The notes under the pieces are model-generated. The model was not told the DNA's origin and did no database searches. It saw only the letters and a list, made by a program, of their open reading frames with translations. From IMG/VR virus record IMGVR_UViG_3300042350_003212, positions 1 through 52,148 of that record: 52,148 bases of DNA. One strand, written 5' to 3'. Of the stretch, positions 1-52,148 are shown in pieces; the stretch's first letter is position 1, and the number at the start of each line of letters is the position of its first letter. Source of the DNA: a virus. The translations under genes were made by a program, and so were the position numbers.

Positions 1-276
1 TTGTTCACGAGGTTGGCTTGCAATCAAATTGCGGTACATCGCTTCATATATTGCAGTGCGACCGCTTGCGAGCTCGTTGTACAGTATGACTGATAGATCA
101 TCTGCGCCTTCAGCATCAAGTCCATCGCCTCCATTGCTGTGGCCATCAACACCCGCAACAAGATCTTCTGCAACTATAGTGCAGTATTCCCACAGCGGAC
201 GCCAGTACCAAACATTGTTGCGAAAGTACTCGCCACTTTTAGATTTTGGCTCTTTGCCAAATACATCCATACCCAT
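1..276 (-). CDS. Small phage protein, 3'-truncated by window edge
   Basis: The start is inside the window and 92 codons are visible before the gene runs off at base 1. The protein begins MGMDVFGKEP, and the aromatic stretch YFRNNVWYWRPLWEY near residues 17-31 is a pattern I recognise from small phage proteins of unknown function. The ATG at 276 is preceded by CAAAGGACACAAGC, a good ribosome binding site. A promoter-like box lies at 327-345, about 50 bases upstream. No function can be assigned. Confidence 0.75.
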   Translation of the reverse strand, partial: MGMDVFGKEPKSKSGEYFRNNVWYWRPLWEYCTIVAEDLVAGVDGHSNGGDGLDAEGADDLSVILYNELASGRTAIYEAMYRNLIASQPREQ

Positions 277-338
277 GCTTGTGTCCTTTGTCATTTGAAG
301 CAGGCCACCTGTTGACCCGCGCCATTATCTTACTTTCC

Positions 339-560
339 TTAGAAATTACCTGAAGCCGGGTGATTTCTCTTTGACCGCAACATATCTATGTCGTCACGGC
401 CGACCTGAACAGTGTCCATTAGGTTAGCCCACGCCAATTCTCTGCGAAGACCGCGCTCCACTGCTGTTAGTGCTTCATGAGACGCGCTGTAGCTCGCTGT
501 AGCGAGGCAGAGTGCCATAAAGGCTTGGACTACCGCAACGAGTGCTAGAAACGTAATCAC
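339..560 (-). CDS. Small membrane-anchored protein, unknown
   Basis: 73 residues starting at GTG 560. Residues 3-25 are hydrophobic (FLALVAVVQAFMALCLA core) and look like one membrane segment, followed by a charged cytoplasmic-type tail. The GTG overlaps the stop of the upstream 33-residue gene as GTGA, so the two are probably translationally coupled. The C-terminal codons lie next to the box at 327-345 that serves the next gene. Confidence 0.6.
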   Translation of the reverse strand: MITFLALVAVVQAFMALCLATASYSASHEALTAVERGLRRELAWANLMDTVQVGRDDIDMLRSKRNHPASGNF

Positions 561-658
561 TTACGTCCCCTGGTCATTGAGATTCCCGCAATCAAAAATA
601 CTGCAATCGCCCAGGCTACCGCACTAATTGAATTGTATAAGTCAATATGAATTTCCAT
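557..658 (-). CDS. 33-residue membrane peptide
   Basis: Reads MEIHIDLYNSISAVAWAIAV and continues through a hydrophobic stretch to a basic tail (TRGRK). The hydrophobic middle (residues 9-27) could span a membrane once. ATG 658 follows CAAGGAGAGATC, a strong ribosome binding site. The box at 741-757 lies upstream. Its stop overlaps the next gene's GTG start, which suggests the two small membrane proteins are made together. Confidence 0.6.
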   Translation of the reverse strand: MEIHIDLYNSISAVAWAIAVFLIAGISMTRGRK

Positions 659-785
659 GATCTCTCCTTGTTGTTGTTGTGAATTACATAATACTTGGTG
701 GTCTGGCCAATTTTGTGACTAACCACCGCGTCTGGATCTAATATACTTTCCTTAGAAAGTACTCCAGCTTACCCGCAAACCCTTA

Positions 786-893
786 TTACGCCTCGCAATC
801 GTGTCCGTAGGCTGCTTCAGCTGCATCTTGCTCGCTGGTTAGATCAAACACTCGCCCGCATTCAACGCACTGGGTCATTGTCTGCATTTCCAT
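786..893 (-). CDS. 35-residue Cys-rich peptide
   Basis: Encodes MEMQTMTQCVECGRVFDLTS and ends YGHDCEA. The CVEC pair and the later HDC could form a small zinc knuckle, but this is inference. ATG 893 follows AAGAGGAGACAGAGC. The box is at 924-940. Short, acidic, and of unknown role. Confidence 0.6.
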   Translation of the reverse strand: MEMQTMTQCVECGRVFDLTSEQDAAEAAYGHDCEA

Positions 894-954
894 GCTCTGT
901 CTCCTCTTGTTGTTGGTATAGACATAATACTTTCTTGAGTTCTGGGCCTAGCCC

Positions 955-1104
955 CTATCGCCCGGATACCCGGACGATAAGGGTTTGGCGCGCTTGTGGC
1001 GCTTGGTTGGCCCAGTACTGATTACACTTCGTCTTGCTCCCACCGAAGACGATGAGTTTTCGCGACTGATCGTAGACTTCGTGTGCTCTGGTTGATGGCT
1101 TCAT
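955..1104 (-). CDS. 49-residue protein, paralogue of the gene at 6699-6857
   Basis: Starts MKPSTRAHEVYDQSRKLIVF. The pattern KPSTRAHEVYD, C-N-x-[YF]-W, AxQAPQxRQ-L-V-R-V is shared with the 52-residue protein at 6699-6857, so the two are clear duplicates. ATG 1104 follows ACGACGAAGGGACCAAATC. A longer reading to 1248 would run through the box at 1135-1151 and is rejected. Basic and small; a nucleic-acid-binding role is possible but not shown. Confidence 0.7.
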   Translation of the reverse strand: MKPSTRAHEVYDQSRKLIVFGGSKTKCNQYWANQAPQARQTLIVRVSGR

Positions 1105-1168
1105 GATTTGGTCCCTTCGTCGTGGTGATGAGATCATTATAAAGTCCTGAGTTCTTACAACTAACCCA

Positions 1169-1387
1169 CTACTCCCACAGACCAGTCTTGCGGTTTCCCA
1201 CCAATGGGTACTCAAAGTTAAGGTACCCCACTTCAAAGTCACCCGCAAAGCGATTGGTTGAGATGACTGTCGTCATATCAATACCGCAACGCTTGAGGTC
1301 ATTGAAGAATGATGAGACAAGATGTGAGTACATCACTCGCTGACGGATCATTTGTCCATCGTGAAACTGAACGATGCTCTTGTTCAT
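1169..1387 (-). CDS. Hypothetical protein, 72 aa
   Basis: Begins MNKSIVQFHDGQMIRQRVMY and has mixed helix/strand character without a recognised motif. ATG 1387 is preceded by CGAAAGGACAACGCA and by the box at 1420-1436. Monocistronic by layout: the next box (1135-1151) follows its stop within about 20 bases. Confidence 0.65.
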   Translation of the reverse strand: MNKSIVQFHDGQMIRQRVMYSHLVSSFFNDLKRCGIDMTTVISTNRFAGDFEVGYLNFEYPLVGNRKTGLWE

Positions 1388-1439
1388 TGCGTTGTCCTTT
1401 CGTTAGGTTGACGAGACCATTGTACGATCCTGAGTTTGC

Positions 1440-1475
1440 CAGCCAGCCCGCATAAGCAGGCCAGCCGGCAACTCG
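1440..1475 (-). terminator. 3' hairpin after the 1480-1701 gene
   Basis: On the minus strand GCCGGCTGGCCTGC pairs with GCGGGCTGGCTGGC over 14 positions (four G-U pairs) around a TTAT loop. No U-tract follows; the next box starts at once (1420-1436). It could terminate transcription or protect the 3' end. Confidence 0.5.
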
Positions 1476-1479
1476 TTAC

Positions 1480-1701
1480 TTAGTTGAATTGCTTGGTAAC
1501 CGGGTTGAATTCAAATGGATCGTACTCGTTTGCCGACTTGCTTGGCATCAAACCAGTCAATGTCCATTCAAATGACTCTTTGCTCTCACGAAGTACTTCG
1601 GCAAGCTCTTGAACTTCTTCCCGCATGTCTGTGATCTTGCGGCTCAGTTCGTAGATACGTGCCTCGGCGGCCTTCGGGTTGTTTGCGTACTTCTTTTTCA
1701 T
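1480..1701 (-). CDS. Coiled-coil hypothetical protein, 73 aa
   Basis: Starts MKKKYANNPKAAEARIYELS. Residues 8-45 are rich in heptad-spaced Leu/Ile with Glu and Arg (ITDMREEVQELAEVLRES), so a coiled coil is likely. ATG 1701 follows CGAAAGGACAAC. Box at 1731-1747. No family recognised. Confidence 0.65.
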   Translation of the reverse strand: MKKKYANNPKAAEARIYELSRKITDMREEVQELAEVLRESKESFEWTLTGLMPSKSANEYDPFEFNPVTKQFN

Positions 1702-1728
1702 GTTGTCCTTTCGGTTAGGTTGACGATG

Positions 1729-2094
1729 CTACTTTACTGTCTCGAGAACGCTTCCCGCAGCTGCCTCAATGAACTCTTTCAGCACTTGAATGTGCTCATC
1801 GCTAAGTCCCTGCGTCTCGCCATCCGCATCTGGTGTCCCAGTCAATACAACCGTACCTACGATGTAGTCGGTTTCTTGGCCAAATGACATGTCCCAAAAG
1901 ACTTGAGCAATTGGATTGTGCTCGAGTCTAATCATCTTGCCTTCTTCGTTGACCCAAAGCGAGAGGATGTTGCTGAGGTCAATTGCTTGTACCCAGCCTC
2001 CAACCGCAGTCTGCAACACGCTGAGCTCGTCAGGCTTTGAGAAGTCAATTACTTCAACCTCGCCTGCCGGCGTAATCTTAATTCCTTGCTTCAC
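1729..2094 (-). CDS. DUF3846-like protein
   Basis: 121 residues. The middle (LQTAVGGWVQAIDL, then LWVNEEGKMIRLEHNPIAQ) matches what I know of the DUF3846 family: a short domain found in many phages and actinobacteria, sometimes in mobile-element proteins, function unknown. ATG 2094 follows a GGAGACAAAGTG leader and the box at 2122-2138. The C-terminus EFIEAAAGSVLETVK is helical and its last codons reach the box of the next gene. Confidence 0.7.
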   Translation of the reverse strand: MKQGIKITPAGEVEVIDFSKPDELSVLQTAVGGWVQAIDLSNILSLWVNEEGKMIRLEHNPIAQVFWDMSFGQETDYIVGTVVLTGTPDADGETQGLSDEHIQVLKEFIEAAAGSVLETVK

Positions 2095-2146
2095 TTTGTC
2101 TCCTTTGTCGTTGGTGAGTTCATTATATGTTCCGAAGTTTTGTCAG

Positions 2147-2172
2147 GCGAGCGCGTGGGGGACGCGCGTCGC
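2147..2172 (-). terminator. GC-rich 3' hairpin
   Basis: GCGACGCGCGT and ACGCGCTCGC can pair around a CCCCC loop on the minus strand, just after the stop of the 2189-2365 gene and before the box at 2122-2138. There is no U-tract. Confidence 0.45.
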
Positions 2173-2188
2173 TGACGGATTGATCTGG

Positions 2189-2365
2189 TTATCTGGTAAT
2201 CGTGATGAGATTATAGACGTCGAAGTCGTCGTTTGAAATCGTCGCGATATCGTTGGTCGTTAGATCGTTCGCGAGAAAATATTCGTACGCGTCGTACGCG
2301 CAGGAATCGTTATCGAGATTGATCGTGTATTTTCCGGATGGAACGCTGATCGTGTAGGTTTTCAT
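2189..2365 (-). CDS. Hypothetical protein, 58 aa, leaderless
   Basis: Starts MKTYTISVPSGKYTINLDND and is acidic with many Asn, Asp and Thr. The ATG begins exactly six bases after the TATAAT of the box at 2372-2388, so the mRNA probably has no leader and no ribosome binding site. Codon choice (AAC, GAC, ACG, GCG) resembles the two plus-strand genes at 2780 and 3128 more than other neighbours. Confidence 0.65.
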   Translation of the reverse strand: MKTYTISVPSGKYTINLDNDSCAYDAYEYFLANDLTTNDIATISNDDFDVYNLITITR

Positions 2366-2424
2366 GAGATTATTATACGTTCCCTAGTTTTACCCGCAAG
2401 GGTTGGTAGGGTAGGGCTTGCGCC

Positions 2425-2622
2425 CTATCCCATGCGCCTCGCTTCGGCCATTGCCTCGGCATGGACCGCGCCGGAGCTCACTTCGCCTACCCACACCGCA
2501 TACTCGCTCGAGTTCAGGGTTTCACGTGCTTCGGCGAGTTCGGCCTCTGTCGCATCCAATTCAAGCGTTGGTGGGTTGTCGCCGTGCTTTGCGAGGTATC
2601 CCCATTCAATTACCACCATCAT
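2425..2622 (-). CDS. Hypothetical protein, 65 aa
   Basis: Starts MMVVIEWGYLAKHGDNPPTL, then an acidic helix (DATEAELAEARETLNSS). Start 2622 (or the adjacent ATG at 2619) was chosen because GAAGGAGAGA precedes it. An ATG at 2652 lies inside the -10 element of the box at 2651-2667 and cannot be translated from that promoter. Unknown role. Confidence 0.65.
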   Translation of the reverse strand: MMVVIEWGYLAKHGDNPPTLELDATEAELAEARETLNSSEYAVWVGEVSSGAVHAEAMAEARRMG

Positions 2623-2725
2623 TCTCTCCTTCGTCGTTGGTTGTGAGTACATATTACTGTCTCGAGTTTACTACCGCGCTAGGACGTGAGTTTGTTGATG
2701 CGCGTGCGAAGACGTGCGGCGGCTA

Positions 2726-2747
2726 ACTCGGGACTGTAAAATATAAT
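2726..2747 (+). promoter_or_regulatory. Plus-strand copy of the 17-nt box
   Basis: ACTCGGGACTGTAAAAT, immediately followed by a second possible -10, TATAAT. It faces right and sits about 35 bases upstream of the plus-strand gene at 2780. This reversal with the gene is good evidence that the box is a directional promoter. Confidence 0.65.
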
Positions 2748-2779
2748 CGTTATACCAACCCAATACGAAAGCGAAAAAC

Positions 2780-3022
2780 ATGGCACAATACTCCATCAGC
2801 ATCGACTATAACGACGAACCATACGAAACCGGCCTAACGCTCGACGAACTAATCGCCCTCTACCTTCCAGCCGGCGTCAGCTTCGTTCGTTACGCCTGGC
2901 GTAACCCGCACCAGCCAAACGACGTCACGATTATCGTAAACGCGAACGACGAAACCGATCTAAACGAACTCTGCGATTACGCCGGCGTAAACGATCCCGA
3001 CGAACTCGAGCGCGTTTTATAA
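2780..3022 (+). CDS. Hypothetical protein, 80 aa
   Basis: Starts MAQYSISIDYNDEPYETGLT and is strongly acidic; alternating hydrophobic stretches (DVTIIVNAN) suggest a small alpha/beta fold. It is one of only two plus-strand genes in the left arm. It has its own box (2726-2747) and its own intrinsic terminator at 3050-3080. Leader GAAAGCGAAAAAC holds only a weak ribosome binding site. Confidence 0.7.
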   Translation: MAQYSISIDYNDEPYETGLTLDELIALYLPAGVSFVRYAWRNPHQPNDVTIIVNANDETDLNELCDYAGVNDPDELERVL

Positions 3023-3049
3023 CGCGAACGCGATCCTCAAACGAACTAA

Positions 3050-3080
3050 CCCGGGCGTCTTACAGCGTCCGGGCTTTTTC
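3050..3080 (+). terminator. Intrinsic terminator
   Basis: CCCGGGCG pairs with CGTCCGGG (one G-U), loop of eight bases, followed by CTTTTTC. A classical rho-independent terminator facing right. Confidence 0.8.
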
Positions 3081-3103
3081 GTGCGCATTTTCAGCTGCAA
3101 AAA

Positions 3104-3120
3104 ACTAGGGTAAGTATAAT
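3104..3120 (+). promoter_or_regulatory. Plus-strand copy of the 17-nt box
   Basis: ACTAGGGTAAGTATAAT, with the ATG of the downstream gene seven bases later (3128). The arrangement implies a leaderless transcript. Confidence 0.7.
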
Positions 3121-3127
3121 AATAAAC

Positions 3128-3304
3128 ATGAAAACCTACACAACACTTACATATGTAAACCACCACGACGAAGTGCATTGCGTACAATGCGCAAGCAACT
3201 CAACCGAATTCCTTATCCCCGCGCCTTACACGTACAACCCGCAAACCGACGCTTACGACCTATTTTGCCTCCTCTGCGACACGCAAATTCACGAAACCTT
3301 ATAA
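3128..3304 (+). CDS. 58-residue zinc-ribbon-like protein, leaderless
   Basis: Reads MKTYTTLTYVNHHDEVHCVQ and contains two CxxC pairs, CVQC near residues 18-21 and CLLC near 47-50, the layout of a small zinc ribbon. The start codon lies seven bases from the TATAAT of the box at 3104-3120, so no ribosome binding site is available. The intrinsic terminator at 3332-3361 ends the unit. Partner and substrate unknown. Confidence 0.7.
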   Translation: MKTYTTLTYVNHHDEVHCVQCASNSTEFLIPAPYTYNPQTDAYDLFCLLCDTQIHETL

Positions 3305-3331
3305 ACTTTACAAACCACGCAAACACGAACC

Positions 3332-3361
3332 AGCCCGGCGCTCATCGCGACCGGGCTTTTT
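3332..3361 (+). terminator. Intrinsic terminator
   Basis: AGCCCGG / CCGGGCT stem with a 12-base loop, then a TTTT tract, facing right after the stop at 3304. Confidence 0.8.
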
Positions 3362-3372
3362 CGCGTCCCGAA

Positions 3373-3597
3373 TTACATCGGGAACGCTCGCTTGATATTC
3401 ATCTCCGCGTACCACTCGTTCAGGCCCTTTATTTTTTCTTCAACCGCGCTCAGAATTTCCCCGATCTCTTCGCTCGAGAACTCTCCATCACGAACCAGTT
3501 CACGAACCAGCCCACCGTAAACCAGATCAGCTTCGCGATCCGCGCCTTCAATCGTTTCAACGATCTCACACGCCTTATCGTCTAATCTCTCGTCCAT
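3373..3597 (-). CDS. Hypothetical protein, 74 aa, paralogue of 7076-7282
   Basis: Starts MDERLDDKACEIVETIEGAD. It shares MDER[LI]DDKA.EI.E..EG.D, then VYG.LVRELV..G.F..EEIG.IL..VEEK.K.L.EWY, with the 68-residue protein at 7076-7282. All-helical and acidic. ATG 3597 follows CGAAAGGAATACG; box at 3627-3643. Function unknown; the duplication suggests it is useful in two variants. Confidence 0.7.
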   Translation of the reverse strand: MDERLDDKACEIVETIEGADREADLVYGGLVRELVRDGEFSSEEIGEILSAVEEKIKGLNEWYAEMNIKRAFPM

Positions 3598-3661
3598 CGT
3601 ATTCCTTTCGTCGTAGTGATAGGATCATTATACGATCCGGAGTTTTCCCAGCACTGGCAGT

Positions 3662-3730
3662 CTACGGCTGATCGCGCAGCCAAACAGCTGCCATCAGCGT
3701 AAGCGCCGACAGTAGTACTAGCAAGTCCAC
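3662..3730 (-). CDS. 22-residue hydrophobic peptide (tentative)
   Basis: GTG 3730 follows AAAGGAGCGCGG. The peptide MDLLVLLSALTLMAAVWLRD then QP is nearly all hydrophobic, fitting a single membrane helix. A box at 3758-3774 has no other gene to serve, which supports this call. The very small size keeps confidence low. Confidence 0.45.
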   Translation of the reverse strand: MDLLVLLSALTLMAAVWLRDQP

Positions 3731-3774
3731 CCGCGCTCCTTTTTTCGTTGTGAGTACATTATACTTTCCCGATT

Positions 3775-4005
3775 TTAGCTTTCGGGAAGCATGTCGCAGA
3801 GCTCGTCGAGCTGGTTGTCGCGGCACATGCTGGCGAAGTCGGCTTCGGTAAAGTTGCTTGGGAAGTTGAGGGTGAATGTGATGAGGTTGTCGTCGGCGAT
3901 GTCGTACGTGAAGTTTGAAAATGTTAGGTCGTGTTCGGCGGCGGCGATAAATAGTGGCTCGAGTGCGCCGCGGTCGGAAGCGCTGGTGATTTGCATTGGT
4001 TTCAT
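3775..4005 (-). CDS. Hypothetical protein, 76 aa
   Basis: Starts MKPMQITSASDRGALEPLFI. It ends DELCDMLPES. Alternating strands and helices with no known motif; there is a faint resemblance in layout to the plus-strand protein at 2780, which I would not call homology by eye. ATG 4005 follows CGAAAGGCACAAAAC; box at 4036-4052. Confidence 0.65.
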   Translation of the reverse strand: MKPMQITSASDRGALEPLFIAAAEHDLTFSNFTYDIADDNLITFTLNFPSNFTEADFASMCRDNQLDELCDMLPES

Positions 4006-4062
4006 GTTTTGTGCCTTTCGTCGTTGTGTAAGTTTATTATACTCTCCCGAGTTTTTGTCGCG

Positions 4063-4266
4063 TTACGCGACGCTCACCCAGACTGGTCGGGTATCGGGAC
4101 GGACGGCGTAGGCGACGAAGCGCCCAGCGATTGCGTGTTCGTGAAGTATTGCGCGCTGTTCGTGTGTGAGCAGGCTGAGAAGAAGGTGGTATGAGTCGTT
4201 ATGAATAAGGGTGGCTGGTTTATCGGGATTCTGGATTAGTGATGAGTATTCGTTGGTCGATGTCAT
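4063..4266 (-). CDS. Hypothetical protein, 67 aa, leaderless
   Basis: Starts MTSTNEYSSLIQNPDKPATL. The ATG at 4266 is six bases from the TATAAT of the box at 4273-4289, and no ribosome binding site precedes it. An upstream in-frame extension to 4356 would run through that box and is rejected. The C-terminal part (AGRFVAYAVRPDTRPVWVSVA region) is beta-rich. Confidence 0.65.
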   Translation of the reverse strand: MTSTNEYSSLIQNPDKPATLIHNDSYHLLLSLLTHEQRAILHEHAIAGRFVAYAVRPDTRPVWVSVA

Positions 4267-4310
4267 GTAATCATTATACAATCCCGAGTTTTGTACTCTT
4301 GTTGCCCGCG

Positions 4311-4496
4311 CTACGCATGCGCCGGCATCACGACAATCTGCTCGTCGTATCCCCAAACCGTCTTTCCTGACTCGAGCGTCATGTCAAAGCCTGGTTGACC
4401 ATTCTTGACATCCGCATACTTCCCAGTCACTACACCCGTACGGAGCACGCCGCCCCAGGTCTCGTAACTAATCGTGTCGCCTATTTTGTAATCCAT
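4311..4496 (-). CDS. Small SH3/KOW-like protein, paralogue of 8775-8969
   Basis: 61 residues beginning MDYKIGDTISYETWGGVLRT. Shares MDYK[IV]GDT..Y, then GV[VI]T.K.A, QPGF.MT.E.G and WG.D.QI with the protein at 8775. The opening resembles small beta-barrel (SH3-like) domains, which is inference. ATG 4496 follows CGAAAGGACAAAAC; box at 4521-4537. Confidence 0.7.
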   Translation of the reverse strand: MDYKIGDTISYETWGGVLRTGVVTGKYADVKNGQPGFDMTLESGKTVWGYDEQIVVMPAHA

Positions 4497-4539
4497 GTTT
4501 TGTCCTTTCGTTGTGAGATCATTTTACGATCCGGAGTTC

Positions 4540-4713
4540 CTACCCCAGCTCTTTCATCAACCGCGCAACCTCGACGGCAGTCAACTTCTCTTCACGCTTA
4601 TACACCCGTACCAATTCTTCCATCGCTTCGTACGGGTCGCAGTGCGAGTACTCGTATTTAACCATCTCGAGAATGTCACTCGCCATTTGCTTGATGTCTT
4701 TTGTCGTTGTCAT
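4540..4713 (-). CDS. Hypothetical helical protein, 57 aa, leaderless
   Basis: Starts MTTTKDIKQMASDILEMVKY and ends VEVARLMKELG. Helical, with a Cys at residue 25. The ATG at 4713 starts six bases after TAGAAT of the box at 4720-4736, with no ribosome binding site. The stop of the preceding gene (TAG, 4732-4734) lies inside that same box. Confidence 0.65.
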   Translation of the reverse strand: MTTTKDIKQMASDILEMVKYEYSHCDPYEAMEELVRVYKREEKLTAVEVARLMKELG

Positions 4714-4731
4714 GGTCTTATTCTACTTTCC

Positions 4732-4992
4732 CTAGAGGTCCTCAAGCTCTTTCACGAAGCCGGCGATAACCCATTCTTCGTAATCTTCAACCGCGCGCTC
4801 GGTCGCATTGCCGATGATCCTCGCAAGGCCTTTCGCCGTGTCAACCCGCTTGCGCAGGTAGGCTAGGCGCTCGCCGTCATCTTCGTTCTCGATGCTTTCA
4901 ATCCGCTTGAGGATTGATAGCACTTCGCCGCCGATAGCTGTCTCGAGCCAGGTTAGTTGGGTCAGTGTAAGTTCAACGCTGTACTTTTTCAT
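4732..4992 (-). CDS. Hypothetical helical protein, 86 aa, leaderless
   Basis: Starts MKKYSVELTLTQLTWLETAI, then long charged helices with probable coiled-coil character (residues 25-60). ATG 4992 is six bases from the TAGAAT of the box at 4999-5015. Its stop codon sits in the next box. No family recognised. Confidence 0.65.
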   Translation of the reverse strand: MKKYSVELTLTQLTWLETAIGGEVLSILKRIESIENEDDGERLAYLRKRVDTAKGLARIIGNATERAVEDYEEWVIAGFVKELEDL

Positions 4993-5025
4993 GTCGTCAT
5001 TCTACTTTCTTGAGTTTTAGAGTCT

Positions 5026-5196
5026 TCACCCGCGCCTTGGCGGGCACTCAAGTAATCGGTTGATTACCTGAGACATCATCTGCTTCGTGAGAGCTGGGTC
5101 TTCAGCTGTCCGCAACAGCCACATGTTGTTTACTTCCCGCTCGAGTAGCAGCCGCTTTACCAGCTGCCTCTGCGCTGTCGTTGGTCCGTATTCCAT
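5026..5196 (-). CDS. Hypothetical protein, 56 aa, leaderless
   Basis: Starts MEYGPTTAQRQLVKRLLLER and is basic and helical. ATG 5196 is six bases from TAGAAT of the box at 5203-5219. Ends LLECPPRRG. Unknown function. Confidence 0.65.
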   Translation of the reverse strand: MEYGPTTAQRQLVKRLLLEREVNNMWLLRTAEDPALTKQMMSQVINRLLECPPRRG

Positions 5197-5219
5197 GTCA
5201 CCATTCTACTTTCCTGAGT

Positions 5220-5450
5220 TCAGTCCCAGCGGGACGGTGGACTGTAGTCCTTGCTCACCGTCTTGCTGCATTGCGGGCATTCCGCCTCCACATCATCGCA
5301 ACCGCGCTCGTCAACCGTGACATCTGATTCAGTCCACTCGTGATCGCAGTCACTGCAGAAGAAGTCCATGTCTACTTCAATGTCGTTGTACCCCGGGAGG
5401 TCTCTTTCATAGCAACCCGGTGGTAAGTTGAATCCTGATCCAAAGCCCAT
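5220..5450 (-). CDS. Zinc-ribbon protein, 76 aa
   Basis: After an N-terminal stretch MGFGSGFNLPPGCYERDLPG there are two CxxC pairs: CSDC near residues 32-35 and CPQC near 58-61, separated by about 22 residues. This is the layout of a zinc ribbon. ATG 5450 follows CAAGGAGAGAACA; the box is at 5483-5499. DNA or protein binding is possible but not shown. Confidence 0.7.
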   Translation of the reverse strand: MGFGSGFNLPPGCYERDLPGYNDIEVDMDFFCSDCDHEWTESDVTVDERGCDDVEAECPQCSKTVSKDYSPPSRWD

Positions 5451-5501
5451 TGTTCTCTCCTTGTGTCGTCGTGTATGAGATCATTATAGGTTCCGGAGAA
5501 C

Positions 5502-5651
5502 CTATTCGGCCCACCGCTTGCCTCGGCAGGCTTGCCGTGCGGCGATCCGCTTCTTGTTGGGGACTTGAGTCGCCCGCAGGATATTGCGGTCGGCAAACGC
5601 CTGGCGGTCGCCTTCGGTCCATCGTGTATTTGGTTTGGTCGCTGTTTTCAT
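5502..5651 (-). CDS. Basic 49-residue protein, leaderless
   Basis: Starts MKTATKPNTRWTEGDRQAFA and is rich in Arg and Lys, ending CRGKRWAE. ATG 5651 starts six bases after TATAAT of the box at 5658-5674, with GATCTC between. It is one of the cleanest examples of the leaderless arrangement. Nucleic-acid binding is likely from composition only. Confidence 0.65.
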   Translation of the reverse strand: MKTATKPNTRWTEGDRQAFADRNILRATQVPNKKRIAARQACRGKRWAE

Positions 5652-5674
5652 GAGATCATTATACATTCCTGAGT

Positions 5675-5911
5675 TTACTGCGCCTCGATGTCCTGGCGCA
5701 GTACCCGCAACTTCATTGCGAAGATGAGGACATCGTCATCTTCTTTCAGCTGGTCGGTCGCTTTCTCAAGCTCGAGCGCAAACTCATCGCGGAAGATGAG
5801 TTCATACTCAAGACAGTAATTGGCCTCGTAGATCGCGTTGAACGTGTCATGGAGGTCAAGTTGGCCTTCGATGCGCTCGATGACATCGAGCTTGGTCTCT
5901 TTCGTGTTCAT
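5675..5911 (-). CDS. Acidic helical protein, 78 aa
   Basis: Starts MNTKETKLDVIERIEGQLDL. Start 5911 is chosen because GCGAAAGGAATCCC precedes it; an upstream in-frame ATG lies in the leader. Many Glu/Asp and Leu residues suggest a helical bundle. Box at 5940-5956. Unknown role. Confidence 0.65.
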   Translation of the reverse strand: MNTKETKLDVIERIEGQLDLHDTFNAIYEANYCLEYELIFRDEFALELEKATDQLKEDDDVLIFAMKLRVLRQDIEAQ

Positions 5912-5956
5912 GGGATTCCTTTCGCCGTGGTGTGATCTCATCTTACTTTCCAGAGT

Positions 5957-6076
5957 TTACCACCCTGTCCTTGCGTACCAGTAGTGGTAGTGGCGGGCGC
6001 TCTTGATCCCGCGTCGGATTCCGGCTTTCTTGGTCCAGAAGATTCCGATCTGCACTGCACCGATGAATCGTTTCAT
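5957..6076 (-). CDS. Basic 39-residue protein, member of a three-gene family
   Basis: Starts MKRFIGAVQIGIFWTKKAGI. Together with 6377-6469 and 6519-6638 it forms a family defined by a hydrophobic start, then GIR.G.[KR][ST].[RT][HN][FY]..W. ATG 6076 follows CGAAAGGACCCAAA. Box at 6108-6124. Small, basic and aromatic, so membrane or nucleic-acid association is possible. Confidence 0.65.
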   Translation of the reverse strand: MKRFIGAVQIGIFWTKKAGIRRGIKSARHYHYWYARTGW

Positions 6077-6117
6077 TTTGGGTCCTTTCGTCGTGGTGTA
6101 CGAGATCATTATACATT

Positions 6118-6351
6118 CCTCAGAACGCTGAGGACGCCACAGCGGAGGTAGCTAACCTCACCGCAAGTTCCCCGTCGGGCGTTGCGAACTTGAACCGTAT
6201 GTAAGAGGAGGGCGGATGTCGTGAGAGGAGGACGGATACCGTGGTCCCGGGAACCGCGTAGAGCCTTATCTTCTGAACAGAGCCTTATCATTCAGTGACG
6301 TCTCGTTCGCAACCTTGCGGCTGCTATGATGTCCTCAACGTGCTGAGGCAT
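6118..6351 (-). ncRNA. R1: large structured RNA, copy 1
   Basis: No credible reading frame. Transcription should start near 6351 from the box at 6358-6374. The 5' strand (6348-6323) pairs with the 3' strand (6143-6118) over 26 positions with two mismatches, so the two ends close on each other. Inside are a GCAGCC-GCAA-GGTTGC hairpin (6324-6309), two GATAAGGCTCT repeats, a hairpin with palindromic loop CCCGGG (6251-6246), two ATCCGYCCTCCTCT repeats and a GAGGT-TAGCT-ACCTC hairpin (6159-6145). The same elements with changed but still complementary stems recur in R2. Family unknown to me. Confidence 0.75.
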
Positions 6352-6357
6352 GTACTC

Positions 6358-6374
6358 ATTTTACTTTCCGGAGT
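6358..6374 (-). promoter_or_regulatory. 17-nt box driving R1
   Basis: ACTCCGGAAAGTAAAAT facing left. The predicted first base is 6351, three bases before the closing helix of R1. Confidence 0.65.
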
Positions 6375-6376
6375 TT

Positions 6377-6469
6377 CTACCACTTATGGAAGTTAGTGGC
6401 GGTGCGGAATCCGTGACGGATTCCATACGCACGGGAGCATGCGATGAACATTCTCAGTCTCAGAATCAT
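6377..6469 (-). CDS. 30-residue basic peptide, three-gene family
   Basis: Starts MILRLRMFIACSRAYGIRHG and ends RTATNFHKW. It is the shortest and most diverged member of the family at 5957 and 6519, keeping GIR.G, RTAT and the final W. ATG 6469 follows ACGACGAAAGGACCAGTA; box at 6500-6516. The tyrosine-rich tail of its paralogues is missing. Confidence 0.55.
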   Translation of the reverse strand: MILRLRMFIACSRAYGIRHGFRTATNFHKW

Positions 6470-6518
6470 TACTGGTCCTTTCGTCGTGGTGATGAGTTAA
6501 TTATACTTTCCGGAGTTT

Positions 6519-6638
6519 CTACCACCGGGTCCTTGGAGCCCAGTAGTAGAAGTGGCGGCCCGTTTTGACGCCGGCGCGGATGCCGTTGGTACGTGCCACC
6601 CCAATCCCAATCTTGATTGCGCGGATGATTGCTTTCAT
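6519..6638 (-). CDS. Basic 39-residue protein, three-gene family
   Basis: Starts MKAIIRAIKIGIGVARTNGI and ends YYWAPRTRW. Aligns without gaps to the 39-residue protein at 5957-6076. ATG 6638 follows ACGACGAAGGGACACGAA; box at 6669-6685. The N-terminal half is amphipathic and could lie on a membrane. Confidence 0.65.
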   Translation of the reverse strand: MKAIIRAIKIGIGVARTNGIRAGVKTGRHFYYWAPRTRW

Positions 6639-6698
6639 TTCGTGTCCCTTCGTCGTGGTGATGAGTACATTTTACTTTCCCGAGATTACGTGCCGCCC

Positions 6699-6857
6699 TT
6701 ATCGGGCGGCCACGCGGACCTCGAGATCCTGCCGGACTTGGGGAGCCTGCGCCACCCAGAACTTGTTGCAGTTTTCACGTGAACCTGAGAACCTGATCAA
6801 CTTGAACTTGCGATCATAAACCTCGTGGGCTCGGGTTGATGGCTTGGTCGTTTTCAT
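6699..6857 (-). CDS. 52-residue protein, paralogue of 955-1104
   Basis: Starts MKTTKPSTRAHEVYDRKFKL. Shares KPSTRAHEVYD, a C-N-x-[FY]-W block and QAPQ.RQ with the protein at 955. ATG 6857 follows ACGACGAAAGGACGAAAG; box at 6888-6904 gives a predicted 24-base leader. Basic, unknown. Confidence 0.7.
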   Translation of the reverse strand: MKTTKPSTRAHEVYDRKFKLIRFSGSRENCNKFWVAQAPQVRQDLEVRVAAR

Positions 6858-6905
6858 CTTTCGTCCTTTCGTCGTAGGTATGAGATCATTATACTTTCCT
6901 GAGTT

Positions 6906-7022
6906 TTAGTTGGATTGCTCCCACAGGTGAAGATCGGCGTTCTCTGGCGCTGGACAGGGTACGTCGTAATCCATCCAATCTTGATACGTGAATCCGCATT
7001 TACAGGTTTGATCTGAATCCAT
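6906..7022 (-). CDS. 38-residue acidic Cys-containing peptide
   Basis: Starts MDSDQTCKCGFTYQDWMDYD and ends HLWEQSN. CxC and one further Cys may bind a metal. Start 7022 follows ACGACGAAAGGACTGAAT; the longer reading to 7100 passes through the box at 7057-7073 and is rejected. Confidence 0.65.
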   Translation of the reverse strand: MDSDQTCKCGFTYQDWMDYDVPCPAPENADLHLWEQSN

Positions 7023-7075
7023 ATTCAGTCCTTTCGTCGTTTGAACTTGTGAGATCATTATACTTTCCTGAGTTT

Positions 7076-7282
7076 TTACATCCCCATCTTCTCGTACCAC
7101 TCACTCAGGATCTTGACCTTTTCTTCCACCTCGTTCAAGATCATTCCGATCTCTTCGTTCGTGAATTTTCCTTCTTGAACCAGTTCACGAACTAACTCGC
7201 CGTAAACTTGATTCACGTCAAGATCTGATCCTTCCATGATCTCGCAGATCTCGCTCGCTTTATCGTCTATTCTTTCGTCCAT
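7076..7282 (-). CDS. Hypothetical protein, 68 aa, paralogue of 3373-3597
   Basis: Starts MDERIDDKASEICEIMEGSD and matches the 3373 protein along its whole length, lacking only that protein's C-terminal KRAFPM. ATG 7282 follows CGACGAAGGGAAAATA. Box at 7312-7328. Acidic, helical, unknown. Confidence 0.7.
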   Translation of the reverse strand: MDERIDDKASEICEIMEGSDLDVNQVYGELVRELVQEGKFTNEEIGMILNEVEEKVKILSEWYEKMGM

Positions 7283-7328
7283 TATTTTCCCTTCGTCGTG
7301 GTTACGAGATCATTATACGATCCCGAGT

Positions 7329-7397
7329 TTTAGTACTGGGTGGATAACTCAGACGCCGCCCAGTGCGACGAGGTTAGAGCAGTGTTATCCAACTGCG
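7329..7397 (-). ncRNA. R3: small structured RNA
   Basis: Sits between two boxes with no usable reading frame. From the box at 7404-7420 the first base would be 7397, and hairpin GCAGT-TGGATAAC-ACTGC begins one base later (7396-7379). A second hairpin, CTGGG...CCCAG (7363-7336), carries GTTATCCA, exactly complementary to the first loop over eight bases. A kissing-loop or pseudoknot fold is implied. Confidence 0.6.
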
Positions 7398-7403
7398 ATG
7401 ATC

Positions 7404-7420
7404 ATTATAAGTTCCCGAGT
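7404..7420 (-). promoter_or_regulatory. 17-nt box driving R3
   Basis: ACTCGGGAACTTATAAT facing left; predicted first base 7397. Confidence 0.6.
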
Positions 7421-7588
7421 TCAGTCAGCTAGTCGCATGGCCGCTTCCATTGCGTCTTCGTGGTCAGCGCCGCAGTCTACCGCCGCTTCATACTGGGCCT
7501 GCCGCCTAGGCGTTAGGGCCTCAAACTCAAGGCGGGCCTTTCGGACCTTCGGGTTACTTGCCTCTCCAAATGCTGTGATCGTCGTCAT
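7421..7588 (-). CDS. Hypothetical protein, 55 aa, leaderless
   Basis: Starts MTTITAFGEASNPKVRKARL; charged and helical. ATG 7588 is six bases from TAAAGT of the box at 7595-7611. Its stop abuts the box that drives R3. No family recognised. Confidence 0.65.
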   Translation of the reverse strand: MTTITAFGEASNPKVRKARLEFEALTPRRQAQYEAAVDCGADHEDAMEAAMRLAD

Positions 7589-7616
7589 GCCACTACTTTA
7601 CATTCCTGAGTTCAGC

Positions 7617-7792
7617 GACGGCGCGTGTCAGCCGGCGACCATTCCGGCCGATCACGCGTCTCGCTTGCGTGCTAGCGCGCACGACGAAGAACGCGCTAGC
7701 AACTGCCCGTCAACAGTTCTTGGGCCTATGGCAGGCCGGGCCGCTCGAAAGCGTGCCCGTCATGCCTTTGCGGCCCTATGGCAGGCCGGGAC
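7617..7792 (-). other. Non-coding 3' region with repeat and hairpin
   Basis: Between the stop at 7793 and the box at 7595-7611 there is no good reading frame. It holds a 16-base direct repeat (7725-7740 and 7775-7790, cctatggcaggccggg on the plus strand), two copies of TGCCCGTCA, and a perfect hairpin with arms TGCTAGCGCG / CGCGCTAGCA at about 7669-7700. It probably forms a long structured 3' untranslated region. Confidence 0.45.
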
Positions 7793-7924
7793 TTATTCCC
7801 AGTCGCCATCATCATCGTCATACGACGGCTCGGCGTAGTAGTCCGCATAGCGGTCTTCCTGCGCCTTGATGATGCTTGCCTCTTCGTTCCAGTGAGCATA
7901 GTCACTGATGCTTGGGTTGGTCAT
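7793..7924 (-). CDS. 43-residue very acidic protein
   Basis: Starts MTNPSISDYAHWNEEASIIK and ends with a run of Asp (SYDDDDGDWE). ATG 7924 follows CGAAGGGACCAAGCA; box at 7958-7974. The charge resembles DNA-mimic proteins, but that is speculation. It is followed by an unusually long structured 3' region. Confidence 0.65.
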   Translation of the reverse strand: MTNPSISDYAHWNEEASIIKAQEDRYADYYAEPSYDDDDGDWE

Positions 7925-7991
7925 TGCTTGGTCCCTTCGTTGTTCGTTGATGAGATCATTATAGGATCCTGAGATCCCGTCAGCCGAAGCC

Positions 7992-8225
7992 TTACGACTG
8001 GGACCCGTAGGCCCAGCCGTAAGTTGCTTTGTAGAAGTCTTCCATCCAGGCCAGTGCGCCCTTCTTGGTGTTCTTCGGGCACCCGTATTCCTGTGCCACT
8101 CTGATCAATGAGACCCCCCGTACATATTTCATGCCCGTTTTGATCTCGAGGCGTAGCCCGCCGATCAGTAGGCACATTCGGTAGTGCTCGATGCCTTCCT
8201 GCGTGTCAATTGCCATTATTGTCAT
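7992..8225 (-). CDS. Hypothetical protein, 77 aa
   Basis: Starts MTIMAIDTQEGIEHYRMCLL. The middle (GVSLIRVAQEYGCPKNTKKG) could be a small helix-turn-helix-like segment. ATG 8225 follows CGAAAGGACAAGCA; box at 8258-8274. Moderately basic. No firm assignment. Confidence 0.65.
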   Translation of the reverse strand: MTIMAIDTQEGIEHYRMCLLIGGLRLEIKTGMKYVRGVSLIRVAQEYGCPKNTKKGALAWMEDFYKATYGWAYGSQS

Positions 8226-8275
8226 TGCTTGTCCTTTCGTCGTAGGTTGATGAGATTATTTTACAATCCTGAGAA

Positions 8276-8521
8276 TTAGCAGACCCAGTTGACCGCAATT
8301 ACTGATGACTTGAAGTCATAGTCATGACTAATTTTAGCCGAGACCATGTTCCAAAAGTCTTCTGCTTGGACTTCAGGTCCATCAACAATTTCAATCTCGG
8401 GACCAAACCAACCCGCAAAAGCTGCAGCTGGCTCGAAGTCAAATCCGACAATTTTTCCGTACTTTACTCGAGCGACAAAGCTTCCAGGAATATCTACTCG
8501 TGTCATTTCATCTTGGTCCAT
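8276..8521 (-). CDS. Hypothetical protein, 81 aa
   Basis: Starts MDQDEMTRVDIPGSFVARVK; alternating strands, acidic, ends SVIAVNWVC. ATG 8521 follows CGAAAGGACAACA; box at 8549-8565. Unknown. Confidence 0.65.
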   Translation of the reverse strand: MDQDEMTRVDIPGSFVARVKYGKIVGFDFEPAAAFAGWFGPEIEIVDGPEVQAEDFWNMVSAKISHDYDFKSSVIAVNWVC

Positions 8522-8560
8522 TGTTGTCCTTTCGTCGTTGGTGAGTACATTATACGTTCC

Positions 8561-8728
8561 CTAGATCGAGATCCAGAGAACGTAGCCAGAGTCATTGGTC
8601 TTGTTGTGGTGTGCGCATGCTTCCACCATCTCACGAGCGCGCTCGAGCGTGAGGCCAGTTCGGTAGACTTCGCTACCACCCGCATCGCCGATCATGACCG
8701 TGTATGTCTGTTCCTGTGTGGCTTTCAT
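8561..8728 (-). CDS. Hypothetical protein, 55 aa
   Basis: Starts MKATQEQTYTVMIGDAGGSE, then TGLTLERAREMVEACAHHN. The strand-helix-strand layout resembles small phage proteins with a TLE.A....A pattern. Start 8728 follows CGAAGGGACATCAC; the longer reading to 8830 crosses the box at 8757-8773. Confidence 0.65.
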   Translation of the reverse strand: MKATQEQTYTVMIGDAGGSEVYRTGLTLERAREMVEACAHHNKTNDSGYVLWISI

Positions 8729-8774
8729 GTGATGTCCCTTCGTCGTTGTTGAGCTCATTGTACAGTCCTGAGTT

Positions 8775-8969
8775 TTACACTTCGGCTGGGCGAACCTCAA
8801 GAATCTGTGAGTCCAGTCCCCAAAAGCCACTACCGACTTCTGTGGTCATTACAAAGCCTGGCTGACAGCCGTGGCCGACAATTGCATGCTTTGCTGTTAT
8901 GACACCTATCTTAACTCGTGTGCTTCCAAATGGTGAGTACACGACCGTGTCCCCTACTTTATAGTCCAT
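8775..8969 (-). CDS. Small SH3/KOW-like protein, paralogue of 4311-4496
   Basis: 64 residues, starts MDYKVGDTVVYSPFGSTRVK. See the 4311 gene for shared positions; here the loop after the first strand is two residues longer. ATG 8969 follows CGAAGGGACAAAACGC; box at 9002-9018. Confidence 0.7.
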   Translation of the reverse strand: MDYKVGDTVVYSPFGSTRVKIGVITAKHAIVGHGCQPGFVMTTEVGSGFWGLDSQILEVRPAEV

Positions 8970-9016
8970 GCGTTTTGTCCCTTCGTCGTTGGTGTGAGAT
9001 CATTATATGTTCCTCA

Positions 9017-9242
9017 GTTCGCCGGGAAGCAACATAGCTGGAGGAGCTACCTCCCTACCCTTCGCCCGTCGGCGGCCTTGAACGATACAACGTGTGCGAG
9101 AAGTGGACGGATAACTAAGAGGAGGACGGATGGTCAATCCCGGGATTGATCAGAGCCTTATCGTTATGCAGAGCCTTAACTTGCAGGGACGGGTCGTTCG
9201 CAACCAGGTAGTTGCTATGTTGTTTCCCGGCGTACCGGGTAT
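9017..9242 (-). ncRNA. R2: large structured RNA, copy 2
   Basis: Second copy of R1. From the box at 9249-9265 the first base is about 9242. The ends pair: 9231-9214 with 9038-9021, 18 positions with one mismatch. Inside are GCAAC-TACCTG-GTTGC (9215-9200), two AAGGCTCTG blocks, TCAAT-CCCGGG-ATTGA (loop 9144-9139), two CCGTCC blocks and GGAGG-TAGCT-CCTCC (9054-9040). Sequences of stems differ from R1 while pairing and loops are kept, which is what selection on RNA structure produces. Confidence 0.75.
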
Positions 9243-9248
9243 GCTATC

Positions 9249-9265
9249 ATTCTACATTCCGTAGT
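9249..9265 (-). promoter_or_regulatory. 17-nt box driving R2
   Basis: ACTACGGAATGTAGAAT facing left, directly downstream of R4. Confidence 0.65.
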
Positions 9266-9340
9266 TTGATGAGCGCCCTGGAACTTTTACCCTGGGCCAG
9301 GGCCTTCCATAATCGGAAGGTGTGGGTCGTTCCAACCCGC
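9266..9340 (-). ncRNA. R4: small structured RNA
   Basis: Lies between two boxes and has no frame. Three hairpins in order: GGGT-TGGAACG-ACCC (9338-9324), CCTTCC-GATTAT-GGAAGG (9320-9303) and GCCCTGG...CCAGGGC (9303-9275). The first loop (TGGAAC) is complementary to GTTCCA at the base of the last, similar in plan to R3. The opening GGTTGGAACGACCC also resembles GGTTGCGAACGACCC inside R2. Confidence 0.55.
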
Positions 9341-9344
9341 GAGA

Positions 9345-9467
9345 CTATTTTACTTTCCTGAGATTCAGGTAGATCATTGTGAGAACCGCAAGGCTCGCTC
9401 CAATTATCATGAAGCTTACGCTATCAATGAACTCTCCTGAGATAACAATGTCTTGAGCTGCTAACAC
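9345..9467 (-). CDS. 40-residue membrane peptide
   Basis: GTG 9467 follows CGAAAGGACACAAA. The product MLAAQDIVISGEFIDSVSFM continues with a hydrophobic segment (IIGASLAVLTMIYL) and basic tail LRKVK. One membrane span is likely. The last five codons and the stop are formed by the box at 9347-9363, which drives R4. A longer reading to 9533 crosses the gene's own box (9495-9511). Confidence 0.6.
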   Translation of the reverse strand: MLAAQDIVISGEFIDSVSFMIIGASLAVLTMIYLNLRKVK

Positions 9468-9514
9468 TTTGTGTCCTTTCGTCGTGATGAGATCATTATA
9501 CATTCCTGAGTTTG

Positions 9515-9655
9515 CTACTCCCAGGTTATCCACCCTTCAGGTGTCACGTAGGTTGGAAGGCCCATCTCCTTCAGGTCTTCCCAAGTGTAGCTGCCGCCTG
9601 ACACTTTGTTGATGTGATTCACGTAGCCAATGTTGGCGAGTGCTTCGTCTGTCAT
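9515..9655 (-). CDS. Hypothetical protein, 46 aa
   Basis: Starts MTDEALANIGYVNHINKVSG and ends VTPEGWITWE. ATG 9655 follows CATCGTGGTC-side leader GAAAGGACAGCA, and the box is at 9691-9707. Acidic and compact; unknown. Confidence 0.65.
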   Translation of the reverse strand: MTDEALANIGYVNHINKVSGGSYTWEDLKEMGLPTYVTPEGWITWE

Positions 9656-9691
9656 TGCTGTCCTTTCATCGTGGTCGGTTGTACGAGACCA

Positions 9692-9883
9692 TTATAAGTT
9701 CCGGAGTTTGCGCTTCAACTCAGGAGAGACTTCATCTGTGATGAATGTCCCGATCTCGACAACAGTGTCGCTTTCGCCTGCGCGCTCGCGATCCGCAAGC
9801 CAGTCGGTGGCTGCTTGCTTGAGAGCAACCACGAGGCTGTAGTGCTCCGCATTGAACGTGACTTCAACTGTCTGTAGTTTCAT
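9692..9883 (-). CDS. Hypothetical protein, 63 aa
   Basis: Starts MKLQTVEVTFNAEHYSLVVA; strand-helix-strand character. ATG 9883 follows ACGGAAGGACACAC; box at 9911-9927. The C-terminus (LKRKLRNL) is basic and its last codons enter the next box. Confidence 0.65.
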   Translation of the reverse strand: MKLQTVEVTFNAEHYSLVVALKQAATDWLADRERAGESDTVVEIGTFITDEVSPELKRKLRNL

Positions 9884-9927
9884 GTGTGTCCTTCCGTCGT
9901 GTGTTGAATCATTTTACGTTCCCGAGA

Positions 9928-10154
9928 ACAGAGACTTAGCGAGATGGTTCAGACGCCCCTTTCGGGATTGAGCCTTAGGCAGTCCGTGTGGCCACACGCC
10001 ACCTCGCATATCTCCGTTCCTCACAGGTGGGAGGACGAGTGTCGGCCTAGTGGTCGCCATGCCACTTTGGTTAGTAAAGCCCCCTGCAGGAGGAATACCG
10101 CTCACTCATGACCCGTCCGCGCTGTGCGGCTAGGCTTGCCCTCGCCACCTGTGC
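9928..10154 (-). ncRNA. R5: probable structured RNA (possible ORF inside)
   Basis: From the box at 10161-10177 to the box at 9911-9927. It holds CACAGGTGG pairing with CCACCTGTG about 100 bases later, the 12-base palindrome GTGTGGCCACAC, and a GGCTCA...CCC-GAAA-GGG...TGAACC hairpin. A 63-codon frame from GTG 10105 to 9914 exists, but its start lacks the AAAGGAC-type site and the peptide is Pro/Gly-rich and unlike its neighbours. I favour RNA, without certainty. Confidence 0.45.
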
Positions 10155-10160
10155 GAGATC

Positions 10161-10177
10161 ATTTTACATTCCCGAGT
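10161..10177 (-). promoter_or_regulatory. 17-nt box driving R5
   Basis: ACTCGGGAATGTAAAAT facing left; predicted first base 10154. Confidence 0.6.
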
Positions 10178-10461
10178 TAGTCCCAGATCCCTGGGTGACC
10201 TTCCTCGCGGATCGGTTCAATGTCGCACTCGGCGAGCAGACTTTCGGCCGTTGCGCCTTCGCCGCCATACCACGTGCAGAACCCGTCATTGTCCCACTCG
10301 TCGAGCCTGACCGTCACGACTGGCCATCCGCCACCCGGGCCTTCAGCCTGGTCAATTCTTACCCATGCCGATGGGCAAAGCTTTCGCAGGGCCTCAAGGG
10401 AATGTGTGAGTGTTGGGTAGTCATCGCTAAATGCGACATCCACTTCGTATGTAAGTTTCAT
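10177..10461 (-). CDS. Hypothetical protein, 94 aa
   Basis: Starts MKLTYEVDVAFSDDYPTLTH; mixed alpha/beta, acidic, with WPVVTVRLDEWDNDGF near residues 46-61. ATG 10461 follows ACGGAAGGAAGAAA; box at 10488-10504. No family recognised. Confidence 0.65.
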   Translation of the reverse strand: MKLTYEVDVAFSDDYPTLTHSLEALRKLCPSAWVRIDQAEGPGGGWPVVTVRLDEWDNDGFCTWYGGEGATAESLLAECDIEPIREEGHPGIWD

Positions 10462-10504
10462 TTTCTTCCTTCCGTCGTTGTGAGATCATTTTACAATCCC
10501 GAGT

Positions 10505-10650
10505 AAAATTTGGAAGGCCGCTACTCATACTTGCGTGCTTGGCAGGGACCAGCCGGTGTCCGGCCAGTATGCTCTTGTGCTTGATGTGTGCTTTGCTTAG
10601 CAGGGATTACCCTGTACCTTCCTGGTCGGTGTTACCCGACCAATCCTTGT
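10505..10650 (-). ncRNA. R6: structured RNA
   Basis: No frame. First base about 10650 from the box at 10657-10673. Order of helices on the RNA: TGGTCGG-GTAACA-CCGACCA (10642-10623), then GGAAGG/CCTTCC (10622-10617 with 10517-10512) enclosing CAGGG-TAAT-CCCTG (10614-10601), and CATACT/AGTATG (10571-10566 with 10531-10526) enclosing a GCCGG-ACA-CCGGC hairpin. The nested plan is coherent. No known family recognised. Confidence 0.6.
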
Positions 10651-10654
10651 GAGA

Positions 10655-11023
10655 CTATTTTACAGTCCCGAGTTCTTGGACTTGCCACGGACCTTCGCCC
10701 TTCGCAATGCTGTCGCGGACCATGAATCCGTATGTCTGGACACGGTTGTCCATTGGCTTGCCAAATTCCTTTTCAGCGCCGTTGCACTTATAGCCAGGCA
10801 GCCAACCATTGACGCACGTCCCGTGCAGTGTTGCTGTTACCCAATACGCATTCTCGAGGTCAGTCTCGTCCCCGCCCAATGTCGTGCAGCGTGCCTTGTA
10901 CACGCCGGCTGGTACAAGCACTTCGTAGTACCAAGAGGCAGTCTCGCCTGCCGACTTGTGGTACTTCGTTTCTTCTTTGACAGTGAATGTAAGCACTTGA
11001 TGTCCTTTCGTTGTTTCGTTCAT
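10655..11023 (-). CDS. Hypothetical protein, 122 aa (or 113 from GTG)
   Basis: Two starts are plausible: ATG 11023, six bases from TAAGAT of the box at 11030-11046 (leaderless), or in-frame GTG 10996 after CGAAAGGACATCAA. The protein has strands around residues 10-60 and three Cys; the middle (YEVLVPAGVYKARC, then LENAYWVTATLHG) is beta-rich. The final codons GTVK-stop are formed by the box that drives R6. Confidence 0.7.
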   Translation of the reverse strand: MNETTKGHQVLTFTVKEETKYHKSAGETASWYYEVLVPAGVYKARCTTLGGDETDLENAYWVTATLHGTCVNGWLPGYKCNGAEKEFGKPMDNRVQTYGFMVRDSIAKGEGPWQVQELGTVK

Positions 11024-11046
11024 GCCACCATCTTACTTTCCTGAGT

Positions 11047-11229
11047 TTAGTCTTGGTACAGACCTTCCGCAAGAAGTTCAGCATGCTCAACGAGCGCTGA
11101 CCAGAAGTCTTCAACTCCCTCTGGATCCTTGCTGTCCTCAATTGGGATTATGAGCCTTGGCATCTCGGCGAGCCAGACGTGTACTGCCATGTCTATGCGC
11201 TCGACGCGGAATGGGGTTCCTGTGATCAC
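11047..11229 (-). CDS. Hypothetical protein, 60 aa
   Basis: GTG 11229 follows CGAAAGGACAAACA. Product starts MITGTPFRVERIDMAVHVWL and ends ELLAEGLYQD; acidic. Box at 11262-11278. Unknown. Confidence 0.65.
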   Translation of the reverse strand: MITGTPFRVERIDMAVHVWLAEMPRLIIPIEDSKDPEGVEDFWSALVEHAELLAEGLYQD

Positions 11230-11278
11230 TGTTTGTCCTTTCGTGTTGGGTTGATGCTGTTACTTTACATTCCGTAGT

Positions 11279-11449
11279 TTACGGACATGAACGATTTGCG
11301 TCACTTGCGTGCTTGCGTAGTTCAAAGCCGCAGTTGTCGCAGATGTCTGATGGGCCGTACGCGCTCGACGGCAGTCTGTCTCGCAGCCGAGTCCCTGACG
11401 CTTTCTTCTTTCCGTACCTGTACGCTAGGTATGTAGTTAGTAGTCCCAT
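11279..11449 (-). CDS. Basic 56-residue Cys-containing protein, leaderless
   Basis: Starts MGLLTTYLAYRYGKKKASGT, then CDNCGFELRKH and a final CP. CxxC with a later Cys suggests a zinc knuckle, as in short transcription-like factors. ATG 11449 is six bases from TAGACT of the box at 11456-11472. Confidence 0.65.
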   Translation of the reverse strand: MGLLTTYLAYRYGKKKASGTRLRDRLPSSAYGPSDICDNCGFELRKHASDANRSCP

Positions 11450-11458
11450 GCCATCAGT

Positions 11459-11665
11459 CTACTTTCCCGAGTCTTCTCGTGGGAAGAGTACTCGGATGAT
11501 CTCTGCCGAAGGTGCTTCTGGAATCTCGTTGACACTGAGCACGTCAATTGATGTCGGCTCAAGAGTCTGTTGGATGAAAGACCATGCCCGTTCAGCAATT
11601 TGGTCCTCCATGCCGCTGTTTTCTTCAGTGACACGGAAGACCATGCGGACTTCGTACTCGGTCAT
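11459..11665 (-). CDS. Hypothetical protein, 68 aa
   Basis: Starts MTEYEVRMVFRVTEENSGME. Its ATG overlaps the upstream gene's stop as ATGA, so it is coupled to 11662-12054. The last codons DSGK-stop are the sequence of the box at 11456-11472: TAG is part of that box's -10 hexamer. Confidence 0.65.
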   Translation of the reverse strand: MTEYEVRMVFRVTEENSGMEDQIAERAWSFIQQTLEPTSIDVLSVNEIPEAPSAEIIRVLFPREDSGK

Positions 11666-12054
11666 GCATCTACCAAGAAGCGCTTGACGCTTTCTTGGAA
11701 GAATGACATGCCACCCGTTTCCAAGTTCTTCACGTAGATCGGATACTTTGATCGGCTCGTTGCGATGCCTGCAAATGCGTAGTCAGTCCCGTTGACCGAG
11801 AACTTCTTGCCAAGCAAGCCAGCCGGCAATCCGTATGAACTGTGCAATGTCCTGTATGACTGGGCTTCAATTGTTGACTCGTTGATCCCGTTCTCGCCGA
11901 TAGTTACCGGAGTTGCGTCAACGGTGAGCGAGTACGAGATGCCGTACTTGGTCCGTGACTTGGCTCGAGCCATGCCGTGCCGCGCAAAGATTGCATCGGC
12001 CGCAGCGTAGATCTCTTCGCTGATTGCGAGTGCTGTCTTTTTGTCTACTTCCAT
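11662..12054 (-). CDS. Hypothetical protein, 130 aa
   Basis: Starts MEVDKKTALAISEEIYAAAD. An N-terminal helix with a basic patch (RHGMARAKSRTKYG) is followed by beta-rich sequence. The start at 12054 follows CGAAAGGACAATC; box at 12082-12098. Head of a two-gene unit with 11459-11665. No family recognised. Confidence 0.7.
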   Translation of the reverse strand: MEVDKKTALAISEEIYAAADAIFARHGMARAKSRTKYGISYSLTVDATPVTIGENGINESTIEAQSYRTLHSSYGLPAGLLGKKFSVNGTDYAFAGIATSRSKYPIYVKNLETGGMSFFQESVKRFLVDA

Positions 12055-12093
12055 GATTGTCCTTTCGTGTTGTGTGAGTACATCTTACATTCC

Positions 12094-12384
12094 TTAGTTC
12101 TCATAGAACACGAAGGCATCCATTGCTTGATTCCATGTCTGGTCAAACTCTTGTTCAGATGATTGCCTAAAGCCGAAGTTGTCATTGTGCTCGGAAGCAT
12201 GAACCAGGACAGCTGCTCGAGCGAGCGCTGTACCGAGCGAGACATACTTTTCTTCCCAAGCATTGGCAACATAGTCGCCCCAAAGAACTTTGAAGCCATC
12301 TGTCTCGAGCAAGATGAAGACCTCTGTATTGTCTCCGCGGCTCTGGAATAGCACCTTGTCTGTTTCTTTGATTAGTAAGCTCAT
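12094..12384 (-). CDS. Hypothetical protein, 96 aa
   Basis: Starts MSLLIKETDKVLFQSRGDNT. Beta-rich first half, helical second half. Start 12384 follows ACGGAAGGAAAGTT; the longer frame to 12426 is translation of the box at 12418-12434 and is rejected. Confidence 0.65.
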   Translation of the reverse strand: MSLLIKETDKVLFQSRGDNTEVFILLETDGFKVLWGDYVANAWEEKYVSLGTALARAAVLVHASEHNDNFGFRQSSEQEFDQTWNQAMDAFVFYEN

Positions 12385-12442
12385 AACTTTCCTTCCGTCG
12401 TTGTGGTTGATGTAGTCATTATACATTCCTTAGAAGGACGTC

Positions 12443-12640
12443 CTACTCGCTGTCTAGCGAGTAAGCGTGGACGTAGCCATGACGCTCGTCATGGAGGGTC
12501 TCCATCTTGAAGTCAATCAGGATCCGCAGGAACTGAGCGTACGCATCGCTTGGATTGATGAGTCCTCGGTTGAGTTGATTGGATACTTTGGTAATCGCTT
12601 CGTGAGCGTCACCGAGTGAGTTTGGATTGTGCTTGAACAT
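12443..12640 (-). CDS. Hypothetical helical protein, 65 aa
   Basis: Starts MFKHNPNSLGDAHEAITKVS. Start 12640 follows CGAAAGGACAAGCA; box at 12671-12687. Helical, unknown. Confidence 0.65.
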   Translation of the reverse strand: MFKHNPNSLGDAHEAITKVSNQLNRGLINPSDAYAQFLRILIDFKMETLHDERHGYVHAYSLDSE

Positions 12641-12690
12641 TGCTTGTCCTTTCGTCTTGGGTATGTAGTCATTATACATTCCTGAGAATG

Positions 12691-12864
12691 CTAGTCCTCA
12701 ATCTCTGAAGCGTCAAACTCAAAGTCGCTGATCTTGATTGCCCTGTCACGGACGAGTTCAGCTGCTACTTCTTCGGCATTCTCTTTACTCGTGGCGTCAA
12801 CATCCACGCAAGCGTAGATTGATACTCGGTAGTTGGTTGTCATTGTTTCTCCATCGTTGTTCAT
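12691..12864 (-). CDS. Hypothetical protein, 57 aa (or 50)
   Basis: ATG 12864 is six bases from the TACAAT of the box at 12871-12887, giving MNNDGETMTTNYRVSIYACV. A second in-frame ATG at 12843 has GGAGAAACA before it. Either start is possible. The body is a strand-helix-strand, acidic protein. Unknown. Confidence 0.65.
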   Translation of the reverse strand: MNNDGETMTTNYRVSIYACVDVDATSKENAEEVAAELVRDRAIKISDFEFDASEIED

Positions 12865-12890
12865 GGTGTAATTGTATAGTCCCGAGAATT

Positions 12891-12942
12891 GGCGCGAGCA
12901 CAGCAGGGACGAAAGGGGTTATACCTGCTGCGCTCGAGCGCC
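12891..12942 (-). terminator. Long 3' hairpin
   Basis: GGCGCTCGAGCGCAGCAGG pairs with CCTGCTGTGCTCGCGCC across about 17 positions on the minus strand after the stop at 12946. It runs directly into the next box. Confidence 0.5.
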
Positions 12943-12945
12943 GGG

Positions 12946-13359
12946 CTAGACGGTGACCAACCGTCCAGGCTTAGACTCATCAACGGTGGGGGCACCCTTG
13001 AGAGTCACGTGAATGTCAAACGGCCAGAATACTCGCCCGTCCTCGAGCAGCACGCTTTGCTTGCCTAAAATGAATCCTGGCGAGCAAGGGCACGTGCAAC
13101 CTGCGTATTGAGACCACGAGAACTTCTCGAGGCTAACCTGCGGGAGGTAAGACGCAAACAGCGGCTTGATGATCTTCTTCCACTCGGTGTGTGGCCGGCG
13201 AGTGCGATTCATCATGTCTTCTGCGATGTTGAATGTCTCGTCTGCCCAGACATACATCCGAGGTGCTACTGAGTAGCCACGCTTGTCGTTGTGGTTGTAT
13301 CGGCGTTCTTTGATTACTACCTCTGCTCCTGGGAGCAGGAACTTCGCTTGATTGGTCAT
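12946..13359 (-). CDS. Hypothetical protein, 137 aa
   Basis: Starts MTNQAKFLLPGAEVVIKERR. Contains a CTCPC cluster near residues 89-93 and beta-rich sequence with a KOW-like opening. Start 13359 follows CGAAAGGACAAGCA; upstream frame to 13554 crosses the box at 13391-13407 and the previous gene. Unknown. Confidence 0.65.
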   Translation of the reverse strand: MTNQAKFLLPGAEVVIKERRYNHNDKRGYSVAPRMYVWADETFNIAEDMMNRTRRPHTEWKKIIKPLFASYLPQVSLEKFSWSQYAGCTCPCSPGFILGKQSVLLEDGRVFWPFDIHVTLKGAPTVDESKPGRLVTV

Positions 13360-13413
13360 TGCTTGTCCTTTCGTATTGGTTGGTGAGTCCATTATATATT
13401 CCGTAGTTTGTGA

Positions 13414-13448
13414 CTGGCTGTACCGGGGTTCGCTTTCCGGCCAGCCAG
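13414..13448 (-). terminator. 3' hairpin after 13466-13795
   Basis: CTGGCTG/CAGCCAG plus CCGG/CCGG stem on the minus strand with a 10-base loop, followed within seven bases by the next box. Confidence 0.45.
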
Positions 13449-13465
13449 CCGCAACTTGGGATGGC

Positions 13466-13795
13466 TTACTTGGCTTGAAGCACCGTGTATGGTGACTCAA
13501 CCAATGATGCCATGTACGCCTCGGGGAACGCTGTCTTGAGAAGATCACGATCAATCTTGCTCATGTTGCGATGTGAGACCCGGACACGCTCGACTCCATT
13601 GATGAAGCCGATGTTGTTGCCCTTGAGTGCTTCACGGATCGCTGTCTCCGCTGCTTGCTTCTTAGCCTCGAGAGCCTTGATGGCTGCCTTGGCTTCGTTG
13701 AACTCAACGATCTTGGCTTCCATTGCTGGATCCAAGTCGGTGATGATCTCGATGATCTCGACTTTAGAAGTCGTGGTCACTGTTGATGTGGTCAT
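13466..13795 (-). CDS. Coiled-coil protein, 109 aa
   Basis: Starts MTTSTVTTTSKVEIIEIITD. Residues 28-58 form a clear coiled coil (EFNEAKAAIKALEAKKQ). The C-terminal half (VERVRVSHRNMSKIDRDLL, then TAFPEAYMASL) resembles C-terminal segments of small actinophage proteins whose function I do not know. ATG 13795 follows CGAAAGGACAAGCA; box at 13828-13844. Confidence 0.7.
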   Translation of the reverse strand: MTTSTVTTTSKVEIIEIITDLDPAMEAKIVEFNEAKAAIKALEAKKQAAETAIREALKGNNIGFINGVERVRVSHRNMSKIDRDLLKTAFPEAYMASLVESPYTVLQAK

Positions 13796-13844
13796 TGCTT
13801 GTCCTTTCGGTATGGGTTGATGTGATCATTATACTTTCCTTAGA

Positions 13845-13921
13845 AACGGCCCGGCTACTTTGGCTACAACCGACTTGACACGTGGTCCTCTATGTTGCGC
13901 GGTTTTGCCGGACCGCTTCGT
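13845..13921 (-). ncRNA. R7: small structured RNA
   Basis: No frame. The box at 13928-13944 predicts a first base at 13921. AAGCGGTCCGGC (13918-13907) pairs with GCCGGGCCGTT (13855-13845) over about 11 positions with two G-U pairs, closing the whole RNA. The interior has AACCG/CGGTT. Confidence 0.55.
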
Positions 13922-13939
13922 GGAATCAGTATACTTTCC

Positions 13940-14125
13940 TTAGAAAGCTAAAGCTACGTGCTCGACATGAGAGTCGGCTGAATGGTAGACCAGTTTAGAG
14001 TCTATGCCTTCGCAGAGCTCATTGAGCTTGTCAATGAAGTCTTCGAGCAGCATGTCAGCTGCATCGCCATCCTCGGCTTCAAATTGGTCAAATGTCAGTA
14101 CTACTGACGCACAGTATTTGTACAT
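13940..14125 (-). CDS. Hypothetical acidic protein, 61 aa
   Basis: Starts MYKYCASVVLTFDQFEAEDG and is strongly acidic (DGDAADMLLEDFIDKL). ATG 14125 follows CGAAAGGACAACG; box at 14157-14173. Unknown. Confidence 0.65.
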   Translation of the reverse strand: MYKYCASVVLTFDQFEAEDGDAADMLLEDFIDKLNELCEGIDSKLVYHSADSHVEHVALAF

Positions 14126-14173
14126 CGTTGTCCTTTCGTGTTTGGTTGTTGGAATCAATATACATTCCTTAGA

Positions 14174-14242
14174 ATACAGTGGCGCTTAGTCGAGCTCAGT
14201 CTTATCTATGACTCGAGCGTCAGGCTTGCGCCGCTGTATTCT
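14174..14242 (-). ncRNA. R8: small structured RNA
   Basis: The box at 14249-14265 predicts a first base at 14242. That base begins AGAATACAGCGGCGC (14242-14228), which pairs with GCGCCACTGTATTCT (14185-14171) with a single mismatch. An inner AGTC...GACT hairpin fills the loop. The coincidence of predicted first base and helix start supports the call. Confidence 0.6.
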
Positions 14243-14248
14243 GAGACC

Positions 14249-14265
14249 ATTATAAGTTCCGGAGA
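14249..14265 (-). promoter_or_regulatory. 17-nt box driving R8
   Basis: TCTCCGGAACTTATAAT facing left, with six bases to the first base of the R8 helix. Confidence 0.6.
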
Positions 14266-14267
14266 AC

Positions 14268-14546
14268 TTACATACAAGGCATAGCACGCCCTGCGACATA
14301 GACATAGATCATCCTCTTTCCGAGAATGTCCTTGCCGTAGATCCTGGCGAGCTTGGTTGCTTCTTTCTTGTCTGTCGCTCTGAAGTAACGGACATCCCAA
14401 AGGTCAACGCTCGGGTACGGCGCATCTTCTGGAATGAAGGTTGCTTCAAATAGCTTGGTACCTGGTCGGCCATGCAATGCATGCGAGACTAGGTCAAAGG
14501 CAGCGAGCACTTCTTCGTGTGTAGGCTTTGTCGTTGTTGTTGTCAT
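14268..14546 (-). CDS. Hypothetical protein, 92 aa, leaderless
   Basis: Starts MTTTTTKPTHEEVLAAFDLV; alpha/beta with a basic C-terminal part (KLARIYGKDILGKRMIYV). ATG 14546 is six bases from TAGAAT of the box at 14553-14569; no ribosome binding site. Unknown. Confidence 0.7.
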   Translation of the reverse strand: MTTTTTKPTHEEVLAAFDLVSHALHGRPGTKLFEATFIPEDAPYPSVDLWDVRYFRATDKKEATKLARIYGKDILGKRMIYVYVAGRAMPCM

Positions 14547-14555
14547 GCTGTTATT

Positions 14556-14816
14556 CTACATTCCTGAGTTCAGCGAGTCAACTGCCTTGCGAAGTGCAGT
14601 GTCAATATGAGCATCGTTGTACTCGTCACGATTACTGAGACGGAATCCAAGATCCCATGCACGATGGTATAAGTCCCAGCGATAGCGCATGTCAAGATCA
14701 TTTGCGCGCAGCTTGCCTTCGGCATGCAATGTGCGGTAGGTCTCGCGGAGGTCCGCTGTGTCAAATGGCCTAATCGTATTGACTAGGTCCTGGTAGTCTT
14801 CCTTGGTTACTTTCAT
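14556..14816 (-). CDS. Hypothetical helical protein, 86 aa
   Basis: Starts MKVTKEDYQDLVNTIRPFDT. Helical and charged. ATG 14816 follows GAAAGGACACACACAC; box at 14843-14859. The C-terminal codons NSGM-stop are the box at 14553-14569 itself. Confidence 0.7.
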   Translation of the reverse strand: MKVTKEDYQDLVNTIRPFDTADLRETYRTLHAEGKLRANDLDMRYRWDLYHRAWDLGFRLSNRDEYNDAHIDTALRKAVDSLNSGM

Positions 14817-14854
14817 GTGTGTGTGTCCTTTCGTTGCGAGTTACTTTACTGTCC

Positions 14855-15052
14855 TTAGATTCCAGGAAGTGGATCTTGGTCAGGGTTGACGCTTGGGCCA
14901 TTGCTCAGCTGCCATGCGATTGACATGCGCTCGCTGTCTGGTGCATTCTCGACAATGTCCCACTCGTCAATAGACCAGTTGGATGTGTCAACGATGACCA
15001 GGTCGGCGCTGCCATAGCTGCCATCGGCAGCGAAGTAGTGTGTCAAGTTCAT
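14855..15052 (-). CDS. Hypothetical protein, 65 aa
   Basis: Starts MNLTHYFAADGSYGSADLVI and is acidic, with WSIDEWDIVENAPDSER. ATG 15052 follows CGAAAGGACACAC; box at 15080-15096. The YFAADGSYG..D opening is a pattern I associate with small phage proteins of unknown role. Confidence 0.65.
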   Translation of the reverse strand: MNLTHYFAADGSYGSADLVIVDTSNWSIDEWDIVENAPDSERMSIAWQLSNGPSVNPDQDPLPGI

Positions 15053-15104
15053 GTGTGTCCTTTCGTTGTTGATATGATTACTTTACATTCCTCAGAATGC
15101 TGCC

Positions 15105-15125
15105 CGTCAATATATACCGGGCCTT
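15105..15125 (-). terminator. 3' hairpin
   Basis: GCCCG-GTATATATTGA-CGGGC on the minus strand, between the stop at 15143 and the box at 15080-15096. Confidence 0.4.
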
Positions 15126-15142
15126 GCCATGCCGCTTGCCGC

Positions 15143-15262
15143 TTACGTGTCAGCTGCCCGTCGTTGCGGACCTGCTCCGTCTATGCGAGCCTGACGTGCC
15201 CGTGCTTTGTAGTCTTTAATGTACCTATACAAGTACCGTGCGAGTATGAGCAGCGTGCCGAT
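15143..15262 (-). CDS. 39-residue basic membrane-like peptide with ATC start (tentative)
   Basis: A frame with a box (15289-15305) and an excellent AAAGGAGAGACT site leads to ATC, not ATG, GTG or TTG. The product would read [M]GTLLILARYLYRYIKDYKA and end RRAADT. It looks coding: hydrophobic start, basic tail, no internal stop. An ATC start is rare but known in bacteria; a sequencing change of an ATG is the alternative. Confidence 0.45.
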   Translation of the reverse strand: MGTLLILARYLYRYIKDYKARARQARIDGAGPQRRAADT

Positions 15263-15300
15263 AGTCTCTCCTTTCGTTGTATGGTGATATCTTACAATCC

Positions 15301-15504
15301 TTAGTTTGACAGCTCCTTGATCGCCGTCTTGATCTTTGCAATGTCAGAGTTTTTTGACGCCATCACGTTGACCGTGAACTTGCGCACGATGCGCTCTGTG
15401 AGCCCAGCCTGCTTGGCAACTTTCTCGATGCCAATCGCAATTACTTTCTCGGCCACTTCTTCCATCGTCATCACGGCGTTATCAATGTTTGGTCTGAATG
15501 CCAT
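15301..15504 (-). CDS. Hypothetical helical protein, 67 aa
   Basis: Starts MAFRPNIDNAVMTMEEVAEK; helical and Lys-rich toward the end. Residues 28-45 (KVAKQAGLTERIVRKFTV) could be a helix-turn-helix. ATG 15504 follows CGAAAGGACAGACA; box at 15535-15551. Confidence 0.65.
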   Translation of the reverse strand: MAFRPNIDNAVMTMEEVAEKVIAIGIEKVAKQAGLTERIVRKFTVNVMASKNSDIAKIKTAIKELSN

Positions 15505-15609
15505 TGTCTGTCCTTTCGGTAGGTTGTGTGTCTAACTATACATTCCTGAGAATGTGCCAGACCAGGGAGGCGGAAAGGACAAGTAACACACGCTCCCTGG
15601 CCGGACGAC

Positions 15610-17385
15610 TTAGCCGACGCTCGTTAGAGCTCGAGCGGCCGCTGCACCTATCTCGGTGGCAACCGCTGTCGGCTGACTTGTGTTTGGTAGGAGCACTGCG
15701 CTCGTACCATTGGTAATGCTTCGTGCGTGAAGCCCGTTGTCAATTGACAGCCATAGCACGCCGACACCTGACTTACAACATTCGCTGACCCATCGCTTCG
15801 CAGCTTGAGACTCAGGTCCTGTGTAACAGCCATCGCTAACAACAACGAGAAGACGAGCGCCTGCTCCGTTGAGCAAGTTGAGTCCGCCGTTGAGTGCTTT
15901 GAATGCGCTGTCAAACTTTTCGGTGCCATCGGGCGCCGTGTAGATGTTGACTTCGCTCAGGTGCTGACCGGGCTTCAGTGTTGGGAACACTGCTTCACCG
16001 TAGTACACCATCGCTGCACGCCCTTGCACTCTGCGCACTGCTTCGCTCATGACCCACGCTGTCACTGCCATCGGCTCCATCGCCTCTGACATTGAACCGC
16101 TGATATCCACCATCACGCCGATGGTGAGTGTCGGGTCATCAACGTGCTTGCGCACTGTGCGCCTCCACGGCTCTGCTTGTGCCATCACGCCCTTAGCTTT
16201 GAGCGCCGCACCTTGCACCATCGCACGAGTGCGAAGTCTGCCGGGAGGAAGTATTGAATGGATCTCAACTTCGTCCCTGTCTCGGTACTTAGCCTTGTCA
16301 AGCATCTGCGCAACCTTCACAGCAGCTGCTCGCTCTTCGCCACTTGGTGGACGTGTCGTTTGCAGTGTGCTGCGTGTGCGAGTCTCTGGCATTGGGCCAG
16401 TGCCCTTGCCGAAGCAATCGTCCGCAAGCTTTTCGTGCTCTTGTTGTTCCTTCGCTTTTGACTGACGAGCCTTGGCTTCTTCCTTCCACTCCTCTGTCGT
16501 CTGCTGATCAACGAGCTGCTCGTAAGAACCAAGCTCAGCAATCTCAACAGCTTCACCAAGCGCATCGAGCAGGTCAGCAAGTTCGCCGGCGGACATTCCA
16601 CCTGACTGACTGCCGCCTTCATCTTCTTCCTCTTCGCCTGTGACTTCGTTGAGCAGTGCAACCCACTTGCGAGCGAGCTCGTAAAGTTCGGTAGCATCAA
16701 TGTGCTTGTCGTGATTCTGTGCTTCAAGCCAGATGTCACGAAGCTTGCCAAGAGTGTCTTCGCCAAGTTGAGCAATGACGCTTAGCTTGATGCCTTCAAT
16801 GTCTGCTTCTTCAACTGAGCCAGCGTCAACTCGAGCGAGCGTCAGCGCAGCGAGTGCTGCTGCTGCACGTTGGCTGTTCTCTGGTAGTGGCTCGTCCTCA
16901 AGATCAGCGAGAACAATTTGGAGCACGCATGCACGGAGGAACCCTGCATTTTCTGGATAGATCTGAAGTCCCTGTGACTCGATGCGTCCTTCCTCAAGAA
17001 GCACGAGTGCTTTGAACTCTGCTGGAGTCAGCGTGCGCTGTGCTGCTTCAATGTCCCACAATGAGTAGCGAGCATGAAGCGCTTCGTGAAAGATGGCGCC
17101 AGTTGCCTTCGGCCATTCAAACTGCTGCGAGCGCTGACGGAGGTCGCCGATATCGGAAGGATTGACGCCCTTGCCGAAAGCAACATCCACATTGACTTCA
17201 ACCTCGGCTGTCGCCGGCGTGAAGCATGCTGGTGCGATACCGCCGGCACCTGGGCCGACATATCCAACCAAGTCACCTCGGCCTGCCCAGATGTTAGCCA
17301 ACTGGCCAACCTGCGAGCCAACCATCAACCACTTAGGGTCAGTGGCCTCGGCGCGTGTCTTGCGCCTGTAATCAATATGTCCCAT
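15610..17385 (-). CDS. VWA-domain protein with HExxH motif (CobT-like)
   Basis: 591 residues. Near residues 100-105 is FHEALHARYS, a HExxH zinc-peptidase-like motif. A long acidic linker (GEEEEDEGGSQ near residue 250) follows. The C-terminal third is a von Willebrand A domain with MIDAS motif DISGS at about residue 426 and a matching SDGCYTG. The gene follows the MoxR-type ATPase at 17493; such pairs are known to remodel protein complexes, as in CobS/CobT and RavA/ViaA. The target is unknown. ATG 17385 follows AAAGGACAAGAAC; box at 17421-17437. Confidence 0.85.
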   Translation of the reverse strand: MGHIDYRRKTRAEATDPKWLMVGSQVGQLANIWAGRGDLVGYVGPGAGGIAPACFTPATAEVEVNVDVAFGKGVNPSDIGDLRQRSQQFEWPKATGAIFHEALHARYSLWDIEAAQRTLTPAEFKALVLLEEGRIESQGLQIYPENAGFLRACVLQIVLADLEDEPLPENSQRAAAALAALTLARVDAGSVEEADIEGIKLSVIAQLGEDTLGKLRDIWLEAQNHDKHIDATELYELARKWVALLNEVTGEEEEDEGGSQSGGMSAGELADLLDALGEAVEIAELGSYEQLVDQQTTEEWKEEAKARQSKAKEQQEHEKLADDCFGKGTGPMPETRTRSTLQTTRPPSGEERAAAVKVAQMLDKAKYRDRDEVEIHSILPPGRLRTRAMVQGAALKAKGVMAQAEPWRRTVRKHVDDPTLTIGVMVDISGSMSEAMEPMAVTAWVMSEAVRRVQGRAAMVYYGEAVFPTLKPGQHLSEVNIYTAPDGTEKFDSAFKALNGGLNLLNGAGARLLVVVSDGCYTGPESQAAKRWVSECCKSGVGVLWLSIDNGLHARSITNGTSAVLLPNTSQPTAVATEIGAAAARALTSVG

Positions 17386-17442
17386 GTTCTTGTCCTTTGT
17401 TTGTCCTTTTGCGTAGGTTCATAATACATTCCTTAGAATCCA

Positions 17443-17477
17443 GGAGGGGCTGGCCCACCTACTAGGCCAGCCTCCCC
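17443..17477 (-). terminator. 3' hairpin after the MoxR gene
   Basis: GGGGAGGCTGGCC pairs with GGCCAGCCCC on the minus strand, between the stop at 17493 and the box at 17421-17437. It separates the MoxR and VWA units. Confidence 0.5.
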
Positions 17478-17492
17478 GGAACCAACCAAGAC

Positions 17493-18488
17493 CTAGATCT
17501 TGGCTGGTCGGCATTCCTCGCCGAAGACCCTGGTAAAGACATCGGCGACAACCGGCCTGTCAATCTCGGGTGCGGCTGCGAGCAAGTTCGCAATTGCAAA
17601 CTTCGTGCCGAAAGCTACGGCGAGATCACGGAAGGCTAAGAGCTCACGCATCTGCGGGGCCCACGATACTTCCGATGATTGCTGCTTCTTGTCTAGGTTC
17701 TGTGCTGCTGTCACGATTGGCGTTGGTGCGCCAAGCTTACGAGCAAGACCCCAGTCAGTAGTCATCTCTGCCTGCACTGTAAAGCGTGACAGCAACGCTT
17801 CCGAAAGTCGCACGCCTGGCGCATTCGGGTTGGTTGCTGCAATCACGAAGAAGCCAGGCTTAGCTTTGACAGTGCCTCGCTCGGGATTCGCTGTGACAGT
17901 GTACTCTTTACGGCCATCCATAAGACCATAGATGATGCTGAGCACCTTCGGGTCAATGAGGCCGACTTCGTCAATAAGAAGTGTGCCGCCTGCTTCAGCT
18001 GCTTTGAGCAGCGGGCCATCTTCCCAGAGGAAGCCGCCGCTTGGCGTTTGCACGTATCCGCCGACCAAGTCAGAGACTTCAGTGTCGCCAGAGCCGAGGA
18101 CAGTCTGAAGACCGCCGGGCTCGCTGCAGAATGCAGCTTCAACGAGAGCAGTCTTGCCGCAACCTGGTGCGCCATAAAGCAGAATGTAACTGCTCATGTC
18201 ACGGGCCTTGCGGAGGACCATCACGTCATCGTGTTCGCCCCACTTGCGAGTGTAGTAGTCCTCGCCATTAGGGCGTGGGAACTTGTCTGTCGCAACGAGT
18301 GCATCTGCTGTAGTCATGGTAGGCTTCTTCTTTGGAGCTGCTGCGCCGCGTGCTGTCGCACGGCCGGCCTGGGTTGTCATCTTATCCAGCACGGAGGCTG
18401 CCTCAGTATTGATTGGCTGAACAGCTACGCTGGTAAGCACTGACGATAGCCCAGAGTGTAGGCCATCGTAGATGGTATTCATTGTCAT
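17493..18488 (-). CDS. MoxR-type AAA+ ATPase
   Basis: 331 residues. Walker A GAPGCGKTA at about residues 105-113, Walker B LLIDEVG near 165, sensor-type ATNPN near 210 and a LLSRF arginine-finger region near 225 are all present. MoxR ATPases are hexameric chaperone-like motors that act with a VWA protein; the partner is next door. ATG 18488 follows AAAGGACACCAA; box at 18519-18535. The N-terminal 70 residues (RGAAAPKKKPT) are a basic linker. Confidence 0.9.
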   Translation of the reverse strand: MTMNTIYDGLHSGLSSVLTSVAVQPINTEAASVLDKMTTQAGRATARGAAAPKKKPTMTTADALVATDKFPRPNGEDYYTRKWGEHDDVMVLRKARDMSSYILLYGAPGCGKTALVEAAFCSEPGGLQTVLGSGDTEVSDLVGGYVQTPSGGFLWEDGPLLKAAEAGGTLLIDEVGLIDPKVLSIIYGLMDGRKEYTVTANPERGTVKAKPGFFVIAATNPNAPGVRLSEALLSRFTVQAEMTTDWGLARKLGAPTPIVTAAQNLDKKQQSSEVSWAPQMRELLAFRDLAVAFGTKFAIANLLAAAPEIDRPVVADVFTRVFGEECRPAKI

Positions 18489-18536
18489 TTGGTGTCCTTT
18501 GTTTGTAGGTGTGAGTTTACTTTACATTCCTGAGAA

Positions 18537-19013
18537 TTAGACAGCTGGAATGCGCTTGTCAATGAACTCGGCTGGGAAGCCAAGAAACTTGCGAGCTTTC
18601 CAAATGCGGCCAAGAGTCTTGTAAGGAGTCTTGCCAGTGCGCACGCACTCGAGATCCTCTGCTGTAACTTCAACAACCACTGGCTCCTTGAAAAGCTTCC
18701 AGTTGTTTGTGGCTAGCTGTGTGAACAGCGGGTCAGCGAATGATAGCAAGGTTGTTCCTATGCTTGCGGCAGCTGGATTGCTAACAGCGCCAGAAGTTAC
18801 AGGTGCTAGCTTGGCAGTTGTTGTCGTGCCAGCGATAAGACGCCAGGTCTTTCGTGGTGCGTGCTCTGAGATGCGACGGCGATACATTGACAGCGGCACG
18901 ATGGTGTGCGATGCTGCCATGCCTTCTGGCATGAACAAGACCTGCGTGGTCATGTTGTCCTTGCGGAACTCTAGGTAGACGGCCTTGCCGACCGTAGGTA
19001 ACTGTGTTGTCAT
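18537..19013 (-). CDS. Hypothetical protein, 158 aa, in the MoxR/VWA region
   Basis: Starts MTTQLPTVGKAVYLEFRKDN. Beta-rich N-terminus, Ala/Thr-rich centre and basic C-terminus (KARKFLGFPAEFIDKRI). It shares the AAAGGACACCAA leader type with the MoxR gene and may be part of the same function. Box at 19044-19060. Start 19013 chosen over 19052, which lies in the box. Confidence 0.65.
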   Translation of the reverse strand: MTTQLPTVGKAVYLEFRKDNMTTQVLFMPEGMAASHTIVPLSMYRRRISEHAPRKTWRLIAGTTTTAKLAPVTSGAVSNPAAASIGTTLLSFADPLFTQLATNNWKLFKEPVVVEVTAEDLECVRTGKTPYKTLGRIWKARKFLGFPAEFIDKRIPAV

Positions 19014-19061
19014 TTGGTGTCCTTTGTTTGTAGGTGTGGTATCAATATACATTCCTTAGAA

Positions 19062-19119
19062 ACTTGGCGGGTCCAGCCGGCGGGGGCGTAGTCGCACAAG
19101 CCGCCGGCTGGTCCCAAGC
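19062..19119 (-). terminator. Strong 3' hairpin after 19129-19512
   Basis: ACTTGG-C-GGGTCCAGCCGGCGG pairs almost completely with CCGCCGGCTGGTCCCAAGCT. With about 20 pairs it is the strongest 3' hairpin in the arm, just before the box at 19044-19060. Confidence 0.55.
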
Positions 19120-19128
19120 TTGTCTGCA

Positions 19129-19512
19129 CTAGACGTGAACTAGCGCAAGGAAGTCCTGGAATGACATCTCTGGTGGGAGAGCCATTGTTCGGATTGTCGT
19201 TGAGTCTTCTGCATTCACAACCACGACTACTTGGTCGTCCCAGATTACTACTGGCACGTCGTTGTAGTCAGGCTTGCTGAAAGAATTCTCGCCGGCGCTA
19301 ATGCCGAACCCAGTTTCTTCTGTCCAGTAGTTCCCAATGATTTGTGAGATGGCAATGCGTGTTGCGTAGTCTGGATCGTTCCAGCGTGGCTGTGATGCAA
19401 CGAGTGCTCGCTGCAAGTCACGATACCTGTCTGAACCGCCCCAGTGCGAGTACAAGAACACAGGGACTGATTCCCTGTTGGCCTTGAACCCGATTACTGC
19501 TCTGTCGCCCAT
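19129..19512 (-). CDS. Conserved small phage protein, 127 aa
   Basis: Starts MGDRAVIGFKANRESVPVFL, then YSHWGGSDRYRDLQRAL. This opening, with GDRAVIGF and LYSHWGG, is a pattern I recognise in small proteins of many phages, with no known function. ATG 19512 follows CGAAAGGACATAACGAC; box at 19554-19570. Confidence 0.75.
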   Translation of the reverse strand: MGDRAVIGFKANRESVPVFLYSHWGGSDRYRDLQRALVASQPRWNDPDYATRIAISQIIGNYWTEETGFGISAGENSFSKPDYNDVPVVIWDDQVVVVVNAEDSTTIRTMALPPEMSFQDFLALVHV

Positions 19513-19565
19513 GTCGTTATGTCCTTTCGGTAGGTTGTTTACTTGATGGTGTTATCTTACATTCC

Positions 19566-20186
19566 TTAGATTTGAACCAGCCTCATTGCTTCTTCACGTG
19601 CGTCTTGCTGAAGCTCGTGAGCTTTCTCGTAACAGTCTGTGTCATCGCTGTCAAAGTCAATCTCATCGTAGCCTTCAATGTCAGATATATCACCGCCGGC
19701 TTCAGCTGCAACCTCGCCATTGAAAAAGCTCGTTGCGCCGTAGAAGCCCATGCCCTCTTCAGAGAAGCTAAGAACAAAGGTCAGCTCTGGGAATATTGCT
19801 GAGATGCGTCGGAACGCTTCTTCAGGTGGACCCCACGGAGACTGGAATGTGTATGACACTGTGGTGCCATCGTTGTAGATGTCGCCACCGTCGGTATCGC
19901 TGTCTGACCACTTGGTTCCCCAGTTGGCAATGTTCCAGTCGTACCAGTCCTTGTGACCATACTTGTCAATGTTTGACTGCTGCTTCGCAGCAAGCTCCAA
20001 AGCTTCTGGTGAGTTCTTGTCTGTGAAACCGCCAGCCATTGTCACTGTCAAATCCTCTGGAGTTGGCAGGTAGCTTTCAATGAGCAGCAGGTCTTGTGAG
20101 TCGTCTTTCTTGACGCCGGCGACAAAGCGGCTAATCGCTTCTTTGTCACCAGTGATTGTGAGTTCGTTTGAGCACCAATTAGGCAT
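19566..20186 (-). CDS. DUF1281/YubB-like protein
   Basis: 206 residues starting MPNWCSNELTITGDKEAISR. The MPNWCSN.L.I.G opening and the later SPWGPPEEAFRRISAIFPEL block are diagnostic for the DUF1281 (YubB ferredoxin-like) family found on plasmids and phages. The C-terminal 60 residues are very acidic. Its start overlaps the end of 20179-20418 by eight bases, so the two are coupled. Function unknown. Confidence 0.8.
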   Translation of the reverse strand: MPNWCSNELTITGDKEAISRFVAGVKKDDSQDLLLIESYLPTPEDLTVTMAGGFTDKNSPEALELAAKQQSNIDKYGHKDWYDWNIANWGTKWSDSDTDGGDIYNDGTTVSYTFQSPWGPPEEAFRRISAIFPELTFVLSFSEEGMGFYGATSFFNGEVAAEAGGDISDIEGYDEIDFDSDDTDCYEKAHELQQDAREEAMRLVQI

Positions 20187-20418
20187 TGCTCTCCGCCTTT
20201 ACTACTGGGCTCAAGCCACGGACGATCCTGCCAAGCAGAGCGTCAGGTGTCTCGCCTTCGCTTGCGTAGACGAAGATGTGCTGGTTGTGTCCCAAGCACT
20301 CAATGTCAACAACTGCGTACAAGTTGCCGCCTTTGACATTGTTCAGTTGAACTGAGACCTTAGGCGAGTCGCCTTCGGCCAGGTGGATGTTTGTTCGTGA
20401 TGATGCGTATTCACGCAT
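20179..20418 (-). CDS. Hypothetical protein, 79 aa
   Basis: Starts MREYASSRTNIHLAEGDSPK. Beta-rich (NLYAVVDIECLGHNQHIFVY). ATG 20418 follows CGAAAGGACATACGAC; box at 20454-20470. First gene of a coupled pair with the DUF1281-like protein. Confidence 0.65.
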   Translation of the reverse strand: MREYASSRTNIHLAEGDSPKVSVQLNNVKGGNLYAVVDIECLGHNQHIFVYASEGETPDALLGRIVRGLSPVVKAESNA

Positions 20419-20473
20419 GTCGTATGTCCTTTCGGGTAGGTGTTGTTGAGCCTATATTACATTCCGTAGATTT

Positions 20474-20734
20474 CTACAGATCCACGCTCCACTCTTGTGG
20501 GTACAGGAGTGGTGCGGCGCAATCTAGACAGATTGTCCACGGGTCCAGCGCCGATATCTCAACGGATACGACGATGCACGGAATGATTGTATCTTCCGCA
20601 GAAATGATCCCGAGGATCATTCCACAGTTAGCGCACTCATCGGCATCAATTACAAAGTCGTAGATTTCTTCTTCGGCGAGCTCGAGCATGTCTTCGACTG
20701 ATTCAATGACGAACACGGAGATGTCGTGGTTCAT
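20474..20734 (-). CDS. Zinc-ribbon-like protein, 86 aa
   Basis: Starts MNHDISVFVIESVEDMLELA. It carries CANC near residues 34-37 and CLDC near 69-72, spaced as in a zinc ribbon. Unlike its neighbours it has no clear box upstream and only a weak ribosome binding site, so the start is less certain. Confidence 0.6.
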   Translation of the reverse strand: MNHDISVFVIESVEDMLELAEEEIYDFVIDADECANCGMILGIISAEDTIIPCIVVSVEISALDPWTICLDCAAPLLYPQEWSVDL

Positions 20735-20792
20735 ATGAACACGCTATCATCTCGCGTGCCCGTCATCGGAATCCGACGCTTAGCTAACCGCC

Positions 20793-21320
20793 CTACTTAG
20801 CGATTGCTCTGATGCGTGAAAGCTTTGTCTCAAGACGTGCAATGCGATCCTCGAGATGCTTCGTGCGATCAGCGATAAGAATGTTGATCAAGTCATTTGC
20901 ACTTGGCGCTGATTTCTTCTTGGCTTGAGCTTTCTTTTTTGACTTGTTGCGTGCGCCACTTGACGAGTTCGCAACTGTAATCTTGAAAGGAACCTTTGGA
21001 AGCGACGTGCGAGTTGCACGTGTACCTGCTGTGTAGAACAGCAGTGCGTCTGCGCCACGGCTTCTGCCACGAAGTTCACGCTCTGCTTTTGTCTCAGTTC
21101 GTGAGAGCAGCTGCTTTGATTCAACAAAGGCATCGAGAACCATTCGGAGGTACTCACGTGAAAGTGTCTTGCCACGAAGGCCCTTGTATAAGGAGTTGAT
21201 CTCGTTGATCGTCAGTGGCATCGATGCATCTGCAATGATCCCATAAACGACATCACGAGTCATTTGACCCTTTTTGAGGGCGCCTTCTCTGGCACGTTTT
21301 GATATGGATAGGTTGACCAT
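20793..21320 (-). CDS. Possible DNA-binding protein, 175 aa
   Basis: Starts MVNLSISKRAREGALKKGQM. Residues 20-75 (TRDVVYGIIADASMPLTINE onward) look like a winged helix. A Lys-rich linker (RNKSKKKAQAKKKSAPS) and a C-terminal helix with heptads (DRTKHLEDRIARLETKLSRI) suggest oligomerisation. Start 21320 follows AAGGACAAATTAC. A box at 21386-21402 lies 65 bases upstream. Role as regulator is inference. Confidence 0.6.
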   Translation of the reverse strand: MVNLSISKRAREGALKKGQMTRDVVYGIIADASMPLTINEINSLYKGLRGKTLSREYLRMVLDAFVESKQLLSRTETKAERELRGRSRGADALLFYTAGTRATRTSLPKVPFKITVANSSSGARNKSKKKAQAKKKSAPSANDLINILIADRTKHLEDRIARLETKLSRIRAIAK

Positions 21321-21397
21321 GTAATTTGTCCTTACTGTCGTTGGTACTACCAATATATCACGGGAGTGTGACATATTCGTGATTGATTGTAACTTCC

Positions 21398-22144
21398 TTA
21401 GATTTTGAACATCTGAGTTTCAAGCGCGAGGCGCGTCAGTGTTGACTGCGTCGGAACACCATTCGCGTCGGACCCAACAACTCCGATCAGTCTTTGGAAC
21501 CGCGCGTAAGCGCGCTGCGTTTTTACGTCAAACTTTCCGCGCTCGTAGTCTCTTAAGCCAACCGCGACGACCAGTGCCCGTTGCAATATTTCCACGCTGG
21601 CATGCCGCTTGCCGGGTAACAGCTGAGATGTCAACAGCTCAGGCTTGCCCGTCAATATATTTGAGTCCTTGGCAGGCCGCTGTTTGAAATCAGGACGACA
21701 AAATCCAAGAACTTCATATTTCCAGCGCGTGCGTTCAAAGATCCCGTCATTAACATCCGGCGCCTTAGGCAGGCCTGAAGAAATGTTTGCTTCGATTGCG
21801 GTGAACGTCTCGCTGATCTTCCATCCGTCAATGTTCGTGACGATGCCAACGTGCGGCATGCCGAACGCGCCGTCAAGAGAAAACGAGTAAAAGACAATGT
21901 CACCGGGTTGCGGACGTTCGCGCCATCTTCTTTGATAAATGAATTCGGCAAGCCCGTTCGGACTGTACACGCAGGCAGGTATTTTTACGCCGGCGTCATA
22001 AGCGACGCAGTCTATAAATGAACCAGACCATGGCGCGCCCGTTGACGTATATCCCGTCCTCGCCGCAAAGTCATTTCTACCGCCAGGGGATGCGCGGTAG
22101 CCAAGATAACTTTTTGCGAGCTCAAGAAATCTGTCAGCGGTCAT
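21398..22144 (-). CDS. CHAP-like lysin with peptidoglycan-binding C-terminus
   Basis: 248 residues. The N-terminal 150 residues fit a CHAP/NlpC-type fold: GAPWSGSFIDCVAYDAGV (37-54), RPQPGDIVFY (77-86) and MPHVGIV with H98. In most CHAP enzymes the nucleophile is a Cys right after the Trp; here that position is Ser40, and the nearest Cys is 46. Residues 180-245 look like a peptidoglycan-binding domain. The ATG overlaps the stop of the 22141 gene (ATGA). It likely cleaves cell wall, unless the Ser makes it a binding-only protein. Confidence 0.75.
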   Translation of the reverse strand: MTADRFLELAKSYLGYRASPGGRNDFAARTGYTSTGAPWSGSFIDCVAYDAGVKIPACVYSPNGLAEFIYQRRWRERPQPGDIVFYSFSLDGAFGMPHVGIVTNIDGWKISETFTAIEANISSGLPKAPDVNDGIFERTRWKYEVLGFCRPDFKQRPAKDSNILTGKPELLTSQLLPGKRHASVEILQRALVVAVGLRDYERGKFDVKTQRAYARFQRLIGVVGSDANGVPTQSTLTRLALETQMFKI

Positions 22145-22557
22145 TCGATGATTGTACCATCAGGCGCGACAACTTCGGTCCATCCGCCGTGCCCGTCTCC
22201 ATAAACGAGACAGCCGTGCCCGTCACTATCCCAGGAGAATTCGCAGCATGACTTGCCACCCGTCGCTTCTTTCTCGTCAATTGACATCGAGTGCATGCCA
22301 CCCGTCTTGCCAAAGATTCCAGGAAGAATGCGAGCGATCTTCAAGCAACATTCATGGCAGAGCGCGACGTTATGCAAAAGTGACCCGTCATCGAGCGCCA
22401 GGTCCGTAAACATGCCGTACCCACCTGAAAAATCGAGGCACCAGCCGTTTTCTACCTGAAGCCAGCCCGTCTGGGTCTGGTCTTCGCCAGGCGTGCCCGT
22501 CCCAATTACCTGGACGTCCGCGCCGCAATTGTCGCAGTCGGCCGTCACTAAATTCAT
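22141..22557 (-). CDS. Cys-rich protein, 138 aa, leaderless
   Basis: Starts MNLVTADCDNCGADVQVIGT. CDNC near residues 8-11, CHECC near 72-76 and later CC suggest one or two zinc sites. ATG 22557 is six bases from TATACT of the box at 22564-22580, the rightmost box on the map. It is coupled to the lysin downstream. Rich in GACGGG (Asp-Gly) codon pairs. Confidence 0.7.
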   Translation of the reverse strand: MNLVTADCDNCGADVQVIGTGTPGEDQTQTGWLQVENGWCLDFSGGYGMFTDLALDDGSLLHNVALCHECCLKIARILPGIFGKTGGMHSMSIDEKEATGGKSCCEFSWDSDGHGCLVYGDGHGGWTEVVAPDGTIIE

Positions 22558-22587
22558 AATTTCAGTATACTTTCCCTAGTTTTGGGG

Positions 22588-22749
22588 CTATTGACTGATA
22601 TATGAGGCCGAAAGCCCTTGAAATAAGGCTCTCGCGGCATTTGCCCGTGCGGTGACCCGAATATGCTCTTCTCGAGTCTTTGCCTTCTCGATGTCGTCAA
22701 CGAGGTCCAAATACAGTTTTTCCGCTAGATCTAGGGTTTCTTGTGACAT
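22588..22749 (-). CDS. Small helical protein, 53 aa
   Basis: Starts MSQETLDLAEKLYLDLVDDI; helical throughout. Start 22749 follows GAGGAAACCTAAA and nearly abuts the stop of the terminase-like gene, so it is probably translated with it. An N-terminal extension to 22839 would overlap that gene and is rejected. Confidence 0.65.
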   Translation of the reverse strand: MSQETLDLAEKLYLDLVDDIEKAKTREEHIRVTARANAARALFQGLSASYISQ

Positions 22750-22750
22750 T

Positions 22751-23665
22751 TTAGGTTTCCTCGACGATTTCTGCGTCTTCAATGTCACTCTCGGCGTCTT
22801 TTGGTATTTCCAGACCAGCTTCGGCCATTTTCGCCGCAACTTGAATTGCGCCGGCCGCTAGACGTTGTAGACGTTCAGCAACTACCTGAGCTGGTTGACG
22901 CCCGTCAGTAACTTCAAGGCGCGCATCGAACTCTATACCACCACGAACTCCCGCGCGGTCCAGGATTTCAGTCGAAGCTTTAAGCTTCACTGGTTCAGAT
23001 TGCGCGTTCTGCATAAGATCTTCTAAGACGTCCACCGCGTAAGGCGCAGCCTGCGTCAGCTTTGCCCGGGCGCGCTCGACATCTTCTCCAGGACGACGCT
23101 GAACAGACCCAAGGTGGATGCGACAGTACCCGTCATCTGCCGGGCGTCCTGAAGACCAAAGCATGCAGCGGATCCCGTCATCCTTGACGTGCTTGCATCG
23201 AGTTGGGAGGGCAGCTGGTTTACGTCGAGGTGAGCTCGGTCCACCTGCCTCTTGCTCTTTTATCCAGGCGCGTGTCGCGCCAACTACCCAAGGAGGCACA
23301 AGGTAGTCGGACGCGCTCTCCGCGAGTAGATCTAGACCCGTTATATAATCAGAGTTGATACGGTCTGGATCTACAAGAATTGGTTTCTTTTCTGTGAGGG
23401 ACATGACCCGGCGCGCTTTTGCCATCTCGGCAGAACGCGCCTGGATCAATCCCGTTGGAACTCCATTCGAGGCGTACACAGGATCCCATCCCATCTTGTG
23501 TGCCCGAAGGAGTCCTCGGTTTTCAAAGGTATCTTGGCAGACCCCGCGCTCGACTTCTTCAATGCCGATGTCGCCTAGCTTGGGGCGTATGTTGATTGGA
23601 GAGTCTACTTCAAACTCGGCTCTCTCCGGACCGGGTTCATCTCCAAATACAAGTTCTTCTGACAT
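22751..23665 (-). CDS. Terminase small subunit-like protein with zinc motif
   Basis: 304 residues. Residues about 205-245 (AAPYAVDVLEDLMQNAQSEP followed by KLKASTEILDRAG and VRGG) match a segment I know from small terminase subunits and related actinophage DNA-binding proteins. Before it lies CKHVKDDGIRCMLW...YCRIH, a Cys/His cluster that could bind zinc. It would recognise phage DNA for packaging, but no large subunit is in the window. ATG 23665 follows AAAGGAAAAC. Confidence 0.6.
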   Translation of the reverse strand: MSEELVFGDEPGPERAEFEVDSPINIRPKLGDIGIEEVERGVCQDTFENRGLLRAHKMGWDPVYASNGVPTGLIQARSAEMAKARRVMSLTEKKPILVDPDRINSDYITGLDLLAESASDYLVPPWVVGATRAWIKEQEAGGPSSPRRKPAALPTRCKHVKDDGIRCMLWSSGRPADDGYCRIHLGSVQRRPGEDVERARAKLTQAAPYAVDVLEDLMQNAQSEPVKLKASTEILDRAGVRGGIEFDARLEVTDGRQPAQVVAERLQRLAAGAIQVAAKMAEAGLEIPKDAESDIEDAEIVEET

Positions 23666-23681
23666 GTTTTCCTTTAATAGT

Positions 23682-23728
23682 GTTGGACCCCGCCTGTGGG
23701 GAGAGGGCGAACCAGGCGAGGCCCAACT
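23682..23728 (-). terminator. 3' hairpin after 23738-23962
   Basis: GTTGGGCCTCGCCTG and CAGGCGGGGTCCAAC pair on the minus strand with a roughly 17-base loop. Confidence 0.45.
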
Positions 23729-23737
23729 CGTTGTAGC

Positions 23738-23962
23738 CTACTTACCGCCGAAGATCCTCTTCAATAGAGACTTCTTCTTGGCAGGTGCGGACGTCTTCGG
23801 TGCCGGTGCTGGATCTGCAAAGGTTCCCTTTGCGATCTCTTCTGGGCGGACGTTTGCTGGAGCTACTTTCTTCGGTGCTGCAGCCTTCTTGGCTGGCGCG
23901 GCTTTCTTTTTGGCCGGCGCTGCCTTCTTGGCTGCTGCTTTCTTTGCTACTGGTTTGTTCAT
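23738..23962 (-). CDS. Histone H1-like Lys/Ala/Pro-rich protein, 74 aa
   Basis: Starts MNKPVAKKAAAKKAAPAKKK and continues with AAPAKK repeats; the last 15 residues (KKKSLLKRIFGGK) form a basic amphipathic helix. The composition matches bacterial histone H1-like tails and suggests DNA or RNA condensation. Start 23962 follows GGGAGAGAACAGAACA; the in-frame extension to 24025 lacks a site. Confidence 0.7.
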   Translation of the reverse strand: MNKPVAKKAAAKKAAPAKKKAAPAKKAAAPKKVAPANVRPEEIAKGTFADPAPAPKTSAPAKKKSLLKRIFGGK

Positions 23963-23990
23963 TGTTCTGTTCTCTCCCTGTTTGGATTGG

Positions 23991-24188
23991 TTACTTGGAA
24001 GTTCCGCGACCAAAGGCTGAATCATTCTTGTTGACCCAACGCAGGAGGACTGGAACTACCGCTGCTACTCCGGCCGACAGGATTGCCTGTGGGTCGGTAT
24101 TGCCGCTCAGGTAGACGGCCAGGCAGGCGCCGATAAAGGAGCGAGCGTAGGACGAGGCCATTGCGGTCATTTGTGGTGTTAGTTTCAT
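23991..24188 (-). CDS. Holin candidate, 65 aa
   Basis: Starts MKLTPQMTAMASSYARSFIG. Two hydrophobic segments (residues 17-30 and 37-52, AILSAGVAAVVPVLLRWV) and a charged C-terminus match small actinophage holins in size and layout. ATG 24188 follows AAACGGAGAAATCC. The CHAP-like lysin is 1.8 kb downstream on the same strand. Confidence 0.65.
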   Translation of the reverse strand: MKLTPQMTAMASSYARSFIGACLAVYLSGNTDPQAILSAGVAAVVPVLLRWVNKNDSAFGRGTSK

Positions 24189-24404
24189 GGATTTCTCCGT
24201 TTCTGGAGCCCGGTTGGGTCCAGTGAAGATCATAGATCATAGCGGGACAAGTGATTTCCCGTGAGTTTTTCATAAGAGTAGGGACTGATGGCAGGACTCT
24301 TTTAGAAACAACGGTTCTCGGGCACAAAACGGCCCGTCAAAAAATGCTTCGAGAAACTGTCTTTTTTGCCCAAAAGTAGTGCAAAATGGAAATTTGGTAT
24401 TCCG

Positions 24405-24509
24405 CTTTCAAAAAAGTCAAAAACTTGAAGGTTCCAGCCCAGCCACCTACTACAACAAGGAAGCCGAGAGAAAGGGATAAGCTCGGCCTACCAAAACTGG
24501 GCTGGAACC
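24405..24509 (-). terminator. Large terminator after tRNA-Thr
   Basis: Perfect 13-base inverted repeat GGTTCCAGCCCAG (24509-24497) / CTGGGCTGGAACC (24442-24430), with an inner GCCGAG/CTCGGC hairpin. It is followed on the minus strand by TTCAAGTTTTTGACTTTTTT. The rest of the gap 24189-24404 has no gene; it is A/T-rich with one more weak GGGCA/TGCCC repeat. Confidence 0.65.
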
Positions 24510-24512
24510 CAG

Positions 24513-24584
24513 AGCCTAGAGTCAGGATTGAACTGACGACCTACCGCTTACAAGGCGGTTGCTCTACCACTGAGCTATCCAGGC
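24513..24584 (-). tRNA. tRNA-Thr (anticodon UGU)
   Basis: 72 bases reading GCCTGGATAGCTCAGTGGTA from the 5' end. Acceptor GCCTGGA/TCTAGGC pairs fully with one G-U; D arm GCTC...GAGC; anticodon stem ACCGC/GCGGT with loop CTTGTAA (UGU, reads ACA); T arm GTCAG-TTCAATC-CTGAC. CCA is not encoded. It sits between a glycosyltransferase gene and a strong terminator. Confidence 0.9.
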
Positions 24585-24592
24585 GTGTACGC

Positions 24593-25252
24593 TTATTTTA
24601 CCTCAAAGATTGTTTCTTTATGATGCTTCAATTTGATCAATGGGTTGACATAGATCTTGTACCCAGCTCGTTGCGCTTGACCACACCACGAGTAGTCTTC
24701 CCCGACATTTACTCTTATCTCTGAGTCTGGCGACCACTTCATTTTTCCAATCAGGAACCAAGGTCTTGGGATATTCTCAAAGACGCCAGACTTGACACAT
24801 AGGAATCCAAAGCCTACGCCACCGACCTCAACAGGTTCAGTGTGAAGTAAGAACTCAACCGACTGAACAGAAGTCATGGCACCATGCTCGTTTGGATAGC
24901 CTACGGCCAACTTACCGTATTGGTCAATAGCGTAGAGTCCAGACACTATTTCCAGCTCTGATTTGTATAGAGCAAGAAAGTCTTCTGGATCCCATTCCAC
25001 ATCTGAGTCAATCCAGAACAACTTGTCATAGGTAAACTTACCTTCAGCAATCTCGTTTGAATCATAGTTGTGATCCCATCGGTCTATCGCTGTAAGTTCT
25101 CGAGCTGTCGGAACAAATGACGAGTACTTGTTTAGAAAAGTATAAGTCAGTCCTTCAGCCGTTAGAGCTTCCAAAGTCTTCACAAGAGACTGAACATACT
25201 CTGAATGGAACATTCGTCCCGGAGTTGCGATTACAACATTGTAGTGTTTCAT
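24593..25252 (-). CDS. GT-A type glycosyltransferase
   Basis: 219 residues, starts MKHYNVVIATPGRMFHSEYV. The metal/nucleotide-sugar motif DSD (residues 82-84, in FWIDSDVEW) and the later ED near GEDYSWCGQAQRAGYK fit a GT-A fold. It should transfer a sugar from a nucleotide donor; acceptor unknown (host surface, virion protein or DNA). ATG 25252 shares a base with the upstream stop (TAATG), so it is coupled to 25252-25722. Confidence 0.8.
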   Translation of the reverse strand: MKHYNVVIATPGRMFHSEYVQSLVKTLEALTAEGLTYTFLNKYSSFVPTARELTAIDRWDHNYDSNEIAEGKFTYDKLFWIDSDVEWDPEDFLALYKSELEIVSGLYAIDQYGKLAVGYPNEHGAMTSVQSVEFLLHTEPVEVGGVGFGFLCVKSGVFENIPRPWFLIGKMKWSPDSEIRVNVGEDYSWCGQAQRAGYKIYVNPLIKLKHHKETIFEVK

Positions 25253-25722
25253 TATACCTCTGTTCGGCACTTACGGCAGAGTAGCGCGTCATATCCAGTA
25301 GCATAGGTTGTAGCCTTTCCAGACTGAGTTACTGGAACAGGAACCACATTCTCGTCATTCTGCTTACATCTGTCACATTTTAGATCTACAACCCACTCAA
25401 TGGACTTACCCGTCTCAATATGAGAGATCATTCCACGAGTCAGCGCATGAAGCTTCCCACCACCATCAGTCCTTCGTAAGAACTTGCGAGTGTCTTCAGC
25501 TTCGAGAACTGGTCTACAGTTCTTACATGGGCATTCCATTCTTGCTGGCTTACAGAAAGTTATACCGTTTACCGTCGTGTGCCTAGCAACTGCGTGGCCA
25601 CAGAGACAGATACTTGGATCCGAACGTCTTGGTCTTCCCTGTTCTCTCAATTCTTCCTCAGCCTCGAGTACTTCCTCAACTGAAAGACCCATCGCCTTTA
25701 GCGCGTCTTCTGCACTACTCAT
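25252..25722 (-). CDS. Cys-rich zinc-binding protein, 156 aa
   Basis: Starts MSSAEDALKAMGLSVEEVLE. Contains CLCGHAVARH, CKPARMECPCKNC, CDRC and CRKC: enough Cys/His for two or three zinc sites. Layout resembles small actinophage zinc proteins of unknown role. ATG 25722 follows GATGAAAGGAAAGTGAC. TTGTACA repeats lie between the likely promoter (TATAGT, about 25788-25793) and the gene, so it may be repressed there. Confidence 0.7.
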   Translation of the reverse strand: MSSAEDALKAMGLSVEEVLEAEEELREQGRPRRSDPSICLCGHAVARHTTVNGITFCKPARMECPCKNCRPVLEAEDTRKFLRRTDGGGKLHALTRGMISHIETGKSIEWVVDLKCDRCKQNDENVVPVPVTQSGKATTYATGYDALLCRKCRTEV

Positions 25723-26165
25723 GTCACTTTCCTTTCATCTTTGTACAAAGCCAGAAACTCAGTTTTGTACACGTTTGTACACACGAAACTATATCATGTA
25801 CATAGCATAAATGTCGCATAAAAAACTTATAAAACAAAGAAGCCAAGTTTAGTTTACGTTACCTACCTACACACATGTATACGCGTATATAAAAATAAGT
25901 TGGCTTCTTTGTTTTATGTATTATAAATGCCCACATACTAAGCCAGATTTTTTGTAGCCATCACGCAAAGTGCCTTAGTATCTTTTTGACACAATTTTTC
26001 CCTCTCACTCTTTTTCTCTTTCTTCTCTTCCTCACGACGCCCAGAAAAGTAAAATCATAAAGTACATTTCGTTTCATTAGTAAGAGTTCTAGAGCGACAA
26101 AAATCACGTCACTTGTACTTTATCTACGTGACCATCACACATCTAAAAACGTGTAAAATTGCCTC
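25723..26165. promoter_or_regulatory. Divergent control region with operator-like repeats
   Basis: No gene. It holds the palindrome CTTTGTACAAAG (25739-25750) and two more TTGTACA at about 25765 and 25775, which suggest a repressor site. An exact 18-base inverted repeat (25829-25846 / 25900-25917) encloses an AT-rich 53-base loop with ATACGCGTAT. A pyrimidine tract follows (25990-26035), then a second repeat pair ATAAAGTACA/TGTACTTTAT (about 26057-26125). Leftward and rightward transcription start here. An origin of replication is possible. Confidence 0.55.
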
Positions 26166-26420
26166 GTGATTCAATTTGTAGATGAGACACAGCAGCAAAG
26201 AACAATGCGAAGACTCACTGCGTGTCTTCACACTCTGTACTCAATTTCAGAAGAATTAGATGATCCAGAAAATGTAGAAGACCGCGGAGATCTACTAATC
26301 GCAGCAGAAAACTTACTCGATGCTGCACTGTGCATTACAGATGACATTCGCGGCATTGTCTGGCAATATTCACAAACCCCTGCTGAAATAGCAGCCGAAG
26401 AGAATGATACTGATATCTAA
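26166..26420 (+). CDS. Hypothetical helical protein, 84 aa
   Basis: GTG start at 26166, six bases after TAAAAT, so it too may be leaderless. The product MIQFVDETQQQRTMRRLTAC continues as an acidic helical protein (LDDPENVEDRGDLLIAAENL). No family recognised. First gene of the rightward unit that includes the giant secreted protein. Confidence 0.65.
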   Translation: MIQFVDETQQQRTMRRLTACLHTLYSISEELDDPENVEDRGDLLIAAENLLDAALCITDDIRGIVWQYSQTPAEIAAEENDTDI

Positions 26421-26422
26421 CT

Positions 26423-29400
26423 TTGACAACAAGAGCGGCTGGTGGGGACCGGCGGCATCAGGGCAATAGACGATCAAGGACAAGTAAGCGTAAGTTTTTT
26501 CACGGTTGGTGGATCGTGCTACCCACTGTGGCAATGTCATTTGCGCCATTAGCGTCAAAAGTAGAAGCATCTACTATTAGTATTCCTGACGCTGGCTTTG
26601 AAGATGGAACATTTACAGGCTGGTCAAAAGGATCACAGTCTGGAACATTGGGCAACACCATTACTGGTAACGGTAGTGGAGTAACTATATTTACTGGTTC
26701 TCGGACTTTCACTCACGGTTCTAGGGGTGCTGTTGGAAGCCCGTCTAGCGAGTATTACGCACCAGCAGTTGCTTCTGGGAGTTGGACATTCTCACCCAAC
26801 AACGGAACAAACGCTGTTCTGCTTCAACCCAAGGGTGAACAGACTTTTGACCAAGCGGCAAGTGCTTTGAGCCTTTCAGCTGGCTCGGTGACAGAAATCA
26901 AAAGCATGCTTACATCACAAGCGCAAGCATCAGGCATGGGTCAAGGTACACCGACAGATGCGGCATGGATAACTCGTGATGTCCAACTGACGGCAGGTAC
27001 GACCTACACAATGGCTTGGAACTACGTCGGAACTGACTATGTCCCTTACAACGATGGCTCCATAACTTCACTCGTTCCCGTGACCGTTACTGGCACTCCA
27101 GTAGTAACGGTAAACAACTATGTTGAGCAATACGCACTTCTTGGGTTTACCAATCCTGGCACTGGTGATTACTCTACGAATTCTTATGGTGCTACTGGTT
27201 GGCAAACTTCAACATACGAAGTTTCTATAAGCGGTACATACAAACTTGGTTTTGCTTCGTTCAACCTTGACGACCAAGGTTTGCCTCCTGCGTTGATGGT
27301 TGATAGTGAGGCTGGCTCAACAGAGCGTTGTGTCTCTGGAACTTGCACCACATTCGGTGGAGTTCCTTCCAATAGTGAAACCGCTCCAACGGTTCCCCCT
27401 ACAACTACAACTACTGTTTCCCAAACTACTACTACGAGCACCACGAGCACTACGGTTCCTCAGACAACCACCACGAGCACTACGACTACTACAAGTACCA
27501 CCACCACCACTACTACTACTATTCCCGCTTCAACATCGCTTGAAGTTACAAGCCTCTTGGATGATGGTTCAAGCGGAACTCTTCGCTGGGCAATCAATCA
27601 AGCCAACGCAAATGCTGGTGGGATTTACGATGCCATTGACATCACCACAGAAGGAACAATCACCCTCACTTCCGACTTGCCCAACATTACGGCTGGGGTG
27701 ACAATCACCGGCACGGGAATGGCTACGACAATTATTGATGGCAATAATTTGTGGCGAGCCATTTACAACAATGGCTCAAGAACAATTGTTATTGAAGACA
27801 TCACATTCAAGCAAGGTAAAAATGTTTCATGGAACGGTGGGCTGATTTACAACGCCTCCGGAACAATGACGTTCAATCGGATAAAGATTTCCAATCATTC
27901 ATCGTGGGCTTTCTACCAAGGCGGCGGTGGAGTTACCACATTCAATGATTCCCAATTCACCAATAATGGTTATGCAATTACCTCTGACCACGGCGGAACA
28001 CCTACAGCCCTGAGCCTTACGGATACTGATTACTCAAATCGTATTTATGTCAATGGCTCTACATTTACATCAAATACTTATGGCATTCGTACCGAGCGCT
28101 TTGTCAAAATAAATAACAGTCAGTTCACAGGCAACACACAGGTTGGCGCGTATCTAGGAGGGCTCAACCGTCAGCAAGTTCTAAATTCAACATTTACTTC
28201 AAACGGTGTTGGCGTGTATTTATCGTCATGGATTCCGACAAGTTGGGCGGTTGGCGCTGGTAACCAAACGGTTTCAGGTAATACATTCAATGGCAACACC
28301 ACGGCTATTCAGTTTGCAAATAATTGGAATAACGGCTCGTCCGTGTACAACGGAGTAAGTGCAAACTCTTTCTCCACAGCCAGTGGGAACACATTTGGCA
28401 CTACTGCGCAAAACACAAACAATTTCTCAGGCTCTGGATATGTAGAGTCCAATAGCACAATCACTGCGGCTTATCTCAATCCAGTCACAAACCTGACTGC
28501 TGTTGCAAACTCAGATGGAAGTGTTGACCTTGATTGGGACGCATCGGCGGCAAGCAATTGCGTCATCTATGGTTACTCAGTTAGTTTCTACGACTTGACC
28601 GTAATCGGTGGAGCACAATCAGGTGGTTGGGGAGTTTGGACAAATCAAGGAACCAACTACTCATTGAGCACTGAAATGTTCTCTGGTAGCAACCCTGTCA
28701 CGACTGGATATGGACCCGTTCGTTTTGGCATCAAAGCAATGACGGCTGGGTGTGCTGGGGTTGGAACTGGTAGTTGCACCTATGGTCCTGAAGTAACCGT
28801 TGATGCAACCGTTCTTGACCCGACTACGACCAGTACGACTGTCGCTCCTGTCGTCGTGACTCCCCCAAACGGTACAACAGTGCCACTGCCGCAATACCCA
28901 GAGCCTGCAACAGAATCCACAACAGTGCCGCTTCCCGTAGAAACAGGAACTGGAATTGAATTGCCAACAGAGACAATTCCAGAATACTCAGAACCAATTG
29001 GAATAGACCCATCAGAAACAGAAACGGTAGTAGTAATAATTCCACCAGATGATTATACCGTCATTGATATAGAAAATAACGAGCCAATCACGACAGTCAT
29101 ATTAGACAACATTCTTGAAAATACGTTCACTACCGATATTGAGGCTGACGAGGTTGGTGCTGTTCTTGACACTCTCCTTGGTGCAGAACTTACCAACACA
29201 CAGTTTGACAATGTTCTAGAAGCCGTCTTCACCGAAGATGTTTCGGCAGATGTATTCACCGAAGCACTGACAACGATGCTAGATGCAGACATCACTAGCG
29301 AACAGTTGACAGCAGTTTTGGATTCAGCATTCTCCGAAGATACTTCTGCTGAGAACATGGTGTCGGCTTTGGAATCAATCTTTGATGGTCCGCTTAGCTC

Positions 29401-30334
29401 TGGCGACCTGAACACAGTTATGGCAGCCGTGTTTGACGAGGACATTTCCGTTGCAGACACCATGACGGTTCTTGGAGACTTGCTTGAAACAAACCTAAGC
29501 GTGTCAGAAACAGAAGCAATCTTTGACAGCGTCTTTGACGGTGACCTTTCCGATGCAGAAACCATTGACCTCATTGTTGATGTGTTGGCCGACGATATAA
29601 CCGCAGAGACTTTGGGCGCTGCTCTTGGCGCGGTCTTTGACGAAGCAGTAAGCACCGAGGTTTTGATTGAAACCTTTACCGCCGTCTTGGGTAATGAACT
29701 TAACGAAGAGTCGCTCGGTGTCATCGTAGATGTCCTTGAGTCAGACACGATCACTGAAGAGCAAGTATCGCAAGTTGTCACATTGGTAATTGATCAGGAA
29801 GGTGGTATCCCTAGTGACCAAGCAACAGAATTGGCAACGAGCTCCAAAGTGCTTGAAAGCATCGACGGAGAACAAGCAACGGAAGTGTTTGCCGCAATCG
29901 TTGTTGCCGAGGTCACGGAAGAAGCGGGTGCTGCAATTGCCGAGGCACTCATCAACGCTGTAGTAGAAGTTAAAGAATCATTTGAAGAAGAGATCAATGT
30001 GTTTGACGGAGTGTTTGACACCTATGTAGCTACTGGCTCGGCAATCGATGTAGGTACTCGTAGAACTCTTGTCGCAGCGTCCGCCGCGGCAGCAGCATTG
30101 ACAACAGCCGGTGCAGCGGGAGCAGCCACTGGCGGCTCATCAGGTGGAGGCAACGGCGGTTCAGGTGGCGGTTCAGGTGGCGGTTCAGGTGGAGGAAACG
30201 GAAGCAATAACGGAGTAGGGAAAAAGCCTGAAGAGGAAGGCCAAGGCGGCGGAGAGCTCGTTGGGCTTGAGGAAGACGAAGAGAAGAAACAATTTACCCG
30301 TAATAGTATTTTCAAGTACAAGGAGAACAGCTGA
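26423..30334 (+). CDS. Giant secreted modular protein, 1303 aa
   Basis: Begins at TTG 26423. A basic N-terminus and hydrophobic segment (WWIVLPTVAMSFAPLASKVEA, about 28-49) form a signal peptide. In order: an N-terminal carbohydrate-binding-like domain (FEDGTFTGW), a Thr-rich linker (about 325-370), a right-handed beta-helix-like region (about 371-685), a fibronectin III-like domain, a Pro/Thr linker, about ten acidic helical repeats of about 23-25 residues (885-1140), an Ala-rich hydrophobic segment and Gly-rich tail. Such architectures are typical of actinobacterial surface proteins, suggesting host origin. Possible adhesin or virion fibre. Confidence 0.75.
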   Translation: MTTRAAGGDRRHQGNRRSRTSKRKFFHGWWIVLPTVAMSFAPLASKVEASTISIPDAGFEDGTFTGWSKGSQSGTLGNTITGNGSGVTIFTGSRTFTHGSRGAVGSPSSEYYAPAVASGSWTFSPNNGTNAVLLQPKGEQTFDQAASALSLSAGSVTEIKSMLTSQAQASGMGQGTPTDAAWITRDVQLTAGTTYTMAWNYVGTDYVPYNDGSITSLVPVTVTGTPVVTVNNYVEQYALLGFTNPGTGDYSTNSYGATGWQTSTYEVSISGTYKLGFASFNLDDQGLPPALMVDSEAGSTERCVSGTCTTFGGVPSNSETAPTVPPTTTTTVSQTTTTSTTSTTVPQTTTTSTTTTTSTTTTTTTTIPASTSLEVTSLLDDGSSGTLRWAINQANANAGGIYDAIDITTEGTITLTSDLPNITAGVTITGTGMATTIIDGNNLWRAIYNNGSRTIVIEDITFKQGKNVSWNGGLIYNASGTMTFNRIKISNHSSWAFYQGGGGVTTFNDSQFTNNGYAITSDHGGTPTALSLTDTDYSNRIYVNGSTFTSNTYGIRTERFVKINNSQFTGNTQVGAYLGGLNRQQVLNSTFTSNGVGVYLSSWIPTSWAVGAGNQTVSGNTFNGNTTAIQFANNWNNGSSVYNGVSANSFSTASGNTFGTTAQNTNNFSGSGYVESNSTITAAYLNPVTNLTAVANSDGSVDLDWDASAASNCVIYGYSVSFYDLTVIGGAQSGGWGVWTNQGTNYSLSTEMFSGSNPVTTGYGPVRFGIKAMTAGCAGVGTGSCTYGPEVTVDATVLDPTTTSTTVAPVVVTPPNGTTVPLPQYPEPATESTTVPLPVETGTGIELPTETIPEYSEPIGIDPSETETVVVIIPPDDYTVIDIENNEPITTVILDNILENTFTTDIEADEVGAVLDTLLGAELTNTQFDNVLEAVFTEDVSADVFTEALTTMLDADITSEQLTAVLDSAFSEDTSAENMVSALESIFDGPLSSGDLNTVMAAVFDEDISVADTMTVLGDLLETNLSVSETEAIFDSVFDGDLSDAETIDLIVDVLADDITAETLGAALGAVFDEAVSTEVLIETFTAVLGNELNEESLGVIVDVLESDTITEEQVSQVVTLVIDQEGGIPSDQATELATSSKVLESIDGEQATEVFAAIVVAEVTEEAGAAIAEALINAVVEVKESFEEEINVFDGVFDTYVATGSAIDVGTRRTLVAASAAAAALTTAGAAGAATGGSSGGGNGGSGGGSGGGSGGGNGSNNGVGKKPEEEGQGGGELVGLEEDEEKKQFTRNSIFKYKENS

Positions 30335-30696
30335 TGTACAGCATTAAAAACATTAAAAAATTCATGTCCAAGAAAGCCACTGACCGTGACGGCGATGGCG
30401 ACGTTGGTGATGGCACAAAATTAGAGCGCAAGGTTGGGACTTCGGCATTTTCGCAATCAGTTAAAAACATTGTCAAACGCCGTAAGCCAAAACAAGAGCG
30501 CGAAAAAACGTTTAGTCTAAAAGGCTTTATAGTCAAGTTTGCAAACGAAACAGCGGCACTCTCGTTTACTCTTGCGAGTAGCGTGATCGTGTTCGTAACC
30601 CTCTCGGGCAAGACACAGACAATCGCGTTGATCGCAACTCTTGCTGCTCTTGCTGTTCATTACACAAAAGTAATGCTTGAAAACGACATGGACTAA
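30334..30696 (+). CDS. Membrane protein, 120 aa
   Basis: Its ATG overlaps the preceding stop (TGATG). Residues 1-55 are basic and hydrophilic with a DRDGDGDVGDG calcium-loop-like stretch; residues 70-112 hold two hydrophobic segments (AALSFTLASSVIVFVTL and IALIATLAALAVHY). Probably co-translated with the giant secreted protein and perhaps its membrane partner. No family recognised. Confidence 0.65.
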   Translation: MYSIKNIKKFMSKKATDRDGDGDVGDGTKLERKVGTSAFSQSVKNIVKRRKPKQEREKTFSLKGFIVKFANETAALSFTLASSVIVFVTLSGKTQTIALIATLAALAVHYTKVMLENDMD

Positions 30697-30722
30697 CTAG
30701 CCTAAACGATTAGTATTTGCTT

Positions 30723-31697
30723 ATGCAATTTGTTTACGGCTTAGGTGGAATGGTTAGCTACAGAGACACGCTTCCAAATGTAGATCCGCCATCTCGTGAG
30801 TTTCTTACGGCACTTCACAAAATTAGCAATTTTAGAAATGCTCTAACCATTCTTTCTGTGTATGCGCAAACAGTCTTAGTAATCTTGCTTTGTGTAAAGA
30901 CAAGCAGCATACTTGTTTATTTTCTATGCGCAGTACTTATGGGTCGTGCGCATACGCAAAATGGTAAACTTTCGCATGAAGCAGTCCACCGTACTCTTTT
31001 TTCAAGTAGAAAAGTAAATGATTTTATTGGTCGGTGGTTTGTTTCGTACCCATCAGCAATTATGTTTGACAGGTCTAGGTACTACCACCTAATTCACCAT
31101 GCAAATGAGCTTGGTGAAAAAGAACCAGAGCTACCCATCTATGCCAACTACCCAATTTCAAAAGCAAGCATGTATCGCAAGATCACAAGAGATGCGAGCG
31201 GGTATATGGGTCTTAAAAACATCTATCATTTCTTTGTGTTAAGTCCGCGGTACAGACCAGAAGACAAGATTTACAGAACAAAGATATCCATTGTGCAAGT
31301 TTTGATACTTATGGCGTTCACTTTTAGTGTTGGTTTTTACTTTTATTTTTTACTTTGGGTTTTGCCATGGCTTACATCGCGCAGGGTTATTGAGCGCCTG
31401 CACGCAATTGCCGAGCACGGTGGAATGATGCCAAGCAATGATATTCGTCTGACCTCGCATTTTGTAAGGCAAACAATAATTGGAAAGCTGCTACTGATGC
31501 CTTTGAATAGCGGTCATCACATGGCTCACCACGTTGACCCACAAATCCCGTTTAGAAACTTGCCAAAACTTAGCCGTGAAATGCGGCGCAGCGGATTTAT
31601 TCCAGATGCGATAGTTCATAATAACTACACGTCCTTGCTCAAGAAACTAACTACGCCTTCAACCATTGGATACAGCGAGATTCGCATACCAAGATAG
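30723..31697 (+). CDS. Membrane fatty acid desaturase
   Basis: 324 residues with three His boxes: HEAVH (about 85-89), HLIHH (about 121-125) and HHMAHH (about 263-268), which together bind a di-iron centre in the membrane fatty acid desaturase family. Hydrophobic segments near 40-75 and 195-225 fit its membrane topology. It would introduce a double bond or hydroxyl into host lipids. ATG 30723 is six bases from TAGTAT; a TTG two codons earlier is less likely. All catalytic His appear present. Confidence 0.8.
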   Translation: MQFVYGLGGMVSYRDTLPNVDPPSREFLTALHKISNFRNALTILSVYAQTVLVILLCVKTSSILVYFLCAVLMGRAHTQNGKLSHEAVHRTLFSSRKVNDFIGRWFVSYPSAIMFDRSRYYHLIHHANELGEKEPELPIYANYPISKASMYRKITRDASGYMGLKNIYHFFVLSPRYRPEDKIYRTKISIVQVLILMAFTFSVGFYFYFLLWVLPWLTSRRVIERLHAIAEHGGMMPSNDIRLTSHFVRQTIIGKLLLMPLNSGHHMAHHVDPQIPFRNLPKLSREMRRSGFIPDAIVHNNYTSLLKKLTTPSTIGYSEIRIPR

Positions 31698-31714
31698 CGG
31701 CGTACAATATTTAG

Positions 31715-31984
31715 ATGTTGCACATCAAAAAGCGCCAGCAAACAAAACGGCTTAGTCTTATATTTGCTTTTTCCTTTGTGCTTGCTTCGTGCGGCTATGA
31801 CGGTGGCTATCGTTATCCATGCCAAGATCCAGAGAATTGGGAGAGTGAAGAATGCAATCCACCGGTATGCAAGGTAAATGGGGCCTGCACAGAAGACTTG
31901 CTCGGATTCAATCCAACCTTGGAAGATCTAGTAAACCCAGAACTAAACGAATTACTTCCAACAGAGGAGACCATCGCGCCATGA
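31715..31984 (+). CDS. Lipoprotein, 89 aa
   Basis: Starts MLHIKKRQQTKRLSLIFAFS, then FVLASCGYDGG: a lipoprotein signal with lipobox LASC, Cys at about 27. The mature part has four more Cys. ATG 31715 is six bases from TACAAT. It overlaps the next membrane protein (ATGA). A role in superinfection exclusion or lysis is possible; neither is shown. Confidence 0.7.
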   Translation: MLHIKKRQQTKRLSLIFAFSFVLASCGYDGGYRYPCQDPENWESEECNPPVCKVNGACTEDLLGFNPTLEDLVNPELNELLPTEETIAP

Positions 31985-32271
31985 AAAAGCGTCTTACCCC
32001 CGCAGAACTAGATGCTCGACTTAAGTTTGTAATTGGCTGCATGCTTGGGGCAGTGCTGCTAATCACAACCTTCTTTATTCTTTACGCATTGGTATTCGTT
32101 ACTCAACCAATTGGTGCACAAGCAGAAAATGACAAGATGTTCTTTGGTGTTCTTTCCTCTGTTGCAACATTTATTACTGGTACACTCGCTGGTCTTATGA
32201 TCTCAACTGGCCGCAATGCTGAAGACAAAGACGGCAATGGCATTCCAGATAATCTCGAAGGAAAAGAATAG
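31981..32271 (+). CDS. Holin-like membrane protein, 96 aa
   Basis: Starts MKKRLTPAELDARLKFVIGC. Two membrane segments (about 15-40 and 55-75) with a charged C-terminus (DKDGNGIPDNLEGKE). The layout matches small actinophage membrane proteins often annotated as holins. Start overlaps the lipoprotein's stop (ATGA); a longer frame from 31852 lies inside the lipoprotein gene and is rejected. Confidence 0.65.
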   Translation: MKKRLTPAELDARLKFVIGCMLGAVLLITTFFILYALVFVTQPIGAQAENDKMFFGVLSSVATFITGTLAGLMISTGRNAEDKDGNGIPDNLEGKE

Positions 32272-32678
32272 TGTACGAGTACAAAGTAAACAAAGTAACT
32301 AAGATTGTAGACGGAGACACCATTGATGTTGTTATTGATCTTGGTTTTGATATTTCATTCTCTTCTAGAGTTCGCCTCGCTGGCATTGATACTCCCGAGT
32401 CTCGCACGACTGACAAGGCTGAAAAAGTACTCGGTCTAGAAGTAAAAGAACACCTTAAGAAACTTATTGATGCTGCAAAAGTAGTTGTCATTAAAACTGA
32501 AAAGATGGACAGCAGCGAAAAGTATGGCCGAATCTTAGGGTGGTTGTACCTAGATGGTGCCGAAACATCGGTCAATGAGGCGTTGATCGCAACGGGCTAC
32601 GCCTGGGGCTATATGGGCGATACAAAAGTTAAGGACTTTGAGCTTCTTAAGCAGCGCCGCCAAGCTAAACAACTTTAG
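32271..32678 (+). CDS. Staphylococcal-nuclease-like (SNc) protein
   Basis: 135 residues. KIVDGDTIDVVID (12-24) and RVRLAGIDTPESRT (33-46) are hallmark SNc motifs with the calcium-binding Asp and catalytic Arg; EKYGRILGWLY gives the second Arg region. No signal peptide, so it acts inside the cell, perhaps degrading host DNA or RNA. GTG 32271 overlaps the upstream TAG. Confidence 0.85.
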   Translation: MYEYKVNKVTKIVDGDTIDVVIDLGFDISFSSRVRLAGIDTPESRTTDKAEKVLGLEVKEHLKKLIDAAKVVVIKTEKMDSSEKYGRILGWLYLDGAETSVNEALIATGYAWGYMGDTKVKDFELLKQRRQAKQL

Positions 32679-32720
32679 ACTATTAAGATTTCTACTGATC
32701 ATGTAGGTTAGTATACCCTC

Positions 32721-33335
32721 GTGAACAACTCGCATAGAATTGTGGTAATCCCAAACTTTATTAACAGTGACGTTCTGCACGAAATAGCAAAATTATTGAG
32801 CGAAGTAAAGATAACACACCTCAACACCATGCTTGATGGAGGTGTTGAACGCGCATCATTGGTGTACCACGACCAAACCAATAGACACATAAAACGCCCG
32901 CCTGTGATTATTGATTATTCTGATAATGATGCTTTGTATAAAACCCTTGATGGACAAGTGTCAAGAATACAAGAAGAAATTGAAAGATCATTTTCTCTAG
33001 AAGTACATCCAGAAACTAAGTATGCAGTTACCGTCTATGTTGAAGGCGCTGAACTGCCAGGGCATTTTGACCGCGCCGAACTAATTGCGGGACCAACACC
33101 TAACGGTTATCCACATAGGGACGTAAGTTCGGTTCTTTATCTCAATGATGATTTTGTTGGCGGTGTTTTTAGTTTTGATATTCAGGGTATTAGAATCATT
33201 CCAAGGGCGGGAACCCTTATTTTGTTCCCAGGCACCAGGCCATTTACTCATTCTGTAAGCGTTCTTGAGTCTGGACTTCGCTACACAGTGCCTCAGTTTT
33301 GGGCGGTAAAAACTTCCGATGATCGTATGGATTAG
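32721..33335 (+). CDS. 2-oxoglutarate/Fe(II) oxygenase (P4H-like)
   Basis: 204 residues. PHRDVSSVLYLNDDFVGG contains HxD (about 131-133), followed by PRAGTLILFPG, THSV (distal His about 176) and GLRYTVPQFW with the 2OG-binding Arg. This is the prolyl-4-hydroxylase-like double-stranded beta-helix. Substrate unknown. GTG 32721 is six bases from TAGTAT, so leaderless. Nine bases before a second 2OG oxygenase gene. Confidence 0.8.
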   Translation: MNNSHRIVVIPNFINSDVLHEIAKLLSEVKITHLNTMLDGGVERASLVYHDQTNRHIKRPPVIIDYSDNDALYKTLDGQVSRIQEEIERSFSLEVHPETKYAVTVYVEGAELPGHFDRAELIAGPTPNGYPHRDVSSVLYLNDDFVGGVFSFDIQGIRIIPRAGTLILFPGTRPFTHSVSVLESGLRYTVPQFWAVKTSDDRMD

Positions 33336-33344
33336 TATAAATCC

Positions 33345-34223
33345 ATGCACGGCGTTCATTTAAGATACAAAGAGCTACACCCCCTCATACACGTGTACAC
33401 CGGGCTGCTGCCGAATGTGGCAGATTTAATGAACACAGCGCGAAAATCATTTGAGTCAAGCAACGGTCAGTATTACCTAAATGACTGGAATGATTGGTTT
33501 GTATTTGGAAAGTACACGTGGGCTAATTCAAACAAAGATAGCAAAACGCTAGAACCAATGTACAGAACTGAAATGGATTTTTGCAATACAGTAGAAAAAG
33601 CAAACATTGCTGCAATGTCACACTATGTTGGCGTACACAATGTCCCTATTCCAGAAACCGTGCTAATGCCTACTTGCAATTATTGCATGTATTATCCAAA
33701 TGTTGTTGTTGCCGAAACCAAAGACGATAGCCTAACAATGCACTACCACACTGACTTCAACATTGGAGAGTGGTATTGGCCCGGTGAAAAGTTTCTAATT
33801 ACAGCAACAACGTATTTCAATGATGACTACGAAGGTGGTGAAATACACTTCTGCGTTGACGAACAGATCATTAAGTACCGACCACAGGCTGGCGACATAC
33901 TCGTGTTTCCGTCAGGTTCGCCGCTGTTTCCTGGCGATAAGCCATACTTTCACGGAGTAACAGAGATTAAGAACGGCCACAGGCTTATTGCAAGAAACTT
34001 CTTAAAGTACACAGCAGAAGGAACATCTGACTGGTACGACGGAGAGGCTAAGCATGGAAAAGAAGAGTGGCAGATAATTGCAAAAGAAATGGCAAAAAAT
34101 GAAAACGACGTGCGACACACGTATACCGAAGGCAGAATAGAAAAGAAATACGGTAGCCTTCCAGTGTGGCAAAGCCCGTTAGTAGATCGGTTGTACAAAA
34201 GCAACACTTCAGAGGTACAGTAG
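33345..34223 (+). CDS. 2-oxoglutarate/Fe(II) oxygenase, 292 aa
   Basis: MHYHTDFNIGEWYWPGEKF supplies HTD (about 135-137); DDYEGGEIHF and PQAGDILVFPSG follow; the distal His is in YFHGVTEI (about 203) and Arg in RLIARNF. The N-terminal 110 residues and a C-terminal charged tail are extra to the core. Leaderless start six bases from TAGTAT. Probably hydroxylates a protein or nucleotide made with its neighbour; no direct evidence. Confidence 0.8.
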   Translation: MHGVHLRYKELHPLIHVYTGLLPNVADLMNTARKSFESSNGQYYLNDWNDWFVFGKYTWANSNKDSKTLEPMYRTEMDFCNTVEKANIAAMSHYVGVHNVPIPETVLMPTCNYCMYYPNVVVAETKDDSLTMHYHTDFNIGEWYWPGEKFLITATTYFNDDYEGGEIHFCVDEQIIKYRPQAGDILVFPSGSPLFPGDKPYFHGVTEIKNGHRLIARNFLKYTAEGTSDWYDGEAKHGKEEWQIIAKEMAKNENDVRHTYTEGRIEKKYGSLPVWQSPLVDRLYKSNTSEVQ

Positions 34224-34228
34224 TAGTT

Positions 34229-34411
34229 ATGCCACTGAAAGATCCGCAGGCACGAAAAGACTACGAGCGCGAAAGAAAAAATCGCAAACGTGTCGAGGCG
34301 TACAATCTTCTTCCTGAGCCAGAAAGAACACGTAAGCTACAGGCAAATGAGGCGCGTAGGGCTCACAAGATGCGCTGGACGCCAGACAAGATAAAACTTA
34401 AGAACTACTAA
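34229..34411 (+). CDS. Basic protein, 60 aa
   Basis: Starts MPLKDPQARKDYERERKNRK. The KDP.AR..Y.RER opening resembles the N-terminus of phage HNH endonucleases, but the HNH core is absent, so it may be a remnant or an independent nucleic-acid binder. Start 34229 lies after the 33345 stop; earlier ATG 34166 is inside that gene. It ends in convergent overlap (four bases) with 34408-34569. Confidence 0.6.
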   Translation: MPLKDPQARKDYERERKNRKRVEAYNLLPEPERTRKLQANEARRAHKMRWTPDKIKLKNY

Positions 34412-34569
34412 GCGTTCTGTTTTTCTTCAATACGTGTTTGGTAGTACCAATACTCTACGTTCTTGGTTGTGTCTACATTTCCGTAATAAGAGTACTCGTT
34501 CACTGCCTTCATAACAAAACGATGAAACAACACGCCAACAGCGCCAGAGATAAGAATAAATAAGATCAT
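34408..34569 (-). CDS. Small membrane protein, 53 aa
   Basis: Starts MILFILISGAVGVLFHRFVM: one N-terminal membrane segment, then a soluble tail ending EKQNA. ATG 34569 is six bases from CATAAT on the minus strand, fitting a leaderless start. Isolated minus-strand gene in a plus-strand block. Confidence 0.6.
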   Translation of the reverse strand: MILFILISGAVGVLFHRFVMKAVNEYSYYGNVDTTKNVEYWYYQTRIEEKQNA

Positions 34570-34703
34570 GCGTCTATTATGGCACCTATCTCAATAAAAA
34601 ATACCGTTGTTACCAAGTATCTCTAAAAAAGATAAGGCCTATCACGTTCATTTATTATTTCATATGTATAATGAACGCCGAAGGACATACAACAAGGAGA
34701 GAC

Positions 34704-35177
34704 ATGACAGAGGAACTAACCGCGGTCTACGCGGAAAAATTAAAGCCAATGGTTGAATCAGCAAGAAAAGCCTGCGGTTCACGTACACAAGACACGCCAA
34801 ATCATGAGATTAGCCGTCAATACACTGCGCAACTGCGCGAGTACCACGAGCAAGGTGGAAACCTCGTTGCGCTTGCGAAAGAGCTAGGCGTTGCTTATTC
34901 AGGTATCCGACGCAGAGTATTTCTTTCTACTGTGATCATTACATCTGGTGGCCGTAAGCACAGCACCTCAACTCAACAAGAAACTGATGACGCAGTCGCT
35001 CGAGTCAAGCGCGCTAAGGCCGCTGGGACACGCCAGTATCACGCGCAATTAGCAACTGAGTATTTACAGAACGGAGTATCACTAGGGAAGATAGCGCAGG
35101 GTCTTGGCATCAAGAATGCGTCTCCGCTGTACTACGCAGTTCAACGTCATCAAAAGCGCATAGCCACAGGAAAGTAG
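34704..35177 (+). CDS. HTH protein with two helix-turn-helix segments
   Basis: 157 residues, starts MTEELTAVYAEKLKPMVESA. LVALAKELGVAYSGIRRRV (about 61-79) and LGKIAQGLGIKNASPLYYAV (about 130-149) look like two related helix-turn-helix units. A regulator or DNA-binding protein is likely. Start 34704 follows AACAAGGAGAGAC; the TATAAT at about 34665 is its probable -10. Confidence 0.7.
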   Translation: MTEELTAVYAEKLKPMVESARKACGSRTQDTPNHEISRQYTAQLREYHEQGGNLVALAKELGVAYSGIRRRVFLSTVIITSGGRKHSTSTQQETDDAVARVKRAKAAGTRQYHAQLATEYLQNGVSLGKIAQGLGIKNASPLYYAVQRHQKRIATGK

Positions 35178-35182
35178 CACTA

Positions 35183-35557
35183 ATGACAACTCATGCTCAA
35201 AATGTAAACTACAAAAGCAAAACTTACATTGTTCTTTGCTACGCAAAGACACAAAAAGACTGGTTCACAGCGGACAAGTACAGGGAGTTTCAGCAGCATA
35301 ATGTAAAGCTCATTGAAGACGTCGGCAAAAGTTTTAAGTCTCTCGTAAAGCACGGCTACTTGCTGCAAGTTGGTGAGCTTTCACGTGCAAAATACAAGAT
35401 CACAGAACTAGGAATTACAGCACTGGCGCATATTGGTTCCCACCGAGTCAGGTCAGATCATGAAGCTATGGCGGACAGAGCTCGTTCGGCTGGAAAAGTA
35501 GGGCTACCAAAGGCAAACAAGGCGCGGCTATCAAATATGGAGAAAGCAACAGCATGA
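35183..35557 (+). CDS. Winged-helix-like protein, 124 aa
   Basis: Starts MTTHAQNVNYKSKTYIVLCY. DWFTADKYREFQQHN then FKSLVKHGYLLQVGELSRAKYKITELG resembles a winged helix with its beta wing. Basic C-terminus. Follows the HTH gene by five bases; both may regulate early or late genes. Stop overlaps the next start (ATGA). Confidence 0.65.
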   Translation: MTTHAQNVNYKSKTYIVLCYAKTQKDWFTADKYREFQQHNVKLIEDVGKSFKSLVKHGYLLQVGELSRAKYKITELGITALAHIGSHRVRSDHEAMADRARSAGKVGLPKANKARLSNMEKATA

Positions 35558-35724
35558 AGCACGAAAAAGAAACTACACAAGAAGCGTTGCGAGTACTTGC
35601 TGATTTACTTGAGCATGTTGAAACTACACAAGCAAAAGTTCAAGTAAAAATATACCCAAGCTTCCTCCGTGAAGTTGCAGATGAAATAGATAAATTGAGC
35701 AAGAAAAAGAGGAAAAAGAAATGA
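35554..35724 (+). CDS. Helical Lys-rich protein, 56 aa
   Basis: Starts MKHEKETTQEALRVLADLLE and ends DKLSKKKRKKK. Helical with a strongly basic tail that could bind nucleic acid. Coupled at both ends by ATGA overlaps to 35183 and 35721. Confidence 0.6.
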   Translation: MKHEKETTQEALRVLADLLEHVETTQAKVQVKIYPSFLREVADEIDKLSKKKRKKK

Positions 35725-35870
35725 CAATGACTGTGCTTTCCGCTGTGCTTGGCGCAACATTTGGGTATGCTATTGCCATGTGGGTTGTCCGCCCAGACTT
35801 ACAAAGCCATTGCGAGTCTTGCAGTTGCAACTATGACTATGATCAGTACGAGCATGCTCGACAGAATTAG
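35721..35870 (+). CDS. Small membrane protein, 49 aa
   Basis: Starts MTMTVLSAVLGATFGYAIAM; an N-terminal membrane segment, then CESCSCNYDYDQYE with three Cys. Coupled to the gene before by ATGA. Confidence 0.6.
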   Translation: MTMTVLSAVLGATFGYAIAMWVVRPDLQSHCESCSCNYDYDQYEHARQN

Positions 35871-36015
35871 GCACGTGTGGTACTGGTTTAAGTCAGGATA
35901 CATTCCACACCGCTGTGAAAACTGGCAAACATACCTAGGAGGTAGAAAGTCAGGCGTAATGTTCTGCAACATGTGCGGAAAGATCCTAGACGAGCATAAA
36001 GACTCTAGCTCGTAG
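35839..36015 (+). CDS. Zinc-knuckle protein, 58 aa
   Basis: Starts MISTSMLDRIRHVWYWFKSG. Contains HRC and CNMCGK, four possible zinc ligands. Start is 35839 or ATG 35854; neither has a clear ribosome binding site, and it overlaps 35721-35870 in another frame. Convergent overlap of 11 bases with the WhiB gene. Confidence 0.55.
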   Translation: MISTSMLDRIRHVWYWFKSGYIPHRCENWQTYLGGRKSGVMFCNMCGKILDEHKDSSS

Positions 36016-36364
36016 TTGTTTTATTGGTCTTAGGCCGACCAACCACTCCCACCGTATTTGTTTTTTCACGCTCTTCTCTATCAACTCGTCGGCGCTCTCT
36101 AGCACGCTGACGGCGTTGAAGCGTTGGATCTGTGATGAACCCAAGTTCAAATCGCTCGTCCTCGGACTCGCCACCCCAAAAACCATGCTCGCCGTTTACC
36201 CTGGCGTAGTCACGGCACTGAGAAATAACTGGACATTCCGCGCAGACTAGTTTTGCTCGCTTTTCTCTTTTTTCTTTTGCTTCAGGTCTTTCTGCGTGGT
36301 GACCAAAAAAGTAATAAGTTTTGCCGTGGCATGCGGCGTCTGAAAACCAAGATGTGTTGTTCAT
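36005..36364 (-). CDS. WhiB-family transcription regulator
   Basis: 119 residues. Cys at 12, 41, 44 and 50 (C...CAECPVISQC) and GFWGG (61-65) are the WhiB signature: a [4Fe-4S] cluster and a sigma-factor-contacting turn. WhiB proteins are found in actinobacteria and their phages and redirect host sigma A. It may act at the phage's unusual promoters. C-terminal part is basic (RRQRARERRRVDRE). No box upstream. Confidence 0.9.
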   Translation of the reverse strand: MNNTSWFSDAACHGKTYYFFGHHAERPEAKEKREKRAKLVCAECPVISQCRDYARVNGEHGFWGGESEDERFELGFITDPTLQRRQRARERRRVDREEREKTNTVGVVGRPKTNKTTTS

Positions 36365-36402
36365 AACGGGCCTAACCGTATCACGCCCGTGTCTACAAAG
36401 TC

Positions 36403-36678
36403 TTAATTGTCACCAATATTTGCCAAAATAATTTGGCGAATGTCAAGAAGAGTGTCAGTTATCTCGGAAGTTGCAACTATGTTCTTTGAAACTATTGAGT
36501 AGAGAGTGTCATCAATCATTTTGATGCCAGCGGTTAGTTGTAGTTTTTCAGCAACTTCTTCAATGACTTGTGTCATAATCCTCTTAATTCGTTTGATGTC
36601 AAAGACAATGAGTATTACAACAATGACTATACCAACCGTTTTGAGACTACGCCTCAGACTTTGGTTCTTTTTTTGCAT
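36403..36678 (-). CDS. Membrane-anchored coiled-coil protein, 91 aa
   Basis: Starts MQKKNQSLRRSLKTVGIVIV; hydrophobic segment 14-27, then helices. It overlaps the holin-like gene 36647-36907 by 32 bases. One membrane span plus coiled coil downstream of a holin resembles antiholin or spanin-like partners, but that is inference. Confidence 0.6.
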   Translation of the reverse strand: MQKKNQSLRRSLKTVGIVIVVILIVFDIKRIKRIMTQVIEEVAEKLQLTAGIKMIDDTLYSIVSKNIVATSEITDTLLDIRQIILANIGDN

Positions 36679-36907
36679 CAACTTTTGCTTTTGTAAACAC
36701 CGCGTCAATTTCTTCCTTTGTCAATTTTCCATCGTCAAGGTACGCACGAGACAATCCTTCAATGACTGATGCAACTCCACCGATGCCAGCCATAAAGATC
36801 GCAGTTATCATTGGGACACCGGCAATTGCGCCAGCGCCGATAACACCAAGACCAGACGCAGCGAATGTCGCCAAAATACGCAAAAGAATATGCTTAAGCT
36901 GTTCCAT
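36647..36907 (-). CDS. Holin-like membrane protein, 86 aa
   Basis: Starts MEQLKHILLRILATFAASGL; two or three hydrophobic segments (about 9-30, 31-48), a helix and Lys-rich C-terminus (DAVFTKAKVDAKKEPKSEA). Size and layout fit a small actinophage holin. ATG 36907 is six bases from TAGAAT. It lies away from the M15 endolysin at 44251. Confidence 0.65.
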   Translation of the reverse strand: MEQLKHILLRILATFAASGLGVIGAGAIAGVPMITAIFMAGIGGVASVIEGLSRAYLDDGKLTKEEIDAVFTKAKVDAKKEPKSEA

Positions 36908-36959
36908 AGCCTAATTCTATATTTATACGGAAACGGCGACTAGAAGCCAAATACAGCAA

Positions 36960-37958
36960 CTAAATTGCAATTTTCTTAGTGTAGACCTCGCTCTTAAGCA
37001 TCATCTGTACTTGCGGATACGAGACCTTGTTGTATAAGTTTATGTATGAAAACGGAGTGTCAATAACACTATGTATGTCGCCTTCAAAGTTGTACCAATA
37101 CGCAGGAGTTGTTCTTATTGCAGTAAACTGTGTGCCAGGCTTTGAAAAGATTCCATTGTAAAACGCGGTACCAAGCAGCCCAGCGACATGTTCTGCATTA
37201 TAGAAAAGTCTAATCTGATCTTGCATTGATATTCCAGAAGGCTGAACAACTGCGTACCCTTGCGACATAAAGTAGTCTTCAATTGCGTCCTCAACCCAGG
37301 GCTCATTCCAGCGTAATTTTATTTGATCTTTTTTCCACTTTTGTCCAGTGCTTGCGTAGTCTGGATGTTTTGGCAATTCTTCACTAACAATTTTTCTTGT
37401 CAAAAATATCTTTTTAGGCAGCGACGTGTCTTCAATTGCGTACTGGCTAAAGAACTCTCTAAGCTCTAGATTTAGCGTAGGAGTCATTCCATAGTCGTGT
37501 CTAGGGAAATGTGTGTTTGCTATGATCATTTGGCTGTCATACATTACGACGAGCTTTTCAATAAGAACAACAGTGTTTTTAAGATCGGTGTCTTTTAGCC
37601 TAATTCCATCAAAGCTTTTCATCATGCTAAACACAAGATCATGGACTGGCTTCATGTTTTGGTACTTGGGAAAGAAAAAGTGTTCATGATCAATCCACAA
37701 GTATTTAGCGTCTTTATCTTTAGTTCTTCTTGTATGTAAAAAGACTGAAAGATACTCTTTAAGAAAATGAAAGTAATGCGGCACACCAGTGAAAATTACG
37801 TATGTTCCATTCAAACATATTGTGTTTTCATCTGCAGTCGTGCCACCAAGAATTACATTCTCAAAAGTGTACATAACTCCGTTTGGGTCGTCTTCAGCGA
37901 CAACCCTGTCATATGTAGCACCGTAGTTAAGCAAGTCTGGTGTAGCTTTGTGTGCCAT
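36960..37958 (-). CDS. GT61-like glycosyltransferase
   Basis: 332 residues. LFYNAEHVAGLLGTAFYNGI (about 255-275) matches the GT61/DUF563 pattern (E.V.G..G....N), and KIFLTRK near 185 is another family hallmark. It should transfer a sugar such as xylose or GlcNAc; acceptor unknown. Starts MAHKATPDLL; no strong ribosome binding site. Confidence 0.75.
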   Translation of the reverse strand: MAHKATPDLLNYGATYDRVVAEDDPNGVMYTFENVILGGTTADENTICLNGTYVIFTGVPHYFHFLKEYLSVFLHTRRTKDKDAKYLWIDHEHFFFPKYQNMKPVHDLVFSMMKSFDGIRLKDTDLKNTVVLIEKLVVMYDSQMIIANTHFPRHDYGMTPTLNLELREFFSQYAIEDTSLPKKIFLTRKIVSEELPKHPDYASTGQKWKKDQIKLRWNEPWVEDAIEDYFMSQGYAVVQPSGISMQDQIRLFYNAEHVAGLLGTAFYNGIFSKPGTQFTAIRTTPAYWYNFEGDIHSVIDTPFSYINLYNKVSYPQVQMMLKSEVYTKKIAI

Positions 37959-37964
37959 AAAGCT

Positions 37965-38126
37965 TTACTTTTTCTGTGTTTTAGTGGCCTTTAAGCACTC
38001 TTGACACGTAACGTGCTGCTTACCAATTGACACCCAAAGCGAGTCGTCAGTTAGTCCACAGGCAGTTGAATAAAAGCTAAGCCCAGAACTTGCCTTAGAC
38101 AGATGAACAACTGCTGTATCGCCCAT
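37965..38126 (-). CDS. Small Cys-containing protein, 53 aa
   Basis: Starts MGDTAVVHLSKASSGLSFYS; has one Cys near 23 and CQEC near 41-44, which could bind zinc. ATG 38126 overlaps the NrdJ stop (TAATG), so it is co-translated. Possibly an accessory protein of the reductase; that is inference. Confidence 0.6.
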   Translation of the reverse strand: MGDTAVVHLSKASSGLSFYSTACGLTDDSLWVSIGKQHVTCQECLKATKTQKK

Positions 38127-40174
38127 TACTTGTTGTTTTCCTTAATGAACTTAATCTCACAAGCGTCCGTTGTGCAATACGCTTCGCCAATAGCGTCTGC
38201 AGCAAGTCCACCGTACACACCTGTAAAGTCAATTGGAAACAACGCAACTGTTGCTTTGTTGTATTCTTCTTGAGTAATCTGAGTATACGGCATCTGCGGG
38301 TATGTCATGTTGCCGCTCGGCAAGAACGAAACAGTCTTAAGCTGCCCGTCATACATGTGAAGTACGGTTCCAACGTGCTCTGCTTCTGTTTCAGCGTTGA
38401 ACGAAATTGTTACGGATACAGAGTTGTCTGACCAGTAGCGCTGTGCTGCAGCAGCCAATGACATCTTTTCAAAGATGGTTACATCTTTTTCTGCTCGAGC
38501 TGCCTTTGACTTGATTGGAAAGAAAACAACGCTTGTTGTATCTGGCGACTCAGATGCTGGTTCAACGCGGTAGTTAGCCATCTTGAACAGTGGCAACATT
38601 GGATCTTCATTCGCAAAGCGAATAGCGCGGTTAAAGAACTTTCCACCTGGTGTCCAGTGAACTCCTGGCGACTCACCAGCCAAGATTGAAACAGTACCTG
38701 AAGGCTTTACTGTTGTCATCTTGATTGACTCGCGGATACCCAACCACTCAGAATAGATGTTGTCATATTCACGAATAACGCCGTAACCCTGATCCATCCA
38801 ATCACGAAGTGTTGGTAGTCCATTGTTATCTGCAAAGTCAGCAACGCCAGACATTGAGGTTCCAATGCGGCGGTTGCGCTGCATAATTGCGTTCGTCTCT
38901 TCCCAGTGCGTTGGCAAAAGCGTAACGGTCTTAGCGTAGAGATATGCAAACTTCAAAGTGCGCTTGTAGTCTTCAAGATTCTCGTGTCGGCCGAGGTATG
39001 TTTCAACCAACGTGCAACATTCATAAGACTCAAGTGACTGCTCAGCACACGGGTTGTAGCCAGCAACACGGTGATCTTTGTTGTTTGCTGGATCGGCAAG
39101 GCGACCATACTTACGCGACATGTCCATCCAAATAACACCAGGTTCGCCGTTCAAAGCGATGCCTTCAATGATTGGTGACAAGTCTGCACCAACTGATGTT
39201 GCTACAGAGTTATTGGACATCCAACCCCAACCCGGCGCTGTTGGGTCATACGAGTTTCGCTCAGGAAACTTTTCTGAATTCTTAAGGTTTAAGAAGTCTT
39301 GGTCATCAAGGCGACCAAGCAGCAACTCAGCCGAACGACGGACGTTGCCAGAAACTACGCAAACTCCAATTAAGTTTCCAATGTCAGCAATGTCAACACG
39401 TGTAAGCTTATCGCCAGCACGATCAAAAAAGATGCGATGGATATGGTTGTGAAGCTTTTCAAGCGGCTCGTGCCCTGCCGCGGTTCCACCGAATGTTTTG
39501 ATTGGTGTTCCTGCCGGGCGAACTTCGCTGTAATCAAAGTTTACAGGCAACTGATCAGCTTTCAAATACGAGTTAAGCAGCATTGCAACGGACTCAACCC
39601 AACCTTCGCGTGTGTCTGGAATACTAAAGCTAAGCGGTGCGCCAGTTGGCTTATAAATTGTAAAGTCTTTGTCTGCACCCTTGTCATCAAAACCAACGCC
39701 AACACCAAGCATTGATGCTTCCATCAAGAAAGCAAATGGTTTAGCTGGATTGTTCTTGTTCATTTCAGCAGTTGATACAAACGCGCAGTTTTGCAATGCG
39801 GCTGAGTTGCGCTGCACGTTGACAAGCGGTGTGCCCATGACCCAAAGGCCACGTCCTGGTGGAGTCCACTTCAATTGAAACAGGCGATCAAAAGCTTCCT
39901 TTGCGCTTGCTTGTCCTTTTGCATCATTCCACGGAAGGCGGTTTGCTTTGCAATGATCCTTTTGAAGTGAATACATGCCGTTGATAACGCGCTCACAAAC
40001 ATCAACCCATGTTTCTTTTGTGCCATCTTCCTTTAGCCGCGAATATGTGCGAAGAAACGTAATTTCTCCAACGGAGTTTCCAGCGGCATCAGCGTAGCCA
40101 AATGGCGCTTTTTGCCCCCGATACGTGCTAACGAAGTCGTCGCTTAGGCGGAAAGAAAATATGGATGTTGACAC
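38126..40174 (-). CDS. nrdJ: Class II (B12-dependent) ribonucleoside-triphosphate reductase
   Basis: 682 residues, close to the usual length of the monomeric enzyme. NPCAEQSLESYECC supplies the active-site Cys and Glu; NCAF near residue 125 and the C-terminal CTTDAC (redox pair before EIKF) complete the Cys set. It reduces ribonucleotides to deoxyribonucleotides with adenosylcobalamin, without oxygen dependence, feeding phage DNA synthesis. GTG 40174 follows GAGGTCATTTCC. No cobalamin riboswitch is visible in the 44 bases upstream. Confidence 0.9.
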   Translation of the reverse strand: MSTSIFSFRLSDDFVSTYRGQKAPFGYADAAGNSVGEITFLRTYSRLKEDGTKETWVDVCERVINGMYSLQKDHCKANRLPWNDAKGQASAKEAFDRLFQLKWTPPGRGLWVMGTPLVNVQRNSAALQNCAFVSTAEMNKNNPAKPFAFLMEASMLGVGVGFDDKGADKDFTIYKPTGAPLSFSIPDTREGWVESVAMLLNSYLKADQLPVNFDYSEVRPAGTPIKTFGGTAAGHEPLEKLHNHIHRIFFDRAGDKLTRVDIADIGNLIGVCVVSGNVRRSAELLLGRLDDQDFLNLKNSEKFPERNSYDPTAPGWGWMSNNSVATSVGADLSPIIEGIALNGEPGVIWMDMSRKYGRLADPANNKDHRVAGYNPCAEQSLESYECCTLVETYLGRHENLEDYKRTLKFAYLYAKTVTLLPTHWEETNAIMQRNRRIGTSMSGVADFADNNGLPTLRDWMDQGYGVIREYDNIYSEWLGIRESIKMTTVKPSGTVSILAGESPGVHWTPGGKFFNRAIRFANEDPMLPLFKMANYRVEPASESPDTTSVVFFPIKSKAARAEKDVTIFEKMSLAAAAQRYWSDNSVSVTISFNAETEAEHVGTVLHMYDGQLKTVSFLPSGNMTYPQMPYTQITQEEYNKATVALFPIDFTGVYGGLAADAIGEAYCTTDACEIKFIKENNK

Positions 40175-40217
40175 GGAAATGACCTCGTTCGCAAAGATGA
40201 TTGATTAGGAATTGAAA

Positions 40218-40451
40218 TTATACTTGGCTATCGTTCAACCAAGATAATTGATCAAACATTTCTTTACATTGCGGACATATCGGAAATCCGCTAGGATCTC
40301 GAGAAGGCACCCACACTTTTCCGCAGATTGCAACGATCGGAATTCCCTCAACAAGTGCTTTCGTGATCTCGTCTTTTTCAGCGTAGTGTGCAAACTTGTC
40401 GTGATCGCCGTCGTTGTACACAGTTGGCGTGTCGTACTTTAGATCAGTCAA
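40218..40451 (-). CDS. DUF3039-like protein
   Basis: 77 residues. GDHDKFAHYAEKDEITKALV, then GIPIVAICGKVWVPSRDPSG and CPQCKEMFD: this is the DUF3039 pattern typical of actinobacteria, a short protein with two to three Cys likely binding zinc. Function unknown. TTG start 40451, overlapping the previous gene's end by eight bases. Confidence 0.8.
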   Translation of the reverse strand: MTDLKYDTPTVYNDGDHDKFAHYAEKDEITKALVEGIPIVAICGKVWVPSRDPSGFPICPQCKEMFDQLSWLNDSQV

Positions 40452-40668
40452 TGTAGTCAGATCCCTGAAATGAACATCTAGGGCACTTATTTTTTTGTTG
40501 TTCTAATTCATCTAATGCAAGTCGGTACATGGCTTTTGTCATAGCGTGCACTTCGCGCAGCTCGTCTAATTGACGACCCATGTCTTCAACTTTGTACTCT
40601 AGTTCTTTAAGGTACAGAAAAGTATTCTTATCCATTTTCTGAACAAAGCGTGGATCTTTATCCATCAT
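40444..40668 (-). CDS. Coiled-coil zinc-knuckle protein, 74 aa
   Basis: Starts MMDKDPRFVQKMDKNTFLYL; residues 20-60 are a coiled coil; ends CPRCSFQGSDYID. ATG 40668 overlaps the Nei-like gene's stop (ATGA). It lies between a glycosylase and DUF3039 and is translated with them. Confidence 0.65.
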   Translation of the reverse strand: MMDKDPRFVQKMDKNTFLYLKELEYKVEDMGRQLDELREVHAMTKAMYRLALDELEQQKNKCPRCSFQGSDYID

Positions 40669-41462
40669 GACGGCTGGCAACTCGGGCACCAATACAACGT
40701 GCGCCCGCCCATATCGTCTGCTTGAACAGTGTTGCTACAGACACGGCAAGGATTGCCAGTGCGCTTATAGACATAACTAGTTTGTGAACAACCATGAAGT
40801 TTTACCTCATCATTTGTTAGGTGACTTTCGGCCACAGTCTTAATCTTACCGTCTTCAGCACCAACCTTTAAGAGACGCACTGAGTCACGCCATAGCGAGT
40901 CAAACTTGTCGCGATGCAATTCCTTACCTGGAACAAATGGCGACTGATTAGAGAGGAATAGAAGCTCAGCTCTGTACACGTTTCCTATGCCAGCAATGAC
41001 AGATTGGTCCATCAACAGCTGACCAACGGTCTTCTTGCTCTTTTTGATCTTTTGCCATGCTTCTTCTGGATCTGCGTCGTCACGAAGTGGATCTGGGCCA
41101 AGACTATTCATCTTTCCCATGTACTTTTGTTTGTCAAAAATCTCGCAAGCAGTCGGCCCAACAAGGTCAGACACGTATTCTTCGTTAGTAATTCTAAGAC
41201 GAATACTGTCTTTTGCCACTTGGCCTTTGTTCTTTCGTGTAGTAAACCAGCCATACAGCCCAAGATGAATATGAACAATGTCGTCATCAAAATGAAAGAA
41301 TAGGTGCTTACCTTTGCACGTCACGTCGGTCATTACTCTATTGTTAATGAGCTCGGCGCCTTCGGCAAATCTCCCTTGTGGACTACTTGCTTGAACAGTT
41401 GTTCCAAGGAATCCATATGAGTGAACCGTCGCTAAATGTCTTATACTGTGTCCTTCTGGCAT
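40665..41462 (-). CDS. Fpg/Nei-family DNA glycosylase
   Basis: 265 residues. The N-terminus MPEGHSIRHLA has Pro2 (Schiff-base nucleophile) and Glu3 of the Nei branch. The C-terminal zinc finger CRVC...CPSC is intact, and GIGNVYRAELLF is the helix-two-turn-helix. It removes oxidised bases and cuts the backbone. Six bases from TATAAT to ATG 41462 suggest a leaderless start. The rest of the operon continues to 40218. Confidence 0.9.
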   Translation of the reverse strand: MPEGHSIRHLATVHSYGFLGTTVQASSPQGRFAEGAELINNRVMTDVTCKGKHLFFHFDDDIVHIHLGLYGWFTTRKNKGQVAKDSIRLRITNEEYVSDLVGPTACEIFDKQKYMGKMNSLGPDPLRDDADPEEAWQKIKKSKKTVGQLLMDQSVIAGIGNVYRAELLFLSNQSPFVPGKELHRDKFDSLWRDSVRLLKVGAEDGKIKTVAESHLTNDEVKLHGCSQTSYVYKRTGNPCRVCSNTVQADDMGGRTLYWCPSCQPS

Positions 41463-41479
41463 ATGCTCATTATAAAACC

Positions 41480-42424
41480 TTAGTCAACTGATTTCATCAA
41501 CCGACTAACGATTTTCTTGTCAATTATCCCTAAATGCGCTGAAACATCTTCTCTTCCGTATGAAATCACGTATTCGTCGCCTCGTTCAACTATTCCATTT
41601 GCAAACTCAATACCTGGAGCTTCAAAGCAAAACGGCGCGCTGATCTCAATAATCCACCCATCTTCGTCAAATCGCACGAAGTAATGCGAATAGGTCTTAT
41701 GAACATACTCAAGCATTCCAAATGTTGTTGACGAGAATTTAGTGTACCGATTGATTTCAAGTGAGTGCATCAATCCGATGTACGTGCCGTTGCTGTATTC
41801 AAGTAGTTGGCCATTGCCGCGCAACTTATTGAGATGTGGATTGTCACGTAGGCGATGAATTACTCTGTCGCCAATTACAACAGCATTTCCATCATAAACA
41901 TAGTCAAAGTTCTTTGGTTGCTTTGCGCAGGTCATCCAGTTTTTCTCTGGCTTCTTAGTTTCAATACCAGGAAGTATGTCAACTCGAGTAACGCTTTTTG
42001 CACTCTTGTCCATGTAGCAAACGCAGTTCCGCGCAACGGGCACATTCCTTTCCAGGAACACACCCATGAACACCCAACCTTCCCTCCACACAAGCTTAGG
42101 GTCTTCGACTCCTCTGACGACTTCTCCTTTTACATCAATAGCCGCAGCGGAAAAATTGACTTTCCAAAGGTTCTCGTCTTCAATTTTCAAATCATCATTT
42201 AGCTTCGCAAACCAAACCTGATTGCGAATTGGTCCACCAGTAGTTACAAACAGCTCGCCATGTCCAAGAATGACGTAGTTGCTCGAGCGAATTGCTACGC
42301 AGTAGTTGCCCTTGTCATCAACAGCGATTGACGGATTGAACGCCGACCAAGTCTTTACATTCCGATCTACAAGGCGACGAAGATGTTGAACTCGCCCGCC
42401 AAGTTCTTCAAGCGTAGAATCCAA
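41480..42424 (-). CDS. Glycosidase-like five-bladed beta-propeller (GH43/GH130-like)
   Basis: About 315 residues. FNPSIAVDDKGNYCVAIR, GVEDPKLVWR (catalytic-type Asp/Glu region) and ...YVISYGREDVSA fit the GH43/GH130 propeller. It may cleave or phosphorolyse a glycan, or only bind one. I chose TTG 42424; ATG 42487 would overlap the methyltransferase by 80 bases. Glycan-modifying neighbours support the call. Confidence 0.65.
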   Translation of the reverse strand: MDSTLEELGGRVQHLRRLVDRNVKTWSAFNPSIAVDDKGNYCVAIRSSNYVILGHGELFVTTGGPIRNQVWFAKLNDDLKIEDENLWKVNFSAAAIDVKGEVVRGVEDPKLVWREGWVFMGVFLERNVPVARNCVCYMDKSAKSVTRVDILPGIETKKPEKNWMTCAKQPKNFDYVYDGNAVVIGDRVIHRLRDNPHLNKLRGNGQLLEYSNGTYIGLMHSLEINRYTKFSSTTFGMLEYVHKTYSHYFVRFDEDGWIIEISAPFCFEAPGIEFANGIVERGDEYVISYGREDVSAHLGIIDKKIVSRLMKSVD

Positions 42425-43193
42425 CAGGGTACCGATCAACAACGCCAGATGTCTTAGTGCACGTTGCAAGAATGTTGTCGCCAACATTTGTCACGTTGAC
42501 ACCGGCAAGTTTTAGCTGATTCACTGCACCAGACAATCCGTCTTCAAATAGATCTTCAGTCCAGACGCGCGGTTCAAACCCAGCGCATTTAAGAAATGCG
42601 TCAAGCGACTTTGCGGTGTATTCGTAGTTATGACGATGGTATTCACCCGTGCGATGGTAGTGCATATAGAAATACGGCTCAACACCGTGAATGATCTTGT
42701 GCAGCCCACGCGAACTCAACACGTTTGGCGTTGTTACGAGCAACTTACCGTTACTTTTCAAAACACGATTAACTTCGGAAAGCATAAACATTGGATCAAT
42801 TTCCATGTGCTCAATGACCTCACCACAAAGAACAAAGTCAAAATAGCCATCTTCAACTGGTAGTTCGGTTGTTTCAAGATCAACGCAAAGCGTTCGCAGC
42901 TTGAGCTTTTTATCGCCTAGGCCATGCATCATCTTTCCATCTGCGCTCCGCGACACGTCAAAATGCGTCACAACAACCTCAAGATCTGGAAGAAGTTCTT
43001 TTAGCGCTAGTGGAATAAACCCCGAAGTGCCAAGCTCGAGCATACGCCCTGTTGGGTTCATACTGACGATGAGTTCAACTGTCCGTGCCAAACGCGCCTC
43101 GTGCCCACGATGGTAGTCGTCAGCGTCCTGAAGCAGCCCCCGAACAACCTTCTTAACTCTCTCACTGACATTATGATAAGGATGTGATCTCAC
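42408..43193 (-). CDS. SAM-dependent methyltransferase
   Basis: 261 residues. Motif I LELGTSGFIPLA near 52-63, FDVSRSAD near 80, then DFVLCGEVIEHM near 125-136 and NGKLLVTTPN near 153, the class I Rossmann pattern. Acceptor unknown; the similarity to methyltransferases in glycan operons is a hint. GTG 43193 is six bases from TAGAAT. Confidence 0.85.
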   Translation of the reverse strand: MRSHPYHNVSERVKKVVRGLLQDADDYHRGHEARLARTVELIVSMNPTGRMLELGTSGFIPLALKELLPDLEVVVTHFDVSRSADGKMMHGLGDKKLKLRTLCVDLETTELPVEDGYFDFVLCGEVIEHMEIDPMFMLSEVNRVLKSNGKLLVTTPNVLSSRGLHKIIHGVEPYFYMHYHRTGEYHRHNYEYTAKSLDAFLKCAGFEPRVWTEDLFEDGLSGAVNQLKLAGVNVTNVGDNILATCTKTSGVVDRYPVGFYA

Positions 43194-43213
43194 ATTCTTA
43201 TTCTACGCTAGTC

Positions 43214-43224
43214 GCAGCGGAAAA
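43214..43224 (+). repeat. Short repeat GCAGCGGAAAA
   Basis: Same 11 bases as the core of the 19-base repeats at 44210 and 47780, here 55 bases upstream of the 43279 gene. Confidence 0.4.
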
Positions 43225-43278
43225 AATGAACCTTAGTCAAATTACAGTCTTATTCATAATGTATAGTTAGTACTCCCA

Positions 43279-44124
43279 ATGGTAGCATCACACGTTCTTC
43301 GCGGGTACTATGTAGACCCTAAGGCACCGCCCGCCACGCCATTGTCAAAAGACAAGGTACCGACCACTCGCAAGATTGACGACATGGTCATATCACTTGC
43401 TAACTCGTACGGCTGGCCAATTGCGTATGCGCAAGAACAAAGTGGCAGACTTATTCATAACCTATTCCCAATTAAGTCAAGTGAAACAGAGCAGATCTCG
43501 TCATCATCAAAGGTTGAGCTACAGCTTCACACCGAAACAGCATTTCACCCATACCTACCAGATTATGTTGTTCTTTACTGCGTTCGCGGTGACTCGACGG
43601 CTGCAACAACATACGCTGTGCTTGACGATATTCTTTCGCACCTTGACACAGAACACGTCAATGTTCTTCGCCAACGAAGGTTTACAACGTCAGTTGACTT
43701 GAGCTTTAGAACAAAAGGCGAGCCAGATCAAATCGTCTTTACTGAGATTATCTCTTCTACAGAGCGTGGTCCTCGCCTAAAATACGACCACCAGCTTATG
43801 CGCGGAATAGATCTCGAGGCGCAACGCGCTCTTGATCATCTATCAGATGCAATTTCAAAGAGCACAAGATTAGTAGTTCTTGAGGCTGGAGATGCGCTGG
43901 TTATCAACAACCACGACACCGTTCACGGCAGAACCCCGTTCACTCCACGATATGACGGAACGGATCGTTGGCTCAAGCGCGCTCTTGTTCTGCGCAATTT
44001 GCCAATGGAAGCAAAGGGTGGAGTAATTAGTACTACGCACTTTGGAACAATTCTTCCTCAGATTGGAAACCCTCATCGGTACAAAGACATTAGTTCTCAA
44101 CTAATGCAAGGAAGCCTGCAATGA
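43279..44124 (+). CDS. TauD/clavaminate-synthase-like 2OG oxygenase
   Basis: 281 residues. LHTETAFHPY has the HxE iron ligands (about 85-87), DALVINNHDTVHGRTPFTPR the distal His (about 216) and Arg, in the family that includes AsnO and VioC. Such enzymes hydroxylate amino acids, often free Arg or Asn. No neighbouring amino-acid gene explains it. ATG 43279 is about five bases from TAGTAC. Confidence 0.8.
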   Translation: MVASHVLRGYYVDPKAPPATPLSKDKVPTTRKIDDMVISLANSYGWPIAYAQEQSGRLIHNLFPIKSSETEQISSSSKVELQLHTETAFHPYLPDYVVLYCVRGDSTAATTYAVLDDILSHLDTEHVNVLRQRRFTTSVDLSFRTKGEPDQIVFTEIISSTERGPRLKYDHQLMRGIDLEAQRALDHLSDAISKSTRLVVLEAGDALVINNHDTVHGRTPFTPRYDGTDRWLKRALVLRNLPMEAKGGVISTTHFGTILPQIGNPHRYKDISSQLMQGSLQ

Positions 44125-44201
44125 CCAAAGCACTACAAGTTGCCATTGTTTTGTCCATAATGATCCCTTGGTACTGTGTAGTAAAATCAAAGCAAGATTG
44201 A
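44121..44201 (+). CDS. 26-residue membrane peptide
   Basis: Reads MTKALQVAIVLSIMIPWYCV and ends VKSKQD. One hydrophobic helix. ATG 44121 overlaps the upstream stop (ATGA). Just before the endolysin gene, so it could be a lysis accessory; unproven. Confidence 0.5.
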   Translation: MTKALQVAIVLSIMIPWYCVVKSKQD

Positions 44202-44209
44202 TTCTGCTG

Positions 44210-44228
44210 TAATACCTGCAGCGGAAAA
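44210..44228 (+). repeat. 19-base repeat, copy 1
   Basis: TAATACCTGCAGCGGAAAA, identical to 47780-47798. It lies 22 bases before the endolysin ATG. Confidence 0.6.
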
Positions 44229-44250
44229 CTGAGCTTTTAGGAGTAGTGCA

Positions 44251-45063
44251 ATGGCCAAAGTAGCCTGGGATTACATTGTCAAGGTTGTTCTTCCAAAGGA
44301 CTTAAAAGGCGTAGAGCCTGGTAAGCTTTCACCAGAACTGCTTGTCTCAATTCCTGGTGGAGGAAAGCTTCACCGCCTCGCCGCCCAAGCGTGGCTTGCG
44401 ATGGTCGCAAAGGCAAAGGCTGAAGGCGTAGAGCTAAAGCCAACAAGTGCTGGCGACACGTATCGCAGCTACGATAGTCAAAAGGCTGGATTTTTGCAAC
44501 GCTATCAGCTCGAGCCAACAGGAACAAACTCAACAAAAGAGTTTGAAGGAAAGACCTGGCACCTCAAAAAAGGCATGGCAATGCTTGCTACACCAGGCAA
44601 GAGCCAGCACAACCTTGGAATTGCAGTAGACGTGCATTCAGCTTCAGAGCCAAAGCGTCTTAACTGGTTGATTGCAAACGTAAAAGATTTTGGCTGGTCA
44701 TGGGAAGTTGTTCCTTCTGAGCCTTGGCACATTCGCTATGTTGCCGGTGATGCAGTTCCTGCAGCAGTAAAGGCATGGGCTGATGCAAATCCTGGTGCAG
44801 TGCCGGCAGCTTCAGCTGCTCCTGCTGCAAAACCTGCTGCCGCAGCTAAACCAGCCGCTGGTGGTAAGCCAGCATTCCCGGGACCTCTGACAGCGGGTGC
44901 AAGTGGCGACGCAGTAAAAGCGTTGCAAGAAAAGCTAGGTGTCCCAGTCACTGGAACATTTGATGCAGCAACTGGTGCTGCAGTTAAGAAGTTTAAGAAT
45001 GCCAATGGCCTAGGCACTGACGAAGTTGCTGGTCCAAAGGTCTGGGCAAGGCTTTTTGCATAA
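44251..45063 (+). CDS. Endolysin: M15 peptidase with peptidoglycan-binding domain
   Basis: 270 residues. SQHNLGIAVD (118-127) and EPWHIRY (157-163) supply His120, Asp127, Glu157 and His160, the zinc ligands and catalytic Glu of the VanY-type carboxypeptidase. An Ala/Pro linker (about 175-205) leads to a peptidoglycan-binding domain (about 208-268). It cuts peptide stems of the wall. ATG 44251 follows TAGGAGTAGTGCA. A holin candidate starts at its stop. Confidence 0.9.
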   Translation: MAKVAWDYIVKVVLPKDLKGVEPGKLSPELLVSIPGGGKLHRLAAQAWLAMVAKAKAEGVELKPTSAGDTYRSYDSQKAGFLQRYQLEPTGTNSTKEFEGKTWHLKKGMAMLATPGKSQHNLGIAVDVHSASEPKRLNWLIANVKDFGWSWEVVPSEPWHIRYVAGDAVPAAVKAWADANPGAVPAASAAPAAKPAAAAKPAAGGKPAFPGPLTAGASGDAVKALQEKLGVPVTGTFDAATGAAVKKFKNANGLGTDEVAGPKVWARLFA

Positions 45064-45311
45064 TGATTGAGATTGTTGTTGCACTCATTGGCACTGTTGG
45101 TCTCATCTCTGTTGCGTACCTTGAAACAGAGCGCAGGGGATCAAAAAAGCGCTGGGCCGAAAACAAAGATGACCATAACTTTGTTGTTGACAAAATTGAA
45201 CAACTTGGCAAGTCGCTTGGTCGCTCGATTGACCGCGTTGAAGAGACTGGAATCCGCACAGAAGGAAAGCTCGATCAACACATAAATGACCACGCTACAG
45301 GGAAGCTATAG
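45063..45311 (+). CDS. Holin candidate, 82 aa
   Basis: Starts MIEIVVALIGTVGLISVAYL: one membrane segment (3-20), then a charged coiled coil ending NDHATGKL. Position just after the endolysin (start overlaps its TAA) supports a lysis role. Confidence 0.65.
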   Translation: MIEIVVALIGTVGLISVAYLETERRGSKKRWAENKDDHNFVVDKIEQLGKSLGRSIDRVEETGIRTEGKLDQHINDHATGKL

Positions 45312-45318
45312 TTGCGTC

Positions 45319-45516
45319 ATGGGAAAGAAAAAAGGCGGCGGTGGTGGAGCTAAAGGCCCACAACAGCGAACACGAACAAACCCACTAACAGGTGAGGTTG
45401 AAACAATTAGCGGAACAAAAGCAGGACGCAAACGCCAGCGACTATCGCTAGGCCATCCGTTGCGCACACACGATTTACGAGTTCCAACAAAGACGAGTCA
45501 AAAGAAAAAGAAGTAA
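45319..45516 (+). CDS. Basic Gly/Lys-rich protein, 65 aa
   Basis: Starts MGKKKGGGGGAKGPQQRTRT and ends in a Lys run. Start 45319 chosen over 45286, which lies in the holin gene. A frame without start codon continues beyond it (45480-45722), so a -1 frameshift could extend the protein by about 70 residues. Confidence 0.6.
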   Translation: MGKKKGGGGGAKGPQQRTRTNPLTGEVETISGTKAGRKRQRLSLGHPLRTHDLRVPTKTSQKKKK

Positions 45517-45722
45517 CAAGCTTTCTAAATGACACACGAGCAGATGACATCATCTTCGCCGTACTCTTAGAGAAAGGATTCATTGATAGTGACGGCGGAA
45601 AAGTTGAACGTCAGCGCGTTACAAATTCTAAGCGCTACCTTAGGGGTGTTCGTCCGCCGCTCGGAGGTGACGGCGGACAGCATCACCCCATCTCCGAAAG
45701 CTTGGGCGCAGTTAGCCAGTGA
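45480..45722 (+). other. Open frame without a start codon, possible frameshift extension
   Basis: In the -1 frame relative to the 45319 gene, 81 codons are open to TGA 45722 with no ATG, GTG or TTG near their beginning. The sequence (TSFLNDTRADDIIFAVLLEK, then GFIDSDGGKVERQRV) looks coding. Entry could be by slippage on AAAAGAAAAAG at 45500-45512, which is not a perfect heptamer. Confidence 0.4.
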
Positions 45723-45901
45723 TACCACTGCTCCAATGTAATCTCAAAAGCGCGCACTGCGCTATGATGATCAGTGATGCCGTCAATTAATGACTCAGCA
45801 AGTTCATTGAACTTTTTATCTCGAGACAGCAACAAACCGTTTGTTATTTCGTAGTCACGAACAGCGTGATGAAACAGATGATGCTTGTGATCCCTTGACA
45901 T
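45683..45901 (-). CDS. Hypothetical protein, 72 aa
   Basis: Starts MSRDHKHHLFHHAVRDYEIT; His-rich N-terminus, then helices. Start overlaps the stop of the lysozyme-like gene (TAATG). Unknown. Confidence 0.6.
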   Translation of the reverse strand: MSRDHKHHLFHHAVRDYEITNGLLLSRDKKFNELAESLIDGITDHHSAVRAFEITLEQWYHWLTAPKLSEMG

Positions 45902-46473
45902 TAGTCTTTATAGATTCGCCAGTTACCTAGCTTGCCTTTACTATTGACCATGATGTATCGTGCAACGTTGACGTTGCAGATCGGATCTTTCAATCCTTGC
46001 ATTTTGTTTTCAACAGCAGCATCGCCACATACAAGTTTTGTCACAGAGTACCAGCTCGAGTTGATTTGCAATAAGCCAGTATCATACGAGCGATCTTTGT
46101 TAAGTGCGTATGTCATGTTTCCATTGGCGTCCCATTTGGCGTTCTGTGCCTCTGGGTTGCAACCACTTTCGCGCCAGGCGATGTACGAAAAAACGTCTAC
46201 TGGTAGCAACGCTGCCTCGTAAAGGAGAGGTTCCCACATCGGGCATCGCTTCTTTGGATCCCGTGGGTAGTTAAATCTTGCGTCATATGGAGATGCAACC
46301 ACGAATGATTGCTTGTCTACGAGAATAACCTCTCGTGAGGTTTCTGTGTATTCGCCCATAGTCCCAATGGGACTCGGAGGTTCCTTGCCGCTGGTTGTGG
46401 CATCTACTACGAAACCAGTAGCTGCGGTTACCAAGCTTGCAAAAGATAATAGTATACCGTTAATGAATCTCAT
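45901..46473 (-). CDS. Secreted lysozyme/transglycosylase-like protein
   Basis: 190 residues. N-terminal signal peptide (MRFINGILLSFASLVTAATG). AWRESGCNPEAQN has a Glu near 101 followed by YDTGLLQINSSWY, the lysozyme-like fold pattern (ES...GLLQI). It would cut wall glycan from outside. ATG 46473 follows GAGGAGACTGCACAC. It is divergent from the structural genes at 46705. Confidence 0.75.
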   Translation of the reverse strand: MRFINGILLSFASLVTAATGFVVDATTSGKEPPSPIGTMGEYTETSREVILVDKQSFVVASPYDARFNYPRDPKKRCPMWEPLLYEAALLPVDVFSYIAWRESGCNPEAQNAKWDANGNMTYALNKDRSYDTGLLQINSSWYSVTKLVCGDAAVENKMQGLKDPICNVNVARYIMVNSKGKLGNWRIYKD

Positions 46474-46704
46474 GTGTGCAGTCTCCTCGGGTAGGGAATA
46501 GGACGCTCAAGGACTGTGTAAGGTAGTTCTAACTATACCAGGTCAATCAATTGATTGTTACAACTTACGAACAAAAAGTAATATGACCCTTTGTTTATAT
46601 AGGAAATAACTTTTTAAGATCTACTTCTAAATCACGTTTTTCAGCAATGACATTCGTGATTTGATGGTAAAGTTGTATTGTCATCGCGGCCGAAGGATTG
46701 ACTA

Positions 46705-47058
46705 ATGTCTGCTGGTATTCATCACATTTCAATTGAGCAAGGTGCAACATTCACGCAGGTAATGACGTGGAAGATTAGCGACGTGGTTGTAAACCTTACT
46801 GGATACACCGCACGACTAAAAGCAAGGTCAACAGTTGGAAGCAGAAATGTTCCGTCAATGTCACTTACTAGTGCTGTTGGTGGAGACATTACTCTTGGCG
46901 GCGCTGCTGGAACAATTACCATTAGCCTAACCGCTACTGAAACTGCAGCACTAAACCCTGGAAAGTACACTTACGACCTCGAGCTTCAATCCTCGGGAGG
47001 AGTTGTTACCCGTCTGCTGAAAGGCAATTTGACGGTTGTCGCGGAAGTAACATACTAA
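46705..47058 (+). CDS. Structural protein with BppU-like beta domain, 117 aa
   Basis: Starts [63 protein letters not shown] and LLKGNLTVV follow the pattern of phage BppU-N-like baseplate domains. Together with the next collagen-like gene (ATGA overlap) it probably belongs to a fibre or baseplate. Confidence 0.7.
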
Positions 47059-47750
47059 TGACCAGTGTCGTATACATCGCTGGATCAAACACAACTGTTG
47101 AGGTTTCAACTACAACAAACACTGTTGAGATCAACACAACGAATACCACAACTGAAGTAGTTGTTTCTAACCTTCAAGGTCCACAAGGTGTGCAAGGTCC
47201 AACTGGCTCCGCAGGCGCTACTGGACCAACTGGCGCTCAAGGTACTCAAGGCGCAACTGGTGCAACAGGACCAACAGGCGCGGCAAGTACTGTCACTGGC
47301 CCAACTGGCCCAACTGGACCACAAGGCAATGCAGGTAGTTCAGGAGCTATAGGAGCAACAGGAGCAACTGGTGCTGCTGGACCAACTGGCCCTACGGGTG
47401 CGGAAGGTGTCACTGGACCAACTGGTCCACAAGGCGAAACTGGCATTACTGGTGACTCAGGCTCACAAGGTTTACAAGGACAAGGATTTGATTTTCGAGG
47501 TCCATACAGTCCAGGATCAACTTACAATGAGTACTTTGTAGTAACTTACAATGGTTCTGCCTACGTCTGCCGCGAAAATGGTGTTGTTAATGTTGTACCA
47601 GGCTCTAGCCCAGCTTGGGATTTATTTGCAGAAAAGGGCTCAACTGGTCCTACTGGACCTTCTGTGACAGGTGCGTCAGGGACATTTACATCTTCAAATG
47701 GGAAAACAGTCACAGTTACAAATGGAGTAATTACAAGTATTGTCCCTTGA
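47058..47750 (+). CDS. Collagen-like fibre protein
   Basis: 230 residues. Residues about 45-145 are G-x-y triplets, mostly GPTGPTG, then [17 protein letters not shown] and [15 protein letters not shown], a carbohydrate-binding-type module, then more triplets. Collagen-like trimers are common in phage fibres. Coupled to 46705 by ATGA. Confidence 0.8.
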
Positions 47751-47779
47751 TCTTCAGCAACTTCTGAGTCAATTTAGGT

Positions 47780-47798
47780 TAATACCTGCAGCGGAAAA
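47780..47798 (+). repeat. 19-base repeat, copy 2
   Basis: Identical to 44210-44228. Ends at the base before ATG 47799. Confidence 0.6.
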
Positions 47799-48440
47799 AT
47801 GATAACTAACAACAGAGTCTTAATACTTGCTGCTGGAGATGGCTTGCGATGGGGAAACTACCAAGGCGTCGCTAAGCACTTTATCAATATTGACGGCGAG
47901 AAAATCTTGCATCGCACGTGTCGCCAGTTTCTCAGCTACACTGATGACGTGTATGTAGTTGAAAAGTCCGACGAGTACGTGTATCCAGGAACCAAGCTAT
48001 TTGTGCCTCCACACGACATCTCCTGGGGAGACTTTGCCAAGTATTGGTCCTCGAGAGAGCTTTGGTCTTTAGAAAGAACAGTACTTGCATTTGGCGACGT
48101 GTACTACACTGATCAAGCCATAGAGAAGATTATGACAACACCGGGCGAGATCATGTGGTTTCTTCGACACAACCACTCGACAGTTACCGGCGGAAGACCT
48201 GAGATCTTTACGCTTGCGTTTGACTCAAGCACACACGCGGTACTTGACCAGCATCTTGAGAGGCTGATCAAGGGTAAAGTTCCTCCTCCAGGCGGCTGGC
48301 GGCTGTACAAAAGTCTTGTCCGTCCGCACTATCAAAACAATAAGATGCATGTTGTTATTGATGATGAGACTACCGACTTTGATTTTCCCTACGATCTAGA
48401 CAATTTTGAGCGTCTAAGACTAGAAAGAAAACAATCGTAA
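47799..48440 (+). CDS. Sugar-type nucleotidyltransferase
   Basis: 213 residues. LILAAGDGLRWGNYQGVAKH matches the nucleotide-binding loop (LAAG.G.R) with a catalytic-type Lys, then FGDVYYTD near 105 as a metal site. It should make a nucleotide-sugar or similar. The ATG directly follows the 19-base repeat, whose GCGGAAAA may serve as ribosome binding site. Confidence 0.75.
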   Translation: MITNNRVLILAAGDGLRWGNYQGVAKHFINIDGEKILHRTCRQFLSYTDDVYVVEKSDEYVYPGTKLFVPPHDISWGDFAKYWSSRELWSLERTVLAFGDVYYTDQAIEKIMTTPGEIMWFLRHNHSTVTGGRPEIFTLAFDSSTHAVLDQHLERLIKGKVPPPGGWRLYKSLVRPHYQNNKMHVVIDDETTDFDFPYDLDNFERLRLERKQS

Positions 48441-48545
48441 AAGCCTTATAAAATAAGGGCCAAAACCATATAACCTTAACCTTAATGGTATACAATCTGA
48501 CTTGTACATTAACAGCAGCAAACCGTTGCTAGATAAGGGTTTCGT

Positions 48546-49244
48546 ATGGCAACTAAGAAGAAAGAGGTTGCATTCCTCTACGCACGTGTTTCTACGCAAA
48601 TGCAAGCAAACGATGGCATGTCGTTAGGCGCGCAGGAGCGAGATCTTAAACGAGCAGCCGAACTTGCTGGATTTACAGATGTAAAAATTCTCCGAGAAGA
48701 AGGTCGGTCAGGTAAGTCAATCAAAGGACGACCTGTACTTCGTGACGCACTTGAGAAGTTGGACAAAGGCGAGGCGTCTGCGTTGTTTGTGACTAGGATT
48801 GATCGCCTTGCTAGATCTACCCAGGACTTTCTTAGCATCGTTGATAGGGCCCATAAAAACGATTGGCGAATTGTCATGCTTGACCTCAACCTTGACACTG
48901 CCAGTTACCAGGGTCGGTTTGTTGTCACAATCATGTCGGCGCTTGCTGAAATGGAACGAGCTATCATTGCTGAGCGCCAACGAGATGTCCATAAGGATCG
49001 CCGAGAAAAAGGACTTAAGTGGGGAGTAGATCTTGGACCAAAGCGCATGATCTCTGACGAGCTGTATGAAAAGATCGTAGAGCTTCGCGGACTAGGAATG
49101 TCGTACGCAAAAATTGCAAACAAGTTTAATGCTGAAGGTGTACAAACGCCGTTTGAAAAACGCTGGTACGCTACAACGATAAAGCAGTACATTGACAAAG
49201 GCGATAAACAGATTAGGTCAGGGGAGGAAAATCCTCAACCCTGA
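48546..49244 (+). CDS. Small serine recombinase
   Basis: 232 residues. FLYARVSTQ (Ser in VST), the VTRIDRLARS arginine motif and MERAIIAERQRD are the resolvase/invertase core. The C-terminal 70 residues are a Recombinase-type helix-turn-helix (LRGLGMSYAKIANKFNAEG). It is smaller than large serine integrases. It may integrate, resolve or invert. No att site is visible. ATG 48546. Confidence 0.85.
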   Translation: MATKKKEVAFLYARVSTQMQANDGMSLGAQERDLKRAAELAGFTDVKILREEGRSGKSIKGRPVLRDALEKLDKGEASALFVTRIDRLARSTQDFLSIVDRAHKNDWRIVMLDLNLDTASYQGRFVVTIMSALAEMERAIIAERQRDVHKDRREKGLKWGVDLGPKRMISDELYEKIVELRGLGMSYAKIANKFNAEGVQTPFEKRWYATTIKQYIDKGDKQIRSGEENPQP

Positions 49245-49251
49245 CCTAACC
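49213..49251. terminator. Hairpin at the end of the recombinase gene
   Basis: TTAGGTCAGGG pairs with CCCTGACCTAA, with inner GAGGA/TCCTC. The recombinase stop lies within it. A short TTTT follows; could act both ways. Confidence 0.5.
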
Positions 49252-49305
49252 GTTTTGGCTGCCTCTCTCCCAAGGCGCCAGACCTTATGTACTTAGAAGC
49301 TCTTG

Positions 49306-49464
49306 CTAATCGCCCGCGCTATTAATGACGTCGTTTACATACTCTTCTACTGTCATACCTTGCTCGGCTGCGCGTTTTGTGATCATCTTATAGTCTTTTT
49401 TCTTAATAGCTACAACACAAAGTGGCGCACCATTTACAGTGATGTCTACTTTGACTTTTCTCAT
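49306..49464 (-). CDS. Small protein coupled to the primase, 52 aa
   Basis: Starts MRKVKVDITVNGAPLCVVAI and ends VNDVINSAGD. Strand-helix-helix layout, somewhat like a CopG-type ribbon-helix-helix protein. The ATG overlaps the primase stop (ATGA). Confidence 0.65.
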   Translation of the reverse strand: MRKVKVDITVNGAPLCVVAIKKKDYKMITKRAAEQGMTVEEYVNDVINSAGD

Positions 49465-52109
49465 CGGGCAAACCTCTGAACAGTTCCCCAGTCAACCTCG
49501 CCGCTTTGAACAACTCGAGGTAGAAGTTGGCGACCAATGATTTGAGCTCTTGAACCGTGGCCATCAATTTGAAGACCTCTGTCCGACAGCTTTCGTTGAA
49601 ACGCAATCTGTGTCATTGCCTTTTCGCCACGCTCTTCGCTCCAAGCTCTGTACACGGCGTATAGGGACTTTACAGGCGTTGCAGTATTTTCAGCTTCTTT
49701 GGTTTCTTCAGTTAAGAAGAATCCAATTCTGTCTTCATTCTTTCTATAAATGTCGGCAGCCTCGCTTACGGCCTTGCACCAACCTAAGCCATCACGTGCG
49801 CTGGAACCAAGCAACTTGATTGCGCCTTCAACCGCCCATGAAAGAACTGCAGGAAGTCCACCTTCAGGATCAAAGATGTAATGCTTAAGGTCTGGATCTG
49901 GGTTTTCAGGAACATTCAACAGTGGCACTGGACGAATACGGCGCCACATTGCATCATCAGTAATGATTGGTCTGTGGTTAGTCGTAACCCACAACTTAGC
50001 GCGTGATTGAAATGTAAACGGCTTTTCACCAGGTGAACGTGCTGAGATTTCAGATGAACCAGTCAATTTTTTGATTGAGTTTTCTTTGATACGCTCGCCG
50101 TCTGGCAATTCGTCAACCCACACCATGCGACGGCCACGAAGCTCGGCCCAGTGGTAAAGATCAGAACCATGCGCTTGTCCATCGCCTTGAGCAAGAATGC
50201 TTGAGTCAAGTGGCCATGCGTACTGAGATGTTCCCATCGCCTTAACCAAAGCTTCAACCATCGTGTTCTTACCAGAGCCTGGAGGACCGTAAACCATGAA
50301 CATAACATCGTATGTTCGCAAACCAGTTAGTGAATAGCCTGCGGCTTTTTGCAACCACTCTTGTAATTCTTTATCGCCACCAGTAGCAAAGTCAATAAAC
50401 TGTTCCCAACGCACGTTGCGTATTCCAGGATTGTAAGCAACAGGTGCACGTCGTGTGATGTAAAGGTCTGGTCGTCCGCGCAATAGCTCACCAGTGCGTA
50501 AGTCAACAACTCCGTTTAACACACCAATAAGCGTTTCATCGCTGTCCCAAGACTCAACATCAATCAAAATACGCGGGTCAGACGTTGCGCTTTCAATCAA
50601 ACCATTGATACGCGAGTTTGATTTTGCTTGCTGCGCCCACTTAATAACTTCTGATTGCTTGTCTGCATCGTCAAGATAATGAACAACCTCACTCGCAACA
50701 ATTGGCGCAACCTTCTTTGAAAGCTCGCGCATTTCAAGACTTTCAATATCTGGCTTCCAATACCCACCGTCCCAGTGAAACCAACCAAGTCCTGGTGTGT
50801 AGCGAACTGCGGCGCCAAACGAGTCAATCAACCGTCGGCCATTGCCAACGTCTGTAAGCGTTCGCTTACCAGGCTCGCCACCCTCCTCCTCACCAAGTGC
50901 GTCAGGGTCTTTTGGCACATCAATGTTTGACAGGTTACTTGCGTTTGCAAGTGAGTCGCCGTCTTCAACAGATGATAGTACCGATCCGCCAATCGTGCCA
51001 GGTAAGTTTGAAGTTGTAGTTTGAGTCGAGCTTTGTATTGGTTTTTGTTGTGTCTGCGCTGGTGTCTGTTGCGCTGGCTTTGATGCTGAAGCTCGAGACT
51101 CTTCTTGTGACTTGTTCGCCCACTCTTGTAGCCCAGGCCACAAGCGTTCAGTCTTAGGATTGTCAATAACAAACTGCATTGCACGACGAACGTGCATAAG
51201 CAATCCACCAGGGCCTTCAAGTTCTAGTGGTGGACGAACTTTCTCTGCATTGAACCTAATCATCATAGTCTCAACTGCAAGTCGTCCTGCTTCAGTGTGA
51301 ACTGGAAACTTATTTGCAAGCGCGCACGTCATCGAGTAAATGTCAACGGCGCGAGAACCTTCGTCAATTCCCTCCTCGAGAAGACGATCAACATCGACGC
51401 GCTCACCGCCCCACTCAAGTCCTTCAAGAAATCCCCAGTCGCCAGAGCCAAGAGAAGCAGACATATTTTTATTTCTCTTGCGCAAAGTAACAAGCAGCTC
51501 TTCTGGCGCTTGTGCTATCTCAATTTCCCACGGCGCCTTGCCCTTAACCCACTCGTAGCACACTCCCGAAAAGTGACGTGACGGCGCAATCAATACATAT
51601 CCATTATGCTTGATGTCAATTCCGTTTAGGCCAGATTTTTTAAGGTTGCCGACCAAGTTTTCTGACTCTTCGCAACGATAAAACAAGTGGCGCCCACGAG
51701 TAGCTTTTCCTCCCATCGTGTACGCGCCAGTGATTGCCTCAACTGTCGGTGGTAACGCGCCTTCAACGAGTGCTTCAAACTTCTCAAATGAGTCTGGCCC
51801 ACCAGACCGCGGGTCAATGTCAATTACAAAGAATCCACTTGGGCGGCAGAAAACGCTGACGTTGCTCTCGCTGCCTTCTGGCCACCAGTTTTGAATAGCA
51901 GAAAGTTCACTTGTTGCCTGTGTGTTCCACTCGGGAATGCTTGGGTGTTTGCCGACGTCCTTTGGTTCAGCGTGGGTTCCACCACAAGTGCATCGGCCGT
52001 TGTTGATGCCATAGCATGGCATAACTTTCCAGCCATTTTGGGCGTACCACTGGGCCGCTGGCCCTAGTCTTCCAGTAGCTGAGTCCCATGCGCTCATCTG
52101 GTAAGGCAC
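49461..52109 (-). CDS. Primase-polymerase / D5-type helicase
   Basis: 882 residues. N-terminal prim-pol domain: HPSIPEWNTQA, FFVIDIDPRSGG with Asp97 and Asp99, and GRHLFYR. A Ser/Gln/Thr-rich linker (about 335-375) leads to a D5_N-like region and a superfamily 3 helicase: Walker A GPPGSGKNT near 608, B-type VWVDELPDG near 660, and WVTTNHRP. It primes and unwinds DNA at the replication fork. The C-terminal 60 residues (GEKAMTQIAFQRKLSDRGL) look like a winged helix. GTG 52109. The remaining 39 bases of the window hold nothing clear. Confidence 0.9.
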   Translation of the reverse strand: MPYQMSAWDSATGRLGPAAQWYAQNGWKVMPCYGINNGRCTCGGTHAEPKDVGKHPSIPEWNTQATSELSAIQNWWPEGSESNVSVFCRPSGFFVIDIDPRSGGPDSFEKFEALVEGALPPTVEAITGAYTMGGKATRGRHLFYRCEESENLVGNLKKSGLNGIDIKHNGYVLIAPSRHFSGVCYEWVKGKAPWEIEIAQAPEELLVTLRKRNKNMSASLGSGDWGFLEGLEWGGERVDVDRLLEEGIDEGSRAVDIYSMTCALANKFPVHTEAGRLAVETMMIRFNAEKVRPPLELEGPGGLLMHVRRAMQFVIDNPKTERLWPGLQEWANKSQEESRASASKPAQQTPAQTQQKPIQSSTQTTTSNLPGTIGGSVLSSVEDGDSLANASNLSNIDVPKDPDALGEEEGGEPGKRTLTDVGNGRRLIDSFGAAVRYTPGLGWFHWDGGYWKPDIESLEMRELSKKVAPIVASEVVHYLDDADKQSEVIKWAQQAKSNSRINGLIESATSDPRILIDVESWDSDETLIGVLNGVVDLRTGELLRGRPDLYITRRAPVAYNPGIRNVRWEQFIDFATGGDKELQEWLQKAAGYSLTGLRTYDVMFMVYGPPGSGKNTMVEALVKAMGTSQYAWPLDSSILAQGDGQAHGSDLYHWAELRGRRMVWVDELPDGERIKENSIKKLTGSSEISARSPGEKPFTFQSRAKLWVTTNHRPIITDDAMWRRIRPVPLLNVPENPDPDLKHYIFDPEGGLPAVLSWAVEGAIKLLGSSARDGLGWCKAVSEAADIYRKNEDRIGFFLTEETKEAENTATPVKSLYAVYRAWSEERGEKAMTQIAFQRKLSDRGLQIDGHGSRAQIIGRQLLPRVVQSGEVDWGTVQRFAR

Positions 52110-52148
52110 CTAAATGACTGTAAAGACATAATGATACGGTGACCACCG

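Follow-up and report, generated by a model that had tools for sequence, protein, structure and literature searches.

A duplicated, structured non-coding RNA of environmental actinophages with candidate self-association loops

The phi29 pRNA, a phage RNA of 100-250 nt that binds the portal and is needed for DNA packaging, forms multimers through loop-loop pairing, and its loops are complementary to each other, not palindromic. Self-assembling natural RNAs are few, and the known phage examples, GOLLD and ROOL, are very large and without an assigned function; they form homo-oligomers that are held together in part by kissing loops with covarying pairs (PMC12286853). In retroviruses, palindromic loops and GACG tetraloops are dimer linkages, and the kissing dimer of MoMuSV SL2 involves only two base pairs (PMC516450, PMC7357161).

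Here, we describe two RNA copies, R1 and R2, in the IMG/VR record IMGVR_UViG_3300042350_003212 of an uncultured virus (52,148 nt; this whole stretch is the window below). Like GOLLD and ROOL, the R1/R2 family is an orphan structured phage RNA; however, GOLLD and ROOL measure about 600-800 nt or more and are often neighbours of tRNA genes, whereas the R1/R2 unit is about 230 nt and no tRNA genes occur within the fetched flanks of the RNA. A member of GOLLD or ROOL would match their Rfam models and measure at least about 600 nt; the family does neither. The kissing loops of the R1/R2 family are candidates recognized by sequence. The family resembles the retroviral dimer linkage, with its palindromic DIS loop and gammaretrovirus GACG tetraloops, in having both loop types in one RNA: a palindromic apical loop and a GACG hairpin are present by sequence, the stem of the palindrome being unclear in three members of group B (see below). 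The retroviral linkage is part of a packaged genome leader, whereas R1/R2 is a short phage non-coding RNA, and no homology is claimed. Unlike phi29 pRNA, R1/R2 comes from another type of phage and lies within an apparently early small-gene array.

Copies, strand and relatives of the RNA

Sequence comparison confirms R1 and R2 as divergent copies of one minus-strand non-coding RNA. A self-search of the record returned two places only, R2 and positions 6106-6376 on the same strand (70% identity over 268 bases, E 6e-16), and a covariance model run on the record matched R1 and R2 strongly and the rest at noise level, which bears out the first-pass annotation of R2 as a second RNA copy 2.9 kb from R1. 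The RNAs of the family are about 200-240 nt long; R2, whose ends were placed from helix and promoter-like boxes, has roughly 230 bases.

9012-9242, minus strand: R2 RNA, whole unit (5' end near 9242, 3' end near 9012)
6118-6348, minus strand: R1 RNA, whole unit

The RNA had been quoted on the plus strand, a reading that we reject. The helices examined contain 27 G.U pairs and 3 A.C mismatches when read on the minus strand, counts that a plus-strand reading would swap, so the RNA strand is the minus strand, as the promoter-like box upstream also indicates; single-sequence folding offered no choice of strand (z -2.2 and -5.1 for minus, -4.0 and -2.3 for plus). The same 27:3 count argues against a DNA-level element, such as a single-strand origin or a packaging or recombination site, whose hairpins would form in the DNA itself. 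Palindromes and hairpins inside a non-coding gap would suit such an element, but the upstream promoter-like box and the copies on opposite strands in contig G009 would not, and we consider it extremely unlikely. Duplication itself, initially regarded as unusual, is recurrent: IMG/VR 3300044732_003033 and 3300036770_005499 also have two RNA copies per phage, on opposite strands in the latter.

Relatives, for which a look into metagenomic phage contigs had been proposed, were found in IMG/VR by exact-pattern scans, in contigs that may be fragments. They amount to 12 distinct family members including R1 and R2, with near-identical copies set aside, and come from uncultured phages, in three diverged groups and about eight lineages.

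Group A: R1, R2, L022/L037, L019, L038
Group B: L028, L021, L012/L015, L031
Group C: L008, L020/L040/L041, L025

Group C was excluded from model building and scores 43-65 bits (E 1e-10 to 1e-17). Most homologues were recovered via UAAGGC or repeat motifs; one IMG/VR scan that did not require UAAGGC returned no member without UAAGGC elements. Inspection led us to discard pattern matches that lack the architecture, among them L004-L007, L043-L048, L086 and most of L049-L080, and a pattern scan of genome_contigs gave only such stretches (L081-L085). The family is unrelated to any catalogued RNA family; in Rfam 15, at gathering and permissive thresholds, no family matches R1/R2 or the group B and C members. 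In INPHARED (50,697 phage records), R1, R2 and members of groups B and C gave by blastn either nothing or weak matches of short length, as did one group B member in plasmids; among 296 genomes of the Streptomyces phylum, the model returned one short match (L118) without the motifs.

Secondary structure and covariation

The family is a structured non-coding RNA selected at the RNA level, its helices showing compensatory change with G.U pairs allowed. The main helices of the two copies are as follows.

9215-9232 and 9020-9037, minus strand: 5' and 3' strands of the R2 closing helix P1
9200-9215, minus strand: R2 hairpin P2', GCAAC-UACCUG-GUUGC, whose loop pairs with 9056-9060 (pseudoknot)
9056-9060, minus strand: R2 pseudoknot 3' strand, GGGUA
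9194-9199, minus strand: 5' strand of the R2 inner helix P3b, GAACGA (partner UCGUUC, 9080-9085)
9040-9054, minus strand: R2 P5 hairpin, GGAGG-UAGCU-CCUCC
6309-6324, minus strand: R1 hairpin P2', GCAGC-CGCAAG-GUUGC, whose loop pairs with 6162-6167 (pseudoknot)
6145-6159, minus strand: R1 P5 hairpin, GAGGU-UAGCU-ACCUC

In an alignment of nine RNAs (A2) with a six-helix structure including the pseudoknot, 94.4% of cells are paired, against 77.7% in shuffled and 40-46% in slid controls, the latter comparison favouring the structure because it was derived from the same sequences. Double changes occur at 21 of 32 pairs, the covariation score is 0.563 vs 0.239, and 0 of 500 shuffles reach the observed values. 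A covariance-model-guided alignment (A4) misplaces the helices of group C, so this group was compared by hand. Pairing in the hand alignment was 60/63 (P1a) and 61/63 (P1b) for the closing helix, 45/45 for P2', 33/36 for P3b, 38/39 over 13 RNAs, group C included, for the GACG hairpin and 35/36 for the pentaloop hairpin P5. For the pseudoknot between the P2' loop and the strand 3' of the GACG hairpin it was 44/45, or 59/60 with group C. When 3' strands were swapped among the RNAs, at most 14 of 5,000 trials matched these values. P5 occurs in two of the three groups, no counterpart being seen in group C in the hand comparison.

The three helix pairs named in the first-pass annotation are present and covary between R1 and R2: CGUUGAG/CUCAGCG versus CGCCGGG/CCCGGCG in the closing helix, GCAGCC/GGUUGC versus GCAAC/GUUGC in the P2' stem, and GAGGU/ACCUC versus GGAGG/CCUCC in P5 around UAGCU. 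A selected RNA structure in two diverged copies is strongly supported by this covariation, which grew stronger, not weaker, as further homologues were added, the step at which it had been expected to fade if spurious. That annotation was sound on the selected, duplicated structure and mistaken on strand and on the rarity of duplication; the informative parts, namely the pseudoknot, the hairpin with its invariant GACG tetraloop and the loop that holds the palindrome, had escaped it. GGUUGC can pair either upstream (P2') or downstream (P3a, e.g. GUUGCGAAC/GUUCGCAAC in R1) and, since both pairings are plausible in several homologues, a conformational switch via GGUUGC is possible.

Palindromic loop, GACG tetraloop and repeated elements

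Between the pair of UAAGGC elements and the pair of CCGUCC elements stands a hairpin whose loop holds a 6-nt palindrome, and a GACG tetraloop hairpin follows.

9171-9180 and 9153-9162, minus strand: first and second GNUAAGGCUC elements of R2
9134-9149, minus strand: R2 hairpin with palindromic CCCGGG loop
9122-9131, minus strand: first UCCGYCCUC repeat of R2
9103-9112, minus strand: second repeat of R2, UCCGUCCAC
9064-9073, minus strand: R2 GACG tetraloop hairpin, GCC-GACG-GGC
6280-6289 and 6261-6270, minus strand: first and second GAUAAGGCUC elements of R1
6243-6255, minus strand: R1 hairpin GGU-UCCCGGG-ACC with palindromic loop
6228-6237, minus strand: first repeat of R1, UCCGUCCUC
6208-6217, minus strand: second repeat of R1, UCCGCCCUC
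6171-6179, minus strand: R1 GACG tetraloop hairpin (the full stem, CCC-GACG-GGG, extends to 6170)

The GNUAAGGCUC element is present in all members. A reading of the GAUAAGGCUC elements as simple GA/UC-closed hairpins does not hold as a general rule: the A has become U in R2 and C in L028 with the partner unchanged.

Six palindrome sequences occur among the members, and each retains self-complementarity: CCCGGG (R1, R2, L022), CCGCGG (L038), CCUAGG (L028), GCUAGC (L008, L020), ACUAGU (L019) and UCUAGA (L025 and all of group B but L028). The strict form, stem-U-palindrome-stem, is found in four lineages, with shuffle probabilities of 0.0031 (R1/L022), 0.0026 (L038), 0.0042 (L028) and 0.0009 (L020/L008) in a test defined only after sequence inspection. 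R2, L019 and L025 have looser palindromic loops, and L021, L012 and L031 of group B have the UCUAGA palindrome without a clear stem. The palindromes differ between the two copies in the other two-copy phages (L019/L038 and L020/L025), so no cross-pairing is expected there, whereas R1 and R2 have CCCGGG in common and could cross-pair. The GACG loop is invariant over six kinds of stem (CCC/GGG, GCC/GGC, GUC/GAC, UCC/GGA, GGG/CCC and GGC/GCC).

Retention of the palindrome, together with letter-for-letter retention of GACG, would be best explained, we infer, by self-association of the RNA. The main rival is an internal contact. GACG is fully complementary to the CGUC of the UCCGUCC repeats, and, while either repeat can differ between members, none lacks CGUC altogether, so the tetraloop may instead pair within a monomeric trans-acting RNA, as a second pseudoknot, with the palindromic loop an ordinary capped hairpin or protein site. 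This monomer reading, which gives no account of a six-base palindrome that changes its letters and yet stays a palindrome, appears to us unlikely, though it deserves real weight.

Genomic setting and possible function

Both copies lie in an array of small minus-strand genes (5.4-10.7 kb), many with a repeated box, a leader and an ATG. The box is written AACTCMGGAAnGTATAATGA or AAACTMCGGAAnGTAnAATGA, the latter being found just upstream of the RNAs on the minus strand, and the leader ACGACGAAAGGACA stands between box and ATG of the array genes. At least 17 promoter-like boxes with this common leader precede very small genes at 5400-10700 (minus strand), and the array looks like an expanding early-gene cassette array. 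One box lies ahead of each RNA and another directly behind it for the next gene.

9244-9267, minus strand: promoter-like box upstream of R2, AAACTACGGAATGTAGAATGATAG, recognized from the repeated box
8998-9019, minus strand: promoter-like box immediately behind R2, serving the next gene
6355-6376, minus strand: promoter-like box upstream of R1

A sigma-70 two-hexamer scan did not detect the boxes, including that of R2, so their assignment as promoters rests on the TATAAT-like hexamer and on repetition. On this basis, independently transcribed units are the best reading of R1 and R2. The position of the RNA just ahead of a gene, and the likeness by eye of the downstream proteins of L104 and L099, might instead suggest a cis-acting leader or attenuator of the following gene. 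However, group A has a separate promoter-like box between RNA and next gene, and the genes downstream differ in most homologues, those of R1, R2, L019, L038, L028 and L102 looking unrelated by eye; this alternative is very unlikely.

In L102, L104 and L098 (group B) and L099 and L100 (group C), the start codon lies a few bases past a -10-like box; this closeness suggests that the mRNAs of these adjoining genes are leaderless. This bears on a further alternative, an antisense sponge that would control translation through its two C-rich repeats, by pairing with the Shine-Dalgarno regions of mRNAs from phage or host. The repeats are tandem, C-rich and single-stranded, and the window phage offers AGGAC, the complement of GUCCU, in its repeated leader GAAAGGACA, where such pairing is possible. 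As a shared function it is unlikely because groups B and C still keep the repeats although the genes that follow the RNA there seem to have no leader, and the conserved core CCGUCCUC exceeds an anti-Shine-Dalgarno in length; overall, we judge the sponge improbable.

Two other stretches of the array fold strongly. A box-flanked 231-nt unit without a convincing gene (9926-10156, minus strand; mononucleotide-shuffle z -3.7) contains UAAGGCUC, CGUCCUCC and GACGGG in an order unlike that of R1/R2, with no covariance-model match and no match among phage records. The other (7612-7800, minus strand; z -4.3) has a tandem TGCCCGTCA...GGCCTATGGCAGGCCGGG repeat.

Of 14 RNA-bearing contigs, 11 encode WhiB, an actinobacterial family, and 11 encode a CobS/MoxR-like ATPase (phrog_16448), which marks the phages as actinophages. 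In all three phage groups (contigs G000-G017), the ATPase gene usually has an RNA copy at a distance of 3-11 kb. The primase of the window aligns over 66% of its length, at 84.6% identity, with the primase of DSL-LC01, an Actinomycetia phage found in Dishui Lake (PMC10611076), and the two phages have many genes in common, in similar order. DSL-LC01 has an AAA ATPase gene at a comparable place but gave no RNA match, so proximity of phrog_16448 may be general synteny. The covariance model found no match in DSL-LC01 and three Microbacterium phages, an empty answer that alone shows little. The size of this phage RNA and its candidate intermolecular loops would suit a packaging-motor RNA working like phi29 pRNA; the genome and gene order, however, are those of large tailed actinophages, this nearest named relative gave no match to the RNA, and palindromic loops by themselves would give dimers, not a ring, which makes such a motor RNA barely credible.

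A second, unrelated non-coding element is common to the window (45590-45720, minus strand) and DSL-LC01 (L113:4195-4290). It has CCTAAGGTAGCG at 45633-45644 and a hairpin at 45652-45678, whose stem differs between the two phages with pairing kept and whose loop exposes CACCUCC, as in the 16S anti-Shine-Dalgarno. Its CCUAAGGUAGCG resembles a stretch conserved in 23S rRNA, a likeness that may be due to chance.

Our preferred reading, to which we give about even credence, is a trans-acting actinophage RNA whose molecules associate with one another by kissing loops and present candidate host-factor sites. Kissing of palindromic loops would join two RNA molecules, possibly helped by GACG-GACG or GACG-CGUC contacts, into a homodimer or larger homo-oligomer. 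The paired sites (two GNUAAGGCUC and two UCCGYCCUC) would act in trans as host-factor binding sites, four of each in a dimer since each RNA has two of each, and during infection the RNA would serve as a multivalent scaffold or decoy, a role that we infer from motif conservation only. The wider idea of a novel class of small phage RNAs that pair sequence-specifically into homodimers or build larger assemblies of RNA alone, with a palindromic address per copy, as arrayed decoys against an actinobacterial host factor, is tentative, and our confidence in it falls somewhat short of even. If it is true, copies with different palindromes in some phages would assemble separately.

With R1/R2, environmental actinophages gain a conserved RNA family that is in no catalogue. 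An RNA of 230 nt whose loop changes yet always stays self-complementary would be cheap to make and assay, and such an RNA would open to direct test the question of why phages produce self-assembling RNAs.
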